Virus record (IMG/VR): IMGVR_UViG_3300036466_000505
Location: 1-53,028 of that record
DNA: 53,028 bases
Source: a virus
Strand: one strand, 5' to 3'
Shown here: positions 1 through 53,028 of the stretch, piece by piece
Layout of the letters: every line of letters starts with the position of its first letter
Numbering within the stretch: the first letter of the stretch is position 1
Notes under the pieces: generated by a model
Seen by the model: only the letters and a program-made list of their open reading frames with translations
What the model was told of the DNA's origin: nothing
The model's database searches: none
Translations under genes and position numbers: made by a program

Positions 1-127
1 CTGGATACCGAGACCTGGATACCGGCCCCGGACGATATGCAGGGGCTTATTCTGACGTCAGGCGGAATCGCCGTGGGGTTTTCGGGTAAAGAACTGTATC
101 TGTCCGAGCCGTTTGTCATGTATGCCT
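1..127. repeat. terminal direct repeat, copy 1 (circular overlap)
   Basis: Bases 1-127 are identical to 52902-53028, by direct comparison of the first and last lines. An open reading frame continues in phase across the join, so the real molecule is circular or circularly permuted, about 52,901 bp long. An exact 127-base overlap is the size of a common assembler k-mer, so this is more likely an assembly overlap than a biological terminal repeat. Confidence 0.9.
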
Positions 128-918
128 ATCCGGAAGGGTTTCGGCAGGTGGTGGATTACGACATTGTCGGTCTGGGATACTCCGGGTCCACAGTGTTCGT
201 GCTGACCACGGAAAAGCCTTACATCATGTCCGGGGTGTCCCCGGAAACCATGACCCTGCAAAAGGGCAGCTTTCCCCAGGCGTGTGTGTCCAGGCGGTCC
301 ATTGTGAACATCCCGGGCGGCTGCGTGTACGCCTCCCCGGACGGGTTGGTTATGCTTGATACCTCTGGAAACTGCCCGGTGCTGACCGAACAGGTGTACA
401 CAAAAGAGCAGTGGGCCGCGCTGGATCTGTCAAACATGATCGGGGCCTATTTTGATCGGAAGTATTATGCGTTCTTTTCCGGCGAAACCACGGCCCTGGT
501 ATTTGACCTGGATGCAGGAGCGGTCCGGCGGCTTTCCATCGGCGCTCCCGTGTACGACGCCATCTACGATTCTGCCGACGACGCCCTGTATCTGCTGGTC
601 TATGACAGCGGATACAAGGTCTATTCTCTCGGCGCCGGGGACGTGCTGACATACGTGTACAAAACGCGGCGGTGCAGGACCCTTGTCGCCACAAACATGG
701 CCTGCGCCCGAATCTACGGGGACCAGTCCTCTCTTTCGCCTGTCACGTTTGAACTGCACTGCGATGGTGCCGTGAAGCACACCAGGGTTGTCACCGACGA
801 TACCCCGTTTCGGCTTCCCGGCGGATTCAGGACCAAGGATATCGCGGTGAGCGTGCAGGGGAAAACAAACATCACCTTGATCGAGCTGGCAACCTCAGTC
901 ACGGAACTCAAAGCATGA
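1..918 (+). CDS. phage virion structural protein, 3' part (gene crosses the window join)
   Basis: This is the C-terminal part of the gene that starts at 52203. Base 1 is the first base of a codon and the frame is open. Joining 52203-52901 to 1-918 gives about 538 residues. The protein is rich in short hydrophobic and aromatic strands with repeated blocks of the type VYDAIYDSADDALYLLVYD, which suggests a beta-propeller or beta-sandwich fold. I do not recognise the family by name. It lies between the DGR cluster and the tail fibre gene and is translationally coupled to the latter, because its stop overlaps the next ATG (ATGA, 915-918). A structural role in the tail or a fibre adaptor is inferred from position. 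Confidence 0.8.
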   Translation: MDTETWIPAPDDMQGLILTSGGIAVGFSGKELYLSEPFVMYAYPEGFRQVVDYDIVGLGYSGSTVFVLTTEKPYIMSGVSPETMTLQKGSFPQACVSRRSIVNIPGGCVYASPDGLVMLDTSGNCPVLTEQVYTKEQWAALDLSNMIGAYFDRKYYAFFSGETTALVFDLDAGAVRRLSIGAPVYDAIYDSADDALYLLVYDSGYKVYSLGAGDVLTYVYKTRRCRTLVATNMACARIYGDQSSLSPVTFELHCDGAVKHTRVVTDDTPFRLPGGFRTKDIAVSVQGKTNITLIELATSVTELKA

Positions 919-3569
919 GCAGATATCCATCCATTCCAGCCATCCCGGCAGACGCCACCCCGCAGCAACGAGCATGGATGCAGGCCGTGACCCAGGCGCT
1001 CCAGTCCGGCACCGGGGCTGTGCGCGGGGCGGACCGATTCCTGCGGATCTCGGACGTGGGCACCACCCTGCTGTCCGCAGACACGGCCACCTCCACCTCT
1101 CCGGCCTCCTCAACGGCCACGGGTCCGATCCCCAACCCCCCGTCCAATCTTGCGGTTGCGTCCACAGTCTATGGCGCCCGTCTGACCTGGGACTACCCGG
1201 AGAACGGGCTGGATGAAGTCTCTCATATAGAAGTCTGGACGCATAACGCCAATGCCCTGACCTCTGCCGCCCGGGTCGCCATCGTGACCAAGCCGGTGGC
1301 CGAGTTCCGGGATATCTGGGACGCCCCGTATGCGGATCATTACTACTGGATTCGGTGCGTGTCGTATGGTGGCAAATATTCGGCGTGGGTGCCCCGGGAG
1401 GAGATGGGGGGGATGCTGGTGACGGCCCAGGCATCCATCTCTGCCAAGATCGACGAGGCCATGGACATTCTTCAGGGCAACCTGACTGAAGACCAGCTTG
1501 TGCAGGACCTCGCCGCAGAGATCAACCTGATTTCCGCGCCGGAGACCGTGGAGCAGTCCGTAAATGCCAGGCTGGCCGAAGAGGCCCGTATCCGGTCGGA
1601 AGCCCTGGCTGCTGAGGCCGAGACCCGCGAACTCGGGATCACCCAGGAGCAGACCACCCGGCAGACCGAGACCGAGCGGCTGGACCGGGATCTGTACATC
1701 ATGCGGTCTGCCGTGGACAATGCCCAGGCCATGGTTCTGACGGAAGCAGAGGCCCGCGCGACCGGAGATGTGGCCAACGCAACGCTTTTGACCACCCTCC
1801 AGGCGTCCATCGACAGTACCACTTCCGTGCTGACCGAGGAACAGGGGGTACGGGCCGAGGCGGACAAGGCGTTGGCCTACCGTCTGGACAGTCTGGTTCT
1901 GGCTGCCGGGGACGGGATTGTGGAAATCGACTCCGAGATTGCCGCCCGAATCGCCGGTGACGACGCCCTGGCTTCCAGCATTCAAACCCTGGACACCAGG
2001 ATGGGGGACGCGGAATCGTCCATCGAGCAGGAGCAGACCGCCCGGACCACCAGCCTGGAGTCCGTGGCCCGGGATCTGTACATCGCCCGGACATCCATCG
2101 GCAACGCCCAGGGGCTCATCCAGAAGGAGTCTGCAATACGGGCCGACGAGGACCAGGTGGTCATCGACATGGTGAACACCGTGGACGCCAAAGTGGACAC
2201 CACGGCGGCGCTGCTGACCGAAGACATTCAGGTGGCCGCCACCAAGGCCGATGCGTCTGCCCGGTACGCCCGCACGCTCAAGGCTGAAACCGAGGCGACC
2301 ACCGCCGCGATCCAGCAGGATTTGGTCACCCAGACCGGCCCTGAAAGCGCCCTGGCAAAGTCCGTGGAAACCGTGCAGACCACGGTCGGGGAAAACACCG
2401 CCTCCATCGAGGACGCCGCCACCGCCATTGACGGCATCAAGGCCGAGCGGACCATGAAAGTGCAGGTCCGGGACGCAGACGGCAAGCTGGTGCTGGCCGG
2501 GATCGGGATGATCGCGGACGGCGAGACAGAACAGTCCGAGATCGTGCTCATGGCCAACGAATTGAGGATCGTTCAGCCCGACGGCACCGGCGCACTTCGC
2601 CAGCCGTTCACCGTGGGGATGGTGGACGGGGAATCTTTGGTCGGCATCGACGGTACCATGATGATCGACGGAAGCCTGCTGGCCAAAGCGATCAGCACGG
2701 ACCATGCCTTTATCGGCCACACATTGCAGAGCACAGATTATGACCCGGAAGCCGGTGCGGGATACAAAATCGACGGGCAGTCCGGAGAAGCGAATTTTTA
2801 CAACATGAGATTCCGCATCATGGACGGTGCTGCTGCGGCTGACGTGCGAAGTGATTTGAATGTGGCTGATGGCGCTACAGATGATTCAGGCATTTATTTC
2901 CCAGGCACAACAGAGGTTGATGGCGGGAAGATACGAACGAGGACGGTAAGTGCGGACAAAATAGAGTCAAACTCTCTTACGGCATCACAGATAGCGGCCA
3001 AGGCTGTCACGGCCGACAAAATAAACGTAACATCACTTTCGGCTATCAACGCAAATATTGGCATCGCTACAGCCGGAAGATTGCAAAACAGCGCAAACAC
3101 AAATTATATAAATTTAAATGCAGCAGGGACTAGTTCTTTTTTAAGGGTTGGCAATAATGTTGACATTCGGGCAGATGGGTCAGGTACTTTTGCTCGCACA
3201 CTTATAAGCGCGCCTAGAGTAGTTGCCAGCGGTATACGCGAAGGGCTATCTATAGATAATTACGGAAGTACGCTTATATATACGGGGATAAAAGCTCCTC
3301 AAACTACGTGGGGCAGCCCTCAATATAGTTCGTATATCGCAAGGGCAGGCGTTAAGGCTGCGTATCAAGATTCGTGGCCTTCTAGCGGGTATTACAAATG
3401 GTGGTACTTACGTACAGTTGTATACTTTCTGTCTGGAATCGGCCATTCGGGGGTTGTAACAAGCAGAGAAGGTGAAATTTATATAAAAGTTTATGTAGAC
3501 GGGCCAAATTCTCAATATGGATGTGACCATAATGTAACAAAAATTTGGTGGTCTTTATTGGAGGTTTAA
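915..3569 (+). CDS. tail fibre / host-specificity protein (J-tip-like)
   Basis: 884 residues, starting at an ATG that overlaps the previous stop. The N-terminus is followed at about residues 70-170 by a fibronectin-III-like segment (PPSNLAV...LTWDYPE). Then comes a long Ala/Glu/Thr-rich region of heptad character (about 180-510), probably a trimeric coiled coil. A block at about 515-640 (MKVQVRDADGKLVLAG, MIDGSLLAKAI, DHAFIGHTL) resembles the C-terminal domain of phage central fibre / J-like proteins. The last 250 residues are encoded by visibly AT-richer DNA (from about 2830) and include SADKIES/TADKIN repeats typical of fibre shafts, then a probable receptor-binding tip. The gene is followed two bases later by a small AT-rich partner gene. 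A receptor-recognition role is inferred. Confidence 0.8.
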   Translation: MSRYPSIPAIPADATPQQRAWMQAVTQALQSGTGAVRGADRFLRISDVGTTLLSADTATSTSPASSTATGPIPNPPSNLAVASTVYGARLTWDYPENGLDEVSHIEVWTHNANALTSAARVAIVTKPVAEFRDIWDAPYADHYYWIRCVSYGGKYSAWVPREEMGGMLVTAQASISAKIDEAMDILQGNLTEDQLVQDLAAEINLISAPETVEQSVNARLAEEARIRSEALAAEAETRELGITQEQTTRQTETERLDRDLYIMRSAVDNAQAMVLTEAEARATGDVANATLLTTLQASIDSTTSVLTEEQGVRAEADKALAYRLDSLVLAAGDGIVEIDSEIAARIAGDDALASSIQTLDTRMGDAESSIEQEQTARTTSLESVARDLYIARTSIGNAQGLIQKESAIRADEDQVVIDMVNTVDAKVDTTAALLTEDIQVAATKADASARYARTLKAETEATTAAIQQDLVTQTGPESALAKSVETVQTTVGENTASIEDAATAIDGIKAERTMKVQVRDADGKLVLAGIGMIADGETEQSEIVLMANELRIVQPDGTGALRQPFTVGMVDGESLVGIDGTMMIDGSLLAKAISTDHAFIGHTLQSTDYDPEAGAGYKIDGQSGEANFYNMRFRIMDGAAAADVRSDLNVADGATDDSGIYFPGTTEVDGGKIRTRTVSADKIESNSLTASQIAAKAVTADKINVTSLSAINANIGIATAGRLQNSANTNYINLNAAGTSSFLRVGNNVDIRADGSGTFARTLISAPRVVASGIREGLSIDNYGSTLIYTGIKAPQTTWGSPQYSSYIARAGVKAAYQDSWPSSGYYKWWYLRTVVYFLSGIGHSGVVTSREGEIYIKVYVDGPNSQYGCDHNVTKIWWSLLEV

Positions 3570-3570
3570 T

Positions 3571-3930
3571 ATGGGCAAGTTTTTTGGTCCAATGGTTGAA
3601 TATTGTTGGGATTTAGCGTGGACTTTTTCATTTAACAACTTAAGTTCCGAAGGCGCTGTTTATGATACCGTAGAACAGGAAGACGGTTCTATAAATACGG
3701 AAAGCTTTGAAGACATTAAATATAATCATAATATAATAGTACACATTGAACTGCAAGACGCCGAAAGAAACAAGGTGGACGTAAAGGAGTGTTCGGTAAG
3801 TATTGCGACCACAACAGAGATGCTTGACCTTACAGGAAAGCAGGACTTGGTTTTTTCAGAAGAATCGAAGAAGCTTGTGGCGGAAACTGTTGCAGTCTTA
3901 AAAGAACAGTTCGCTGGGTATGTAGCTTGA
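3571..3930 (+). CDS. small AT-rich protein after tail fibre, possible fibre chaperone
   Basis: 119 residues, ATG at 3571 with a good ribosome site (TTGGAGG) inside the end of the fibre gene. No family is recognised. Codon use is AT-rich like the 3' third of the fibre gene and unlike the genes on either side, so the two probably travelled together. Phage fibre genes are often followed by a small assembly chaperone; that role here is inference from position only. Confidence 0.65.
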   Translation: MGKFFGPMVEYCWDLAWTFSFNNLSSEGAVYDTVEQEDGSINTESFEDIKYNHNIIVHIELQDAERNKVDVKECSVSIATTTEMLDLTGKQDLVFSEESKKLVAETVAVLKEQFAGYVA

Positions 3931-3985
3931 TCAATACTACGCAGACTGCCTTGCAGTAAAAGAACGGTTTCCCAAGGAGTAGCCC

Positions 3986-5374
3986 ATGAAAATCACCACC
4001 CGCGCCGTCTTCGACATGACCGACCCCGCATTCTGGGACGGGGATATGCAGGATGCGTGCGTCGAGGAAGAGAGTTTTGAGTATGAAGGGGAGGTGGCCC
4101 TGTGTATGTCCATGCACGATGGTCCCGGAACGGATAGAGATAGTGACGGTGGGCTGGGTGATATGGGTGGAGGGAACGGAGGGAGCGACACCAGCTCCGA
4201 AACCCATGGCCGCAACAATTCCTATGGGGGGGCTTTTTCCGGGGCAAACGACTCCAGCTCGGAATATCATGGCCGCAACAATTCCTATGGGGGGGCTTTT
4301 TCCGGGGCAAACGACGCCAGCTCGGAATATCATGGCCGCAATAATTCTTACGGGGGTGCATTTTCCGGCGCGACCGGTACAGACCGGGCATGGAGCATAT
4401 CCCAAGGCTGGCACGACGTGTCAACCAGGGCCGTGAAGCCTTCTAGGCTCGGCGGGTTTATGACCACCTCCTACGGCTACCGGCATCCTGACGAGGCTGC
4501 CCGGCAGTATTCAGAGGCTCGCGCTCGGCAGAAGACGGATGCCAGGTCTATGATGTCGGAGATTCCGCAGCGGATCCAGTCCAAATGGGCCAACAACCCG
4601 GCCATGCAGGCCAGGCTGACCGATGCCCTGTCCGCCGGAAAGATCGGGGATCTGACCGCGGCCGGGGTGCTTTCCAGGGCTGAGGCCGAGCAGATGACCA
4701 ACACATTCGGCGGCGGGCTGGACCGGATCGGGCAGGCCGTGGGTATGGCCCCGGCTGATCTGGATATGCCGGAAGAAGCCTACGTGACCGGGCTGGACAA
4801 GGGGCTCATCGACCCGGACGGGAACCTGACCGGCAAGGGGGCGCTGACCACCTACGGCGGGCTGGCCGGACTGGCTGCCGGACCTGTGGCCGGAGCGATC
4901 ATGTCCGCCACAGGATCCCTTCCTGCCGCGCTGACCGGATATGCAGGGCTGCAGCTCGGGTCCGGGTATGCCCGGTCCAAGGGCATGGCCGGGTCTGCCA
5001 CGAGCGAAGCCCTCGGCATGGCCTCATCGCTGGCCGGGGCCCCGGGGATGATCACGGACAATCTGGCCCAGGCCGCGAATATGGCCGGGCTGGCCCGGGC
5101 CGCCAACTACGGGCAGGGCGAGCCCACCCGTACAGCCGGTCCTGAAACCAGGGACCCCGGGTCCGGTTCCGATGAAAACATGTTCGCGGACCTGACAACC
5201 TCCGGCCCGACCTCGGCCCCGGCGGCAGCAGCTGCCGCGAACGAGCCGAACAACTTCACCCTGTACAAAAACGCGCAGTCCGGCCCCGCGGCCTCGTCAG
5301 GGTCCGGGGCGACCGGGTTTCTGCCCGGGGTCTCCCCGGCTGTCTCCAACATGTTTGACGACCTTATGGTCTAG
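3986..5374 (+). CDS. probable internal virion / ejection protein with tandem repeats
   Basis: 462 residues, ATG preceded by AAGGAG. Residues about 69-131 contain three tandem 21-residue repeats built on the motif HGRNNSYGGAFSGAND. A charged helical region follows (about 170-270), then Gly/Ala-rich hydrophobic stretches (about 285-370: GLAGLAAGPVAGAIMSATG and similar) that look membrane-active, then a Pro/Ala/Ser-rich tail. It is the first of four consecutive genes with this composition, a layout like the internal core/ejection proteins (gp14-gp16) of short-tailed phages. Family not recognised; the ejection role is inferred. Confidence 0.7.
   Translation: MKITTRAVFDMTDPAFWDGDMQDACVEEESFEYEGEVALCMSMHDGPGTDRDSDGGLGDMGGGNGGSDTSSETHGRNNSYGGAFSGANDSSSEYHGRNNSYGGAFSGANDASSEYHGRNNSYGGAFSGATGTDRAWSISQGWHDVSTRAVKPSRLGGFMTTSYGYRHPDEAARQYSEARARQKTDARSMMSEIPQRIQSKWANNPAMQARLTDALSAGKIGDLTAAGVLSRAEAEQMTNTFGGGLDRIGQAVGMAPADLDMPEEAYVTGLDKGLIDPDGNLTGKGALTTYGGLAGLAAGPVAGAIMSATGSLPAALTGYAGLQLGSGYARSKGMAGSATSEALGMASSLAGAPGMITDNLAQAANMAGLARAANYGQGEPTRTAGPETRDPGSGSDENMFADLTTSGPTSAPAAAAAANEPNNFTLYKNAQSGPAASSGSGATGFLPGVSPAVSNMFDDLMV
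4191..4379 (+). repeat. three tandem 63-bp repeats inside the virion gene
   Basis: Units begin at 4191, 4254 and 4317, exactly 63 bp apart, each starting CCAGCTC. Units 1 and 2 are nearly identical and unit 3 has diverged at several third positions. The period is a multiple of three, so unit gain or loss keeps the frame. Confidence 0.9.
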
Positions 5375-5383
5375 GAGAAATGT

Positions 5384-6409
5384 ATGAGTATTTGGTCCAC
5401 AGTTATTGACACGGCCAAGAATATCGCCCCGATCGCGGCGGCCGGATATTCCATTTATTCCGGGCTGGAAGCCAACAACCGCGCCAATGACGCCTACAAC
5501 GTGGCCGCAGGATCCGCCAAGCAGCAGGACGCCATTGCCAAGGCCCAGTGGAATATTGCCAAGCCCCTGGCTGAAAAACAGGCCCAGGTGGATACGGCCA
5601 CGGCCGATGCCTATCTCGGCCTGCTGCCCGGGAACACCCAGGCAAAACAGCAGGGTCAGGCCAACGACCTGGCTGACCTGCGGCTGTACGGCCAGTACAT
5701 GCCCGGGCTCACGGAAAAGGCCTACCAGGGCCAGACCCAGGATATGAACGCGTATCTGGCCAATGCGGATACCAGGACCGCGACCATTGATCAGCAGTTC
5801 GGCAACCAGCTGGCCTCGGAACAGCTGGCCGGGCAGGGGATTACGGCCGCAGGCAATGATCTGGCCCAGTACGAGGCCAACCGGGGCATGGTCCAGGAGT
5901 TTTACGATCAGGCCCGGGACGGCCTCGATCCCACCCAGCAGGCCGACATGGCCGCAGCGGACATCGCCCAGGCATTCGGCAACCAGCAGGCCGCACAGCG
6001 CCGGGACATGTCTCGCATGGGCGTGAACCCCAATTCCGGGCGGTTTGCTGACCAGTCCCGCCTGAATGCCACGGCCCGGGCCGCGGCCACTGCCGGAGCC
6101 CGGACCAAGGCGCGTCAGGATACAAAGCAGCTGAACTTCTCCAGGCTGGGCGACGGGGTAAATGTCCTCAAGGGCATGGCCCCGTCCACGGGCATGGGCA
6201 CCTCGTTCACTCCCACGTCCCCGGCCGCGTCGGCCATCAGCCGGACCGGGCTGACGTCGCCCGACCTGAACACGTCCGGCGCAAATTCAGCCCTGTCCGG
6301 CTACGGGTCCAGCGGGTCCACCATGGCCTCCCTGGGCAACGCCGCGTCCAAGGCGGCCTCCTCGGATATGGCCGCCGGCGGATACCTTCTGAACATGGGC
6401 CTCAGCTAA
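5384..6409 (+). CDS. probable internal virion / ejection protein
   Basis: 341 residues, ATG 5384 preceded by AGGAGAAATGT. A short hydrophobic segment at about residues 13-28 (IAPIAAAGYSIYSGL) is followed by a long Ala/Gln-rich helical body and a Gly/Ser/Ala-rich C-terminus. This composition (one N-terminal hydrophobic helix, then a Gln/Ala coiled-coil) matches internal core proteins such as T7 gp14 in style, although no homology can be claimed by eye. It lies between two genes of the same character and is 9 bp from the previous stop. Confidence 0.7.
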   Translation: MSIWSTVIDTAKNIAPIAAAGYSIYSGLEANNRANDAYNVAAGSAKQQDAIAKAQWNIAKPLAEKQAQVDTATADAYLGLLPGNTQAKQQGQANDLADLRLYGQYMPGLTEKAYQGQTQDMNAYLANADTRTATIDQQFGNQLASEQLAGQGITAAGNDLAQYEANRGMVQEFYDQARDGLDPTQQADMAAADIAQAFGNQQAAQRRDMSRMGVNPNSGRFADQSRLNATARAAATAGARTKARQDTKQLNFSRLGDGVNVLKGMAPSTGMGTSFTPTSPAASAISRTGLTSPDLNTSGANSALSGYGSSGSTMASLGNAASKAASSDMAAGGYLLNMGLS

Positions 6410-6423
6410 CACGGGAGATCATA

Positions 6424-7614
6424 ATGGGATACACAGGCAGCGGAATGGGTGGACTGGTACAGGGATGGAGACAGGCGGACGCGGATCAGAAGGCCCAGGC
6501 CCGTAATGATTCGTATCTGAAAACCCAGACACTAAAACAGACCCAGGCCCAGCAGGGGATCGACGAATGGAACGCCGGGGCAGAAACCCGGGACATGAAA
6601 CGGGATTTTGAGAAGTCGAAAATGGTGGCCACCCAGGCCCTGCAGAGCATGACAAACATTCCGGACCAGCACTGGGGGGAGTTTCAGGCCAGGGCCTGGT
6701 CCGCTCTCCCGGTCCACGGCACGGTCCGGTTCGACCCCGAGCAGAACCGACTCATGGCCGAGGACGGGGAACCGGTCCCGAATCAGTCCCGGGAAGAGAT
6801 GGCGGACCTCCTGGCAAAATTTGCAGACCCGAACGCGTTTGTACAGATCAAGACCGCGGAACTGAAACGTAAAGAAACCCCGACCCAGTACGTGGATGCC
6901 CAGGGCAACGTGCGGACCATGAAACCCGGCGAGGCCGGGGCAGGCTGGAACCGCGTCGAAGACCGGGTCGCGGGACAGGGGCTGCAGAAGACACAGGCCG
7001 ATATCGATTCCACCAGGGCCCTGGAAGCGACCAGACAGGCCCAGCAGGAATACTACCGCCAGCAGCAGAACAAAGCCGGTCGCATCGATGTGGCCCCGGG
7101 GCACGTCGTGTACGGGCCGGGTGGACAGGAAATTGCCCGCGGGTTGCAGAAAGGGGGAAGCGGTTCCGGTGCGGGGGGAAAAGGATCGGGGGCCCCTCAG
7201 CCCTTTAACAAGCAGAACATTGAGCAGGCACTAGGGACCATGACGGAAGGGTTTATGCTTGCAAAGGGCTTTCAGAAGAAGTCTGTGTACAATCCTGATA
7301 CCGGGACAACGACCACGGAATTTGTTGACGCACAAGGCAATGTGGCCGATCTTCCCACGCTACAAAAAGCCGACAAAGTCGGTCGTCTGGCTGTAAATAT
7401 GTTGCAAACCGGACAGGCAAGTAATATAGTGCAGGCGCAGCAGATGGCAGAAAGAAAGCAAGAGGTTTTCGATACCGCCTCTACTGAATTCACTTCACGC
7501 ACAGGATTTTCCCCTCAACAAAAGCCTTCCGAATTCAAGCAGTTTTTGCTTGAATATTCACGCGGCCTTGATACGGGATACAGACAGCGTGTCCCCATAG
7601 GCAACCAAAGATAA
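6424..7614 (+). CDS. probable internal virion / ejection protein
   Basis: 396 residues, ATG 6424 preceded by GGGAGATC. The N-terminus is Gly-rich (MGYTGSGMGGLVQGWRQAD), the body is Gln/Ala-rich and coiled-coil-like (about 20-60 and 195-225), and a Gly/Ser linker at about 240-258 precedes a distinct C-terminal domain. The DNA encoding the C-terminal domain (from about 7200) is less GC-rich than the N-terminal part, hinting at domain exchange. Family not recognised. Being directly upstream of the giant polyvalent gene suggests it belongs to the DNA-ejection set. Confidence 0.7.
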   Translation: MGYTGSGMGGLVQGWRQADADQKAQARNDSYLKTQTLKQTQAQQGIDEWNAGAETRDMKRDFEKSKMVATQALQSMTNIPDQHWGEFQARAWSALPVHGTVRFDPEQNRLMAEDGEPVPNQSREEMADLLAKFADPNAFVQIKTAELKRKETPTQYVDAQGNVRTMKPGEAGAGWNRVEDRVAGQGLQKTQADIDSTRALEATRQAQQEYYRQQQNKAGRIDVAPGHVVYGPGGQEIARGLQKGGSGSGAGGKGSGAPQPFNKQNIEQALGTMTEGFMLAKGFQKKSVYNPDTGTTTTEFVDAQGNVADLPTLQKADKVGRLAVNMLQTGQASNIVQAQQMAERKQEVFDTASTEFTSRTGFSPQQKPSEFKQFLLEYSRGLDTGYRQRVPIGNQR

Positions 7615-7645
7615 CAGCAGGCCCCTTAACGGCCGGGAGTTGTGT

Positions 7646-10600
7646 ATGTCTAATCTGTTTACGCCCGAGGACCTGGAGTATTTTGAACGAACCGAACTAC
7701 AGCCCTCGATAGACGCATACCAACCCCGGCCCGGCGACGCAGCCTGGCAGGAGCCGGAACCCCCGGCCCCTGTCCAGGCTGTGCCTGTTTCTGCGGGAGC
7801 GGGCATTCCTGCCGATGACCAGGGGCTGACCGGCGGGTTTGGATGGGGTGGGATGGAGACCCCGGAACAGGACTCCACGGTGGGCGCGGAGATGTGGGAG
7901 CGGACCAAAAAAGGCGGGTACCAGCTGGGGCAGATGATGGCCGATGCTCCCGGGTTTGTGTACGACGTGGCCGCAGTTCCGCAGAACTTTCTTGCGGATA
8001 AGCTGAACATGCCCGGGCTTCGGGCCACCAGCGATACCTCCGGGGCGATGCTGGGGCTGGAGCAAAATCCGGTTTCCGGGTATTTCAAAGACCAGTCCGA
8101 GATTTCGGAACAGAAAATAGCCAAAGCCAACCCGAAGTATCGCCAGGGCGTGATCGACTCTTTTGAAAAAGGGGACTGGTCCACGGGGTTTCGAAATCTG
8201 GCCGGTGGTATCCTGGAATCACTGCAGCCCTCCATGTCGGTGATGCTTTCCGGCGGGACCATGGGGACGGCCGGAACCGTAGGCACGGGCGCGGCCCTGT
8301 TCGGGGCAGGCAAGCAGGCCGAAATCGAACAGCACGGCTCGGACCTGCCTGAATGGCAGCAGACCATGGTGGCCGCGAATAACGGAGCCCTGGAAGGCCT
8401 GTTCGAAACCGCGCTGGGTGCCGGGGCTATGGGGAAAGCTTTTAAAAATGTCATCACCAGGTCCTTAAAGGAAGGGGGCGAGGAAGCCGCCCGGGCCGGG
8501 GGGAAGCGGTTTCTTGGTGATATGTGGGCCAGAATGGTGGCGGAAAATCCGGCCCTGGCGCCCCTGGGCGAAGGTTTTGAAGAACTGGGTACACAGATAT
8601 CCCAGAACGCGGTGGATAAATACAGCGGGTACCGTCCTGATATCGCCCTGACCGAGGGCGCCGGCGATGCCATGCTTATGGGTATCGGACAGGGCGGCAT
8701 GATGGCCGGCGGATTGTATGCCGCCAAGAGTGGGGTTGCGGACCCTGCCCCTGAACCCGGCAAGCAGACGGACATGCTGAACACCGGCGGCGACGTCCCC
8801 GGCGGCCTGTCGGCCAGTACCAAGCCGATGGCTCCCGAAGAGCTGGCCGAAACCATAAAGGCTCCCGGGCAGACCGCACCGCAGAAAGAACAGCCCGTGT
8901 CTACGGAACAGGCCCCGGCCGATCTTGTAGGGCTGGAGCCGGAAGAGATCGCGGAACTGTTGGAGGTGAACGGGGTGGCTGATGATCTCGTTTCCGACGC
9001 GGGGCGGTCCGGGGCGGAGGCTGTCCAGCCGACAGGGACAGAAGCCGGGCCGGAGCAGGTCGTTGAACAGGTCCCGTTCGAGCCGTTTACCGATGACGAG
9101 CTTGCCCTTATGCTGGACACCCGGGAATCCACGGTCCTTCCCGGGGAGCCGGATTTTTCTTTTTCACACCCTTCACAGGAACCCATTTCCGGTATATCAG
9201 AAAACAACCCCCAGGAGGTACCCAGTGGCCAAAAAGGACCTGAAACAGGAAGCCCGGATCAGGCGGGCGCAGTTGTGGGCCAAGAACCAGCCGGATATGG
9301 AACAGTTGGATATGGACAACCCGGAGATAATAGCAACGCTGTTGCTGGCGGGGGCGATGCAGAAGCAGAACCCCGAACCGTCCCCGGATACCGGGGAAAA
9401 AATGTAGCCATCCTGCATCCCGGAGGGGAAGAACAGGCTGATTATGCCGTTGTGGAAATGGCAGACCTGGTGCCGTCCCATGTGCCGGAACAGGGGTTTC
9501 AGAAAAACCCGGACTATACGCCGGTCAATGAGCGGACCTACCATTCCAGCCCTGACGAACAGGGCAAAGTCCTGGATAATGCGGCCGGTCTTGATCCTCG
9601 GTTTTTGATTACGGAATCGCCGGATGCCGTGCATGGTCCTCCCGTGGTGACCAGGGACGGGCAGGTACTGGGGGGGAACTCTCGGACCATGTCCACTCGG
9701 CTTGCATACGAACGACATCCTGAGCGGGCCGAACAGTACCGGCAGACGATCTCGGACAAGGCCGAAGAGTATGGTGTTGATCCTCAAGCCGTGCAGGAGA
9801 TGAATCAGCCTGTGCTGGTTCGGATGCTTCGCAATCGTCCCGACGAGCAGGAAACCGCCCGGTTGGTGTCCGCGTTCAATCAGGATTTCAAGCAGGCGGT
9901 CAATCCGGACGCCGAGGGCGTATCCAAGGCCAAGTTTGTCAGCGACGAGACGTTTTCCATTATGTCCAAGGGGCTGGAAAACCATAAGACGCTCAAGGAG
10001 TATCTGGATTCTGCCGGGGCCCGCCCGTTCCTGGAGTCTATGGTCAAGGACGGGGCCCTGGAAAAATCTCAGATGACCCGGTTTATGAAAGAGGGTCAGC
10101 TGACGCCTGAAGGGAAAACCCATGTTCAGCGGATTGTACGGGGCCGGGTGTTTGACGACCACGACCTCATCGACCAGCTGGCCCCGGACACTGTGAACAA
10201 GATTGACCGCGCCCTGCCCGGGCTGGTCAAGATTCTGGGCCGGGGCGGTAAATGGAATGTGGTGCCGCAGATGTCTCAGGCGTTGCGGCACTATGTGCGG
10301 TACAAGAATTCTCCGGAGTTTCCCACACTGGGATCGTATTTTGCTCAGAAGGAGATGTTCGAGGCCATTCCGGGCAAAAAGGATATCTGGACACAGACCC
10401 TGGCGTATGTCCTGAACGGCACCAAAACCACGGCCCTGTCCGAGGGGTTTCACCTGTTTTCCCGGGACGCAGTGGCCACCCAGAAAAAAACCGGAATGCT
10501 GCCCGGCATGGGCGAGATTCTGCCCACGGTTGAAAAATCAAGGCGGTATTTCAAGACGGATGAATCCGCGCATTTATTCAAAGGGGTGGAAGATGTAGGA

Positions 10601-13600
10601 CGGCCGGAAAAGAGTCTGGGAGACAGGAGACAGGAGACCGAAAAACCAGAACCTCCGGAACCCGTCGAGCAAAAGGTTTCCGAACCGCACCCCCCGCAGG
10701 CCGGCACAGCCACGGCCGCCGATTTTATGGCCGAATGGGACCGGCAGGAGGCGGCGGAGCAGGAGACGCAGCCGGTAACCGGAACCGCTTCTGTTGACAC
10801 GCCTCCCTCCAATAAGGTGCAGCAGCAGGCCCAGGCAAAGAAAGATTCTGCCAAGTCGCACATGAAAGAAGCGGCCGGGCTGCTTTCTCAGGTCAACGAC
10901 ATCCTGTCCAAAAACGTCGGGTTGTCCGTGAAGGACGTTTCTCGGGATTCCGAAATTGACGAGTCCCTGTATCAGCAGATTCAGCCGCTTTTGAAACAGG
11001 CCCTGGATCATGTGATTGCCGCGGGCAAGGACGTGGCCGAGTACGTGACCCTTGCCCGGCAGATGCTCAAGGGGCCCAATGGCCGGAAATATTTCAAACG
11101 ATTTATCGAGGAGGAGTTCGATGCACCAGGTACCGCAGACCGTATGGGAAAAGATCGCCGAGACCGGGAAACTTCGGACCAACTGGGCGAAGATGATGTT
11201 CCAGATACAGGAACAGGACCGGGACGCGATAATGGAGCTGGTGGAACAGAAACTGGACGAACAGGGGGTCCCGAACAAGACGATCACCAGTTATCTGGAA
11301 GTGCTCCCTCTGGTGCTGGAACCAACAGCGATCAGCGCGGCAGTGGAACAGAACCCGGAACTGCGTCAGGCTCTGCCCGAGGTTCTGAACCGGCAGGAAG
11401 CAGTCCGGCTCATGACCCGCGACAGGCTGCTTCTGCCGAGCGAACAGACCGCACTGATGAAGCTCCTGCCCGAAACCCTGAATCAGGTGTGGGAAGCCTG
11501 GAGAGATCCGGCGGACCGGGTGCTGAATTCGAGCAGAAGCGACAGCAGCAGCGAGACGCCGAGTCCGTAACCGTTACCACCGGGGACCTGGACAACATCA
11601 AAAAGACCCTGCCGTTTTTGTATCCGGAACAGCACCAGGACGTGCTCAAGGCGGAAAACCGGTTCTTTGGAAAACAGCCTGAGCATCCGGACCCGTCCGC
11701 CAGGGCGAACCGGGGCATACTGTTCACCAACGGCACCGGGACAGGGAAAACCTATACCGGTCTGGGGATCATCAAGCGCCAGGAGCGCCAGGGCAGGACC
11801 AACATCATCGTGGTCACCCCGTCGGATAAAAAGGTGAAAGACTGGATTCAGGACGGGGAAAACCTCGGCCTGACCATGACCCAGCTGGAATCCCTCCAGG
11901 ATGCGGGAGAAGGCGTGGTGGTCACCACCTATGCCAATTTCGGGCAGAATACCGCCCTGCAGAGCCGGGACTGGGACCTGTTTGTCTTCGATGAATCCCA
12001 CAAACTGTCTGAGAACAAGGACGGCTCCAAGACCCTGTCCTGGAAGCAGTTTGAAGACCTCTCGTTTGCGGGCAGGCCCGGGATCAACCGGGTCCTTGAA
12101 GAATTCAAGGAAGAGCTGAGAGCCAAATATCCCAATCGTGGTCTTGAGGTCACAGATCCGTATTCCCTCCCCGGGGACCTTGGAGACCGGGTCCGGGCCC
12201 GAATCAACGAACTCCGCAACTCCCGGGCCGTGTTCCTGTCGGCCTCGCCCTTCGCGTACCGGAAATCCGTCATGTATGGCGACGGGTTCCTGTTCAATAC
12301 GGGCAGAGAACAACCGGACAACACCTCCGGGTACAATGCCGGAAACCCGGAACAGCAGTTTCTGATGTCCCGGTTCGGGTACCGGATGCGGTACAACAAG
12401 CTCACGGAACCGGAATCTTCCGTGGATGTGGCCCTGATGGAGCGGGAGTTTAATTCCTGGCTGCAGAGCATCGGAGCCCTGTCTGGCAGGGTTCTGGATA
12501 TGGACGCGGATTATTCCCGGGAATTTATCGACGTCCCCAGCGAATTGGGCTCCAAGATTCAGGCCGGGCTCGATTCGATGTCCGACCATGACACGTACCC
12601 GACCTTGTCCGGGGCCAGATATAAGGCATTTGACTACCATTACACGTCCTTGCTTTTGGAGTCGCTCAAGGTACGAGCGGCAGTGGACCGGATCAGGAAA
12701 CATCTTGATCTGGGACGCAAGGTGGTGGTGTTTCATTCCAGAAACCAGGGTGTGGCCAAGCATCCCTTTTCCCTGGACAGGATCATGGCTACGGCCAAAG
12801 TCTCTGGAGACGAAGCAAAAGAACTCCGGCGGGAATTTAATGCCTGGGCCCGCAAGCATCCGGATCTGGCAGGCTTGAACCTGTCGTCTCTGCAGAATGT
12901 GCCCGAGGCCATGGCCGGGGCGTTTGGTGACCAGGCTGTCTTTTTCAACGGCACGGTCCCCACGGCCACCAGAGAGCAGGGTGTGGCCGACTTCAACGAC
13001 GATACCGGCAGGTCCAGAGTTTTTGTGGTTCAGATCGACGCAGGAAAGGAGGGGATATCTCTGCATGACACCACGGGAAAATTCCCCCGGGTCATGCTCT
13101 CCTTGTATCTGCCCATCAAACCCACGGACGCGATTCAGTCCGAAGGTCGGATTTATCGGCTTGGCCAGAAATCCGATGCCGTGTTTGAATATCCCAAAAC
13201 CGGACTGCCGCTGGAACGGCATTTGTTCGGTTCCAAGGTCAACGAACGGGCCGGGACAGCTGAAAATCTGGCGCTGGGCGGATTGGCGCGAGACCTTCGG
13301 ACAGCGTACAGGGAAGGATATCTGAACTCCATTTCCGACGATCCCGGGACCCACCAGGGCCGGGGCGGCAAAGGAGCGGACAGAACAACCCAGCAGGCCA
13401 CGCCGTTTGAACGGGCGAAGTCGTATTATTTCGGCAGACAAAAACGGACAGCAAAAAACAAATCCAAAGAAGGGATCGACTATTTTGCCACTCCCGAACC
13501 TCTTGGGTTCAAGATGGTGGAATGGCTGAACCTCAAGCCCGGGGACAAGGTTCTTGAACCGTCTGCCGGCCATGGCGCCATTGCCCGTTTTTTCCCGGAC

Positions 13601-16600
13601 ACGGTCCAGGCGATTATGGTGGAACCGTCCGGGGAACTCTCGTCTCAGCTCTCCGTGGTGGCCCGTGGCCGGATCGACCGTACCCGGTTTGAGGATCTGA
13701 GCCAGAACAACAAGTTCGACGGGATTGCCATGAACCCGCCTTTTGGGAAAGGCGGCAAGCAGGCCATGGAACACCTGGCAAAAGCGTTCAAGCATTTGCG
13801 AGACGGTGGGCGGATTGTGGCCATTGTGCCTGATGGTCCGGCAATGGCCAGACGGCTGACGGCATGGCACCAGAGTGAAGATGCACAGAACGCTGTGCTG
13901 CGGGGGATGTTTGATCTTCCGCCGGTAACCTTTGAGCGGGCAGGAACCAGGGTGGCCACTCAGGTGGTTATCCTGGACAAATACAAGAATCCGGACCAGC
14001 GGGCAGAAATGGCGTACGCGGCCAACGCGGAGATTCAGGCCAACGATATCAACGAGCTGTTCAACCGGATCGAGGGGCTGTCCGCCCCGGAACGGGTCGC
14101 TCCCAAAGCAGAAGCAAACCAGGCACCCGCAGACCTGAAGGCATTCGGCTTGTCTTTGGATCAGGCCAAAAACGACCGGGGTTCCTTCTGGCTGGTGACC
14201 GGAAACACCTACAAGCACAAAGAGGACCTGAAGCGGGCCGGGGCAAAATGGAACCGGACGGAAAAAGGGTGGGCCTTTTACCAGGAAGAGAGTCCGGCAG
14301 AAAAGATTTTATCGGCACTGCCGGAACCGGAACCGAAATACTTCAGGGAGACACCGGTGCCCGGGGCCGGGATCGACACCCGGGACGCTGAAGATGTGGT
14401 GGATGCTATCCGGTCCATGCTGGCGGATGATATCGAGATCGAGGTGAAAGGCTCGGTTGATCAGCTTCCTGCCGCGATCCAGGACGATATGAAGGTCAAT
14501 GATGCCGAAGGATCTCCCGGGGTGTTCTGGAAGGGGACCGTGTATGTGGTGGCCGACAACCTTGAAAGCCGGGACGACCTGGTCAAGAACGTGCTGGGTC
14601 ACGAACTGACCCATGCCGGGTTGGCAAAAATGCGGGCACGGTTCCGCGGGCTGACCGGCAAGGCCAAAAAGGCCGCGACAGATATCGACCGGGTGCTGCG
14701 CCAGATATGGATGGCCAAAACCCGGGAGATCCGGAAGATGGCCGAGGAAGGAGGGCAGTACCATGGCGTGTTTGATCTGCGCACAGACAAGGGCCGCCTT
14801 GGGCTGACTGAAGAATGGCTTGCCAATCACGCCAAGGGCACCAGGTGGTACGACAAGTTCGTGGCCGCTGTCCGGCGGTTTCTGCGGGCCGTTGGGGACG
14901 CGGCCGGATTCAAGGTGGAGTTCTCCGAGGCTGAAGTTCGGGACCTGCTTGATCAGGCGGGACAGGCGGTGATGCGGTCCGGGGAGATGGAAGGGGAAAT
15001 TGCCCCTGCCTACTCCCGTCGGAGCAAAAACAACACCACCACCTCGGCGTCCTCTTCCCTGTTCCCGGAAGTCCAGGCCCGTATTGATGCGAACCGGGGG
15101 GTGAAGGCCAAGCGGTTCCTGGAGAAGGTCCAGGATTGGGCAACGCACGCAAAGCATGTGGCCTTTCGTCATTTTGTGCATCTTGATCCCAAGAAGTTCG
15201 GGAATGTGATTTCCATTCTTCGGGAAGCAGAAGCCATTCCGTCCACGTCTCAGGAATGGGCGGCCGAGCGGATGCGGGAGATCCTTGGGGATTTCTCCAA
15301 AGAGGAGTACCGGATCTTTTCCATGCGGGTCATTCTGCCGGATATGCTCAAGGATATTGATTCCGGATTGCTGGATGAAACCAAAATCCCCTTTGGGTAC
15401 GAATCCCGGGACCAGGTGGTCCAGGATCTGGAGCATTTTGAAGCCGGATCATCGGAGCTGGTGAACGAACGGCTTCGGACCCGGGACGAGATCATGGAAG
15501 AACTGCGCAAGGATATGGTCGCGCATAAAGTCCTGCCCAAGGATGTCCTCGATGACCCCCGGTATTTTCATCACCAGGTGATGCAGTACATGGCCGCAAC
15601 CGATTATTCCGGCACCGGGTCCAAGGATGCCCGGGTGCGCTGGAAGGGGTGGAAGACGGCACGAAAAGGTTCTGCCCTGGACTACAATACCGACTATCTG
15701 CAGGCCGAGTTCACCATTATGTCGCAGGGGCGGGCCGACGCGCTCCGGGCGGAGGTCCTGGCAGAGATCCGCAAGGTTACGGACAGATCCAAACGGCTCA
15801 AGCGGGATGCCAAGAAGACCAACCGGGCACAGTTCTATGCGGTGGCCGGGGTGCTTCCGCATGAGATCGGGACCAAGGCGGACCCGCTCCATCCGTATGC
15901 CGGGAAAATGGCCATGTATTTTTCCAAGCTGGAAAAGATGGCCAAGGACGACACGCTGGTGGCTCCTCCTGAATTCGAAGACGTGCTCGGAGAGCTGGAA
16001 GAGATTTCCGAACTGCGGCCGGAGATGGAGGAGGCCGGGCTGAGTTCCGATGAAATGCACATCCAGAACCCGAAGCTGTTTGCCTATCTTGGATGGCTGG
16101 CCCAGGGAGACCATCCCGGGACAGGAACAGCCAGGGGGATCTTCAAGGTGATTGCCAGCCGGGAAAAGCTGATCAAAACCACGCTTGGCAAACAGTTCAA
16201 GACCCTGAAGGACCTGGTCCCTGAAGGCTATGTGATCTGGTCGCCCATGGTGAAATCGCCCATGTTCAAGGCTCCCACCATCCCTGAGAAGATTATGCGG
16301 CAACTGCTGCTGGGGGAAAAGATCGAGATCGGCCGGGGCGATGTGAAGGAGATGTGGGCGCGGGGCCAGAAGGAATTGTGGGTGATTCCGGAACCGGTGG
16401 CCAATCAGTTGGATGAACCGGCCCAGGTGGAAACCTCATCCCTTGGCCGGGCAGACCGGGCAATTTTGAACGGCTGGAAACAATGGACCTTGCTGAATCC
16501 GTTTCGCGTGCTGAAATACAATCTGAACAACACCTCCGGAGATGCTGATATCGTGATGGCTTATGACCCGGCCATCTTCAAGGAAGTTCGCCAGGCGGCT

Positions 16601-18046
16601 TCGGATCTCTGGAAGTGGACCCACGGCAAAGAACTGGGAAGCGCGGCCCGCGACGAGCTGCACGACGCCCTGTCTCGTGATGTGATTGGCTCCGGGTTGA
16701 CGGTGCAGGAAGTGCCGGACGTAACCGCTCAGATGTCGGAAGACCGATTGCTGGAAGATTTGTTCCGGGACCGGAAACCTTCGGTGATGTCCAGGTACTG
16801 GCGTACGGTAAAGGATTTTACCACCTGGAGGGAAAACGTGCTGCGGCTGGCCGCGTACAGGCATTTTAAAGCAAAGGTCCAAGCCGGAACGTTGAAAGAT
16901 TATGCTGCATCCATCCCGGAGATGATTGACGACATCAAAGACCCCAATCGCAAGGCGGCCACCCTGGCGCGCGAGCTGGTAGGGGATTACGGAAACCTGT
17001 CTCAAGCCGGGATGTGGATCAGGAGACATATGATCCCGTTCTGGTCCTGGATGGAGATCAACCTCCCCAGGTATGTCCGGCTGATGCGGAATCTGCCCAA
17101 TGAGAACCAGGGACGGCTGGCCAAGATCGGAGGCTGGAAAGCAGGGAAAAAAGGTGCAGGGCTGGCGCTGAAGGCGTTCGTGCTGTACGGGGCGGTCCAG
17201 CTCTGGAATCACCTGTTCTTTCCGGATGAGGAGGAAGAACTGAGCCGCACCGGCAGGAATCAGGTCCACTTGATTCTTGGCAGGAGAGGCGATGGTTCTA
17301 TTCGCTCTATCCGCTTCCAGGGCGCTTTGACAGATGCTTTGTCCTGGTTTGGGATGGAGAACCCGGTTTCCACGCTAAAGGCGCTGTACAAGGACACCAT
17401 GGATGGCGCGGATGTATGGGAGGAGTTCCTGAAATCCGCTCCCAATAAGTTGATCCTGTCAGCCAGGCCTTTTGCTAGGACAGGTATGGAGGTGTTGACC
17501 GGCGACCAGTTGTACCCCGACGCGTTCAGAGCGCGACCGGTGCGGGATAAAGTGGAGCACCTGGCGCGGACGTTTTCCATGTCCGGCCTGGTCAACTGGC
17601 TGGAAGGCAAGCCCAAGCGGGGCGGGTCTGTCTTTGGCCAGCTTGCCCGGGATATCGAGGGGCTGCTCATGTATTCCACGGACCCGGGCGAATCCGCATA
17701 CTGGGATATTCGCGCGGATATGTACAAATGGCTTCGGCGAAACGGGGTGGAAACCGGGGCCAGCAAGCCCACCAGCAAAGGCAATGCCCTGTACTGGTAC
17801 AAGCAATCCCTGCGGTTCGGGGACCTGAAAGGCGCGGAACGGTTCTGGAAGCAGTATCGTGATCTTGGAGGCAACAGGCGGAGCGCGGACCGGTCCATTC
17901 GGATGGCAGATCCGAGAAGGACGCCCCCGGGCGTGAAGCGGCGGAAGATGGAGGAATACAAGCGACAACTCAGCCCGGCCCGAAAGAAGCTGATGGACCA
18001 GGCCGTGAGGTGGTATAAAGACGTGTACGCGGATCGAAAGCAATAG
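7646..18046 (+). CDS. giant polyvalent virion protein (ParB-like, helicase, methylase, peptidase, LPD)
   Basis: 3,466 residues. ATG 7646 is preferred over the upstream TTG because GGGAG lies 7-8 bases before it. Domains in order: an N-terminal region with Gly-rich hydrophobic segments (about 197-222, 339-364); a DdrB/ParB-like domain (about 585-970, GGNSRTMS near 677); an SF2/SNF2-like helicase (about 1310-1920: P-loop GTGTGKT near 1363, DESH at 1449, motif VI QSEGRIYRLGQ near 1831); an N6-adenine methylase (EPSAGHG at 1971, NPPF at 2030); a small KGWAFY-type domain (about 2180-2220); a zincin metallopeptidase (HELTH at 2319-2323, EEW near 2389); and a long LPD38-like C-terminus with a hydrophobic helix near 3170-3190. 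Known polyvalent proteins of phages and conjugative elements are injected with DNA and protect it (as P1 DarB does); that role is inferred here. Low-complexity linkers at 527-588 and 1159-1308 overlap nested genes. Confidence 0.9.
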   Translation: MSNLFTPEDLEYFERTELQPSIDAYQPRPGDAAWQEPEPPAPVQAVPVSAGAGIPADDQGLTGGFGWGGMETPEQDSTVGAEMWERTKKGGYQLGQMMADAPGFVYDVAAVPQNFLADKLNMPGLRATSDTSGAMLGLEQNPVSGYFKDQSEISEQKIAKANPKYRQGVIDSFEKGDWSTGFRNLAGGILESLQPSMSVMLSGGTMGTAGTVGTGAALFGAGKQAEIEQHGSDLPEWQQTMVAANNGALEGLFETALGAGAMGKAFKNVITRSLKEGGEEAARAGGKRFLGDMWARMVAENPALAPLGEGFEELGTQISQNAVDKYSGYRPDIALTEGAGDAMLMGIGQGGMMAGGLYAAKSGVADPAPEPGKQTDMLNTGGDVPGGLSASTKPMAPEELAETIKAPGQTAPQKEQPVSTEQAPADLVGLEPEEIAELLEVNGVADDLVSDAGRSGAEAVQPTGTEAGPEQVVEQVPFEPFTDDELALMLDTRESTVLPGEPDFSFSHPSQEPISGISENNPQEVPSGQKGPETGSPDQAGAVVGQEPAGYGTVGYGQPGDNSNAVAGGGDAEAEPRTVPGYRGKNVAILHPGGEEQADYAVVEMADLVPSHVPEQGFQKNPDYTPVNERTYHSSPDEQGKVLDNAAGLDPRFLITESPDAVHGPPVVTRDGQVLGGNSRTMSTRLAYERHPERAEQYRQTISDKAEEYGVDPQAVQEMNQPVLVRMLRNRPDEQETARLVSAFNQDFKQAVNPDAEGVSKAKFVSDETFSIMSKGLENHKTLKEYLDSAGARPFLESMVKDGALEKSQMTRFMKEGQLTPEGKTHVQRIVRGRVFDDHDLIDQLAPDTVNKIDRALPGLVKILGRGGKWNVVPQMSQALRHYVRYKNSPEFPTLGSYFAQKEMFEAIPGKKDIWTQTLAYVLNGTKTTALSEGFHLFSRDAVATQKKTGMLPGMGEILPTVEKSRRYFKTDESAHLFKGVEDVGRPEKSLGDRRQETEKPEPPEPVEQKVSEPHPPQAGTATAADFMAEWDRQEAAEQETQPVTGTASVDTPPSNKVQQQAQAKKDSAKSHMKEAAGLLSQVNDILSKNVGLSVKDVSRDSEIDESLYQQIQPLLKQALDHVIAAGKDVAEYVTLARQMLKGPNGRKYFKRFIEEEFDAPGTADRMGKDRRDRETSDQLGEDDVPDTGTGPGRDNGAGGTETGRTGGPEQDDHQLSGSAPSGAGTNSDQRGSGTEPGTASGSARGSEPAGSSPAHDPRQAASAERTDRTDEAPARNPESGVGSLERSGGPGAEFEQKRQQQRDAESVTVTTGDLDNIKKTLPFLYPEQHQDVLKAENRFFGKQPEHPDPSARANRGILFTNGTGTGKTYTGLGIIKRQERQGRTNIIVVTPSDKKVKDWIQDGENLGLTMTQLESLQDAGEGVVVTTYANFGQNTALQSRDWDLFVFDESHKLSENKDGSKTLSWKQFEDLSFAGRPGINRVLEEFKEELRAKYPNRGLEVTDPYSLPGDLGDRVRARINELRNSRAVFLSASPFAYRKSVMYGDGFLFNTGREQPDNTSGYNAGNPEQQFLMSRFGYRMRYNKLTEPESSVDVALMEREFNSWLQSIGALSGRVLDMDADYSREFIDVPSELGSKIQAGLDSMSDHDTYPTLSGARYKAFDYHYTSLLLESLKVRAAVDRIRKHLDLGRKVVVFHSRNQGVAKHPFSLDRIMATAKVSGDEAKELRREFNAWARKHPDLAGLNLSSLQNVPEAMAGAFGDQAVFFNGTVPTATREQGVADFNDDTGRSRVFVVQIDAGKEGISLHDTTGKFPRVMLSLYLPIKPTDAIQSEGRIYRLGQKSDAVFEYPKTGLPLERHLFGSKVNERAGTAENLALGGLARDLRTAYREGYLNSISDDPGTHQGRGGKGADRTTQQATPFERAKSYYFGRQKRTAKNKSKEGIDYFATPEPLGFKMVEWLNLKPGDKVLEPSAGHGAIARFFPDTVQAIMVEPSGELSSQLSVVARGRIDRTRFEDLSQNNKFDGIAMNPPFGKGGKQAMEHLAKAFKHLRDGGRIVAIVPDGPAMARRLTAWHQSEDAQNAVLRGMFDLPPVTFERAGTRVATQVVILDKYKNPDQRAEMAYAANAEIQANDINELFNRIEGLSAPERVAPKAEANQAPADLKAFGLSLDQAKNDRGSFWLVTGNTYKHKEDLKRAGAKWNRTEKGWAFYQEESPAEKILSALPEPEPKYFRETPVPGAGIDTRDAEDVVDAIRSMLADDIEIEVKGSVDQLPAAIQDDMKVNDAEGSPGVFWKGTVYVVADNLESRDDLVKNVLGHELTHAGLAKMRARFRGLTGKAKKAATDIDRVLRQIWMAKTREIRKMAEEGGQYHGVFDLRTDKGRLGLTEEWLANHAKGTRWYDKFVAAVRRFLRAVGDAAGFKVEFSEAEVRDLLDQAGQAVMRSGEMEGEIAPAYSRRSKNNTTTSASSSLFPEVQARIDANRGVKAKRFLEKVQDWATHAKHVAFRHFVHLDPKKFGNVISILREAEAIPSTSQEWAAERMREILGDFSKEEYRIFSMRVILPDMLKDIDSGLLDETKIPFGYESRDQVVQDLEHFEAGSSELVNERLRTRDEIMEELRKDMVAHKVLPKDVLDDPRYFHHQVMQYMAATDYSGTGSKDARVRWKGWKTARKGSALDYNTDYLQAEFTIMSQGRADALRAEVLAEIRKVTDRSKRLKRDAKKTNRAQFYAVAGVLPHEIGTKADPLHPYAGKMAMYFSKLEKMAKDDTLVAPPEFEDVLGELEEISELRPEMEEAGLSSDEMHIQNPKLFAYLGWLAQGDHPGTGTARGIFKVIASREKLIKTTLGKQFKTLKDLVPEGYVIWSPMVKSPMFKAPTIPEKIMRQLLLGEKIEIGRGDVKEMWARGQKELWVIPEPVANQLDEPAQVETSSLGRADRAILNGWKQWTLLNPFRVLKYNLNNTSGDADIVMAYDPAIFKEVRQAASDLWKWTHGKELGSAARDELHDALSRDVIGSGLTVQEVPDVTAQMSEDRLLEDLFRDRKPSVMSRYWRTVKDFTTWRENVLRLAAYRHFKAKVQAGTLKDYAASIPEMIDDIKDPNRKAATLARELVGDYGNLSQAGMWIRRHMIPFWSWMEINLPRYVRLMRNLPNENQGRLAKIGGWKAGKKGAGLALKAFVLYGAVQLWNHLFFPDEEEELSRTGRNQVHLILGRRGDGSIRSIRFQGALTDALSWFGMENPVSTLKALYKDTMDGADVWEEFLKSAPNKLILSARPFARTGMEVLTGDQLYPDAFRARPVRDKVEHLARTFSMSGLVNWLEGKPKRGGSVFGQLARDIEGLLMYSTDPGESAYWDIRADMYKWLRRNGVETGASKPTSKGNALYWYKQSLRFGDLKGAERFWKQYRDLGGNRRSADRSIRMADPRRTPPGVKRRKMEEYKRQLSPARKKLMDQAVRWYKDVYADRKQ
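9225..9407 (+). CDS. nested small gene 1 inside the giant gene (+1 frame)
   Basis: 60 residues from GTG 9225, with a near-perfect ribosome site (AGGAGGT, 9213-9219) five bases upstream. The predicted peptide starts VAKKDLKQEARIRRAQLWAK and reads like an ordinary charged helical protein with an acidic, Leu-rich middle. In the giant frame the same DNA gives a Gly/Pro/Gln-rich linker, the composition expected of a shadow frame. A second nested gene at 11121 has the same relation to the host frame. Function unknown. Translation is inferred from the ribosome site and composition. Confidence 0.5.
   Translation: MAKKDLKQEARIRRAQLWAKNQPDMEQLDMDNPEIIATLLLAGAMQKQNPEPSPDTGEKM
11121..11570 (+). CDS. nested small gene 2 inside the giant gene (+1 frame)
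   Basis: 149 residues from ATG 11121, preceded by GAGGAGGAG (11108-11116). The peptide (MHQVPQTVWEKIAETGKLRT...) is helical with normal hydrophobic periodicity and motifs such as MELVEQKLDEQG and EVLPLVLEPT, so it looks like a real globular protein. The overlapping part of the giant protein (residues 1159-1308) is a Gly/Ser/Asp/Glu/Arg-rich linker, and the sequence before it ends in YFKRFIEEEF, which reads like a former C-terminus. I infer an overprinted or read-through arrangement in which two large genes fused across a small one. Function unknown. Confidence 0.6.
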   Translation: MHQVPQTVWEKIAETGKLRTNWAKMMFQIQEQDRDAIMELVEQKLDEQGVPNKTITSYLEVLPLVLEPTAISAAVEQNPELRQALPEVLNRQEAVRLMTRDRLLLPSEQTALMKLLPETLNQVWEAWRDPADRVLNSSRSDSSSETPSP

Positions 18047-18051
18047 CAGCA

Positions 18052-18089
18052 GACAGCCCCGCCAGGAGATACTGGCGGGGCTGTCTTTT
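18052..18089 (+). terminator. rho-independent terminator after the giant gene
   Basis: A perfect 14-bp stem (18052-18065 with 18072-18085) with the loop GAGATA is followed by TTTT. The T run is on the plus strand only, so it ends the virion transcript and separates it from the minus-strand genes that follow. Confidence 0.9.
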
Positions 18090-18098
18090 GGCTCCTGC

Positions 18099-18353
18099 TT
18101 AAAAAGCGGGTCGAGCACCGTATGGTTCGAATTGTCGTTTAAAGAACATGCTGAACTTGCCGGGAAAAAGTTGTTCTTCCCAGGATTGGCCAGGAAAATT
18201 CAGGACCCGAAGAGTTTTTCTGAGTTCGTACATTTTCTCCTGCTCTTCCTTGATGACCGCCCGGGACCATTCGTCAAACATCCCTCCCCGGACGTTTTTC
18301 GGTATTTCAGGGTTCAGCCACTTTAGCGGCCAGATATTAAGTTGTGCGCTCAT
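18099..18353 (-). CDS. hypothetical protein, 84 aa
   Basis: ATG at 18353 overlaps the stop of the upstream gene (ATGA). The peptide begins MSAQLNIWPLKWLNPEIPKN and is rich in Trp, Phe, Lys and Glu. No domain recognised. Coupling to the upstream small gene supports it being real. It is the last minus-strand gene before the convergent virion terminator. Confidence 0.6.
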   Translation of the reverse strand: MSAQLNIWPLKWLNPEIPKNVRGGMFDEWSRAVIKEEQEKMYELRKTLRVLNFPGQSWEEQLFPGKFSMFFKRQFEPYGARPAF

Positions 18354-18616
18354 TGATCTTCCCCCTTGGCCTTCGCTTCAATTTCTCGAAAGTAATCATA
18401 AACCCACTGTTCTTCTTCCTGCACCCCCACCCTTTCCCATCGATTCAACATATTGCCCAAAGCGGGCAGCATTTCCGGTGCGGCAGAGATGACGGGGAGA
18501 TCATCGGGGTCAGGCACATAGGCAACGATTTTCCCATCGGCACGTTTGATGACACCGGCATCAGGGGCGGAAAGGGCAGGTCCTGCTTTCCATGGCCCTT
18601 TGGAGTGTTTGTTCAT
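18350..18616 (-). CDS. small phage protein, HTPGPW-type family
   Basis: 88 residues from ATG 18616 (MNKHSKGPWKAGP), preceded by GAGGGTGG. The N-terminal [HS]xGPW motif and the later AAPEMLPAL motif are the signature of a widespread small phage family whose N-terminal half resembles a compact beta domain and whose helix carries AAPxMLxAL. A second member is at 23936-24199. Function unknown. A sigma70-like promoter overlaps the start codon (see that entry), so the expressed form of this gene is uncertain. Confidence 0.65.
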   Translation of the reverse strand: MNKHSKGPWKAGPALSAPDAGVIKRADGKIVAYVPDPDDLPVISAAPEMLPALGNMLNRWERVGVQEEEQWVYDYFREIEAKAKGEDQ

Positions 18617-18654
18617 ATTATCCACCCTCTCCGAAACCGTCAAAAACTTGACGG
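18615..18654 (-). promoter_or_regulatory. leftward sigma70-like promoter with inverted repeat
   Basis: On the minus strand TTGACG (18643-18638) and TAATAT (18620-18615) are separated by exactly 17 bp. The -35 hexamer is one arm of the perfect inverted repeat CCGTCAA-AAAC-TTGACGG (18637-18654), a likely operator between the divergent genes at 18616 and 18716. The -10 overlaps the ATG of the leftward gene, so a transcript from it would lack that start codon. Confidence 0.5.
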
Positions 18655-18715
18655 GCTAAAAATTATGGGTCAAAGTATGGCATCCGTTTTGCAAATTTAT
18701 CTGTGAGGCCTTGTC

Positions 18716-19054
18716 ATGAAAAAAATCTCTCCCAAAGCCCAGCGGCTTGGAAAACTGCCCGGGTTTGAGCAGGATCTTTCTCAGCTTCCCCGGGAGCACC
18801 GGCTGCGGATCTGGCTGTCCGAGCACGGGCTGGGGTTGATCGACCTGTGCGGGCTTCTTGGCCGGGACGGAGTGCCCTGCCACAAGTCCTACCCCGGCAA
18901 AGTACTGATCTCCTGCGTGGACCGCCTGCCCGACCACCAGCGGCAGTCCCTGATCGACTTCGGCATCCCCGAAGACCTGCTGCCCGAGCGGATCGAAATC
19001 AGGCACCATGCCCGTCCGGTCCGGGAGAAGCGGCCGAACCCCCTGGCGCTGTAG
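18716..19054 (+). CDS. hypothetical protein, 112 aa, possible regulator
   Basis: ATG 18716, MKKISPKAQRLGKLPGFEQD. A compact mixed protein with WLSEHGLGLIDLCGLLG and DRLPDHQRQSLIDFGIPEDLLP segments that could be helix-turn-helix-like, but no family is recognised. It is an isolated plus-strand gene among minus-strand genes. It starts just downstream of an operator-like inverted repeat and its end overlaps the convergent gene at 18999 by 56 bp. Composition strongly favours this strand over the opposite reading. A role in controlling the neighbouring partition genes is possible but unproven. Confidence 0.6.
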   Translation: MKKISPKAQRLGKLPGFEQDLSQLPREHRLRIWLSEHGLGLIDLCGLLGRDGVPCHKSYPGKVLISCVDRLPDHQRQSLIDFGIPEDLLPERIEIRHHARPVREKRPNPLAL

Positions 19055-20270
19055 GTTTCCCGGCCCGATTCCAGGCGACAAACACCTTGGTTTCCGAATT
19101 CGCGCCGTAAGCACCCTTGAGCGCGTTTTCTCGCTCATTCGCGGATAGTGTGTCCCACCACGCTGCTGCGGCTGTTTTTTCGGCACTCTCGCGCGAAATT
19201 CGGGCGTCTGCGACCCGTCTTTCCACCTCCTCCCGTATCGTCTGCTCCCGGATCTCCTCGTTGAGCCGGATCAGATCCTCCTGCGACAGGTAGCCCTTGG
19301 GGCGGCGATAGCTGCCTTTTTCCAGGGCTTTGAATACCCAGGACGCAGGGTCCTCCACCGGGGCCCCCTCCTTGTCCGTCATGCAGCAGTTCTCGAGCTC
19401 CCATTCCGCGTAAGCTAGAAAAGTTTTCATGGTCACGGGGTCTCTGCAGGATTCTTCCCAGATAGCTTCCAGCTGGTCCAGCTGGGTTTCCCCGAAACCG
19501 GCCTGCCGCAGATGCGGGTACATGAGCTTCAAAGCCTCGCGCGCGCCCATGCGCGGAAAAAAGATAGATAGATTCTTATCTATCTTTCTATCTCTTACGC
19601 GCGTACCTATTAGTGAACTCCCTTCGTTAGTCCCTTCGTCGATTCGTGACTCCCTTCGTCGATTCGTGACTCCCTTCGTGAGTCCGTTCGTGAGTCCCTT
19701 CGTTAGTTCGTTCGACACTTTCACCTCTTCCCTGATGTCTTTTGCCACCACGATCTTCACCCCTTTCATGCGTCCCTTTCCGTAATAGGACGAAGAGATA
19801 TGGCCGAGTTTTTTTAGCCGATAAATAACCGTTCTTACTGTTTCTTTTTTTATTCCTGCGCCATGTACGATGTCGTCGTAATTCAGGATTTCAGGGGTGT
19901 CGTCCAGACAGAGATACGACAGCACGGCCAGCTGTTTTTCAGTAAGGTGTCGAAGTTCGCCAGATAGTCCCTTCGTTAGTCCTTTCGTCAGTCCTTTCGT
20001 TAGTCCTTTCGTCAGTCCCTTCGTTAGTCCTTTCGTCAGTCCCTTCGTTAGTCCTTTCGTGTCTCGATTCGTGACTCGATTCGTGACTCGATTCGTCGAT
20101 TCGTGACTCGATTCGTGACTCGGTTCGTTAGTCCTTTCGTTAGTCCGTTCGTTAGTGTTTTCCGTCTGCGGAGATAGGGGTTTATTGATGGAGCGGACCT
20201 GATCCGAGGCCGCATTCAGGATGCCGTCGGTGTCCGACATGCCTTTCGTGAGAAGTTTGCGAAGCCCCAT
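18999..20270 (-). CDS. winged-helix protein with intragenic iterons, partner of ParA
   Basis: 423 residues, ATG 20270, three bases after the parA stop. Order: a short N-terminus; a low-complexity region (about 38-107) of NERT, SHES, TNRV and TKGL repeats; a winged-helix domain (about 110-185, containing LTEKQLAVLSYL and GIKKETVRTVIYRLKKLGHI); a second repeat patch (about 190-220); then a helical C-terminal domain (about 235-420). The repeats encode the same DNA core, ACGAA, in different reading frames, so they are probably DNA sites. Position after parA suggests the DNA-binding partition partner (ParB function) or a replication protein, with its own binding array inside the gene. No canonical ParB domain is seen. 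Confidence 0.7.
   Translation of the reverse strand: MGLRKLLTKGMSDTDGILNAASDQVRSINKPLSPQTENTNERTNERTNEPSHESSHESTNRVTNRVTNRDTKGLTKGLTKGLTKGLTKGLTKGLTKGLTKGLSGELRHLTEKQLAVLSYLCLDDTPEILNYDDIVHGAGIKKETVRTVIYRLKKLGHISSSYYGKGRMKGVKIVVAKDIREEVKVSNELTKGLTNGLTKGVTNRRRESRIDEGTNEGSSLIGTRVRDRKIDKNLSIFFPRMGAREALKLMYPHLRQAGFGETQLDQLEAIWEESCRDPVTMKTFLAYAEWELENCCMTDKEGAPVEDPASWVFKALEKGSYRRPKGYLSQEDLIRLNEEIREQTIREEVERRVADARISRESAEKTAAAAWWDTLSANERENALKGAYGANSETKVFVAWNRAGKPTAPGGSAASPGPDGHGA
19612..19718 (-). repeat. ACGAA iteron array A
   Basis: About nine copies of the core ACGAA (minus strand), mostly 12 bp apart, some 8 bp apart, separated by GGGAGTC/GGGACTC-type spacers. The core is read in all three frames of the host gene (as T-K/N, R, or E codons), so conservation acts on the DNA, not on the peptide. 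Candidate centromere or replication iterons. Confidence 0.75.
19963..20156 (-). repeat. ACGAA iteron array B
   Basis: About sixteen copies of the core ACGAA in 12-bp units of the type GGACTAACGAAA or GAGTCACGAATC. One 8-bp unit shifts the phase, so the same DNA motif is read first as SHES and then as TNRV. One further copy lies near 20245. Together with array A this is about 26 sites in 650 bp. Confidence 0.8.
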
Positions 20271-20272
20271 AG

Positions 20273-21055
20273 TTATCTCTCCCGGGTGATTTCTCGGATC
20301 TCTTTTGCCAGGGCTCTGAACTTGGTGGACGCGGCACAGGATGGGGAGTGGCGCAGGATGGACATGTTCATGCTTTCGGCCTGCTCTACGGCTGTGTTGG
20401 TCGGAATGGATGCGTTGCAGATATTCTCTTTCCCGAACCGGTCGTACAGCTGTTTGACGATGGTCCTGGAGATAATGGTTCGCCGGTCCGTCCGGCTGAT
20501 CACGATACGCAGAAAGCGCAGGTCCGGATTGGAGGTTTCCCGGACATCCCGAATGGACTGCACAGCCCTTCCCAGTCCTTTGATGGAGCGTTTGGAGCTG
20601 GCCACCACAGGGACCAGAACGAAGTCCGCACAGAGCAGGGCCATGGTCACATAGATGCCCATATTGGGCGGGGTGTCCAGGATGGTGAAGTCGTAATTCT
20701 GCGTGGCGTATTCCCGAAGCAGGTTCCGCAACAGGCTGTAGCTCCCGGGCAGGTCCTGGTATAGTTCGTCCTCGATAAACGCGGATTCGACATGATTGGG
20801 CAGAAGGGAAACACCGCGCTCCTCTGTTGTTGTAATGCAGTCCTCAGCCGAAATTGAAGACTCCTGTCGCAACAGATCGTACAGGGTCTTCTGTTCATAG
20901 ACCGGCCCAAGGTTGTCGGAGGCGTCACACTGCGGGTCCAGATCCACGACCAGGACGTTCGTCTTATCGCTCCCCAGCGCCGCCGCCAGGTTCACCGAAA
21001 TCGTGGATTTTCCCACCCCGCCCTTATTATTGGCCACTGCGATAATTTTTCCCAT
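20273..21055 (-). CDS. parA: ParA-family partition ATPase
   Basis: 260 residues, ATG 21055 preceded by AAAGGAG. The deviant Walker A box KGGVGKST (11-18) with its signature lysine, the VVDLDPQCDAS motif (about 36-46) and LDTPPNMGI (Walker B region, about 125-133) identify a ParA/Soj/MinD-like ATPase. These proteins move plasmids or chromosomes along the nucleoid with a DNA-bound partner. The next gene carries a wHTH and an iteron array and is the natural partner. Without an integrase in the genome, this argues for low-copy plasmid maintenance of the prophage. The gene has its own upstream region after the ssb terminator, so it is probably expressed separately from the early operon. Confidence 0.93.
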   Translation of the reverse strand: MGKIIAVANNKGGVGKSTISVNLAAALGSDKTNVLVVDLDPQCDASDNLGPVYEQKTLYDLLRQESSISAEDCITTTEERGVSLLPNHVESAFIEDELYQDLPGSYSLLRNLLREYATQNYDFTILDTPPNMGIYVTMALLCADFVLVPVVASSKRSIKGLGRAVQSIRDVRETSNPDLRFLRIVISRTDRRTIISRTIVKQLYDRFGKENICNASIPTNTAVEQAESMNMSILRHSPSCAASTKFRALAKEIREITRER

Positions 21056-21156
21056 GGCAGAACTCCTTTGTTTTTTTCGCAGTTAGCAGCGTGAAGCAAG
21101 GTTTTGCAAGGTTTTTTTTATTATCTTGGTGTTTTTTTTAAAAACGGGAAGCGTCC
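21056..21156 (-). promoter_or_regulatory. parA upstream region
   Basis: A 100-bp AT-rich gap with runs of T/A and a repeated GCAAGGTTTT element (21095-21120) that could be an autoregulatory operator. The Shine-Dalgarno AAAGGAG precedes the start. No hexamer pair matches consensus well enough to name a promoter. Confidence 0.4.
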
Positions 21157-21195
21157 AAAAAAAGCCCGGCCCCGAGACTTCGGAGCCGGGCTTTT
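21157..21195 (-). terminator. terminator after ssb
   Basis: The stem AGCCCGGC (21063+100 to 21170) pairs with GCCGGGCT (21185-21192), with an inner CCGA-GACT-TCGG stem. On the minus strand it is followed by seven T residues, on the plus strand by TTTT. It ends the leftward early operon after ssb. Confidence 0.9.
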
Positions 21196-21210
21196 CAGTT
21201 CAGGTAAGCG

Positions 21211-21693
21211 TCAAAACGGCTCATCCCCGGGATCATCCTGCGGCGGATACCTGTTCCCGTGTCCGCTTTGGTTCTGCTGCGGCGGCGCCTGCTGCCCTCC
21301 GTATCCCGGAGCCGGAGCCGTCCCGCCCTGCTGCCCCTGTCTGTGCTGCTCGGCCTGGGTCTTGCTTTCCAGGAACTGGATAATCCGCGCCACAATCTCC
21401 GTGGTGTACCGGTCCTGCCCCTGCTGGTCCTGCCACTTCCTGGTCTGCAATTTCCCCTCGATGTAGACCAGGGACCCCTTGTGCAGGTAGTTGGCCACCA
21501 GGTCGGCCAGCTTGCCCCAGGCAACAACCCGGTGCCACTCTGTAGCGTCAACTTTTTGACGGTTTTTGTCAGTATAGGACTCATCCGTGGCCATGGTGAA
21601 ATTTGCCACGGAATTTCCACCCTGCGTATTCCTGAATTCGGGATCTTTCCCGAGCCTGCCGATCAACATCACCTTGTTCAACGATCCTGCCAT
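21211..21693 (-). CDS. ssb: single-stranded DNA-binding protein
   Basis: 160 residues, ATG 21693 with AGGAG upstream. The N-terminal OB fold ([49 protein letters not shown]) is classical bacterial-type SSB. A Gln/Gly/Pro-rich linker leads to the acidic tip DPGDEPF, the partner-binding tail. It would coat ssDNA at the phage replication fork with the DnaB-type helicase encoded at 29504. Its 5' end overlaps the preceding gene by 113 bp. It is the last gene of the leftward early operon before a strong terminator. Confidence 0.95.
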
Positions 21694-22426
21694 TTATTTC
21701 TCCTATCGGAAGCTTAAGATGTCTGTCTTCTTCTGCAAATCTTGCTTCAAGATCATGAACTGTCACATAATCCTTGAAACCTCGATTATGTTCCGGCCCT
21801 GCCGAATCCCATTCGAGCATTTTACTCCAAAGGTCAGGGAAATGTTTTCTTACCTTTTTCAATTCCCCGAGTCGTTGCAGGGGACAACAAAAACAGGAAA
21901 CCCTTTTAAATATTCCATACAGCCCCCCCCAGTCGAAACCGTGTTTCTGACAAATGTTAAGGGCGGTAGGCTCGTCAATATTCCACTCGACAAGTGGGTA
22001 TCGTCGCAAGTTTTTTGGATGATACTTTATCCGGTGTGCTTCGTCTGCGGCAATACCGATGCAAGAGACTGGGCTTTCAATGCCTTTGCAATATTTAATT
22101 ATGGCCCCAACTTTTTGACGTGTACACCATCTTCTCATAGGAGAGGGCCATCCATTGCCTATGCGGTGAACTTTGCCCTTTAGCGGCCCTTTTCTGGCAA
22201 CGACTTCACGCTCGAACATCCAATAAGTAAACGGTCTTTTTGGTTTTAATACTGTGATTTTCAAGCCAGTATAATCTTCAAATTTTTCCCAGTGGTCGTA
22301 CATTTGTGGAAATTCCCATCCCGTATCAAATGCAACCAGGGAATGGATTGGCTCTCCTTTTTCGAGCATAAGGAGAGCCATCGCCGTGGAGTCTTTGCCT
22401 CCGGAAAAAGAAATTACGTTATTCAT
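21581..22426 (-). CDS. PAPS-reductase-like (adenine nucleotide alpha-hydrolase) protein
   Basis: 281 residues, ATG 22426. The PP-loop SFSGGKDST (6-14) marks the phosphoadenosine-phosphosulfate reductase / ATP-pyrophosphatase superfamily. Cysteines in RRWCTRQK (about 100) and CFCCPLQ (about 180) could bind metal, as in many phage-encoded members. The substrate is unknown; related proteins act in sulfur transfer and some in DNA modification, which is speculation here. The start overlaps the DHH gene's stop by 8 bp, and the 3' end runs 113 bp into ssb in another frame, an unusually long overlap for this genome. Confidence 0.85.
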
Positions 22427-23339
22427 TGGCCCTATCCAGCCTCACCCCCACAGCCTCCTGCACTTCCACCGGCAACCCGGCAAACCCTGCGGCTCCTTTG
22501 TGGCCGCCTCCTCCGTGGGCCCTGGCGATCTCGGAGACGTCGCAGTCGTCCACGGCGTAGATGGAGCACTGCCAGCCTCGCTTGGGGGAGAACCCGAACA
22601 GCATCACCGCGTCGTAATGGTCTTTGCCGGTGACCACTGAATCGAAAATCTTGCTTCCGGCTCCCCTGCGGTTCAGGCACAGGACCTTTTTGCCCATGAT
22701 CTCCACGGGGAACGCGGACTTTGCGGCAATGGCGTTCTGTTTGATCTCGTATCGCAGGATGCCCTCGCCCATGGACAGCCAGGCGGGCGGAATCATCTCC
22801 TCGCACTGAAAGAGCATTCCCCAGAGGTCCATATTGTCATCGTCGGGCCACGATTCCGGCACCCGCATGGCATACTGAAACGGGAGACACTCGGGGTCCC
22901 TGTGATCCCAGACATCATACCGGCCCAGGAGGCGGATGGCCGGGGGGAGCAGGAGTGGCCACTGGGTTCTGAACCAGCCAGGGGGTGTGGTCTTGGGAAT
23001 TTTGATCCCCTGGGGGGAACAGAACACCCAGGTCAATTCGCACCCGGCAAAGTCCGGGCGCCTGATCCCGGCGATCTGGTCAGCCAATCCGTCCATGTCC
23101 TCGATGGCGGTCTTGTGGTGATCGATCCATGTCAGACGGCATTCCCGGTGCAGCCGGAGCATGTCGTCCACAGGAAATGAGAAATCGACCACAAACACCC
23201 GTTCCGCCGCGCTGAGTTTATTGAAGTCCGGCCGGTCTCCGTAGTTCACCCCGATCATCTCGCAGTCGGGGTGATGATATTTGACGATGGCCCCGGCGCA
23301 ATGGCCGTCCAGGTCCGCGCTATGAAAAAAACACTTCAT
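22419..23339 (-). CDS. DHH/DHHA1-family phosphoesterase
   Basis: 306 residues, ATG 23339 (ATGA overlap with the upstream stop). HSADLDGHCAGAIVKYH (6-22) and WIDHHKT (about 71-77, the DHH motif) are metal-binding motifs of the DHH domain. The C-terminal GGGGHKGAAGF (near 280) is the substrate-binding GGGH of DHHA1. Relatives are nano-RNases, pAp phosphatases and RecJ-like nucleases. Pairing with the PAPS-reductase-like gene is interesting because some DHHA1 enzymes hydrolyse pAp, a by-product of PAPS chemistry; that functional link is inference. Part of the early leftward operon. Confidence 0.88.
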   Translation of the reverse strand: MKCFFHSADLDGHCAGAIVKYHHPDCEMIGVNYGDRPDFNKLSAAERVFVVDFSFPVDDMLRLHRECRLTWIDHHKTAIEDMDGLADQIAGIRRPDFAGCELTWVFCSPQGIKIPKTTPPGWFRTQWPLLLPPAIRLLGRYDVWDHRDPECLPFQYAMRVPESWPDDDNMDLWGMLFQCEEMIPPAWLSMGEGILRYEIKQNAIAAKSAFPVEIMGKKVLCLNRRGAGSKIFDSVVTGKDHYDAVMLFGFSPKRGWQCSIYAVDDCDVSEIARAHGGGGHKGAAGFAGLPVEVQEAVGVRLDRANE

Positions 23340-23527
23340 TGATTTTCTTCCTCTTCAAAAAGGGTGCTGGTCGGAAACACGATCTCTGCCCCGCACTCCC
23401 GATTCGTGCAGGCCATCCGGTCGTTGTCCCATCCTCCCCCATACAGGGGGAGCATGATGGAACCGCAGATGTCGCAGACGATCTCTTTCTCTTTTTTGGC
23501 CATGAGTTCGAATTGTGATTTCGTCAC
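23336..23527 (-). CDS. small zinc-ribbon protein
   Basis: 63 residues, GTG 23527 overlapping the upstream stop (GTGA). CDIC (about 18-21) and CTNREC (about 40-45) give two Cys pairs, typical of a zinc ribbon. The C-terminus is acidic. Function unknown; it may bind nucleic acid or protein. Confidence 0.75.
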   Translation of the reverse strand: MTKSQFELMAKKEKEIVCDICGSIMLPLYGGGWDNDRMACTNRECGAEIVFPTSTLFEEEENQ

Positions 23528-23943
23528 TCAACATTCCCTCTGGTGCCTACAAGGTGCTCGTTGCCTTCGAATGTGATGCACTGAGCCCAAGCCGCCGAAA
23601 TGCTGTTATACGGATAATTCTTGTCTGAGGTGTAATGCGAAAACAGGGACGCCTTCCAGTAATCACGGTCCTCGTCCCGCACTAATACTTTGTCGAATGG
23701 CTCAAACTTCGGTTTTTCGTCTTCTGGACAGGGTGGAGCCCAGTGCGGGATGTCCGGGTGGCCTTTGGGCCAAGCAGAGGGGAAAGCATCCCCTCGTAGT
23801 CGTTTGCCTTCGACGGAATACCTGTCGACGCACTCTATAGTATAGAATGAACCTTCAACTAACTCTGTAATCCTTGTCCACCCATTCCGAATAGTAAACA
23901 CCCAATCACCAACGTTTACATCTTCCAGAATAGCTTTACTCAT
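23524..23943 (-). CDS. hypothetical protein with VGDWVFT motif
   Basis: 139 residues, ATG 23943. The N-terminus (NVGDWVFTIRNGWTRITEL) looks like a small beta-barrel, and the rest is Trp/Pro/Asp-rich. Function unknown. A 28-codon ORF at 24885-24971 encodes a close copy of only this N-terminal motif, so this family seems to have been duplicated and one copy truncated. The end overlaps the next reading frame by 8 bp. Confidence 0.75.
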   Translation of the reverse strand: MSKAILEDVNVGDWVFTIRNGWTRITELVEGSFYTIECVDRYSVEGKRLRGDAFPSAWPKGHPDIPHWAPPCPEDEKPKFEPFDKVLVRDEDRDYWKASLFSHYTSDKNYPYNSISAAWAQCITFEGNEHLVGTRGNVE

Positions 23944-24199
23944 GACTTTCTCCTTTAGCTTTTGCTATTGCGGCCCGGTTCCTGCAATTTATACAACTTT
24001 CCTTCATACAGAGACCAACACCCAAAGCGTTTCTGCATGTGTTTTCCAGCGCCTTCAGCATATCCGGAGCCGCTGCAATAAGACGTGCGTCTTCTTCTTT
24101 TTCTATAACCCCAATAGACTCATTATTACTTCCAACGATCCAGAGTCCTCCGTAAGGGCCTTCATTGCACTCCCACGGCCCCGGTGTGTGCCTGCTCAT
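23936..24199 (-). CDS. small phage protein, HTPGPW-type family
   Basis: 87 residues, ATG 24199. MSRHTPGPWEC at the start and RLIAAAPDMLKALE at the centre are the family signature shared with 18350-18616. Four cysteines near the C-terminus (CRN, CMKESCINC) may bind metal. Function unknown though the family is common in tailed phages. Coupled to a tiny upstream gene through an ATGA overlap. Confidence 0.8.
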   Translation of the reverse strand: MSRHTPGPWECNEGPYGGLWIVGSNNESIGVIEKEEDARLIAAAPDMLKALENTCRNALGVGLCMKESCINCRNRAAIAKAKGESHE

Positions 24200-24303
24200 T
24201 CTTCCACCTCCCCCATCGCCCCGTGCAACAGCTCCCGGACCCGCCGGGCGTGCGCGGCCTCCTGTTTTACCAGGACCGGGGCCAGGGCTATCTTTTCTTC
24301 CAT
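24196..24303 (-). CDS. tiny hypothetical protein, 35 aa
   Basis: ATG 24303 (MEEKIALAPVLVKQEAAH...), AGGAGCAGGAAGC upstream, and a stop that overlaps the next ATG as ATGA. The gap between its neighbours fits this reading frame exactly, which supports it. Probably a single amphipathic helix. Function unknown. Confidence 0.55.
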   Translation of the reverse strand: MEEKIALAPVLVKQEAAHARRVRELLHGAMGEVEE

Positions 24304-24452
24304 GCTTCCTGCTCCTGCCTGTATTGTGCTCGGCGTTTTGCTGCTTCCGCCTCGTTTTTCTGTCGGTTGTTGAAGGCCCGCGGTTTGCGGGTAGCCACCT
24401 GGGACTCGAAATCCAGACGGGCCAGATGGTCGGCTACGAGTTCGTTGTTCAT
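24288..24452 (-). CDS. small charged protein, 54 aa
   Basis: ATG 24452 overlaps the previous stop (ATGA). MNNELVADHLARLDFESQVA, then a Lys/Arg/Gln/Glu-rich helix ending EQEAWKKR. Longer in-frame extensions upstream are Gly/Arg/Pro-rich and look like shadow translation, so the short form is chosen. Function unknown. Confidence 0.65.
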   Translation of the reverse strand: MNNELVADHLARLDFESQVATRKPRAFNNRQKNEAEAAKRRAQYRQEQEAWKKR

Positions 24453-24898
24453 TGCGCCATCCTCCATACAGCTTCGCCCAGGGCCTGCCCGGTCACCTGG
24501 TCGGGGCCGGTCGGGTCGCCCCAGTCCGGTTCCATGACCAGATACATATCCCGCAGCGCGTGCAGCAAATACAACCACGGCATCCGCCGGTCTCTGGGCG
24601 CCTGTCTCCATGCCTCTTCCACCAGGATCAGCCCGGCGGTCAGAAACATGGCCAGCTGTTTCGGGCCGGGCACCAGCTCCACGGCCCTGGCAGTGGCGGC
24701 CACCATGGCCGTGCGCATCCGGATCATGTTTTTTTCGTTCTGCCGGCTCGGCTGAATAAATGCGGTACACCGAGCCACCCACTTATCCAGCCGCGCCAGA
24801 ATCCGGTCCTGATCCCCGTTCGGCGTGCCGGACAGGGTGGCCGACCGAATGGAGTCCACGAACAGCAACGGCAAAGCCTGGCGGTTATATGCGGCCAT
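24449..24898 (-). CDS. hypothetical protein, 149 aa
   Basis: ATG 24898 (MAAYNRQALPLLFVDSIRSA). A largely helical protein with repeated hydrophobic stretches (TAMVAATARAVELV, LAMFLTAGLILVEEAW). No family recognised. It sits in an unbroken run of overlapping early genes. Confidence 0.7.
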   Translation of the reverse strand: MAAYNRQALPLLFVDSIRSATLSGTPNGDQDRILARLDKWVARCTAFIQPSRQNEKNMIRMRTAMVAATARAVELVPGPKQLAMFLTAGLILVEEAWRQAPRDRRMPWLYLLHALRDMYLVMEPDWGDPTGPDQVTGQALGEAVWRMAQ

Positions 24899-24971
24899 GC
24901 TGCACGTCCTCGCTTTCCCACCCACCTTGGACGGTAAACACCCAATCGCCGACCTTTATGTATCTGCTCAT
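24885..24971 (-). pseudogene. truncated paralogue of the VGDWVFT gene (28 codons)
   Basis: ATG 24971 (overlapping the upstream stop) reads MSRYIKVGDWVFTVQGGWES and stops at 24885, inside the start of the next gene. The motif VGDWVFTxxxGW matches the N-terminus of the 139-residue protein at 23524-23943. The translation signals are intact, so a short peptide may still be made, but it looks like the remnant of a duplicated gene cut by a rearrangement. Confidence 0.55.
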
Positions 24972-25237
24972 ATTTTTGCCGTACCCGTTTTTTTGTATAT
25001 CTCTGTCTGATCAAGGCTCCCATGCTCGGACAAGGGAAAATAATCGCCGAGCCCGATGGAAGCCAGATTCTGAATTTTAATGGTCAGCGGGCTGGCCACC
25101 AGTTCGGCGGCGCAGGCCCAGCGGATTTTCATCAGGGCGTCGCGCATGGCCCTGTTGTCCTGACTGCGGGCGACTATTGTTAAACCGGCAATCGCGGCGC
25201 CGGCCAAGAAACCAAGAACGAAGTGCATGTCTGCCAT
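24968..25237 (-). CDS. small membrane-anchored hypothetical protein
   Basis: 89 residues, ATG 25237. MADMHFVLGFLAGAAIAGLTIVA is a likely N-terminal membrane anchor, followed by a soluble helical region. Function unknown. Early operon. Confidence 0.65.
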   Translation of the reverse strand: MADMHFVLGFLAGAAIAGLTIVARSQDNRAMRDALMKIRWACAAELVASPLTIKIQNLASIGLGDYFPLSEHGSLDQTEIYKKTGTAKI

Positions 25238-25240
25238 TTT

Positions 25241-25840
25241 CTAAAATCCCCATACCGGGTCCGGGACCCGGAGGTTTTTGAACCCGAGCAGGTTGACCCA
25301 GTCCGGATCGTCGATTTTCGGTTCCGTAGCCACGGTCTGCACCTTGGCGCCGCGGTGGTCCAGGCGGGCGTTGTCATACCGGTTTCGAGACCGGCACCAG
25401 CTGAGCCACTTCCCGTCAACATCCACAGCCTCGTCCGGCCAGTATTCGGCCAGCAGGTCGATCACCCGGTTGGATGCGCCGGGCACGGTGTACCGCACTC
25501 CGGTAATGGTGGAACTCTTGACGTTGGGCAGCAGCACATATCCGGCGGGTAGTTTTCCGGTGGCCTCCCTGCGTCGCAGGCGACCAAGGGATGATACCTC
25601 AAAATCCGCCCACTCCCCCCTCCCTGGCGCCCACTGTTCTTCGCGTTGTTCCGGAGGGTCGCAGGGTTCGTCCCGGTTCCGGCCCAGCGGAACCCCCATG
25701 CGCGCGGCCTTTTTCTGTACCCCGGGCGGCTCCCGGTCATATCCGGCCTCTGCCAGGGCGTCGCTTACGGCCCTGGACCCGGCCGGGGCGACCCTGGTCA
25801 GAATTTCAAGCTCTTCCTCTGTCCATGTGTTTGGATTCAT
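25241..25840 (-). CDS. DNA-binding protein with NUMOD4-like motif
   Basis: 199 residues, ATG 25840 (MNPNTWTEEELEILTRV). The N-terminal 60 residues look like a Myb/SANT-type helix bundle. Residues about 95-115 (GEWADFEVSSLGRLRRREATG) match the NUMOD4 motif found before HNH nuclease domains of homing endonucleases. The catalytic VNHxDGxxxN block expected downstream is not evident, only a possible remnant (NRVIDLLAEYWPDE...DNARLDHRG). So it may be a degenerate homing endonuclease repurposed as a DNA-binding protein. Confidence 0.6.
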   Translation of the reverse strand: MNPNTWTEEELEILTRVAPAGSRAVSDALAEAGYDREPPGVQKKAARMGVPLGRNRDEPCDPPEQREEQWAPGRGEWADFEVSSLGRLRRREATGKLPAGYVLLPNVKSSTITGVRYTVPGASNRVIDLLAEYWPDEAVDVDGKWLSWCRSRNRYDNARLDHRGAKVQTVATEPKIDDPDWVNLLGFKNLRVPDPVWGF

Positions 25841-25857
25841 ACGCAATACTCCGTACC

Positions 25858-25882
25858 GCCCCGGGAGGTGGTCCCGGGGCGT
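25858..25882 (-). other. GC-rich stem-loop between early genes
   Basis: A perfect inverted repeat CGCCCCGGGA / TCCCGGGGCG with a five-base loop, just after the stop of the upstream gene on the minus strand. There is no T run, so an mRNA-stabilising or weak terminator hairpin is more likely than a full terminator. Confidence 0.6.
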
Positions 25883-25887
25883 TTGGC

Positions 25888-26634
25888 TTACAGCAGAACA
25901 GGAACCGTCTCGATGTGGTCTGTCAGGTACTCCGCGATGCTGCGGGATGCCGCAATCTGCCACCGGTTGCCGTCGGCCTCGAACAGCGCAAAGGACACCG
26001 GGTTCCTGCTGTCCTGGTCCTGGCGCATTCGAAAAACAAACTGACATTCGGGCTGTTTAATTTCCGGGAATGTCCGGTACGGCTGCAGGGTGACCGGGTT
26101 GGGCAGAACGACTTCCTCTCGTCGGGCAATGCCGGTCTTGGCCGTGGTTCGCTGGCTCACGCCGTCGTCTGCAATCCCGACAGAGGCGTTAACCTCTACA
26201 TTTCCAGCAATCTGCAGCAGCTTACTCCGGTTTTCGGATGGGCAGAATTCCGACTGGACGTTGATGGCAAACTTTTCGGAATCCTGAAACTGGCCGAACT
26301 GAAAGTTGTTTTTCAGGGTTGTCGCCCGGAGCAGTACGGATCGCTGCAGAAACGGGCCATGTAGGGGGGTGCACAAAGATACGGTCCGGTAATCTTCAAC
26401 ATGAAAAAACAAGGACGGGGCGTGGCCGATATCTTTGGCAAGACAGGAGCCGAGTTCGCTGTCGAGCCCATTCTTGAAATACGAGACCAGGCCCTGGAGC
26501 GAACAGACGTCCACGGTTGTCGGCTCAGGTTCGTTGATGGGCCGGAGCTGTTTGTCAGAATATCTGCGCCCCTCAAGGTCATAAAGCTGCGGTTTGGCCT
26601 TTTCCAAAAGAAACTGCATTGCGGACTTAATCAT
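25888..26634 (-). CDS. conserved phage protein (DUF2303-like)
   Basis: 248 residues, ATG 26634 overlapping the previous stop (ATGA). The central block (TAKTGIARREEVVLPNPVTLQPYRTFPEIKQPE) is a recognisable conserved segment of phage proteins resembling the DUF2303 (YfdQ-like) family. Function unknown, usually early in phage replication or recombination operons. It is translationally coupled to the gene below, a pairing that suggests a joint role. Confidence 0.6.
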   Translation of the reverse strand: MIKSAMQFLLEKAKPQLYDLEGRRYSDKQLRPINEPEPTTVDVCSLQGLVSYFKNGLDSELGSCLAKDIGHAPSLFFHVEDYRTVSLCTPLHGPFLQRSVLLRATTLKNNFQFGQFQDSEKFAINVQSEFCPSENRSKLLQIAGNVEVNASVGIADDGVSQRTTAKTGIARREEVVLPNPVTLQPYRTFPEIKQPECQFVFRMRQDQDSRNPVSFALFEADGNRWQIAASRSIAEYLTDHIETVPVLL

Positions 26635-26978
26635 TTTGCACCTCCTGTTCCGTGCATGGGCAGTACTCCGCCCATTTCTTCCTGTTGCGTCTTGAATTCG
26701 CTGGCCATAGCCCGACCGGACCGGTCCTTGTCGATCAGGATCTGGGTCTCAAGCGCTTCGGCCGGAGCCAGCTGGGATTTCGCCTGAAACAGGACCTGTC
26801 CGATATTGCGTTCTTTGTTGGGTTTGATTTTGATCTCCAGAACCACCTTGCGCATCTTGTCCGCCTCGGTGTTGGGGTCAAGAATGTTCTGCAGGACATT
26901 GTTCAGTTCGATATCCACAGCCTCAATCATTGCTCCACCATGCAGGGTGGACGCGGACAACACTTCACCTTCCATCAT
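26631..26978 (-). CDS. conserved phage protein, 'replication terminator protein'-type
   Basis: 115 residues from ATG 26978 (MMEGEVLSASTLHGGAMIEA), preceded by AAGGGAACAG. The pattern LNNVLQNILDPNTEADKMRKVVLEIKIKPN and the LAPAEALETQILIDKD block match a small phage family often labelled replication terminator protein in Firmicute phages. That label is historical and I make no claim of such activity. It is the first gene of the leftward early operon, about 290 bases downstream of its promoter. Confidence 0.65.
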   Translation of the reverse strand: MMEGEVLSASTLHGGAMIEAVDIELNNVLQNILDPNTEADKMRKVVLEIKIKPNKERNIGQVLFQAKSQLAPAEALETQILIDKDRSGRAMASEFKTQQEEMGGVLPMHGTGGAK

Positions 26979-27266
26979 GTCTGTTCCCTTTGATAATAAG
27001 TGAGGTTCCGGGCAGGCGGTCAGCCTCCGGAGCCAGATAAAAACGGGCCCGCACCGCATACAGGGGTGTCTCGTGCCCTGGGTGCGGGCCCGCTCCAGCA
27101 AATGAAAGAACGTTCAGCCTGGCGGGTCTCTACTTCCGACAGGCCCAGCCGCCGCTTTTTGTTGTGCGCCGGACGGTCCAGGCGCGAAATGGTTCCTTTC
27201 GGGGGGTGCGTGCGGGGACGGTGTGTGTCTCCCTGTCCAGGCTGCCCTCTCCGTCAAGATGGCCAC
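26979..27266 (-). other. long structured leader of the leftward early operon
   Basis: A 288-bp stretch between the early-left promoter and the first gene with no convincing ORF on either strand. It contains a perfect 12-bp stem (27044-27055 with 27081-27092) capped by a second 5-bp stem (27061-27065 with 27076-27080). Such a leader could host attenuation, antitermination or protein binding. Confidence 0.5.
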
Positions 27267-27296
27267 AGAATAGGAATATTATTCCGGTCTTGTCAA
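27267..27296 (-). promoter_or_regulatory. early-left promoter with operator in the spacer
   Basis: On the minus strand TTGACA (27296-27291) and TATTCT (27272-27267) are 18 bp apart. The palindrome GGAAT-N3-ATTCC (27273-27285) fills the spacer, and a second copy (27305-27317) lies just upstream. A repressor bound there would block polymerase. It drives the run of genes from 26978 to ssb. Confidence 0.75.
27273..27285. promoter_or_regulatory. repressor operator OL1
   Basis: GGAAT-ATT-ATTCC, a perfect 5-3-5 palindrome and one of five sites matching GGAAY-N3-RTTCC in the genome. It lies in the spacer of the early-left promoter. Confidence 0.7.
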
Positions 27297-27304
27297 GGAA
27301 AATA

Positions 27305-27317
27305 GGAACTGTGTTCC
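27305..27317. promoter_or_regulatory. repressor operator OL2
   Basis: GGAAC-TGT-GTTCC, perfect. Its centre is 32 bp (three helical turns) from OL1, so dimers bound to both could touch on the same face. Confidence 0.7.
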
Positions 27318-27351
27318 GCTTTATGCGCAAAAATGCGGGGAGAACCACAAA

Positions 27352-27390
27352 AAAACCCTACCTTTGACACTTGCAAAAAGGTAGGGTTTT
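27352..27390. terminator. bidirectional terminator after the HTH repressor gene
   Basis: A 14-bp stem (27352-27365 with 27377-27390) with an 11-base loop, A-rich on one side and TTTT on the other, so U runs follow it in both directions. It separates the repressor gene from the early-left promoter. Confidence 0.85.
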
Positions 27391-27408
27391 CCTCTTGATT
27401 GAAATAGA

Positions 27409-27630
27409 TTAGGGTATCACGTCTGTGTCGAACAGATCCTTGGGGTCCACGTGCAGGGCCTGGCCGATACGGGCCAGCGTGCGCAGAGACAGTGTCTCGA
27501 TACGGTGATCCCGGGCGCGCTGGATCGTGGTCGTATCCAGCCGGGACAGGTCGGCAAGACGGCGAATGGAGATGTGCCGGGCCTGCATCAGGGCGCGGAC
27601 ATGGGAGGTGATGGACGGCCTGTTGGTCAT
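27409..27630 (-). CDS. small XRE-family HTH regulator
   Basis: 73 residues, ATG 27630. It is essentially one helix-turn-helix domain (ISIRRLADLSRLDTTTIQRARD, then ETLSLRTLARIGQALHVDPKDLFD), typical of Xre/Cro-C1 proteins. There is no dimerisation or cleavage domain. It lies between the second HTH gene (27847) and the operator-bearing early-left promoter, so it is one of three candidates for binding the GGAAY-N3-RTTCC sites. Confidence 0.85.
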   Translation of the reverse strand: MTNRPSITSHVRALMQARHISIRRLADLSRLDTTTIQRARDHRIETLSLRTLARIGQALHVDPKDLFDTDVIP

Positions 27631-27689
27631 GGGCTGTCCGAGTTCAGGAATATGCAGGAATTGTGTGGGGGGATATCCACACGGGGAGT

Positions 27690-27929
27690 ATGCCAGAAAT
27701 GGAAATTGCAGAGATGTTGGAGATGGCAGAGGCGCTGCAGGGCGCGCATCACGGGTATGACGTGCGTGTCATGGGGGCTCGACTACAGATGCTTGCGGAG
27801 CGCCTGAACGACCGGCATACGATCGCCCAGGGCTCCGCCGGTCAGGTCAATGCACCTGATCCGGAGTTTTTACAGGCTGGCTCGCTGTGCGCTGCCGGTC
27901 CTGTATCCGGGACTGGGCAGCAAAAATGA
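27690..27929 (+). CDS. possible small protein, opposite strand to regulator genes
   Basis: 79 residues, ATG 27690 with GGGGAG close upstream. The first half (MPEMEIAEMLEMAEALQGAH...LQMLAERLND) has good helical character; the second half overlaps the convergent HTH gene and looks like shadow translation. It is in the only 216-bp gap between the two regulator genes. Reality uncertain. Confidence 0.3.
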   Translation: MPEMEIAEMLEMAEALQGAHHGYDVRVMGARLQMLAERLNDRHTIAQGSAGQVNAPDPEFLQAGSLCAAGPVSGTGQQK

Positions 27930-28149
27930 GCTGAGCAAAATCCTGATACAGGGCGTCGGCCAGCATGGCCGCCTCTGTAAACGCCAACGTGGTCTTCCCG
28001 TTCAGCAGCAATCGGAACTTCCTGGCTGCGTCACGCTGGTGCGGCCACGCCCTCCGGGTCAACTCTGTTGGCCCGATTTTTTTGCGCTTTGCTATCTCTT
28101 GTATCAATAACAGATATTCTTTTTCTAAATCCTTGAATGTGTTTTGCAT
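27847..28149 (-). CDS. HTH-type repressor candidate (CI-like position)
   Basis: 100 residues, ATG 28149 preceded by AAGGAGG. A helical protein with LLIQEIAKRKKIGPTELTRRAW, KFRLLLNGKTTLAFTEAAMLADAL and an amphipathic tail, an arrangement compatible with an XRE-like HTH. It is transcribed divergently from the Cro-like gene at 28247 with operators in between, which is the classical immunity-region layout. Calling it the main lysogeny repressor is inference; the 73-residue HTH gene is the alternative. Confidence 0.65.
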   Translation of the reverse strand: MQNTFKDLEKEYLLLIQEIAKRKKIGPTELTRRAWPHQRDAARKFRLLLNGKTTLAFTEAAMLADALYQDFAQLIFAAQSRIQDRQRTASQPVKTPDQVH

Positions 28150-28174
28150 GGGTCCTCCTTGCGGTCGACATACG

Positions 28175-28187
28175 GGAAACCGGTTCC
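28175..28187. promoter_or_regulatory. degenerate operator copy
   Basis: GGAAA-CCG-GTTCC differs from the consensus palindrome at one arm position. It is 46 bp from the better copy at 28221, between the divergent regulator genes. Confidence 0.4.
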
Positions 28188-28209
28188 CCTGTCTGCCGGA
28201 AAAAATTGC

Positions 28210-28239
28210 TGGACAACACCGGAACTATATTCCTATCAT
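28210..28239 (+). promoter_or_regulatory. rightward promoter of the Cro-like gene, leaderless
   Basis: TGGACA (28210-28215) and TATCAT (28234-28239) are 18 bp apart, with the operator GGAAC-N3-ATTCC filling 28221-28233. The ATG at 28247 is where transcription should begin and no Shine-Dalgarno sequence is present, so the mRNA is probably leaderless. Confidence 0.7.
28221..28233. promoter_or_regulatory. repressor operator OR
   Basis: GGAAC-TAT-ATTCC, followed immediately by the -10 box and CGG. The same order (operator then TATCATCGG) recurs on the minus strand at 34063-34042. Confidence 0.7.
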
Positions 28240-28246
28240 CGGCCGC

Positions 28247-28453
28247 ATGAAAACGATCACTGACATAGATTTCGCGGCCCTGCGGGACCGCTACGGCTCA
28301 CACCAGGCAGTGGCCGATGCGCTGGGGATTTCCGCCCGCCAATATCACAACCTGCGGACCGGTCGGGGCGCGGTATCCAGACGACTTAAAGCGCATCTGC
28401 TCCTTTTTGCACAGTCTTCCCGGTTCGGGGTGACAGATAGTGTACATGAATAA
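28247..28453 (+). CDS. Cro-like HTH regulator
   Basis: 68 residues, ATG 28247. The core YGSHQAVADALGISARQYHNLRTGRG is a helix-turn-helix; GISARQYHNLR would be the recognition helix. Size and position (first gene rightward from the divergent operator region, upstream of replication genes) fit a Cro-type switch protein. The start is taken at the expected +1 of its promoter, implying leaderless translation. Confidence 0.8.
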   Translation: MKTITDIDFAALRDRYGSHQAVADALGISARQYHNLRTGRGAVSRRLKAHLLLFAQSSRFGVTDSVHE

Positions 28454-28557
28454 TTTCCGATTCCCGCGAGCGGGGCCGACTCGGGACTGCAGGCACGGGC
28501 ATCGCGTCCCTCGGTATGCAGTCTGATAGGATATCGGTCCATGACAACCTCCTTTTG

Positions 28558-28579
28558 GGGCCCGGGTTCCGGGCCCTTT
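28558..28579 (+). terminator. weak terminator / stem-loop after the Cro-like gene
   Basis: A perfect 8-bp stem GGGCCCGG-GTT-CCGGGCCC (28558-28576) followed by TTTGTG. A consensus -10 (TATAAT, 28607-28612) lies just downstream, though no good -35 is seen, so thyX may be transcribed both by read-through and from its own start. Confidence 0.55.
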
Positions 28580-28627
28580 GTGTATCTATCGGGCTTTTGT
28601 AAACCATATAATACGCGGAGAACAGAA

Positions 28628-29293
28628 ATGAAAGTGGTTCACCAGAAAGTTTCGGTTTTATGGTGTCCGCCGATCCCGCTGGAGCGGATCGAGGAGGCGG
28701 GGCGGACATCGTATCTGAGCCAGGACAAGATGACGGACGGATCGGCCAAAAAGTTTACAGACCGGCTGGTTCGGCTCGGGCACGACTCTGTTTTGGAACA
28801 TGTGTCCATGTCGCTGCATTTTTTGACAAATATCGGCGTGGGGCGGGAGCTTTTACGGCACAGGCATACGTCCCCGACAGAGCAGTCCACCCGGTACGTC
28901 AATTTTTCCGGCCGGGAGATGCGCTTTATCGAGCCTGTCTGGTGGGATGAATGGTCGGCCGAAGAACAGGCAATCTGGACCTGGCAGATGGTCGAGGCCG
29001 AAAAAGCGTATCGTCGATTGATCAAAGCCGGGAGTTCGCCCCAGAAAGCCCGGGAGGTGCTGCCGCTGGCTCTGGCTACAGAAATTGCGTTGACCGCAAA
29101 CCTTCGGGAGTGGCGGCACATTTTTGCACTGCGGGCGCTGGGCACCACGGGGAAACCGCACCCGCAGATGCAGGCGCTTATGGCTCAGGCGTTGGATATG
29201 TGCGCCGCGCTGGTGCCGGTGGTTTTTGACGACCTGGTGGCCGCGGCCCGTATTGCCGGGCTGCTGCCGATCGGCGGGGAGGCTCCATGCTGA
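28628..29293 (+). CDS. thyX: flavin-dependent thymidylate synthase
   Basis: 221 residues, ATG 28628. The ThyX signature RHRHTSPTEQSTRY (77-90) is complete, with the nucleotide/FAD-binding arginines and serine. ThyX makes dTMP from dUMP with methylene-tetrahydrofolate, NADPH and FAD. It lies upstream of the helicase and the dNMP kinase, so the phage boosts its dTTP supply at the same time as replication. The start follows GCGGAGAACAG; an upstream in-frame extension is not protein-like. Confidence 0.95.
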   Translation: MKVVHQKVSVLWCPPIPLERIEEAGRTSYLSQDKMTDGSAKKFTDRLVRLGHDSVLEHVSMSLHFLTNIGVGRELLRHRHTSPTEQSTRYVNFSGREMRFIEPVWWDEWSAEEQAIWTWQMVEAEKAYRRLIKAGSSPQKAREVLPLALATEIALTANLREWRHIFALRALGTTGKPHPQMQALMAQALDMCAALVPVVFDDLVAAARIAGLLPIGGEAPC

Positions 29294-29517
29294 TACAAGA
29301 GCAGGACCGGGCACTGGAAGAACTCCCGGGGCAGGTGGCCCTGATCCGGGAGATGGCTGCGGCGGTGCGGACAGAACTGGATGCCCGGCTCGGGGCGGAC
29401 CTGCTGTTCCGCGATTCGGGCGAGCTGGACCGGCTGTGCAGAGGGGTGGGCAGTCTTGCCGAGGAGCTGAATTACTTGCAGGCGCTGAACCGGGTTTTTA
29501 GCCGTGCGGCCGAATAA
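29287..29517 (+). CDS. small helical protein between thyX and dnaB
   Basis: 76 residues, ATG 29287 overlapping the thyX end by 7 bp, with its own end overlapping the helicase start by 14 bp. Strongly helical (MLIQEQDRALEELPGQVALI...). No family recognised. Such small genes beside a DnaB helicase can be loaders or regulators, but nothing in the sequence shows that. Confidence 0.7.
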   Translation: MLIQEQDRALEELPGQVALIREMAAAVRTELDARLGADLLFRDSGELDRLCRGVGSLAEELNYLQALNRVFSRAAE

Positions 29518-30850
29518 CAACGACCGACTGCAAACACCCGGCAGCGTCCCGAGCGGGGCTGCGGTGCCGCCGCACAACCTGCAGGCCGAACAAGGTGTTC
29601 TGGGCGCGGTGTTCCGGTCCCAGGACGTGCTCGATTCGGTCCGCTTGCGCGCTGACGATTTTTACGAGCCGCGGCACCAGCAGGTATGGACAGCAATGCT
29701 TGAGGCCCGCCAGCAGGGACATGCCTGTGACCTGGTCACGGTCCTGGACCGGCTGACCCGGTCCGGGATCGACGCGGACCCGAGCTACCTGACACAGCTG
29801 GCAGACTCTTCGGCCCTGGCCGGCCGGGCTGCGGATTACGCGGAACTGGTCACTGACTGCGCTGTCCGGCGCACGCTGATCCAGCGCTCGTACGAAATGG
29901 CCCATGCGGCCCAGGACCTGGCGCACCCCTTGGAGGAGGCCGCAGCCATGGCCCAGGGGCTGGCGGACGCGGCGTGCGAAACCCGGTTCGACGAGTCCGG
30001 GCAGGCCCCGCCCCAGGTCTGTGCCGGATTTCTGGAGTACCTGGAGCGGATCCAGGAGCAGGTGGGAGTGGGCATCCAGACCCAGTTCGAGGGGCTGAAC
30101 CGGCTCACCGGGGGGTTTTTCCCGGGGGAGGTGACTATTCTGGCAGCCCGTCCCGGGTGCGGCAAGACAGCAATGGCCCTGAATCTGGGCATGTACTCTC
30201 TGGTACAGGATCATCCTATCGGGATTTTTTCGCTGGAGATGCCAAAAAACGCGCTTCTGGCCCGGCTCTGCGCTGCGGCCTGCGATGTGGACGCGCAAGC
30301 ATTTCGAACCGGGCAGTTTCGAGGTGGAGAAATCGAGGCAATGCAGGGATTTATGGACAAGCTGTCGCAGCGGACGTGGCGGGTCTACGACCGGACCGGC
30401 CTGACCGTGACTGAGATGCGCAGCCAGGCCCGGCGCTGGAAGCGGGAGATGGGGGTGGAGATGCTCATCCTGGACTATCTGCAGCTGATCAAGCCGGACC
30501 GCAGGGGCGGCAGTAGGGAGCAGGAGGTGGCCGAGGCGTCCCGGTCCATCAAAGAGATGGCGTTGGAGCTGGACGTGCCGGTCCTGCTGCTGGCCCAGCT
30601 CAACCGGGAGGCCGAGAAATCCGCAAAACCGATGCTGTCCCATCTGCGGGAGTCAGGATCTGTCGAACAGGATGCGGATATCGTGCTGTTTTTGTCTGGC
30701 ATGTCCGCCGGAGTCGGCGGGGACGTGGCCCAGGTGGACCTGGACGTGGCGAAAGGGCGGAGTAACAGTTGCGGGGGGGTGAAACTGAATTTTCTCCGGC
30801 GGTTTTTGAGGTTTGAGGAGCGGATGGAGGAAAACGGAAATGGGTATTGA
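29504..30850 (+). CDS. dnaB: replicative DNA helicase, DnaB-type
   Basis: 448 residues from GTG 29504. The N-terminal domain (PHNLQAEQGVLGAVFRSQDVLD) matches the DnaB N-terminal bundle. The RecA-like core has Walker A ARPGCGKTAM (about 214-223), FSLEMP (H1a-like), LILDYLQLI (Walker B, about 322), LLLAQLNREAEK and the arginine-finger region. DnaB-type helicases unwind DNA at the replication fork and are loaded by an initiator; the wHTH protein at 34093 is a candidate initiator. The length is normal for the family. Confidence 0.95.
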   Translation: MRPNNNDRLQTPGSVPSGAAVPPHNLQAEQGVLGAVFRSQDVLDSVRLRADDFYEPRHQQVWTAMLEARQQGHACDLVTVLDRLTRSGIDADPSYLTQLADSSALAGRAADYAELVTDCAVRRTLIQRSYEMAHAAQDLAHPLEEAAAMAQGLADAACETRFDESGQAPPQVCAGFLEYLERIQEQVGVGIQTQFEGLNRLTGGFFPGEVTILAARPGCGKTAMALNLGMYSLVQDHPIGIFSLEMPKNALLARLCAAACDVDAQAFRTGQFRGGEIEAMQGFMDKLSQRTWRVYDRTGLTVTEMRSQARRWKREMGVEMLILDYLQLIKPDRRGGSREQEVAEASRSIKEMALELDVPVLLLAQLNREAEKSAKPMLSHLRESGSVEQDADIVLFLSGMSAGVGGDVAQVDLDVAKGRSNSCGGVKLNFLRRFLRFEERMEENGNGY

Positions 30851-30865
30851 GCCAGGGGGGCACGC

Positions 30866-31465
30866 ATGTTGATCATAGGAATATCCGGCAAGATAGGCAC
30901 CGGCAAAACCGAGCTGACAAAACTACTGATGGAGCGGCTGGGCAAAGGCTGTGCGCGCCTGGCGTTCGGGGACGCGCTCAAGCGGGAATGCGCAGAGCGA
31001 TACAACTTTGACCTGGCGTTGTGTTACTCCCAGGAGGGCAAGCTGAAACACCTTCTGCACCCGGACCTCCCTGGCGGCTGTATGCAGGTCCGGGAGATCC
31101 TGCAGTGGCACGGGCAGAAAAGGAGACGCGAGCACCCCGGGTACTGGGTCGGAAGATGGGCGGCCCTGCTCCAGGAGCTGCCGGACGACACCACGTGTCT
31201 GTTTGTAGACGACGTGCGGTATCCGGACGAAAAAAACGCGGTGGAGCATCGGCATGGGTTTTGCGTGCGCCTGAACCCGTGGCCGGGCTGGGTGCCGGGA
31301 CCGTATGCCGGCCATGAGAGCGAGACAGCGCTGGACGCCTATGCATGGCACGAGTGGGCGGAACATCCGACTCGGACACAGGACGACCTTTTGCTCCTGG
31401 CTGACCGCGTGGAAAAGACGGCGAGGGAATGGGAGGAAACGCAGGGGTGGGGGTTTGTAGACTGA
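30866..31465 (+). CDS. deoxynucleoside monophosphate kinase-like protein
   Basis: 199 residues, ATG 30866. The P-loop GISGKIGTGKTEL (5-17), FGDALKRECAERY and the CLFVDDVRYPDE segment fit phage dNMP kinases (T4 gp1-like). These phosphorylate dNMPs released by host DNA breakdown to dNDPs. It works in the same supply line as ThyX upstream. RBS GGGGGG-rich region precedes the ATG. Confidence 0.85.
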   Translation: MLIIGISGKIGTGKTELTKLLMERLGKGCARLAFGDALKRECAERYNFDLALCYSQEGKLKHLLHPDLPGGCMQVREILQWHGQKRRREHPGYWVGRWAALLQELPDDTTCLFVDDVRYPDEKNAVEHRHGFCVRLNPWPGWVPGPYAGHESETALDAYAWHEWAEHPTRTQDDLLLLADRVEKTAREWEETQGWGFVD

Positions 31466-31475
31466 AGGGGGAGCT

Positions 31476-31631
31476 ATGGCTCTGTGCAGAGAGCAGGTAG
31501 GCGGAGGGTGTGCAAAGGGAAAGGTTCGAAAGTGGTTTAAAAATCAAATGGCGAGGTTTATGCGGCGGGAGTGGAAGCGGAACGGGGAGGAGGCGCTGAG
31601 GCGAAGGAGATATAAGGGGTGGTCGGATTGA
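31476..31631 (+). CDS. small basic protein, 51 aa
   Basis: ATG 31476 with AGGGGGAG just upstream. MALCREQVGGGCAKGKVRKW at the start, then a strongly basic Arg/Lys/Trp-rich helix to YKGWSD. It fills the gap between the dNMP kinase and a terminator exactly. Probably nucleic-acid binding, by charge only. Function unknown. Confidence 0.6.
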   Translation: MALCREQVGGGCAKGKVRKWFKNQMARFMRREWKRNGEEALRRRRYKGWSD

Positions 31632-31638
31632 GAGAGGG

Positions 31639-31680
31639 GCCGGTCATCACCCGGAAGGGGGTGGTGACCGGCTTTGTTGT
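31639..31680 (+). terminator. terminator ending the rightward early operon
   Basis: A 14-bp stem (31639-31652 with 31659-31672, one G-T wobble) followed by TTTGTTGT. It separates the replication genes from the convergent islet at 31687-33599. Confidence 0.8.
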
Positions 31681-31686
31681 GTAAGG

Positions 31687-32079
31687 TTAAAGGTGGTGGC
31701 TACTTTTTTCCCCGAGGTTAGATTGTTCAACCCAGTCTCTCAGGGCGACGACACAGAGAAACGGCATCTCTTCGTCAAGCAGGTCACCCAGGTCTTCGTC
31801 TTTGCGCCGCACCAGCTGCACCAATTCGTTTGCCGCGTTACTGGCGGCAAGAAAGCTGCTGGGATCAAAGCTTTTCAGCTGCCCTTTTATAGACAGGATC
31901 GTGGCCACCTGGTCGGCGGTGAGCCGGTCCATGGCGTCGGTCTCTGCGCCATCAAGCAGAGACCAGAGCAGGCCCAAATCGTTCTGGATCTGGGCCGACC
32001 TCTTTCGGCCGGACCGGGCGGAGCGGGTGTCGAGTGTTTTGAGGGTTTCCGCCGGGGCGGAGAACGAAGCGGTGGGCAT
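31687..32079 (-). CDS. hypothetical protein, 130 aa
   Basis: ATG 32079 (MPTASFSAPAETLKTLDTRS). Helical, charged; contains TADQVATILSIKGQLKS and a Ser/Ala-rich centre. No family recognised. Last gene of the minus-strand islet, ending 7 bp from the convergent terminator. Confidence 0.65.
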   Translation of the reverse strand: MPTASFSAPAETLKTLDTRSARSGRKRSAQIQNDLGLLWSLLDGAETDAMDRLTADQVATILSIKGQLKSFDPSSFLAASNAANELVQLVRRKDEDLGDLLDEEMPFLCVVALRDWVEQSNLGEKSSHHL

Positions 32080-32091
32080 GTGGGGGCTCCT

Positions 32092-32412
32092 TTAGTTTTC
32101 TGTGTTCGGGTATTTTTCAACCAGATCGTTTTCTTTTGCCATTTCTTCTAAAACGTAATCAGGAATTGTGACGCCAAATTCAGCACATTTGGCAATGACA
32201 GCATCACGGGTCATATCCTGATATTCCAGCTGAAGATTGGAGAAGAGAAGGCTGTCGTTTACTCTGTCCTCAATGCTGAGATAGTAAGATTTTATGATAT
32301 AAATGGGATGGTTGTGATAATTCCATTCCCAGCCCACAAGGATTTCCAGGTTTTTATGAAAAAACCAATAACGACCTTGGTCTTTTGTGCTTTTTTGTTT
32401 TTGCAAATTCAT
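32092..32412 (-). CDS. hypothetical protein, 106 aa
   Basis: ATG 32412 (MNLQKQKSTKDQGRYWFFHK) with GGAGGG upstream. Aromatic-rich N-terminal half, acidic C-terminus. AT-richer than the phage core genes. No family recognised. Confidence 0.7.
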   Translation of the reverse strand: MNLQKQKSTKDQGRYWFFHKNLEILVGWEWNYHNHPIYIIKSYYLSIEDRVNDSLLFSNLQLEYQDMTRDAVIAKCAEFGVTIPDYVLEEMAKENDLVEKYPNTEN

Positions 32413-32453
32413 AAACCCTCCAAGGTTCGAGGTTAAAGTTCCTGCCTTCATTG

Positions 32454-32469
32454 CCGCCCCGAAGGGCGG
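32454..32469 (-). other. intergenic stem-loop
   Basis: CCGCCC-CGAA-GGGCGG, a 6-bp stem with a stable tetraloop directly after the stop of the gene at 32479. One of three such hairpins in this islet. Confidence 0.6.
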
Positions 32470-32478
32470 TTATTGAAA

Positions 32479-32691
32479 TCAGGAATAATCGCTGACGTTG
32501 ACCAGCTCTTCTTCGGGTTCCCCTTCCGGGCGGTGTCGGTGGATGATGCGGATAGTTTTGTAATTAAACATTTTGGCGGAACTCATAACGCCTGCCCATG
32601 TTTTTGCGTTGTCACAAGTGCCATCGTTGTAATCTACATCATAAAGATTTCCTGCAACGCGAATTGCGGTAAGAGCTTTCTGTGAGGTCAT
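32479..32691 (-). CDS. hypothetical protein, 70 aa
   Basis: ATG 32691 (MTSQKALTAIRVAGNLYDVD). A small mixed alpha/beta protein ending in an acidic tail. No family recognised, but its style resembles small plasmid-borne orphan proteins. Flanked by stem-loops. Confidence 0.65.
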   Translation of the reverse strand: MTSQKALTAIRVAGNLYDVDYNDGTCDNAKTWAGVMSSAKMFNYKTIRIIHRHRPEGEPEEELVNVSDYS

Positions 32692-32730
32692 GCTGTCCTC
32701 CTGGTTTGGGTTAAAATTCCGATTCCATTC

Positions 32731-32754
32731 CCAGCCCCGATAGTTCGGGGCTGG
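32731..32754 (-). other. intergenic stem-loop
   Basis: Perfect 10-bp stem CCAGCCCCGA / TCGGGGCTGG with loop TAGT, between the genes at 32769 and 32691. No T run. Confidence 0.65.
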
Positions 32755-32768
32755 TTTGGGGCCGGAAT

Positions 32769-33332
32769 TTAATCGTCAATCTGGTCACAATCAACAATCA
32801 CCGATTCCAGCCGCATGCTCCAGTTAATATCACCCCAGTCGCCGGTTTCGTCGACCAATGCCTGATCTTCAGGGGTGGTGCGGTAAGCCACCTTGACCGG
32901 CACTCCGTCGATTTCGGCGTCTTCTGACCATTCCGGGTATTCAAAGTTTTCGTCCCCGGGAATAAGTCGGTTGGTGAACTCAGCGCCGCTGCCGTTCTCG
33001 AGCATGCCAAAAAGTTCGGCAGGGGCGGTGTTTTCGATTATCTTTTCAATATAATCTACCAGGTCACTCCGGTCAAAATCCACCAGTCCATTTCTTTCTG
33101 TCCAGATGTCAGACATGCCGTCGAACCCAAATTCTTTGACGTGATAATAGTATCTCTCGGCCATTGGTTTAGCTGTAAAGCCGGAGTTGCCGTCTTCCAG
33201 GAGGCTTTCCATATCCTGGTACCCTGCCCCATCCAGAGCGTCTTCGACGGCCGCTTCTTCGGTCTGGCCGATACCATAGATGGTTGCGCCTGTTTCGTTG
33301 CCGATTGCTGCAAAAAATTTCTGTGCTGCCAT
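32769..33332 (-). CDS. acidic hypothetical protein, 187 aa
   Basis: ATG 33332 (MAAQKFFAAIGNETGATIYG), followed by GQTEEAAVEDALDGAG. Very acidic overall (many Asp/Glu), ending VIVDCDQIDD. Strong negative charge is common in DNA-mimic anti-restriction proteins and also in unrelated plasmid proteins, so function is left open. AGGAGG upstream. Confidence 0.65.
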   Translation of the reverse strand: MAAQKFFAAIGNETGATIYGIGQTEEAAVEDALDGAGYQDMESLLEDGNSGFTAKPMAERYYYHVKEFGFDGMSDIWTERNGLVDFDRSDLVDYIEKIIENTAPAELFGMLENGSGAEFTNRLIPGDENFEYPEWSEDAEIDGVPVKVAYRTTPEDQALVDETGDWGDINWSMRLESVIVDCDQIDD

Positions 33333-33391
33333 GGTGTTTCCTCCTCTTATCTCGGGCCCCGGGAATCAGGGCCTGCTTATTGTTTGGAAGA

Positions 33392-33407
33392 AGGGGCCGG
33401 AGCCCCT
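33392..33407 (-). other. intergenic stem-loop
   Basis: AGGGGC-CGGA-GCCCCT, a 6-bp stem directly after the stop of the gene at 33414 on the minus strand. Third hairpin of this islet. Confidence 0.55.
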
Positions 33408-33413
33408 GTATTT

Positions 33414-33599
33414 TTAATCGTCGTCTTCGGTGATTTTATATTCACCGACAATGTCGCCATTGTAGTCTCGGAGTATTCCGTTCCATGCGTACCCATCCCT
33501 GATTTTGTTGGCCAGATCATCCAAGATTCTGGCGACTTCCGTCCGTGGCATATCGGCAAACACGTCGCCGTTGCATCTAAATTTTACGATGAATTCCAT
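33414..33599 (-). CDS. small hypothetical protein, 61 aa
   Basis: ATG 33599 with a perfect AGGAGG upstream (MEFIVKFRCNGDVFADMPRT). Compact, with a DGYAWNGILRDYNGDIVGEY stretch suggesting a beta-rich fold and an acidic tail. First gene of the minus-strand islet. Function unknown. Confidence 0.7.
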   Translation of the reverse strand: MEFIVKFRCNGDVFADMPRTEVARILDDLANKIRDGYAWNGILRDYNGDIVGEYKITEDDD

Positions 33600-33802
33600 A
33601 GTTGATCCTCCTCGTATCTGCGGACCGCGGGGTTGCTGTCCGCCCATTCTTTGGAGTAATTTGGCGCGTATTGGATGATCATCTCACCTTGCCTCGCCGT
33701 CCCGCCCCGCGGGGTTTGTCTCGATCAACTTGCCTTTACAATACAGCCTATCAACACTTTGTCAACACTTTTTTAATAAAAAAATGATAAAAGGTGCTAA
33801 CT
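33600..33802. promoter_or_regulatory. divergent regulatory region between the islet and the replication gene cluster
   Basis: On the minus strand TTGACA (33765-33760) and TATTGT (33743-33738) are 16 bp apart and would drive the islet. Two direct copies of TCAACACTT (33751, 33762) overlap the -35 and could be an operator. The stretch next to 33770 is A/T-rich. Confidence 0.55.
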
Positions 33803-34024
33803 ATGCGAACGAAAAAGCAAAAGCCATGTGAAATTTGTCGGGATATTCGGTGCCTGGGGAGCCAGGGGACTTGTTTTGGCTGGGTGTACTGGGGTTTGCC
33901 GGTCCGGAACAAGGTTCCGTCCGCGGCAAAAGGAAAAGCGGCGGCCGAGCTGCAGTCCTGCCCGTACGAAAGGCAAGCGCTGGCGTGGATCGGCGTCCGG
34001 CCGGAGTCGCCGCTGAAATTGTAA
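33803..34024 (+). CDS. small Cys-containing protein, 73 aa
   Basis: ATG 33803 (MRTKKQKPCEICRDIRCLGS), preceded by AAGGTG. CEIC, RC and a later SC could form a metal-binding knuckle. Lys/Arg-rich. No family recognised. It lies just upstream of the replication gene operator. Confidence 0.5.
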   Translation: MRTKKQKPCEICRDIRCLGSQGTCFGWVYWGLPVRNKVPSAAKGKAAAELQSCPYERQALAWIGVRPESPLKL

Positions 34025-34050
34025 ATTGCGTATTTTCGGGGCCGATGATA

Positions 34051-34063
34051 GGAACTGTATTCC
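34051..34063. promoter_or_regulatory. repressor operator upstream of the replication gene
   Basis: GGAAC-TGT-ATTCC, flanked by TAT on both sides. On the minus strand it is followed by TATCATCGG exactly as at the Cro-like promoter. It lies 30 bp before the ATG at 34093, so repressor binding should silence this replication gene. Confidence 0.65.
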
Positions 34064-34092
34064 TATTTCCAGACAAAAAAAAGCGGGACTCT

Positions 34093-35058
34093 ATGATTAA
34101 GTCTAATTTTCTGCGGCTGCTCGGCAGACCGCTGCAGCTGCAGGCGTACTGCTGGCTACTCTCTCGCGTCGATGAAAACGGCATTGCAGACGCTTCGCCG
34201 ACAGCCCTGGCAGCTGCTCTCGACGAGACTCTACGGCGTGCAAAATACGCACTCAAAAGCCTAAAAAAGGAGGGGATGATCCGTCCCTCGGGGCGGGGTC
34301 AGGTCTCTCTCGGGAGTGGCGCTTTTGTCCCTTTTGTGTCCCAAAGTTTGTCCCAAAATTTGTCCCACCCAGACACATCTTATGTCTCTGGGTTTATTGA
34401 CGATAATCGGCCCGACAAAGACGGAAATTGTCCTTCTTTTTGTCCCTCTTTTTGTCCTTCGAGTGTCCCTTCTCTTGAAACCGGCCCCGCCCCGGCTGCT
34501 TTTTCGGCTGCTCAACGTCCTTTCTGTGTCCCTCCTGAAGCGCCGGAAGGGCCTGGAATGACAGAGGAAAAACAGAACCAAAAAGGTATGGAGTGTCCTT
34601 CGAGCGTCCTTTCTGAGCAAAAATCCGGGAGAGAGTCTTATAAGAGTAAAAAAAGAAAAGAATCTCTCCCGGCAGAAAAATGGATGGATTTATCCGCCCG
34701 GTGGGTCGAGGATTCGAAAAAGCGTCATCCATCAAAAACCAGGTCATACGGACGGAGTCACATTCTCGCCGGGGCTCGAGCCCTGGAATCGTTGGCGGAG
34801 AAATGGAAATATGATTGGGAGACCGAGATTCGTCCCGTACTTCTGTGGGCCAGGCAGGATTCTTTTTGGTCCCCGCAGATTTTATCTTTGGGGGGATTAG
34901 CTAAGCGCCGGGAAAACGGGGCTTTAAAATTTGAAAATGTCGCTGCAAAAATGGAACAGGCCACCAGTAGTCAATCTGTTCGACAGGTCGAGACCATCAG
35001 CTTGGACGAATACCGGGCCCAGAGCGGAGGTAAGATCAAAAATTCGATCGCTTTCTGA
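34093..35058 (+). CDS. replication-initiator-like wHTH protein with intragenic iterons
   Basis: 321 residues, ATG 34093 with GCGGGA upstream. Residues 1-65 are a winged-helix domain (LQLQAYCWLLSRVDENGIAD, ALDETLRRAKYALKSLKKEGMI). Residues about 75-140 are low-complexity (Ser/Pro/Cys) and correspond to repeated TGTCC DNA motifs read in several frames. A helical C-terminal domain follows (EKWMDLSARWVEDSKKRHPS to QDSFWSPQI). The design, an N-terminal DNA-binding domain and an origin array inside the gene, is that of lambda O. Loading of the DnaB-type helicase is inferred. The operator upstream places it under repressor control. Confidence 0.7.
   Translation: MIKSNFLRLLGRPLQLQAYCWLLSRVDENGIADASPTALAAALDETLRRAKYALKSLKKEGMIRPSGRGQVSLGSGAFVPFVSQSLSQNLSHPDTSYVSGFIDDNRPDKDGNCPSFCPSFCPSSVPSLETGPAPAAFSAAQRPFCVPPEAPEGPGMTEEKQNQKGMECPSSVLSEQKSGRESYKSKKRKESLPAEKWMDLSARWVEDSKKRHPSKTRSYGRSHILAGARALESLAEKWKYDWETEIRPVLLWARQDSFWSPQILSLGGLAKRRENGALKFENVAAKMEQATSSQSVRQVETISLDEYRAQSGGKIKNSIAF
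34323..34600 (+). repeat. TGTCC iterons inside the replication gene (candidate origin)
   Basis: About ten copies of TGTCC, most as TTTGTCCC or TTTGTCCT, between 34325 and 34600, with two CGTCC variants. Examples are read as V-P, L-S and C-P, that is, in all three reading frames, so the repetition is selected at the DNA level. Nearby DNA is T-rich, as in unwinding regions. Confidence 0.65.
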
Positions 35059-35396
35059 ATCCCGGGCGAAAGCCAGTAAAAACGGGATGAAGAGGGGAAA
35101 AATGCCGGGAATGAGGGAGAAACTCGGAAGGGGAGAGGGAGAAGTGAGGGAGTGAGGGAATAAAAACGGGAGGTTGCCCGGGCTGGTGAGGTTCGGGATG
35201 GTGACAGAGCCGGGAGCGATCCCGGCTTTTGTTGTTTCTGGGCGCCTGATCCTTTTCTCGGCGGCAAAGAGAAGATCAGGCCGAAGTCGAGGTGGATCCA
35301 GAGCCGGTTTCGTTGGCGGGGAAAAGAAGGTGTCCAAAAAGTAAGACTTTTGAAACGACGATCACCCCGCCGTCGTTGCTTGTTTCTAAACGCCTG
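35059..35396. other. intergenic region after the replication gene
   Basis: 35059-35207 is a purine-rich (GGGA/GAGGGA) stretch without a convincing gene. A terminator follows at 35208-35231. 35345-35415 holds two copies of TTTTGAAAC (35349 and 35404) and the inverted pair ACGACG / CGTCGT (35354-35359, 35370-35375), possible recombination sites for the resolvase that follows. Confidence 0.4.
35208..35231 (+). terminator. terminator after the replication gene
   Basis: Perfect 8-bp stem AGCCGGGA-GCGA-TCCCGGCT followed by TTTGTTGTT. It ends transcription from the replication gene. Confidence 0.85.
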
Positions 35397-35425
35397 TTGC
35401 TTCTTTTGAAACAGGGTGCTACGAT
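35397..35425 (+). promoter_or_regulatory. promoter of the resolvase gene
   Basis: TTGCTT (35397-35402) and TACGAT (35420-35425) are 17 bp apart, 40 bp before the ATG, and AAAGGAGG follows at the right distance for translation. Confidence 0.6.
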
Positions 35426-35464
35426 AAGTCTAGACATTTCGGACAAACAAAAGGAGGTTTTGAG

Positions 35465-36034
35465 ATGGCAGGACAGACGATTGGCTACATCAGGGTCAGT
35501 TCAGTGGACCAGCACTTGGACAGACAGGAAGAATCATTAGCGCAGGTGTCTCCGGACCGGGTTTTTTCGGATAAAGCCAGCGGTAAAGATGCAAAGCGCC
35601 CAGGGCTGCAAGAATGCCTTGGGTATTTGCGGTCCGGAGACACCTGGGTTGTACACTCGATCGATCGGGCGGCCAGAAGTCTCCAGGACCTGCAGGCCAT
35701 AGTTCAGGACCTCACGGCCCGGGGCGTGACGGTCCGGTTTATCAAAGAGGGGCTGACCTTTTCCCCTGACGGAGCTGGCGCAGCCATGGACAAACTGCTG
35801 TTTCAGGTGCTCGGGGCTTTCGCCGAGTTCGAAAGATCGCTGATCAAAGAGCGGCAGGCCGAGGGGATCAAGGCGGCCAAGGCCAAGGGCACCAGGTTCG
35901 GCCGCACTCCGTCGCTTTCTTCGGAGCAGCTCCAGGAGGTCAAGGACCGAGCAGCAGCAGGCGAGACGCACACAGCCATCGCCAAGAGCCTGGGCGTCAG
36001 CCGCCAGACCGTCTGGAGAGCAGCCAAAGCATGA
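35465..36034 (+). CDS. serine resolvase / invertase
   Basis: 189 residues, ATG 35465 with AAAGGAGG upstream. YIRVSSVDQ (8-16) carries the catalytic serine (Ser12) of the small serine recombinases; DKASGKDAKRPGLQECL and DRAARSLQDL are the usual catalytic-domain landmarks; ERSLIKERQAEGI is the dimer helix and the last 45 residues form the HTH (THTAIAKSLGVSRQTVWRA). Size fits Tn3-type resolvases and Hin/Gin invertases. As no invertible segment or transposase is visible, multimer resolution of a plasmid prophage is the simplest role. Inference. Confidence 0.93.
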   Translation: MAGQTIGYIRVSSVDQHLDRQEESLAQVSPDRVFSDKASGKDAKRPGLQECLGYLRSGDTWVVHSIDRAARSLQDLQAIVQDLTARGVTVRFIKEGLTFSPDGAGAAMDKLLFQVLGAFAEFERSLIKERQAEGIKAAKAKGTRFGRTPSLSSEQLQEVKDRAAAGETHTAIAKSLGVSRQTVWRAAKA

Positions 36035-36288
36035 CAGCAGGAGGGGGCTTCCACCAGGCACCCCCCCCGCACCCTACCCCCCCCCACCCCCCGCGGGTGG
36101 TCCGCGATCGATCGCCTTCCTGTAGTATCTGTGCGCAGTCTCACGAGCAGGTCGTTTTTGCCAAACCCATTCGAGATTGGTCGTAGAATTCCAAAAAATA
36201 TAGCTGGAAATTTTTGCCTGAACCGGTTCCCGTACCGAGGGAAGGGAAAGTTTTTCCTCGTTTTTTGTTCAAACCTCCCGTCTTTTAC
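36035..36288. other. intergenic region before the terminase: C tracts and palindrome
   Basis: Four C runs (36061-36068, 36072-36074, 36077-36085, 36087-36092) give a G-quadruplex-capable minus strand. A perfect 12-bp palindrome GCGATCGATCGC lies at 36104-36115. The rest has no gene. Candidate packaging or replication landmark because it is next to the terminase. Confidence 0.5.
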
Positions 36289-36318
36289 TGGACAGCCGGA
36301 ACCGTGTTCCGGTATAGT
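36289..36318 (+). promoter_or_regulatory. terminase/late promoter with operator in the spacer
   Basis: TGGACA (36289-36294) and TATAGT (36313-36318) are 18 bp apart and the operator GGAAC-CGT-GTTCC (36298-36310) fills the spacer. Architecture matches the Cro-like and early-left promoters. Confidence 0.75.
36298..36310. promoter_or_regulatory. repressor operator at the terminase promoter
   Basis: GGAAC-CGT-GTTCC, a perfect palindrome. It implies that late genes are repressed directly in the prophage state. Confidence 0.7.
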
Positions 36319-36401
36319 CCCCAAAGTTGAGGCGAAAGAGAGAAGGCAGCGGCCCAGGGCTGTGGGCGACGGTCGTAAAAAAACAATCGAGGCGACAGGC
36401 A

Positions 36402-37979
36402 ATGGCGAAAACGAAAGGGGATCTGTTCTCCGACTTCCTGAACAAAGTGCAGTCCAAGGTGCCTGTGCAGGAGCAGGCCCCTGGCGGGGTTGGAGAGTGG
36501 GCAATCCAGGCCGGCATCCAGCTGGACCGGGGGCGGTTCAGTTTTCGCAAGCACGAGTTCATGGAAAAGCCGTATGCCGACAATCATCCGTTCCAGGTAG
36601 AGATGAAGTGCACGCAGACCGGCAACTCCACCCGCGCGTTTCTGCGTAAGTTCTGGGCCGGGCTATACATGCCGTTTGTCGGGCTGATGTACCTGTTTCC
36701 GTCCAAGACCGGTTCCGGCGATTTCTCCAAGTCTCGTATTTCGCCGTTTGTCGAGCGTAATCCGGAAACCATCGGCAAATACATTCAGGACACGGACAGC
36801 GTGAGTCTGAAGCGGATTAAGGGGAAGAACTTCTACTTTCGCGGCACCCAGTCCACGGAAGGATTGAGGTCTGACCCTGTTGACTTCATGACGTTCGACG
36901 AATTTGACCTCTTCCCGAAAGGCATTGAAACAGTTGCCCGGGAACGTATGGCCCACTCAGATTACAAGTGGCAGCACTACCTGAGCAACCCGCTTTTGCC
37001 CGACCGCGGCATACACAAGCTGATACAGCAGACAGACGAGCAGCACTGGATGCTGAAGTGCCCCAAATGCGGCAAGTTCACCTGCCTGTCGGACACCGTG
37101 TCTGACGACGATATCGGGTGTCTGGCGGAATGGTCGGACGGCCGCGTGACCCTGCTGTGTACCCATTGCCGGGATGCGGAACTCAATCCTGCCGTTGGAG
37201 AGTGGGTGGCCAAACGGCCCAGCGTGACCGAGCGGCGAGGGTACTGCTACACCCAGCTGTTCAGCCAGTACGTGACCCCGGCCGAGATCCTGCACGCATT
37301 TCGGAACGACCCAAACCGAGCAGGCGTGATGAACTACAAGCTGGGCCTGCCGTATGTCGAGGCCGAGAACCGGCTTTCCATCGAGGAGATTTTGAAGCTG
37401 TGCGGCACGGCAGGAATTTCGTCCAGCGATCCGGGGCCGTGCTGGATGGGGGTTGACCAGGGAAAAGGACTGCATGTGGTGATTGGCCGGCTGCATCCCG
37501 ACAGGGTGGTGTATGTGGCCGAACTGAAGGAGTGGGATGAACTGGATCGGCTCATGGATCAGTTCAATATCCTACGGGCCGTAGTGGATGCCATGCCGGA
37601 ACGTCGCAATGCCCGGGCATTTGCAGACCGGTTCCCGGGAAAGGTGTTCGTGAACTATTACAACGAGCACGCCAGGGACGGCGCGGCCTGGAACGAAGGC
37701 AAGATGGTTGTGTCGTCCAACCGAACCGAGTCCATGGACGAATCCCACCGGCTGCTTCTGAAGGGGCTGATGGGGCTGCCCAAGGACTGCGACGCCGTGC
37801 GTGAATTCGCCGAGCACTGCCATAATGTGGCTAAAAAGCTCGAAGAGAAAGAGGACGGCAGCAAGCGATACGTGTACGTGAAGCTGGGCGCAGACCATTA
37901 CCGCCACGCCTTCAACTACGCGGTACTGGCCAGATCGGCCATGGTGAATTCATATTTCGGAGAAGGGGACTTATCATGA
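36402..37979 (+). CDS. terL: terminase large subunit (GpA-like)
   Basis: 525 residues from ATG 36402 (MAKTKGDLFSDFLNKVQSKV). A TQTGNST-type P-loop region (about 70), a Walker B VDFMTFDEFDLF (about 160-171), then a zinc-finger pair CPKC...CTHC (about 223 and 260) typical of GpA-type large terminases. The nuclease domain follows (WMGVDQGKGLHVVI, RAVVDAMPERRNA, DHYRHAFNYA) with the acidic residues of an RNase H fold. It translocates and cuts DNA at the portal. The gene after it and a TerS candidate follow, an order seen in several podovirus-like genomes. Confidence 0.9.
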   Translation: MAKTKGDLFSDFLNKVQSKVPVQEQAPGGVGEWAIQAGIQLDRGRFSFRKHEFMEKPYADNHPFQVEMKCTQTGNSTRAFLRKFWAGLYMPFVGLMYLFPSKTGSGDFSKSRISPFVERNPETIGKYIQDTDSVSLKRIKGKNFYFRGTQSTEGLRSDPVDFMTFDEFDLFPKGIETVARERMAHSDYKWQHYLSNPLLPDRGIHKLIQQTDEQHWMLKCPKCGKFTCLSDTVSDDDIGCLAEWSDGRVTLLCTHCRDAELNPAVGEWVAKRPSVTERRGYCYTQLFSQYVTPAEILHAFRNDPNRAGVMNYKLGLPYVEAENRLSIEEILKLCGTAGISSSDPGPCWMGVDQGKGLHVVIGRLHPDRVVYVAELKEWDELDRLMDQFNILRAVVDAMPERRNARAFADRFPGKVFVNYYNEHARDGAAWNEGKMVVSSNRTESMDESHRLLLKGLMGLPKDCDAVREFAEHCHNVAKKLEEKEDGSKRYVYVKLGADHYRHAFNYAVLARSAMVNSYFGEGDLS

Positions 37980-38689
37980 CCGACATGGAAGAAATGGAAA
38001 GGTTATTGGAAAAAATTTTGGCACCTGTTTCTGGTGCTGCAAAGGATTTTCACATGAAGCCCCTGCACTCCCCATGGCGCACAGCCCCTCAGTACACCGA
38101 CGGCACGCGCACCTACTCCCGGATCGCCGGGGGGATCGGGTGGCCGTCTCACGGCAACCCGGGGTGGTTTTGCGTGCTCGGGGAGGACCGGGACCTGAAC
38201 GAGTACGGGAGCCATGACTTACATGTGCTGGCGGAAGGGGATTCGTATCTCGGGGAACCGGTGATGGACCCGTACCTGCTTTTTGAAAGCATGGCTGACC
38301 AGGGGCAAACGAACAAAGTCGTGTCCTGGTACGGGATGCAGACCTTCCCCAAGCTGGAACTGGTGGCCTTTAACAAAGCGCAACTCCTGCTGAAGCGGCC
38401 CAGGCTTCGGGTGCTGCCGCCGCCGGACGAGGGATCCCGGGGAATGGCCGGATACCTGCAGCTGGTGCGGCGCCGAGTCAGCAGCAGCAAGACGCTGTTT
38501 TTCGGGGAGCATCAGCGTATTGCCGCGGCTCTGTCCGGCCTGCCGGCAGATATCGACGCGCTGCGATACGATGACCACCCGGCAGTCACAGCGCTGCTCA
38601 CGGCCGTTGCCGGACTGGATTTGAAGCAGCTGCCCCAGGAGCCGACCAGGGGCGGGACATTAAAGGCGGACACATACGCAGGGTATTGA
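37976..38689 (+). CDS. hypothetical protein after terminase
   Basis: 237 residues, ATG 37976 overlapping the terL stop (ATGA). Contains GGIGWPSHGNPGWFCVLGED and DSYLGEPVMDPYLLFESM, then a basic helix-rich second half. No family recognised. Position between terL and the small terminase candidate suggests a packaging or head-assembly accessory role, unproven. Confidence 0.75.
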   Translation: MTDMEEMERLLEKILAPVSGAAKDFHMKPLHSPWRTAPQYTDGTRTYSRIAGGIGWPSHGNPGWFCVLGEDRDLNEYGSHDLHVLAEGDSYLGEPVMDPYLLFESMADQGQTNKVVSWYGMQTFPKLELVAFNKAQLLLKRPRLRVLPPPDEGSRGMAGYLQLVRRRVSSSKTLFFGEHQRIAAALSGLPADIDALRYDDHPAVTALLTAVAGLDLKQLPQEPTRGGTLKADTYAGY

Positions 38690-38748
38690 TGTCTGCGAAG
38701 TTTGTTTCATAGACATCTGCTAAGGGGCTGAATTTTAAGAGGGAAAGC

Positions 38749-39300
38749 ATGGGCAAGATCGACGACGTACAACTTTTGAAGATGATCAGGGAAGGCAAGA
38801 CCGGGGAGGAGTGCGCGGCCTACTTCGGGGTGGGGAATTCCACGATCTCCCGGCACAAAAAGAAGCTGGAAAAAGAGATGGCCGGGTCGTTTGCCATGAT
38901 GCGGACCGACGCCCTGGTGAAGGCGGCTGTCGAGATCAGAGAGGTGGACGACCTTGGCGTTCTGGTGGCGCAGTCCCGGCGGACCATGGACCTGGTGGAG
39001 CTTGCCCTGCACGGGGAGGACAAGGAGAGTTACGAGGCATTGCGGCGCCTGCGTCGTCTTTCCGGGCAAAAGAACTTTGTGACCATGTACACCACCATGC
39101 TCAAGGAGCTGCGGAATCAGCTTGAATTTTACTTCACCATGCGGGAGCGGGTCGTGGGCCTGAAAAAAGTGGAAGACTTTCAGCGCACAGTGCTGGACGC
39201 CATCACCGAATGCGATCCCGGCACAGCACAGCGGATTGTGAAAAAGCTGGTGGAGATACAGGCCATTCATTCCAGCCTGGATCTCGGGGTGACGCAATGA
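38749..39300 (+). CDS. terS: small terminase subunit candidate
   Basis: 183 residues, ATG 38749. The N-terminal HTH (LLKMIREGKTGEECAAYFGVGNSTISRHKKKLEKEM) is followed by a long helical region for oligomerisation and a C-terminal helix (RIVKKLVEIQAIHSS). HTH plus helical oligomerisation domain, located in the packaging cluster, is the design of small terminases, which recognise pac/cos DNA. It is downstream of terL rather than upstream. Confidence 0.7.
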   Translation: MGKIDDVQLLKMIREGKTGEECAAYFGVGNSTISRHKKKLEKEMAGSFAMMRTDALVKAAVEIREVDDLGVLVAQSRRTMDLVELALHGEDKESYEALRRLRRLSGQKNFVTMYTTMLKELRNQLEFYFTMRERVVGLKKVEDFQRTVLDAITECDPGTAQRIVKKLVEIQAIHSSLDLGVTQ

Positions 39301-39494
39301 CCGACACCCCGCAGATCCTGCGCGGTTCCCGTGAGATCGCCCGTTTCATGCGGCGCAGCAAAAACGAGGTGCTTCGCCTGATCAAAGAAGAAGGGCTCCC
39401 GGTATCACGGGAGTCCAATTCATACATAACATCGACATCGCTGGTGATTAAATGGCAGGAAGGGCGGTGTTGTAAACTTCATGAGGATATATGA
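39297..39494 (+). CDS. small excisionase/MerR-type HTH protein
   Basis: 65 residues, ATG 39297 overlapping the previous stop. REIARFMRRSKNEVLRLIKEEGLPVSRES is a winged-helix/excisionase-like DNA-binding helix pair. It ends in basic and Cys-containing residues. Function unknown, possibly late gene control or packaging. Confidence 0.65.
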   Translation: MTDTPQILRGSREIARFMRRSKNEVLRLIKEEGLPVSRESNSYITSTSLVIKWQEGRCCKLHEDI

Positions 39495-39673
39495 AAAAAT
39501 TTCTGAGCTACGTAAAACAATACGGCGTTGGGGTGGCGGGCGGAGTCGCATCCCACCTAAGCGGGTTTGAGCCGTTTTCCTGGGAGTCCTTTGTTTTTTT
39601 GGTTTTTCTGTTGTTTATGGTGGAACTGCGTGTTCATGAGGTCGTAAAAATCATGGAGAAAAAATATGTCTGA
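39491..39673 (+). CDS. small membrane protein
   Basis: 60 residues, ATG 39491. MKKFLSYVKQYGVGVAGGVAS and ESFVFLVFLLFMVELRVHEV give one or two membrane segments. Holin-size. Overlaps the neighbours at both ends. Confidence 0.65.
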   Translation: MKKFLSYVKQYGVGVAGGVASHLSGFEPFSWESFVFLVFLLFMVELRVHEVVKIMEKKYV

Positions 39674-39959
39674 TCAACAGAAAACATCCATCACCAAGGA
39701 AGACATCGACGCGATTATTCGAAGTTGCGAGATCAACCACTTCAAGGTCGGCGAAAAAACCACGCTGGTGCAGTTGGTGATGCCCACCGGCTTCACACTC
39801 ACGGAATCCTCTTCCTGTGTGGATCCGGCCAATTATGATCATGACATGGGCGTGAATCTCGCCATGAAAAAGGTTGAAGACAAAATCTGGTTTCTGGAGG
39901 GGTACGTGTTGCAGAACGTGCTTGCCGGACGGTTCCAGGATCTGGTACACTCCTCCTAA
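39666..39959 (+). CDS. N4 gp49 / Sf6 gp66-like phage protein
   Basis: 97 residues, ATG 39666. The motif CVDPANYDHDMGVNLAMKKVEDKIWFLEGY matches the conserved block of the Phage_gp49_66 family. Function unknown but recurrent in N4-like and other podovirus genomes. Confidence 0.75.
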   Translation: MSDQQKTSITKEDIDAIIRSCEINHFKVGEKTTLVQLVMPTGFTLTESSSCVDPANYDHDMGVNLAMKKVEDKIWFLEGYVLQNVLAGRFQDLVHSS

Positions 39960-39974
39960 ACCAAGGAGGCTCTC

Positions 39975-40184
39975 GTGTACTACCTGCTGCGTGCCCTCAA
40001 GTTTTTGCTGGCGGAACTGCCCATTATTCTGCTGCCCGGATGGATGGTGGTCATCCCGGTGTTGTTTTTGACCCTGCCTGAAGCGTGGGCCGAGGTCGGT
40101 GCCCGGGTGACGGCCGGGATTGCCTGCGCTTCGCCGTTGAGCGCGTTTGTTTTTGCCCCGCTTTTTGAGCGCCTGGATTTCTGA
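39975..40184 (+). CDS. small membrane protein, holin candidate
   Basis: 69 residues, GTG 39975 with AAGGAGG upstream. Two hydrophobic segments (AELPIILLPGWMVVIPVLFLTL and ARVTAGIACASPLSAFVFAPLF). The size and topology fit a class II holin, but no family is recognised. Confidence 0.6.
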   Translation: MYYLLRALKFLLAELPIILLPGWMVVIPVLFLTLPEAWAEVGARVTAGIACASPLSAFVFAPLFERLDF

Positions 40185-40242
40185 CGCTGTAAACCGTTTT
40201 GTTCCATATCCCCATCAAGTCCTTCCCTGCCAGGAAGGCACA

Positions 40243-40269
40243 AAAGCCCCGTCAAACGGGGCTTTTTTT
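40243..40269 (+). terminator. terminator after the terminase cluster
   Basis: 10-bp stem AAAGCCCCGT-CAA-ACGGGGCTTT followed by further T residues (TTTT). Confidence 0.9.
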
Positions 40270-40445
40270 GTGTCCAAAACCTGCCCGTCACCCCCCTCTT
40301 TTCTTCCCACCCCTCTGCAAACCCAAAAAAACCCAAAACAACACCAAAACAAGACAAAGGCAGGCTTCAATATCGCGTGTCCATCTGGTATGCTGTGCAC
40401 TGTGTTGAGATGGTAAAGACACGAAACAATAGCGGAGTTGAGTTA
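40270..40445 (+). promoter_or_regulatory. intergenic region with lysis/late promoter
   Basis: An AT/C-rich stretch without a gene. A TGGTATGCT extended -10 (-10 hexamer 40389-40394) with TTCAAT 17 bp upstream (40366-40371) is a candidate promoter for the lysis and structural genes. Confidence 0.4.
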
Positions 40446-40721
40446 ATGCCAAATGAGTCGCGGATATGGGACGGGATAAGCGACATACGGGAGCGAACCG
40501 CCCGCATTGAGACGGGTCTGCAAGGGTTGTACAGCCAGGTTTCTGAGCGGTGTCGTGTTCGGGAAGAGCGGCTTACCAAGGTCGAGCAGTGTTATGACGC
40601 GCTGTCGCTTCGGATGTCCGCCATTGAAAAACGGCTCTGGATCATAGTCGGCGCATCTGCTGTGTTGTCTACTCTGGGGACCAAACTACTGTCAGTTTTG
40701 CTTGGGGAGATTCTGTCGTGA
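40446..40721 (+). CDS. coiled-coil membrane protein (XhlA/holin-like)
   Basis: 91 residues, ATG 40446 with GGAGTTGAG upstream. A heptad-rich N-terminal helix (ISDIRERTARIETGLQGLY ... EKRL) is followed by one C-terminal membrane segment (WIIVGASAVLSTLGTKLLSVLLG). This layout is that of XhlA-like hemolysin/holin accessory proteins. GTGA overlap with the lysozyme start places it in the lysis cassette. Confidence 0.7.
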   Translation: MPNESRIWDGISDIRERTARIETGLQGLYSQVSERCRVREERLTKVEQCYDALSLRMSAIEKRLWIIVGASAVLSTLGTKLLSVLLGEILS

Positions 40722-41149
40722 ACTGGACCAGGCTTGAAGAGAATTTGATCCGCGATGAGGGGCTGAGGTTGCGGAAATACCCATGCTCCGAAGGACATCC
40801 CACCATCGGCGTGGGGCACAAGCTTCGTCCGCACGAGCGGGACCTGAAAGAGGTTTCCCTCATTGAAGCCGGCCGACTGCTCCGCCTGGACATCAGCGAC
40901 GCCATTACCGACCTCGAGGCGCTTTTCGCCCCTCAGTGTCTGGACCGGTGGACCGAGCCCCGGCAGAGGGCCCTGGTCAACATGGCCTTCAATCTTGGCC
41001 GGACACGCCTGTCCGGGTTTCGAAAGATGATCGCGGCCATCAACAGCGACGACTGGCCCGAGGCAGCCCGGCAATGCCTCGATTCCAAATACGCCCGCCA
41101 GGTCGGGGAACGGGCAGTCAGAATAGCCACCGCACTGCGGTTCGGCTGA
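40718..41149 (+). CDS. endolysin, GH24 lysozyme
   Basis: 143 residues, GTG 40718. T4-lysozyme-type active site: Glu14 in IRDEGLRL, Cys23 in KYPCSEG and Thr29 in HPTIGVGH, with the T4 spacing E-9-x-6-T; the middle residue is Cys instead of Asp, as in P1-like lysozymes. It hydrolyses the glycan of peptidoglycan. No signal peptide, so it depends on a holin. Length typical. Confidence 0.93.
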
Positions 41150-41156
41150 GGTTTTC

Positions 41157-41357
41157 ATGGAAACATTTTTCAATTTTCTCGCGTCTCAGGAATTTCAGGC
41201 ATGGATCGTCGCCGTCACAGGAGTGGTGACGGCCTGTACTGCCATCACGGCCATCACGCCTACCACTGTGGATAATAAGATTCTGGATGCCTTGCTGACC
41301 GTCCTGAATGTTCTGGCCGGCAACCTTGGCAAAAACAAGAACGCCGATGATCGGTAA
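41157..41357 (+). CDS. small membrane protein in lysis cassette
   Basis: 66 residues, ATG 41157. One long hydrophobic segment ([18 protein letters not shown]) and a second weaker one near [11 protein letters not shown]. Holin or antiholin is possible. Its end overlaps the next ATG. Confidence 0.65.
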
Positions 41358-41556
41358 GTGCCTTGATGTTCTCGCATTCATCACACGCCTGGCGCGCACA
41401 TTCATGGCCCGGGCAAAAGCGGCGGCGCAGCAGCGGGAAGCCGATAAGCTGGCGGAAAATCCTTCTGGCTGGTTTCGCGGTCATTTTTCTCACCAGTTGC
41501 ACACCCACGATGATGGTCAAGCCGCCAAAACCGACACTGACCATCCTGGAACGTGA
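41347..41556 (+). CDS. small phage protein, lysis cassette (inner-spanin position)
   Basis: 69 residues, ATG 41347. Contains [23 protein letters not shown], a pattern seen in small proteins of other phage lysis cassettes (DUF2681-like style). It lacks a clear N-terminal membrane helix, so a spanin role is uncertain. It overlaps almost completely with the lipoprotein gene at 41366. Confidence 0.6.
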
Positions 41557-41638
41557 TGACGGCGGAATCTGTCTTGACCGACACAACACCACGCTGCTCG
41601 GCAGTTACATACAAGCACTGGAATCCGGATACCCATGA
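41366..41638 (+). CDS. Rz1-like outer-membrane spanin lipoprotein
   Basis: Up to 90 residues in another frame over the preceding gene, as for Rz/Rz1. [15 protein letters not shown] is a lipoprotein signal with a lipobox ending at Cys, followed by a Pro-rich start ([12 protein letters not shown]). The start is uncertain, because ATG 41366 gives a long basic n-region. The stop overlaps the portal ATG. Spanins join inner and outer membranes in lysis, which implies a Gram-negative host. Confidence 0.65.
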   Translation: MFSHSSHAWRAHSWPGQKRRRSSGKPISWRKILLAGFAVIFLTSCTPTMMVKPPKPTLTILERDDGGICLDRHNTTLLGSYIQALESGYP

Positions 41639-43569
41639 GTGACACCGTACAGAACATCGGCCGTCTTTTTGCGGCGGAGTTTGAAACCGCTCGTAACGCC
41701 AGGCGCAATCACGAGCAGCGCTGGCTGGACGACCTGCGCGATTACCGCGGCCAGTATGACGAAGCCACGCTGGCCCGACTGGAAAAATCCGGCGGTTCAC
41801 GCCTGTATATCCGGCTCACCAAGCAAAAGGTCAAGACTGTTCTGGCACGACTGATGGATCTGCTGTTCCCGGCCAACGGGGAAAAGAACTGGGGGATCCA
41901 GCCCACGCCCGACCCGGAGCTGCCGCCGGAACAGGTGGCCATGTTTGCCCAGCAGTTCATAGCCCAGACCGGTCAGCCGCCCGGACCCATGGAAACGCAG
42001 CAGTACGTGCGCGAGACCGTCACTAAAGCGGCTGAAGCCATGGGGAAGACCATCGAGGATCAGCTGGCCGAAACCCCTCAGAAGACCGGGTACCGGCAGG
42101 AGATCAAGAAGGTCATCAAGTCCGGACTGGTGTATGGAACCGGCATCCTCAAGGGCCCCCTGGTGACGCGGGCCAGACGACAGGCGTGGGTGCCTGACCC
42201 GGCCACTGGTCAGTTCCGGCTCCAGGAAGTGAAGGGCGACCTGCAGCCGTATTTTGAGTTCGTGCCGATCTGGGACGTGTATCCGGAACCCGAAGCCACG
42301 GAAGTACGGAACTGCCGGTATATCTGGCACGACCACCTGCAGACCAAAGCCGAAGTACTGGACGTGTGCGTGCAGGAACAGATGTTCGACGAGGACCTGG
42401 TGCGCGAATACCTGCGCGACCATCCCGACGGCGACGCCACCATGGAGAACCATGAACAATCTCTGCGCTCCATCGGCGCGGACGAAGCTCCTCGGACCCT
42501 GGACCGCCGATATCGCCTGCATGAGCGATGGGGCATGGTGTCCGCCCGGGACCTGGTCAAGGCGGGCATGGATCTGCCTGATGAGAATGTGGATGAATAT
42601 TTCGCCAATATCTGGCTGCTCGGCGACAAGTGCGTGAAGTGCGTGCTGAATCCCATCGAGGGCGTGCGGTCCTATTTTTATTTCTGGAATTACGACCGGG
42701 ACGAAACCTCGATCTGGGGCGAAGGCATCCCGGCCGATATGCGGGACCCGGCCAAGGGGTTCAACGCCTCCATACGCAAGATGGTGGATTCCTACTCCAT
42801 CTCCGGCCCCATGTTCGGCGTGAACGCCGCAGCCATGGACCCCACCGAAGACCCCCGGGACATCCACGCCAACAAGGCGTTTCTGTTCGAGTCCGCCGAA
42901 GACATCCAGAAGGCTTTGCAGATATGGACCATCCCCGCGTTTATCCAGGACGGGGTGGCCATGACCGGTTTTTTCCAGAATTTTGTGGACGAGGTCACCG
43001 CCCCCCGGTTCATGCAGGGCGACAATCCCACCAAGGGCGCCGGCGGCACTGCCTCGGGGTTGTCCATGCTCATGGGCGCAGTGAACGTGAACCTCAAGGA
43101 TCTGGTCAAAGATTTTGACGACTTCATCACCGCGCCTTTTATCGAGGCACTGTACCACTGGAATATGAACTTCAATCCCCAGCCTGAAACGGCCGGAGAC
43201 TTCGAGGTCGTGGCCCGTGGTTCCACAGCCCTGATGGCGCGGGAGATCCGGGCCCAGCAGCTGATGCAGGCGGCCCAGGTCACGGACTCCCCTCGCTTTC
43301 AGGGCTGGAGCCGGGACGACAAGCTGCTTCGCGAGCTGTTCAAGGCCATGGATGTGGCCGCCACGGACCTGATCAAGACCAAGGAAGAACACCAGGCCGA
43401 GCAGCAGCAGCAGATGGCCCAGCAGGCAGGCATGATTGCCAAGCAGCAGGTCACCGAGACCATGAACGAGATGCGGGCTAGAGGGCTCCAGCCGGAACAG
43501 GCGCTGGTGCAGATGCTCGGACAGAGCGCCCAGGAATTTTTACAGGCCCAGCAGGCCCAGAGGGTGTGA
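41635..43569 (+). CDS. portal protein
   Basis: 644 residues, ATG 41635. A long head-tail connector-type protein with an N-terminal helical region, a central beta/alpha domain (FEFVPIWDVYPEPEATEVRN, FYFWNYDRDETSIWGEGIP) and a Gln-rich C-terminus (EEHQAEQQQQMAQQAGMIAK). Placement directly before scaffold and capsid genes and after terminase confirms the call. It forms the dodecameric DNA entry channel. The length is typical of podovirus-like portals. Confidence 0.88.
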   Translation: MSDTVQNIGRLFAAEFETARNARRNHEQRWLDDLRDYRGQYDEATLARLEKSGGSRLYIRLTKQKVKTVLARLMDLLFPANGEKNWGIQPTPDPELPPEQVAMFAQQFIAQTGQPPGPMETQQYVRETVTKAAEAMGKTIEDQLAETPQKTGYRQEIKKVIKSGLVYGTGILKGPLVTRARRQAWVPDPATGQFRLQEVKGDLQPYFEFVPIWDVYPEPEATEVRNCRYIWHDHLQTKAEVLDVCVQEQMFDEDLVREYLRDHPDGDATMENHEQSLRSIGADEAPRTLDRRYRLHERWGMVSARDLVKAGMDLPDENVDEYFANIWLLGDKCVKCVLNPIEGVRSYFYFWNYDRDETSIWGEGIPADMRDPAKGFNASIRKMVDSYSISGPMFGVNAAAMDPTEDPRDIHANKAFLFESAEDIQKALQIWTIPAFIQDGVAMTGFFQNFVDEVTAPRFMQGDNPTKGAGGTASGLSMLMGAVNVNLKDLVKDFDDFITAPFIEALYHWNMNFNPQPETAGDFEVVARGSTALMAREIRAQQLMQAAQVTDSPRFQGWSRDDKLLRELFKAMDVAATDLIKTKEEHQAEQQQQMAQQAGMIAKQQVTETMNEMRARGLQPEQALVQMLGQSAQEFLQAQQAQRV

Positions 43570-43784
43570 TGATGACCGCCAAACCGAAAGGCCGTCACGC
43601 CCTGGAACAGCTCAAGGCCGTAGCCCATACCGAGAGTTCGGCGATCTGGCTCGCGTTTCTGGAAACCGAGATCGACCAGATCACAAACATGATGGTCACC
43701 ACCGAAGATGACGCCACCATGCATCGGCATCAGGGCGCGGTCCGCAAACTCCGCGATATTCTGCGCCGGGTGCAGCGCACATAA
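43569..43784 (+). CDS. small protein between portal and scaffold
   Basis: 71 residues from ATG 43569 (overlapping the portal stop as TGATG). Helical and charged (LEQLKAVAHTESSAIWLAFLETEI). Function unknown; genes at this place are often minor head proteins. Confidence 0.65.
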   Translation: MMTAKPKGRHALEQLKAVAHTESSAIWLAFLETEIDQITNMMVTTEDDATMHRHQGAVRKLRDILRRVQRT

Positions 43785-43871
43785 ATTTCAAGAAGAGGCC
43801 CGGATATCCCGGCTCCCTCGAACAACCTTACGTGATGTCGGCCCCGGCTCTGCCCGCCCGGCAAGGAGTGG

Positions 43872-44960
43872 ATGATGCCCGAAGAGATGATGGACGACGA
43901 TTTTGGCTCGGCCTTTGCCGACGCGCTAAAGGGATACGAGGACCCCGGTGATCAGGATCCGCCCGCAGAAGCGGCCCCGGAAACACCCGACGAACCGGCC
44001 GACGATCCTGCACAGGGCGACCCGGCAGAAGGCGAAGCAGCCCAGGCCGACCCGACCGACCACCCTGACCCCCAAACAGGCGACGACCCGGCACCGTCCG
44101 ATACCGCCGACGATCCGCCCGCACCCGCGGCCCCGGACGACGATATCGAGCAGCTGAAGACCAAGGCGCACGGGTACGACTCCATGTTTGGCAGGTTGGA
44201 TCAGGTCCGACGGGAAAATGACCAGCTCAAGCAGCGGCTGGCCCAGCTGGAACAGATGGCCGGCGGACAGCAGGAGCCCCAACAGGCGCAGTCTGGTCAG
44301 CCTCAGTCTTTTGCCCCGCAGGCGGCCCAGATCCCGGAAGAGATCCGGGAGGAGGTGCAGGAGTTTCAGCGGCAATACCCTCATTTTGCCGAGCTGGTCT
44401 CAGACCAGGGGCAGGTGGGCCAGTCGTTGCGCAAGCTCCTCGCTGACTACGGTCCTGAAGTGGCGGCCATCCAGGCCGACTCCGTGGTCACTAGAAACCA
44501 GCTGCAGCAGCAGGTACAGCAGGTGCAGCAGACTTTTGAGCAGGACCGTGCGCAGCAGCTGGTGGAGCAGAAGCGGTCCGCCCTTTTGGGCAATCATCCG
44601 GAACTGGCCGCCGTGGCCGATATCGGCGCGGACGGCAGACTCTATGCCCGCCAGGGCAAAGAGCAGGACCTGCAGGGATACCTGCAGGGCGTGGATACCT
44701 GGATTCGGTCTCTGCCATATGGCGAGGCTGAAAACTGGATGCGGATACAGCGAGAGGGCTCACCCGCAGAGGTGAGCCAGCTCTTGTCCGCGTATCACAA
44801 ACAGACACAATCACAGCAGCCAGCAGCGCAACACGACCCGAAACGGTCCGCCAAAGCGGCAGCGGCAGGAGCGGTCCCGTCCAGGCGGGCCTCTCTGCCC
44901 AAAGCCGAGCCGGCACCGGACGACTTTTCCGGGGCGTTTGCCGCAGCGCTGGCTGAATAG
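43872..44960 (+). CDS. scaffolding protein
   Basis: 362 residues, ATG 43872 with AAGGAG upstream. An acidic, Pro/Asp-rich N-terminus (about 15-90), then Gln-rich coiled coil (about 95-235), and a basic C-terminal helix. This composition and its place between portal and major capsid are those of phage scaffolds, which guide capsid assembly and leave before maturation. Confidence 0.85.
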   Translation: MMPEEMMDDDFGSAFADALKGYEDPGDQDPPAEAAPETPDEPADDPAQGDPAEGEAAQADPTDHPDPQTGDDPAPSDTADDPPAPAAPDDDIEQLKTKAHGYDSMFGRLDQVRRENDQLKQRLAQLEQMAGGQQEPQQAQSGQPQSFAPQAAQIPEEIREEVQEFQRQYPHFAELVSDQGQVGQSLRKLLADYGPEVAAIQADSVVTRNQLQQQVQQVQQTFEQDRAQQLVEQKRSALLGNHPELAAVADIGADGRLYARQGKEQDLQGYLQGVDTWIRSLPYGEAENWMRIQREGSPAEVSQLLSAYHKQTQSQQPAAQHDPKRSAKAAAAGAVPSRRASLPKAEPAPDDFSGAFAAALAE

Positions 44961-44971
44961 GAGCTTTTATC

Positions 44972-46009
44972 ATGCCTACCGGAACAACCTCTTACGGGGA
45001 CATTTCCCCTCGTACTGCCGCGTATGTAATCAAGGATTTTCTGGCCGTGGGGCTGCCGTATGTGGTGTTTGAGCCTTTTCTTCAGGCGAAAACCATCCCG
45101 CAGGGCAACTCGAAATCCATTGATTTTCGTCGATACAAGGCCTTGGACGCCACTCCGAATGCCCTGACCGAAGGCGTTACGCCGTCTTCCAAAAAGCTGG
45201 AAGCTGAGGACGTAACAGCCACGCTTGTGCAGTACGGTGATTCCGTCACCCTGACTGACGTGGTGTTGGACACACACGAAGATCCGACCTTGAAAATTGC
45301 CACAGAACGCCTGGGGGAACAGGCAGGGGAAATGATTGAACGGACCCGGTTCGGGGTAATGAAGGCCGGCACGAATGTCTTTTATGCCAACGGGACCACT
45401 CGGTCCGCAGTGAACACGCCACTGACAAGATCTCTCCAGCGCAAGGTTGTCCGGGGGATGAAACGGCAGCGGGCCAAGAAAATTACAAAGGCCCTGAATT
45501 CCACGCCGGCATACGGCACTGTGTCTGTGCCCGCGGCGTTTATCGGGGTCGTGCACCCCGACCTGGAGTCCGACGTTCGGGAGATGGAAGGGTTTAAGGA
45601 TGTGGTCGATTACGGACAGGTTACACCGTACCCTAACGAGATCGGGGAGGTGGAAGGTGTTCGGTATCTACTGACAGACTTGAGTGAGCCGTGGGAAGAT
45701 GCAGGAGGCGTTTTTGACGGGTCGGGCACGGAGATGCTGTCCACCTCCGGAGCCAACGCCGACGTATATCCCGTTATTTATATCGCCCGGGACTGTGCGG
45801 GTACGGTCGCACTGCGCGGGTACGGGCAGAAGAACAATAACGGGAAGATGAAGATGGTCAGTCCCGTCAAGGTAATGGTTGTCAATCCGAAGCCGTCGGA
45901 TTCCGACCGTCTGGCCCAGCGCGGCCATGCGGGTTGGAAGACCTACGCGCAGACTGTTATTTTGAACGATCTCTGGATGGCCCGGGCTGAAGTGGCCGCC
46001 ACCGACTAA
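44972..46009 (+). CDS. major capsid protein (HK97-fold expected)
   Basis: 345 residues, ATG 44972 after TAGGAG. Typical N-terminus (MPTGTTSYGDISPRTAAYVI) and internal blocks (FEPFLQAKTIPQGNSKSIDFRRY, LGEQAGEMIERTRFGVMKAG, GVVHPDLESDVREMEGF) match the N4-like/gp10-related major capsid style. It follows the scaffold by 12 bp. Confidence 0.88.
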   Translation: MPTGTTSYGDISPRTAAYVIKDFLAVGLPYVVFEPFLQAKTIPQGNSKSIDFRRYKALDATPNALTEGVTPSSKKLEAEDVTATLVQYGDSVTLTDVVLDTHEDPTLKIATERLGEQAGEMIERTRFGVMKAGTNVFYANGTTRSAVNTPLTRSLQRKVVRGMKRQRAKKITKALNSTPAYGTVSVPAAFIGVVHPDLESDVREMEGFKDVVDYGQVTPYPNEIGEVEGVRYLLTDLSEPWEDAGGVFDGSGTEMLSTSGANADVYPVIYIARDCAGTVALRGYGQKNNNGKMKMVSPVKVMVVNPKPSDSDRLAQRGHAGWKTYAQTVILNDLWMARAEVAATD

Positions 46010-46017
46010 TACAACTG

Positions 46018-46049
46018 TTTTCGGCCCGGGATATATCCCGGGCCGAAAA
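46018..46049 (+). other. long perfect hairpin after the capsid gene
   Basis: A 15-bp stem TTTTCGGCCCGGGAT / ATCCCGGGCCGAAAA with a 2-base loop, directly upstream of the next ribosome site. It has A residues rather than T after it, so processing or partial termination that lowers downstream expression is likely. Confidence 0.75.
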
Positions 46050-46064
46050 GGAGATAAAAAAGCA

Positions 46065-46361
46065 ATGAGTAAAAAAGACGCCCCGGAAAATGTCTCCGAG
46101 ATGTCGCCCTCGCCCCGCCCCGTTAAAAAATACAGAATCACCATCCACAACCAGGAAGGCCCCGGCGGCAAGGATGATGTTCCCGTAGGAGTAAACGGCG
46201 ATGTTTGGCAGATCAAGCGCGAACACGAGGTGGAGGTCCCGGAGATGGTTTTTGACGTGCTCAAAAACGCCGTCGAAGATCGGTACCACATGGACGCCAG
46301 CGACAATATCGTGCGGTCGAGCTCAACGAGATTTCCCATTTCCTCATCTCTGGTTGCATAG
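46065..46361 (+). CDS. small head-associated protein
   Basis: 98 residues, ATG 46065 with AAAGGAG upstream. VKKYRITIHNQEGPGGKDDVPVGVNG is a beta-rich block; the C-terminus is Ser-rich. It is enclosed by the hairpin at 46018 and the terminator at 46464, so its expression level may be tuned. Possible capsid decoration or completion protein, by position. Confidence 0.7.
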   Translation: MSKKDAPENVSEMSPSPRPVKKYRITIHNQEGPGGKDDVPVGVNGDVWQIKREHEVEVPEMVFDVLKNAVEDRYHMDASDNIVRSSSTRFPISSSLVA

Positions 46362-46506
46362 GAATGTTGTGAAAAAGGGGCTCGTTACTCTGTCCGCTAT
46401 GCCGTCACAGGCCATTACCGATAACCGACAACCCTCAGCCACAGCGCCTCCGAGGGATGCCATAAAGGGGGATTGTATCCCCCTTTTTTTATAGGAGAAC
46501 AGCATT
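46362..46506 (+). other. intergenic region before the adaptor genes
   Basis: 145 bp without an ORF that looks real. It contains a terminator (46464-46491) immediately before the ribosome site of the next gene. Confidence 0.5.
46464..46491 (+). terminator. terminator before the adaptor genes
   Basis: Perfect 10-bp stem AAAGGGGGAT-TGT-ATCCCCCTTT followed by TTTT. It probably separates highly expressed capsid genes from the less expressed tail genes. Confidence 0.85.
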
Positions 46507-47127
46507 ATGGCCACTGCGGCAGAACTGATTTCCAGGGCGTGGACCCTGCTCCTGGATGGCGGCAGCCGGTATACGGAATCGGCCATGCTGGCCAACCTGA
46601 ACGAGGCGATCGTCGAAGCCGTCGCTCTGAAGCCGGATTTGAACCTGATCGAAACGGCCGTCACCCTGGGGTCCGGCCCGCGTCAGGAACTTCCAGCGGA
46701 CGGACTGCTCCTGGAGCGGATCATCCGTAACGAGACAGGGCAGCGCATCGAGATCATCAACCCGGACGTGCTGGCCATGCAGGACCCGGAATGGGGGTCC
46801 AGGACCGGAACAGTGGTCACCCATGCCTGGGCCGACCCGAAAGACCACAAGGTGTTTTACGTGTATCCGGCCGCCGCCGGGGAGCAGATCCGTATTCAGT
46901 ATGCGGCCGGCCCCGATGCCCTGACCGCCACGACAGAGAGTGTGCCCCTGGACGGCACGGCCCACGGCGCCCTGGTGGACTATCTTGTGTACCGGGCGCT
47001 CTCTATTGACGACGATGCCGGCGACAAGGCCACTGCCCAGACCGCATATAAGTCGTTTCTGGCCAAACTGGGCGCCAGGGATTCCCGCGAGGAACATGAC
47101 CGACCCCGGCCCGGAGGTGCCTCATGA
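46507..47127 (+). CDS. head-tail adaptor-type protein
   Basis: 206 residues, ATG 46507. A helical N-terminus (LISRAWTLLLDGGSRYTESAMLANLNEAIVEA), then beta-rich, ending in a helical Asp/Arg-rich tail. The pattern is that of DUF6682-type phage adaptor proteins that sit under the portal. Coupled (ATGA) to the next gene. Confidence 0.7.
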   Translation: MATAAELISRAWTLLLDGGSRYTESAMLANLNEAIVEAVALKPDLNLIETAVTLGSGPRQELPADGLLLERIIRNETGQRIEIINPDVLAMQDPEWGSRTGTVVTHAWADPKDHKVFYVYPAAAGEQIRIQYAAGPDALTATTESVPLDGTAHGALVDYLVYRALSIDDDAGDKATAQTAYKSFLAKLGARDSREEHDRPRPGGAS

Positions 47128-47690
47128 CCGCCATTACCGACCTGATTCCGGATATCCGCCTGGAAGTGCCCGGGTGCATCGACCTGACCATCACCCGGGA
47201 GCTTCGAAATGCCGCCCGGGAGTTCTGCGAAAAAACCGGATGCTGGGAGGTCATCCTGGATGATGTCAGCCTGGTCGAAGGGCAGGACACCTATTCGCTT
47301 GTCCTGCCGGGCGAATCCTCTTTGGTATCCATCACGGCCGTGACCCGGGACGGCCAGCCTTTTGACGCCTACCGGCTTCACCTTCCGGATCTGGAACTGG
47401 TCCTGAACCATGTTCCCACGGAAACAGCCGCCCTGTCCGTCACCGCTCTGCTTATGCCCACCCGCACGGCCACCACAGTGCCGGACATTCTGGAACGGGA
47501 TTACTACGACGGCGTGCGGGCCCTGACTCTGTACCGGCTTATGCGCCAGGCCGGCGTGCCGTGGAACAACCCTTCCATGGCCGCGCACTATAAAGCGGAA
47601 GCCAGGCGCCTGATGGGCAGGGCCACGGTCCGGCGGTGGAGGGAACGATCCGGCGAGGCCATGCATGTGCGGCCGCAACCTTTTTTCTGA
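47124..47690 (+). CDS. head-tail adaptor / stopper-type protein
   Basis: 188 residues, ATG 47124. IPDIRLEVPGCIDLTITRELRNAAREFCEKTGCWE and ERDYYDGVRALTLYRLMRQ helices flank a beta domain, as in the connector proteins that follow the portal in podovirus-like phages. Overlaps the previous gene by 4 bp. Confidence 0.7.
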   Translation: MTAITDLIPDIRLEVPGCIDLTITRELRNAAREFCEKTGCWEVILDDVSLVEGQDTYSLVLPGESSLVSITAVTRDGQPFDAYRLHLPDLELVLNHVPTETAALSVTALLMPTRTATTVPDILERDYYDGVRALTLYRLMRQAGVPWNNPSMAAHYKAEARRLMGRATVRRWRERSGEAMHVRPQPFF

Positions 47691-47702
47691 CGGGGAAACG
47701 CA

Positions 47703-47999
47703 ATGAAATCAACAAAAACCATCACTGCCGGGGATGACTACCTGGATTTTACAGTGTTTGGCAGGAACGCCGTTTCCGGCATAACCGACGGCCCCGGCAC
47801 CTTTGAAATCGCCGTATCCGGGCGCGTTACATCCACGATTCGCCTTTATGCCCAGATCGACGGCCAGTGGGTGCAGGACAGCGTGATCGCTCAGGACGGC
47901 GTACATCCCGGCACTGTGGCGACGACGCGCAAGTACCGGATCGGGTGTCCTGTCGCCGACTATGAGGGCGAAACTATCTACATCGAGGTGGCCCAATGA
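47703..47999 (+). CDS. small structural protein, 98 aa
   Basis: ATG 47703 with GGGGAAACG upstream. All-beta pattern (TITAGDDYLDFTVFG, TFEIAVSGRVTSTIRLYAQIDGQWV). No family recognised. Probably a minor tail or neck protein. ATGA overlap with the next tiny gene. Confidence 0.7.
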   Translation: MKSTKTITAGDDYLDFTVFGRNAVSGITDGPGTFEIAVSGRVTSTIRLYAQIDGQWVQDSVIAQDGVHPGTVATTRKYRIGCPVADYEGETIYIEVAQ

Positions 48000-48166
48000 G
48001 CGTCCTTTCTTCCGGCGGCGGCAGTGGTGCGGAACAGCAATTCGTCCTTGAGGTTGAAGAGGCGCTTACGACGACATCCGCCCTCAACGACTCCAATTTA
48101 GGATTGCTCGATTACCTGTATAGAACCATTTTACGATATCATCTTACCGAAGCGGGAGTGATCTGA
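47996..48166 (+). CDS. tiny protein upstream of the DGR target
   Basis: 56 residues, ATG 47996 (MSVLSSGGGSGAEQQFVLEV); the stop overlaps the next ATG (TGATG). Its length, frame and overlaps fill the gap exactly. Not similar to Avd, so probably a structural helper of the target. Function unknown. Confidence 0.6.
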   Translation: MSVLSSGGGSGAEQQFVLEVEEALTTTSALNDSNLGLLDYLYRTILRYHLTEAGVI

Positions 48167-49728
48167 TGGCAGTCATCAATAACCTTGTACTGGCCCGAAA
48201 CGCGGACAACACCATTCAGGTGGACACTGCGTATTATGACCTGAACACAAAAGCGGGGGCGTTGGTCGACGACCTGGTCACGTTCCTGCAAGCGGCCGTA
48301 TCGGATGTGGATGCGTATGTACCCGGGCGCGTGGATGCGTTGTTTGACCAGGAATTGGGCAGTACGGTCTATACCCAGGGCGAAATTGACGCCATGCTGG
48401 AACGGGTCAATGAAACCACCCTTGCATCGCTTGGTGCGCAGGGAGCAATGTACGACCCTGTGTCGGATTCCTGGACCGCGCTCGGCGGCGACGTAAACGA
48501 GTGGCAGAACCTCTTTCGCGGGTACGTGTACAACCGATCTGATGAAGTGGTCTATTTCCTGAACCCCACGGACTGGTCGTACAAATACGCATGGGAGTAC
48601 GACGCAAACCTGCCCTATGCCACAGGCGCATACTGCACCCTGTCCGGAACCACATACAAAGCACTCCAGTCCGCCAAAGGCAAAGACCCTGCAACAGAGA
48701 CCACGTACTGGACCGTTACCGCAGACACCCCGGAGTCCATTCTGGCCAGCACGGACGGGACGGACGGCGCTGTAGGTGTGCTGGTGCCTGCCGGGTATAC
48801 AGCCAGATATACTCGTTCCGGGAAGTCCTATTTCTGGTGCTCTCTTGCACCGTTGCCTGGTCTGGCACTCGACCCGGCATTTCTGCCCGGAGGTATCCCG
48901 GTGACCCACCGGACCTTCGGGGCGTATGAATCCATTCTGTATGATGATTCCGCGTCTGCCTACATAGACGGCACCGGTGATTCCGACGCCACCTCGCTTG
49001 TTGATCTGGGCAACGATTACCTTGCTCCGGTGTCCGGGAAAAAGCCGTGGACAGGGCTGACCAGAGCGGAGAACCGCGCACTGCACAGCAACTTTTCCAC
49101 CAAGGCCCATCTTCAGGACTACATTTTCCGCAACGATCTGCTCCGGCACCTCTTTGTATGCGAACACAGAACGTGGGATAGCGAATCCGTTATTCCCGGG
49201 CATTGTGACGATTCTTATGATTATGCAAACGTATCCGTCACCGGCCTGACAGACTACCTCGGAAACGGATCGGGTTCGTACAAGCCTGATACGTTATATT
49301 TGGCGAACCGGTATCGCGGCATTGAAAATCCCTTTGGGGATGTGTGGGAGTTTGTGGACGGGATCAACTTTAATGACTGGAAACCGTACATAACCAGAGA
49401 TCCGCACGGTTGCGCGGACGACGTGGACGACACCAACAGCTCGTATGCCTATGTGAGGGCATCCGACGAAAACGGAAATGTCATTACTTGCCCGGACTCC
49501 AGCAACTACCAGAAATTCCTGTGGCCGGGGACGTTTTTGCCGCAGTCTGTCGGAGGTGCCAGCTCCACCTATATCACCGATCCCTGGTACCAGAACCCCG
49601 GCTGGCGGGTCCTGCGGGTGGGCGGCCGTTTGAGCAGTGGTCGTCAGGCGGGGCTCGGGTATCTGAGTGCGTATAGCGCTTCCACGTATGCGAATTGGAA
49701 TTTCGGGGGGCGGGCTGCCCTCGCTTAA
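48166..49728 (+). CDS. DGR target protein, putative receptor-binding protein
   Basis: 520 residues, ATG 48166. An N-terminal helical/attachment region (1-100), a middle containing carbohydrate-binding-like YxTGAYCTLSGTTYKALQS and a C-terminal domain of formylglycine-generating-enzyme/C-type-lectin type. The last 42 residues (479-520) are the variable repeat. Substituted sites fall in codons of surface loops between conserved GLGYL and ANWN. The target is diversified by adenine-specific mutagenic retrohoming from the template at 49853. Recognising varying host surfaces is inferred from other phage DGRs. Confidence 0.88.
   Translation: MAVINNLVLARNADNTIQVDTAYYDLNTKAGALVDDLVTFLQAAVSDVDAYVPGRVDALFDQELGSTVYTQGEIDAMLERVNETTLASLGAQGAMYDPVSDSWTALGGDVNEWQNLFRGYVYNRSDEVVYFLNPTDWSYKYAWEYDANLPYATGAYCTLSGTTYKALQSAKGKDPATETTYWTVTADTPESILASTDGTDGAVGVLVPAGYTARYTRSGKSYFWCSLAPLPGLALDPAFLPGGIPVTHRTFGAYESILYDDSASAYIDGTGDSDATSLVDLGNDYLAPVSGKKPWTGLTRAENRALHSNFSTKAHLQDYIFRNDLLRHLFVCEHRTWDSESVIPGHCDDSYDYANVSVTGLTDYLGNGSGSYKPDTLYLANRYRGIENPFGDVWEFVDGINFNDWKPYITRDPHGCADDVDDTNSSYAYVRASDENGNVITCPDSSNYQKFLWPGTFLPQSVGGASSTYITDPWYQNPGWRVLRVGGRLSSGRQAGLGYLSAYSASTYANWNFGGRAALA
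49599..49726 (+). repeat. DGR variable repeat (VR)
   Basis: Aligns without gaps to 49853-49980 (offset 254). 22 differences: 21 are at adenines in the template (A to G, C or T), one is a T-to-C at 49722. The VR ends at the target gene's stop, and its terminal GC-rich stretch GGCTGCCC is the initiation-of-mutagenic-homology candidate. Confidence 0.93.
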
Positions 49729-49852
49729 AACGCAGCGCGGCGGAACCGCTGGACGAAGGCACGAAGGCACGCGGTACGCAAACCGCAAAACGCAACGCGA
49801 AACGCTTGCCTTCGCTCTACCTCATGGTTAAACAGTTCTCAGGCAAACGCGG
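49729..49852 (+). other. VR-TR spacer with hairpins
   Basis: 124 bp, no real gene. Two short hairpins: CAGCG...CGCTG (49733-49751) and GCGGT-ACGCAA-ACCGC (49771-49786), both just downstream of the VR, where DGRs need a hairpin or cruciform for retrohoming. Rich in ACGC-type repeats. Confidence 0.6.
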
Positions 49853-49980
49853 AAGCTGGCAGGTCCTGCAAGTGGGCGGCAATTTGAACAATGGTCGTAA
49901 AGCAGGGCTCGGGTATCTGAATGCGAATAACGATTCCACGAATGCGAATTGGAATATCAGGGGGCAGGCTGCCCATGCTT
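49853..49980 (+). repeat. DGR template repeat (TR)
   Basis: 128 bp, the adenine-rich version of the VR. Its reading in the VR frame, SWQVLQVGGNLNNGRKAGLG, keeps AAC/AAT codons at the variable positions, the codon type whose adenines yield the widest set of amino acids. A short open frame from 49695 is a shadow. Confidence 0.93.
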
Positions 49981-50093
49981 CTGCATAAAAAATCAACCCC
50001 GCGTTTGCCTTGGCTCTTGCCAAAAAATAACAGTTTCATCCCTTGCGCGTTGGTAGGGCAACCGAAAACGACCGGGAGCAGAAGCGAGAAAAA

Positions 50094-51152
50094 GTGAAGC
50101 GACACGGAAATCTGTATCCGAAAATCATTGAAGTTGAAAACATTCTTCTTGCACATAGAAAGGCGCGCCTTGGAAAGGCACATTATCTTGACGTGCAGAT
50201 GGTTAACCAAAACGAGCACGAACACTGCACAAGAATACATGACATTCTGAAGAAAAAAGAGTATTCTGACATTGGTTACAAGGTCAGACATATTCAGGAC
50301 ATGGGGAAGACGAGGACTATCTACGTACTCGACTACTACCCGCACCGGATCATTCAGTGGGCCATGGCTCTTGAGCTGGTGCCGATCTGGAAGCCGACGC
50401 TGATTACAGACACTTATTCCAGTATCGATGGGCGCGGCCTGCACGACGCGGCCAAGCGGGTAAGAAAGTGGATGCACGACCGGGACGCCTGCCGGCACTG
50501 TCTGAAAATGGACGTGCGGCACTTTTACCCGAGCGTAGATCACGATGTGATGAAGTCTATTCTGCGTCGCAAGATCAAATGCAAAGACACGCTCTGGCTA
50601 CTGGACCTGATTATCGACTCTGCCCCGGGCCTGCCCATCGGGAACTACCTGTCACAATATCTGGGCAATGTGTATCTGGCAGGGTTGGACCACTGGATGA
50701 AGCAGGAGATCGAAGCACGGCATTACATGCGTTACTGCGACGATCTGGTTGTGTTCATGTCCGACAAGAAGGAGCTGCACGACCTGCGGTGCCGGGTGGA
50801 TGAAAAGCTGGCAGCGCTGAAGTTGGAGATGAAAGGGAACCACCAGGTGTTTCCGGCGTATGAGCGCGGGGTGGACTTTATGGGGTACCGGTTTTTTGGG
50901 TCTCACGTGCTGGTCCGCAAGTCCATCAAGCAGGCGTTTAAGAAACGGGTCAGGTACATCAAGCGGCACGGCCATCGCCTTCCACCCAGGCAGGTCATTA
51001 ATCCGCTGATGAGTTATTACGGCTGGCTGAAGCACTGCGACGCCAGAAACCTTTGGAACACTTACATCGATAGTGACGTTCGCATGGTCGTGGCGTCTGC
51101 GGCCAGACGGGCAAATATGAAAAACCCAATGGAGAACATCTCATGGCAGTAA
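50094..51152 (+). CDS. DGR reverse transcriptase
   Basis: 352 residues from GTG 50094 (read M-KRHGNLYPK); a TTG at 50043 would add 17 residues. Motifs: CLKMDVRHFYPSVDHD (palm A), GLPIGNYLSQ (179-188; the GxxxSQ signature of DGR reverse transcriptases rather than the QGxxxSP of group II introns) and YCDD (214-217; catalytic YxDD). A thumb-like basic region follows (KRVRYIKRHGHRLPPRQV). It copies the template RNA and misincorporates at adenines. It lies about 110 bp downstream of the template repeat. Confidence 0.95.
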   Translation: MKRHGNLYPKIIEVENILLAHRKARLGKAHYLDVQMVNQNEHEHCTRIHDILKKKEYSDIGYKVRHIQDMGKTRTIYVLDYYPHRIIQWAMALELVPIWKPTLITDTYSSIDGRGLHDAAKRVRKWMHDRDACRHCLKMDVRHFYPSVDHDVMKSILRRKIKCKDTLWLLDLIIDSAPGLPIGNYLSQYLGNVYLAGLDHWMKQEIEARHYMRYCDDLVVFMSDKKELHDLRCRVDEKLAALKLEMKGNHQVFPAYERGVDFMGYRFFGSHVLVRKSIKQAFKKRVRYIKRHGHRLPPRQVINPLMSYYGWLKHCDARNLWNTYIDSDVRMVVASAARRANMKNPMENISWQ

Positions 51153-51481
51153 GAATCTGCAATCAGACAGAGGCCCCGGCCCGTGCGTTTCGGCACGGCA
51201 CTAATGTGATCGTCACTCGCAACGTCACCGAGAAAACAGACGACGAGGGCAATGTGTCGTATGACTTCGAGGCCTACACCCTGCCTGCCGCCCCCTTGCC
51301 CGATCCGGACCAGTATTGTTTGGACAACTATGCTGCCATTCGAGAAGCGGTCATCCTGGCGCATTGGCCCCAGAAGGCGCAGAACGAGGCGGCCATGGAA
51401 GATGCCATGGGCAGGCCGGAGAAGCTGGCCGAGTACATCGCGTTCAAGGACGCGCTGGACGAGGAGTTTCCCAAGCCGTGA
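51143..51481 (+). CDS. small protein after the reverse transcriptase
   Basis: 112 residues, ATG 51143, overlapping the end of the RT gene by 10 bp. An N-terminal beta part (AVRICNQTEAPARAFRHGTN) is followed by an acidic helical tail (AQNEAAMEDAMGRPEKLAEY). Looks like a small phage tail/fibre accessory protein. It is not the basic helical bundle expected of Avd. Confidence 0.65.
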   Translation: MAVRICNQTEAPARAFRHGTNVIVTRNVTEKTDDEGNVSYDFEAYTLPAAPLPDPDQYCLDNYAAIREAVILAHWPQKAQNEAAMEDAMGRPEKLAEYIAFKDALDEEFPKP

Positions 51482-51783
51482 TGCACAGATTCTCCGAGTT
51501 CGCGGAAGAGGAAGGGCCGCTTGCAGGAGACAAGGTGCGGATCGAGGACCTGTTGGGCCGGGATATCGAAATTCTGGCCTATCGCCTCGGTCCGTCGCGG
51601 TACCCGGACAAGTCAGAAAGCGGAAAATACCTGCAACTGCAATTCCGCTTTTCCGACGAAGACGCTCTACGGTGCATGTTTACCGGCTCAGGTGTGTTGA
51701 TTCGACAACTGGAAAAATACCACGACAAAATACCGTTTCTGGCCTCGATCGAGCGTCGGGGACGGTGTTTTACGTTTGTATGA
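51481..51783 (+). CDS. small protein, possible DGR accessory or ssDNA-binding
   Basis: 100 residues, ATG 51481 overlapping the previous stop (TGATG). GPLAGDKVRIEDLLGRDIEI, ESGKYLQLQFRF and FTGSGVLIRQLEKY form a compact beta-rich pattern like a small OB fold. From memory, similar genes recur beside DGR reverse transcriptases in other phages, so an accessory role is proposed; this cannot be checked here. The standard accessory gene avd is not seen. Confidence 0.55.
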   Translation: MHRFSEFAEEEGPLAGDKVRIEDLLGRDIEILAYRLGPSRYPDKSESGKYLQLQFRFSDEDALRCMFTGSGVLIRQLEKYHDKIPFLASIERRGRCFTFV

Positions 51784-52163
51784 AAAAAATACCAAGCACC
51801 GAACTCCGCGCCGTCCTGCGCTCTGCGTGGCCGGAAGCGGATATCCGGCTCCCGGACAAGTCCTACATTCTGCCGACAAGGCACCGGATATGGGACGAGC
51901 TGGTTTCCAGCTACTTTGAGGACTACACCTATCAGGCCGACATTCTGGACTGCGACGACTATGCTCTGCTGCTGCACGCCTGGATCAGGCAACAGCAGTA
52001 CCGGGAACAGTGGCCCAACCCCCTTGCTTTTGGCGAGGCATGGAGCAGAACACATGCACTCAACATCGTTGTATTGGACGACAAGACTGTGCGCCTGGTG
52101 GAACCCCAGACGGACGGCTTTGTTGCTCCTGACGATCACGATATTATTTTTATCCGGATGTAA
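51780..52163 (+). CDS. MOA/agglutinin-C-like papain-fold protein
   Basis: 127 residues, ATG 51780 (ATGA overlap). Cys58 in ILDCDDYALLL, His92 in SRTHALNIVV and Glu108 in LVEPQT are spaced like the Cys-His-Glu triad of the Marasmius oreades agglutinin C-terminal protease-like domain, a family also found in phages. Candidate cysteine hydrolase carried near virion genes. Activity unproven. Confidence 0.65.
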   Translation: MKKIPSTELRAVLRSAWPEADIRLPDKSYILPTRHRIWDELVSSYFEDYTYQADILDCDDYALLLHAWIRQQQYREQWPNPLAFGEAWSRTHALNIVVLDDKTVRLVEPQTDGFVAPDDHDIIFIRM

Positions 52164-52206
52164 CGCACACCACAACTGGCCCATCACCAACGGACCGTAC
52201 CAATGA
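52120..52206 (+). CDS. possible tiny nested lipoprotein
   Basis: 28 residues from TTG 52120 (other TTG starts are possible), in another frame over the end of the preceding gene. LLLTITILFLSGC is a lipoprotein signal with an LSGC lipobox, followed by a 10-residue soluble tail. The TGA at 52204-52206 overlaps the next ATG (52203). No clear ribosome site, so uncertain; it would be a second spanin-like lipoprotein. Confidence 0.35.
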   Translation: MLLLTITILFLSGCNAHHNWPITNGPYQ

Positions 52207-53028
52207 AAATCCAATTCCAGAATCCCCAGGGAATGCGCCCACGTCTCCGCCCGGATAAACTGCCGGACAACTACGCGCAAACAGCCACGGATTGCGACTT
52301 TCGGTCCGGGGTGCTGGCTCCCGTACCCGGCTCGCTCGAGGTCAAGTCCCTCCCCAAGCCGGGCACCCTTCGCACGCTGTACAAGCACGGTTCCCGGTTT
52401 CTGGCCTTTCCCGGCAACGTGGATGTCATTGAATCGCCGATTGCCGACGCGGATGGCCGTTTTGCCTGGACAGGCGGGGGCAAGCCCATGCAGTCCAACG
52501 ACACCATGGCCTTTGCTGCCGGGTACCCGGAGTCGGGTTGGCCCGCCATCACCAGGACGCTCGGCGTGCCGTATCCGGCCGCCCCGCTGACCATTGCGCT
52601 GTCCGGCACGGCAGGCGACGAGGTCGAGCACTCCTACTCCTACTGCTACACATACGTCACAGAATGGGGTGAAGAGTCGGCAAACTCCCTCCCCACCGGC
52701 CTGACCGATATCTATGCAGGCCAGACCGTTACGCTGACCGGGTTCACCGTGCCGAGCGTGTCCGGCCTGGTTGTCGACAAATTCCGGATTTATCGCTCGG
52801 AAGCCACTTCTTCCGGGGGCGCTGTCTGGGAACTGGTGGCCGAAGTGGAGGAAACCACTTCGGAATGGGAGGACACAGCCGCAAGCGCCCTGGACGATAC
52901 CCTGGATACCGAGACCTGGATACCGGCCCCGGACGATATGCAGGGGCTTATTCTGACGTCAGGCGGAATCGCCGTGGGGTTTTCGGGTAAAGAACTGTAT
53001 CTGTCCGAGCCGTTTGTCATGTATGCCT
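52203..53028 (+). CDS. phage virion structural protein, 5' part (gene crosses the window join)
   Basis: ATG 52203 (MKIQFQNPQGMRPRLRPDKL). The frame runs to the window end and continues in phase at base 1 after the 127-bp overlap; the 3' part is described there. The N-terminal half contains a fibronectin-like block (EVEHSYSYCYTYVTEWGEES, VVDKFRIYRSEATSSGGAVW). Total length about 538 residues. Likely tail/fibre-adaptor structural protein. Confidence 0.8.
   Translation, partial: MKIQFQNPQGMRPRLRPDKLPDNYAQTATDCDFRSGVLAPVPGSLEVKSLPKPGTLRTLYKHGSRFLAFPGNVDVIESPIADADGRFAWTGGGKPMQSNDTMAFAAGYPESGWPAITRTLGVPYPAAPLTIALSGTAGDEVEHSYSYCYTYVTEWGEESANSLPTGLTDIYAGQTVTLTGFTVPSVSGLVVDKFRIYRSEATSSGGAVWELVAEVEETTSEWEDTAASALDDTLDTETWIPAPDDMQGLILTSGGIAVGFSGKELYLSEPFVMYA
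52902..53028. repeat. terminal direct repeat, copy 2 (circular overlap)
   Basis: Identical to 1-127; see that entry. Confidence 0.9.

Follow-up and report, generated by a model that had tools for sequence, protein, structure and literature searches.

We found that the window, by which we mean the whole analysed stretch of 53,028 nucleotides (the entire viral record), carries a genuine diversity-generating retroelement (DGR), and we put the probability of this at about 0.98. The element is of a known kind, the phage DGR with a C-type-lectin tail target, because its repeats differ only at adenines, its reverse transcriptase (RT) is kin to those of DGRs, its target is TaqVP-like and a conserved RNA lies in the spacer. 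The initial annotation had called the DGR complete; the repeats, the RT and the target all stand, but no Avd was found and the cassette has an OB-fold gene instead. The cassette is also larger than first reported, and should be taken to contain a spacer RNA at 50006-50092 and to extend to 51783, through the OB gene. Its features are as follows.

48166-49728, plus strand: DGR target gene, a 520-aa tail protein with a C-terminal C-type-lectin (FGE-type) domain
49601-49720, plus strand: variable repeat (VR), core (49599-49726 in the initial annotation)
49855-49974, plus strand: template repeat (TR), core (49853-49980 in the initial annotation)
50006-50092, plus strand: structured spacer RNA, RT-17-like, between TR and RT (covariation, Rfam RF03020)
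50094-51152, plus strand: DGR reverse transcriptase (probable GTG start; BPP-1 bRT match, phrog_1423, tree)
51143-51481, plus strand: 112-aa ORF overlapping the RT stop
51481-51783, plus strand: 100-aa OB-fold-like protein, proposed DGR accessory

The VR and the TR align without gaps at an offset of 254 bp, in agreement with the 128-bp pair described earlier. Over those 128 bp we counted 22 differences, 21 of which are at TR adenines (13 A>G, 4 A>C and 4 A>T, read from TR to VR; binomial P = 1.3e-11 for at least 21 of 22 at adenine, given 34 A in 128), and the sole non-adenine difference is a T>C at 49722, at the 3' edge. With a score-based finder, the pair shrinks to a core of 120 bp in which 18 of 18 differences are at TR adenines and 13 of the 31 TR adenines are unchanged; the differences at 49721-49722 coincide with or lie beyond the real 3' end of the repeats, where VR and TR diverge. 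When the same finder was keyed on C, G or T, it returned no pair between 44001 and 52000. The 3' end of the VR coincides with the stop codon of the target gene. Adenines are changed at all three codon positions (6 of 13 at the first, 9 of 15 at the second and 3 of 3 at the third), and template mutagenesis therefore fits the pattern better than selection at the protein level. Of the TR codons, 19 bear an adenine, nine are AAY and one could be turned into a stop. Following the VR, we looked for a hairpin of the BPP-1 type (7-10 bp stem, GRNA loop) and found no perfect stem of at least 6 bp and no better folding than in shuffled sequences.

Judging from the sequence, the DGR is probably working at present. 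Alternatively, it was once active and is now fixed or defective, with the VR differences as relics of earlier homing. This would fit the finding that no close relative with a different VR came to light (a search of viral contigs for other VR versions of this phage, using the TR-derived pattern with free adenines, returned none), and it would fit related records that keep the target and the OB gene without a detected RT. However, the RT frame, the catalytic motifs, the TR, the spacer RNA and the target frame are all intact, and the repeat core is without non-adenine differences, which indicates little drift since the last homing. We consider an element that has already fallen silent to be improbable.

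For the RT, GTG 50094 is the most likely start codon; the first TTG of the frame is at 50043. This GTG lies 113 nt past the TR end of the initial annotation, which had correctly given the distance as 110 bp, and both of the motifs named there are present, as IGNYLSQ (GNYLSQ) and YCDD; the DGR RT motif has been defined as (I/V/L)GxxxSQ (PMC3521204). phrog_1423 matches the RT at E 4e-105, and the best match among solved structures is the BPP-1 bRT at 134 bits, followed by a group II RT at 58.6 bits. In a tree of 92 RTs, a branch (99*) separates the four group II RTs from the window RT, BPP-1, LBR48, ANMV-1 and the IMG/VR relatives, so that the RT falls with the DGR RTs, as first proposed; long branches make the position of BPP-1 and ANMV-1 within the DGR side unsure. 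By one automatic rule, an adenine-only TR/VR pair is present at 71 of 84 RT loci (window included), with the TR mostly slightly more than 100 nt upstream of the RT, and in many of the loci without such a pair the contig stops close to the RT. Keyed on other bases, the rule gave 0 (C), 2 (T) and 15 (G) pairs at the 84 loci, and the 15 G-keyed pairs are plausibly adenine pairs read in reverse. These results bear on the possibility that the RT belongs to a group II intron, a retron or a defence system and has nothing to do with the repeats. Partial matches to general RT models of these classes do occur, but all are far below the cut-offs, for those models that have one, and the 76-bit lead of BPP-1 bRT among solved structures, the separation from group II RTs in the tree and the adenine-only repeats that adjoin the relatives' RTs make this exceedingly unlikely. 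In two loci (L026, 3487-3786; L031, 2900-3199), a second adenine-only pair lies some 2-3 kb further upstream than the first and away from the RT's pair; these loci possibly have two TRs each.

Within the 113-nt spacer between TR and RT, we found covarying helices in an alignment of 14 loci. In these helices 95% of cells are paired, double changes occur in 9 of 11 pairs, and 0 of 500 shuffles reached as high a covariation score, a test that is somewhat favoured by a structure derived from the same alignment; the signal was lost when partners were slid. The window spacer resembles Rfam RT-17 (RF03020) in its position before the RT and aligns to it at full length (E 0.0076), although at 27 bits it is below the curated cut-off of 40.4. 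Among relatives, 9 of the 16 searched have RT-17 above the cut-off just upstream of the RT. In BPP-1, the RNA of the TR-brt spacer recruits bRT-Avd and primes cDNA (PMC12875486), and by analogy the spacer RNA in the window may have a similar role.

The target matches phrog_5302 (tail protein) at E 3e-50. We modelled its C-terminal 330 residues (191-520) from 54 sequences (pLDDT 89.6), and the best structural match is TaqVP of Thermus aquaticus (PDB 5vf4), a DGR variable protein, at Z 26.4 over 260 residues with 20% identity, followed by TvpA (13.0) and Mtd (12.4); formylglycine-generating enzymes are also among the matches. The model thus bears out the earlier suggestion that the VR lies in a lectin-like C-terminal domain. 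The protein context differs from that of TaqVP, as the domain in the window ends a phage tail protein. Given the fold match, the variable residues would be clustered on one face, and fold and gene position together make receptor binding by the target likely. By homology, the target may be the host-range determinant.

Downstream, stop-to-start overlaps link the RT, the 112-aa ORF, the 100-aa ORF and a 127-aa ORF. The 100-aa ORF has no match in Pfam or PHROG. Its model (pLDDT 89.5) has the strand order b-b-b-a-b-b, which is OB topology, and the structural neighbours include SSB, Rim1 and PriB at Z 5-6, scores that do not by themselves establish the fold; Foldseek gave no match with E < 0.001. 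The 112-aa ORF has no family match. It was considered as an accessory gene and rejected, since in L089, a short record in which no RT was found, a homologue comes directly after the target, and the ORF is probably a partner of the target protein and not of the RT. The 127-aa ORF that follows the OB gene (51780-52163) has a weak Agglutinin_C match (E 7e-5, below the cut-off).

When we searched the window for Avd with PF22296 (bAvd), there was no match; the same model found BPP-1 Avd at E 2e-37, although a very divergent Avd may have escaped it. Two other searches were uninformative: PF05635 had no match anywhere, BPP-1 included, and single-sequence Avd queries, which returned their own source records only, say nothing about a distant Avd. 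An H. canis ORF used as one such query overlies its TR and is probably spurious.

To relate the OB gene to the RT, we used loci anchored on either gene. Of 83 RT-anchored loci, a profile search found the OB gene next to the RT in 51 and not in the other 32. When loci were found via the OB alignment instead (IMG/VR and GTDB genomes), the fetched stretch had an RT match, in a few cases partial, in 93 of 97; this alignment was built from RT-adjacent members, and the two samples have some contigs in common and are not fully independent. In three of the four OB-anchored loci without an RT, the contig breaks off within 160 bp. On the RT tree, OB presence is clustered, requiring 12 to 13 changes as compared to about 28 to 29 in shuffles, and the gene appears to be mostly inherited with the RT and sometimes gained or lost.

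The OB gene could nevertheless lie outside the DGR machinery, as a hitchhiker next to the cassette that serves tail assembly or some other phage function. It is separated from the RT by the 112-aa ORF in the window, five records have the OB gene (whole or as fragments) with a DGR-type target and no detected RT, and in target-anchored loci the RT-OB association is not significant (P 0.15). In contrast, the OB gene abuts or overlaps the RT stop in most loci, in bacterial and archaeal viruses alike, and overlap with the stop codon is frequent in the OB-anchored loci. It lies between VR and TR, which is the place of avd in BPP-1, in L016 (1409-1708) and L019 (1583-1882), and in L054 (5854-7245) a full DGR RT is fused to an OB-fold protein in a single open frame. 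We consider a hitchhiking gene unlikely, if by no means negligible, and favour the reading that ORF 51481-51783 is a functional DGR accessory. From its model, we propose that the OB protein may be a single-strand-binding accessory that replaces Avd. A wider and more tentative proposal, for which we would not quite offer even odds, is that this small OB-fold family is a dedicated accessory of a large viral DGR lineage without recognisable Avd, binding cDNA or RT-RNA and driving mutagenic retrohoming in bacterial and archaeal viruses.

L270 was rejected as a second RT-OB fusion; there, an RT remnant is joined to an OB protein, perhaps by an assembly join. In L195 (1797-4336), L135 (6019-7484) and L159 (6001-7303), the OB gene is present with no detected RT, and in L135 and L159 it follows a DGR-type target; these three are either decayed DGRs or targets served from elsewhere.

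Taken together, these data are very probably explained by a phage DGR in which a spacer RNA would recruit the RT and the OB protein would probably have an Avd-like job. The TR and the 3' spacer would be transcribed together, the spacer RNA would fold and recruit the RT, and the RT would make cDNA that is random at template adenines. With this cDNA in place of the VR, where the tail-protein gene has its 3' end, as many as 18 residues in the C-type-lectin tip could vary, and by the code this would allow about 4.7e16 proteins. The OB protein, encoded in the same string of overlapping genes, would probably bind the cDNA in its single-stranded state or else the complex of RT and RNA, and act much as Avd does in BPP-1.

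The closest known arrangement is that of Bordetella phage BPP-1 (mtd-avd-TR-brt), also a phage element, in which the VR is likewise at the 3' end of a gene for a tail protein with a C-type-lectin fold, the TR is just upstream of a homologous RT and the differences are adenine-directed; a structured TR-RT spacer RNA is present in BPP-1-type DGRs and in the window too. Unlike BPP-1, the window has no Avd that we could find, no clear hairpin after the VR and an OB-fold gene downstream, and of 26 BPP-1 proteins compared with the window Brt alone matches by sequence. The archaeal virus ANMV-1 (Paul et al., 2015, PMC4372165) has the window's order of target, TR and RT and then, directly after the RT, the OB family, which also follows the RT in the archaeal virus vir525 and is annotated 'hypothetical protein' in both. 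ANMV-1 differs from the window in being an archaeal virus, in its distant RT and in the lack of a 112-aa ORF between RT and OB gene. An 'Avd' ORF is drawn in ANMV-1 by Paul et al., 2015 (PMC4372165), and the text does not specify which ORF this is.

DGR accessory proteins that have already been named are Avd, HRDC and MSL. According to PMC10053308, Wu et al., 2018 (doi 10.1093/nar/gkx1150) suggested a further DGR-associated protein without Pfam; as described there, it is, like the OB family, DGR-linked and in no Pfam or CDD family. We found no description of an OB-fold DGR accessory in the literature searched, a body of work that lies outside Wu et al., 2018, and, compared by description only, the priority of the OB family over that protein is uncertain. 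Phage DGRs are well known as such, and what is added here is a third component that is open to test. Avd is the helper of DGR reverse transcription that has been studied best, yet this element and dozens of relatives, in which no Avd is recognised, have an OB-fold gene next to the RT, together with a conserved RT-17-type spacer RNA. RT, RNA and OB protein would form a defined system for studying the synthesis and integration of mutagenised cDNA without Avd, a poorly understood step, and the OB gene could be used as a marker for such elements in metagenomes.

The ends of the window are identical over 127 bp (1-127 and 52902-53028), and the genome is therefore probably complete and circularly assembled, with a length of 52,901 bp. 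Its structural genes appear podovirus-like from their families.

36327-37979: terminase
41635-43569: portal/head-tail adaptor
44972-46009: major head protein
46507-47127: SU10-type adaptor (neck)
47124-47690: virion protein (neck)
52203 to 918, across the join of the record ends: internal virion/tail protein, 538 aa

The DGR lies between the last neck gene and the gene for the internal virion/tail protein, and the placement beside neck and tail genes given in the initial annotation is correct. We found no DNA-level relatives of the window among phage records, and single RT or target protein sequences found no close relatives in IMG/VR, where alignments were needed as queries. Terminase relatives reach 75% identity, and the RT was not found in their records. 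In a related 60-kb phage record (L173), the terminase, portal, head and virion proteins are shared with the window in a similar general order and our search found no RT; within this phage group the cassette thus seems to be a variable module. Elsewhere in the genome, 7640-18046 encodes a 3468-aa protein with matches to ddrB-like ParB, helicase and, weakly, methyltransferase, which we take to be of the DarB antirestriction type.
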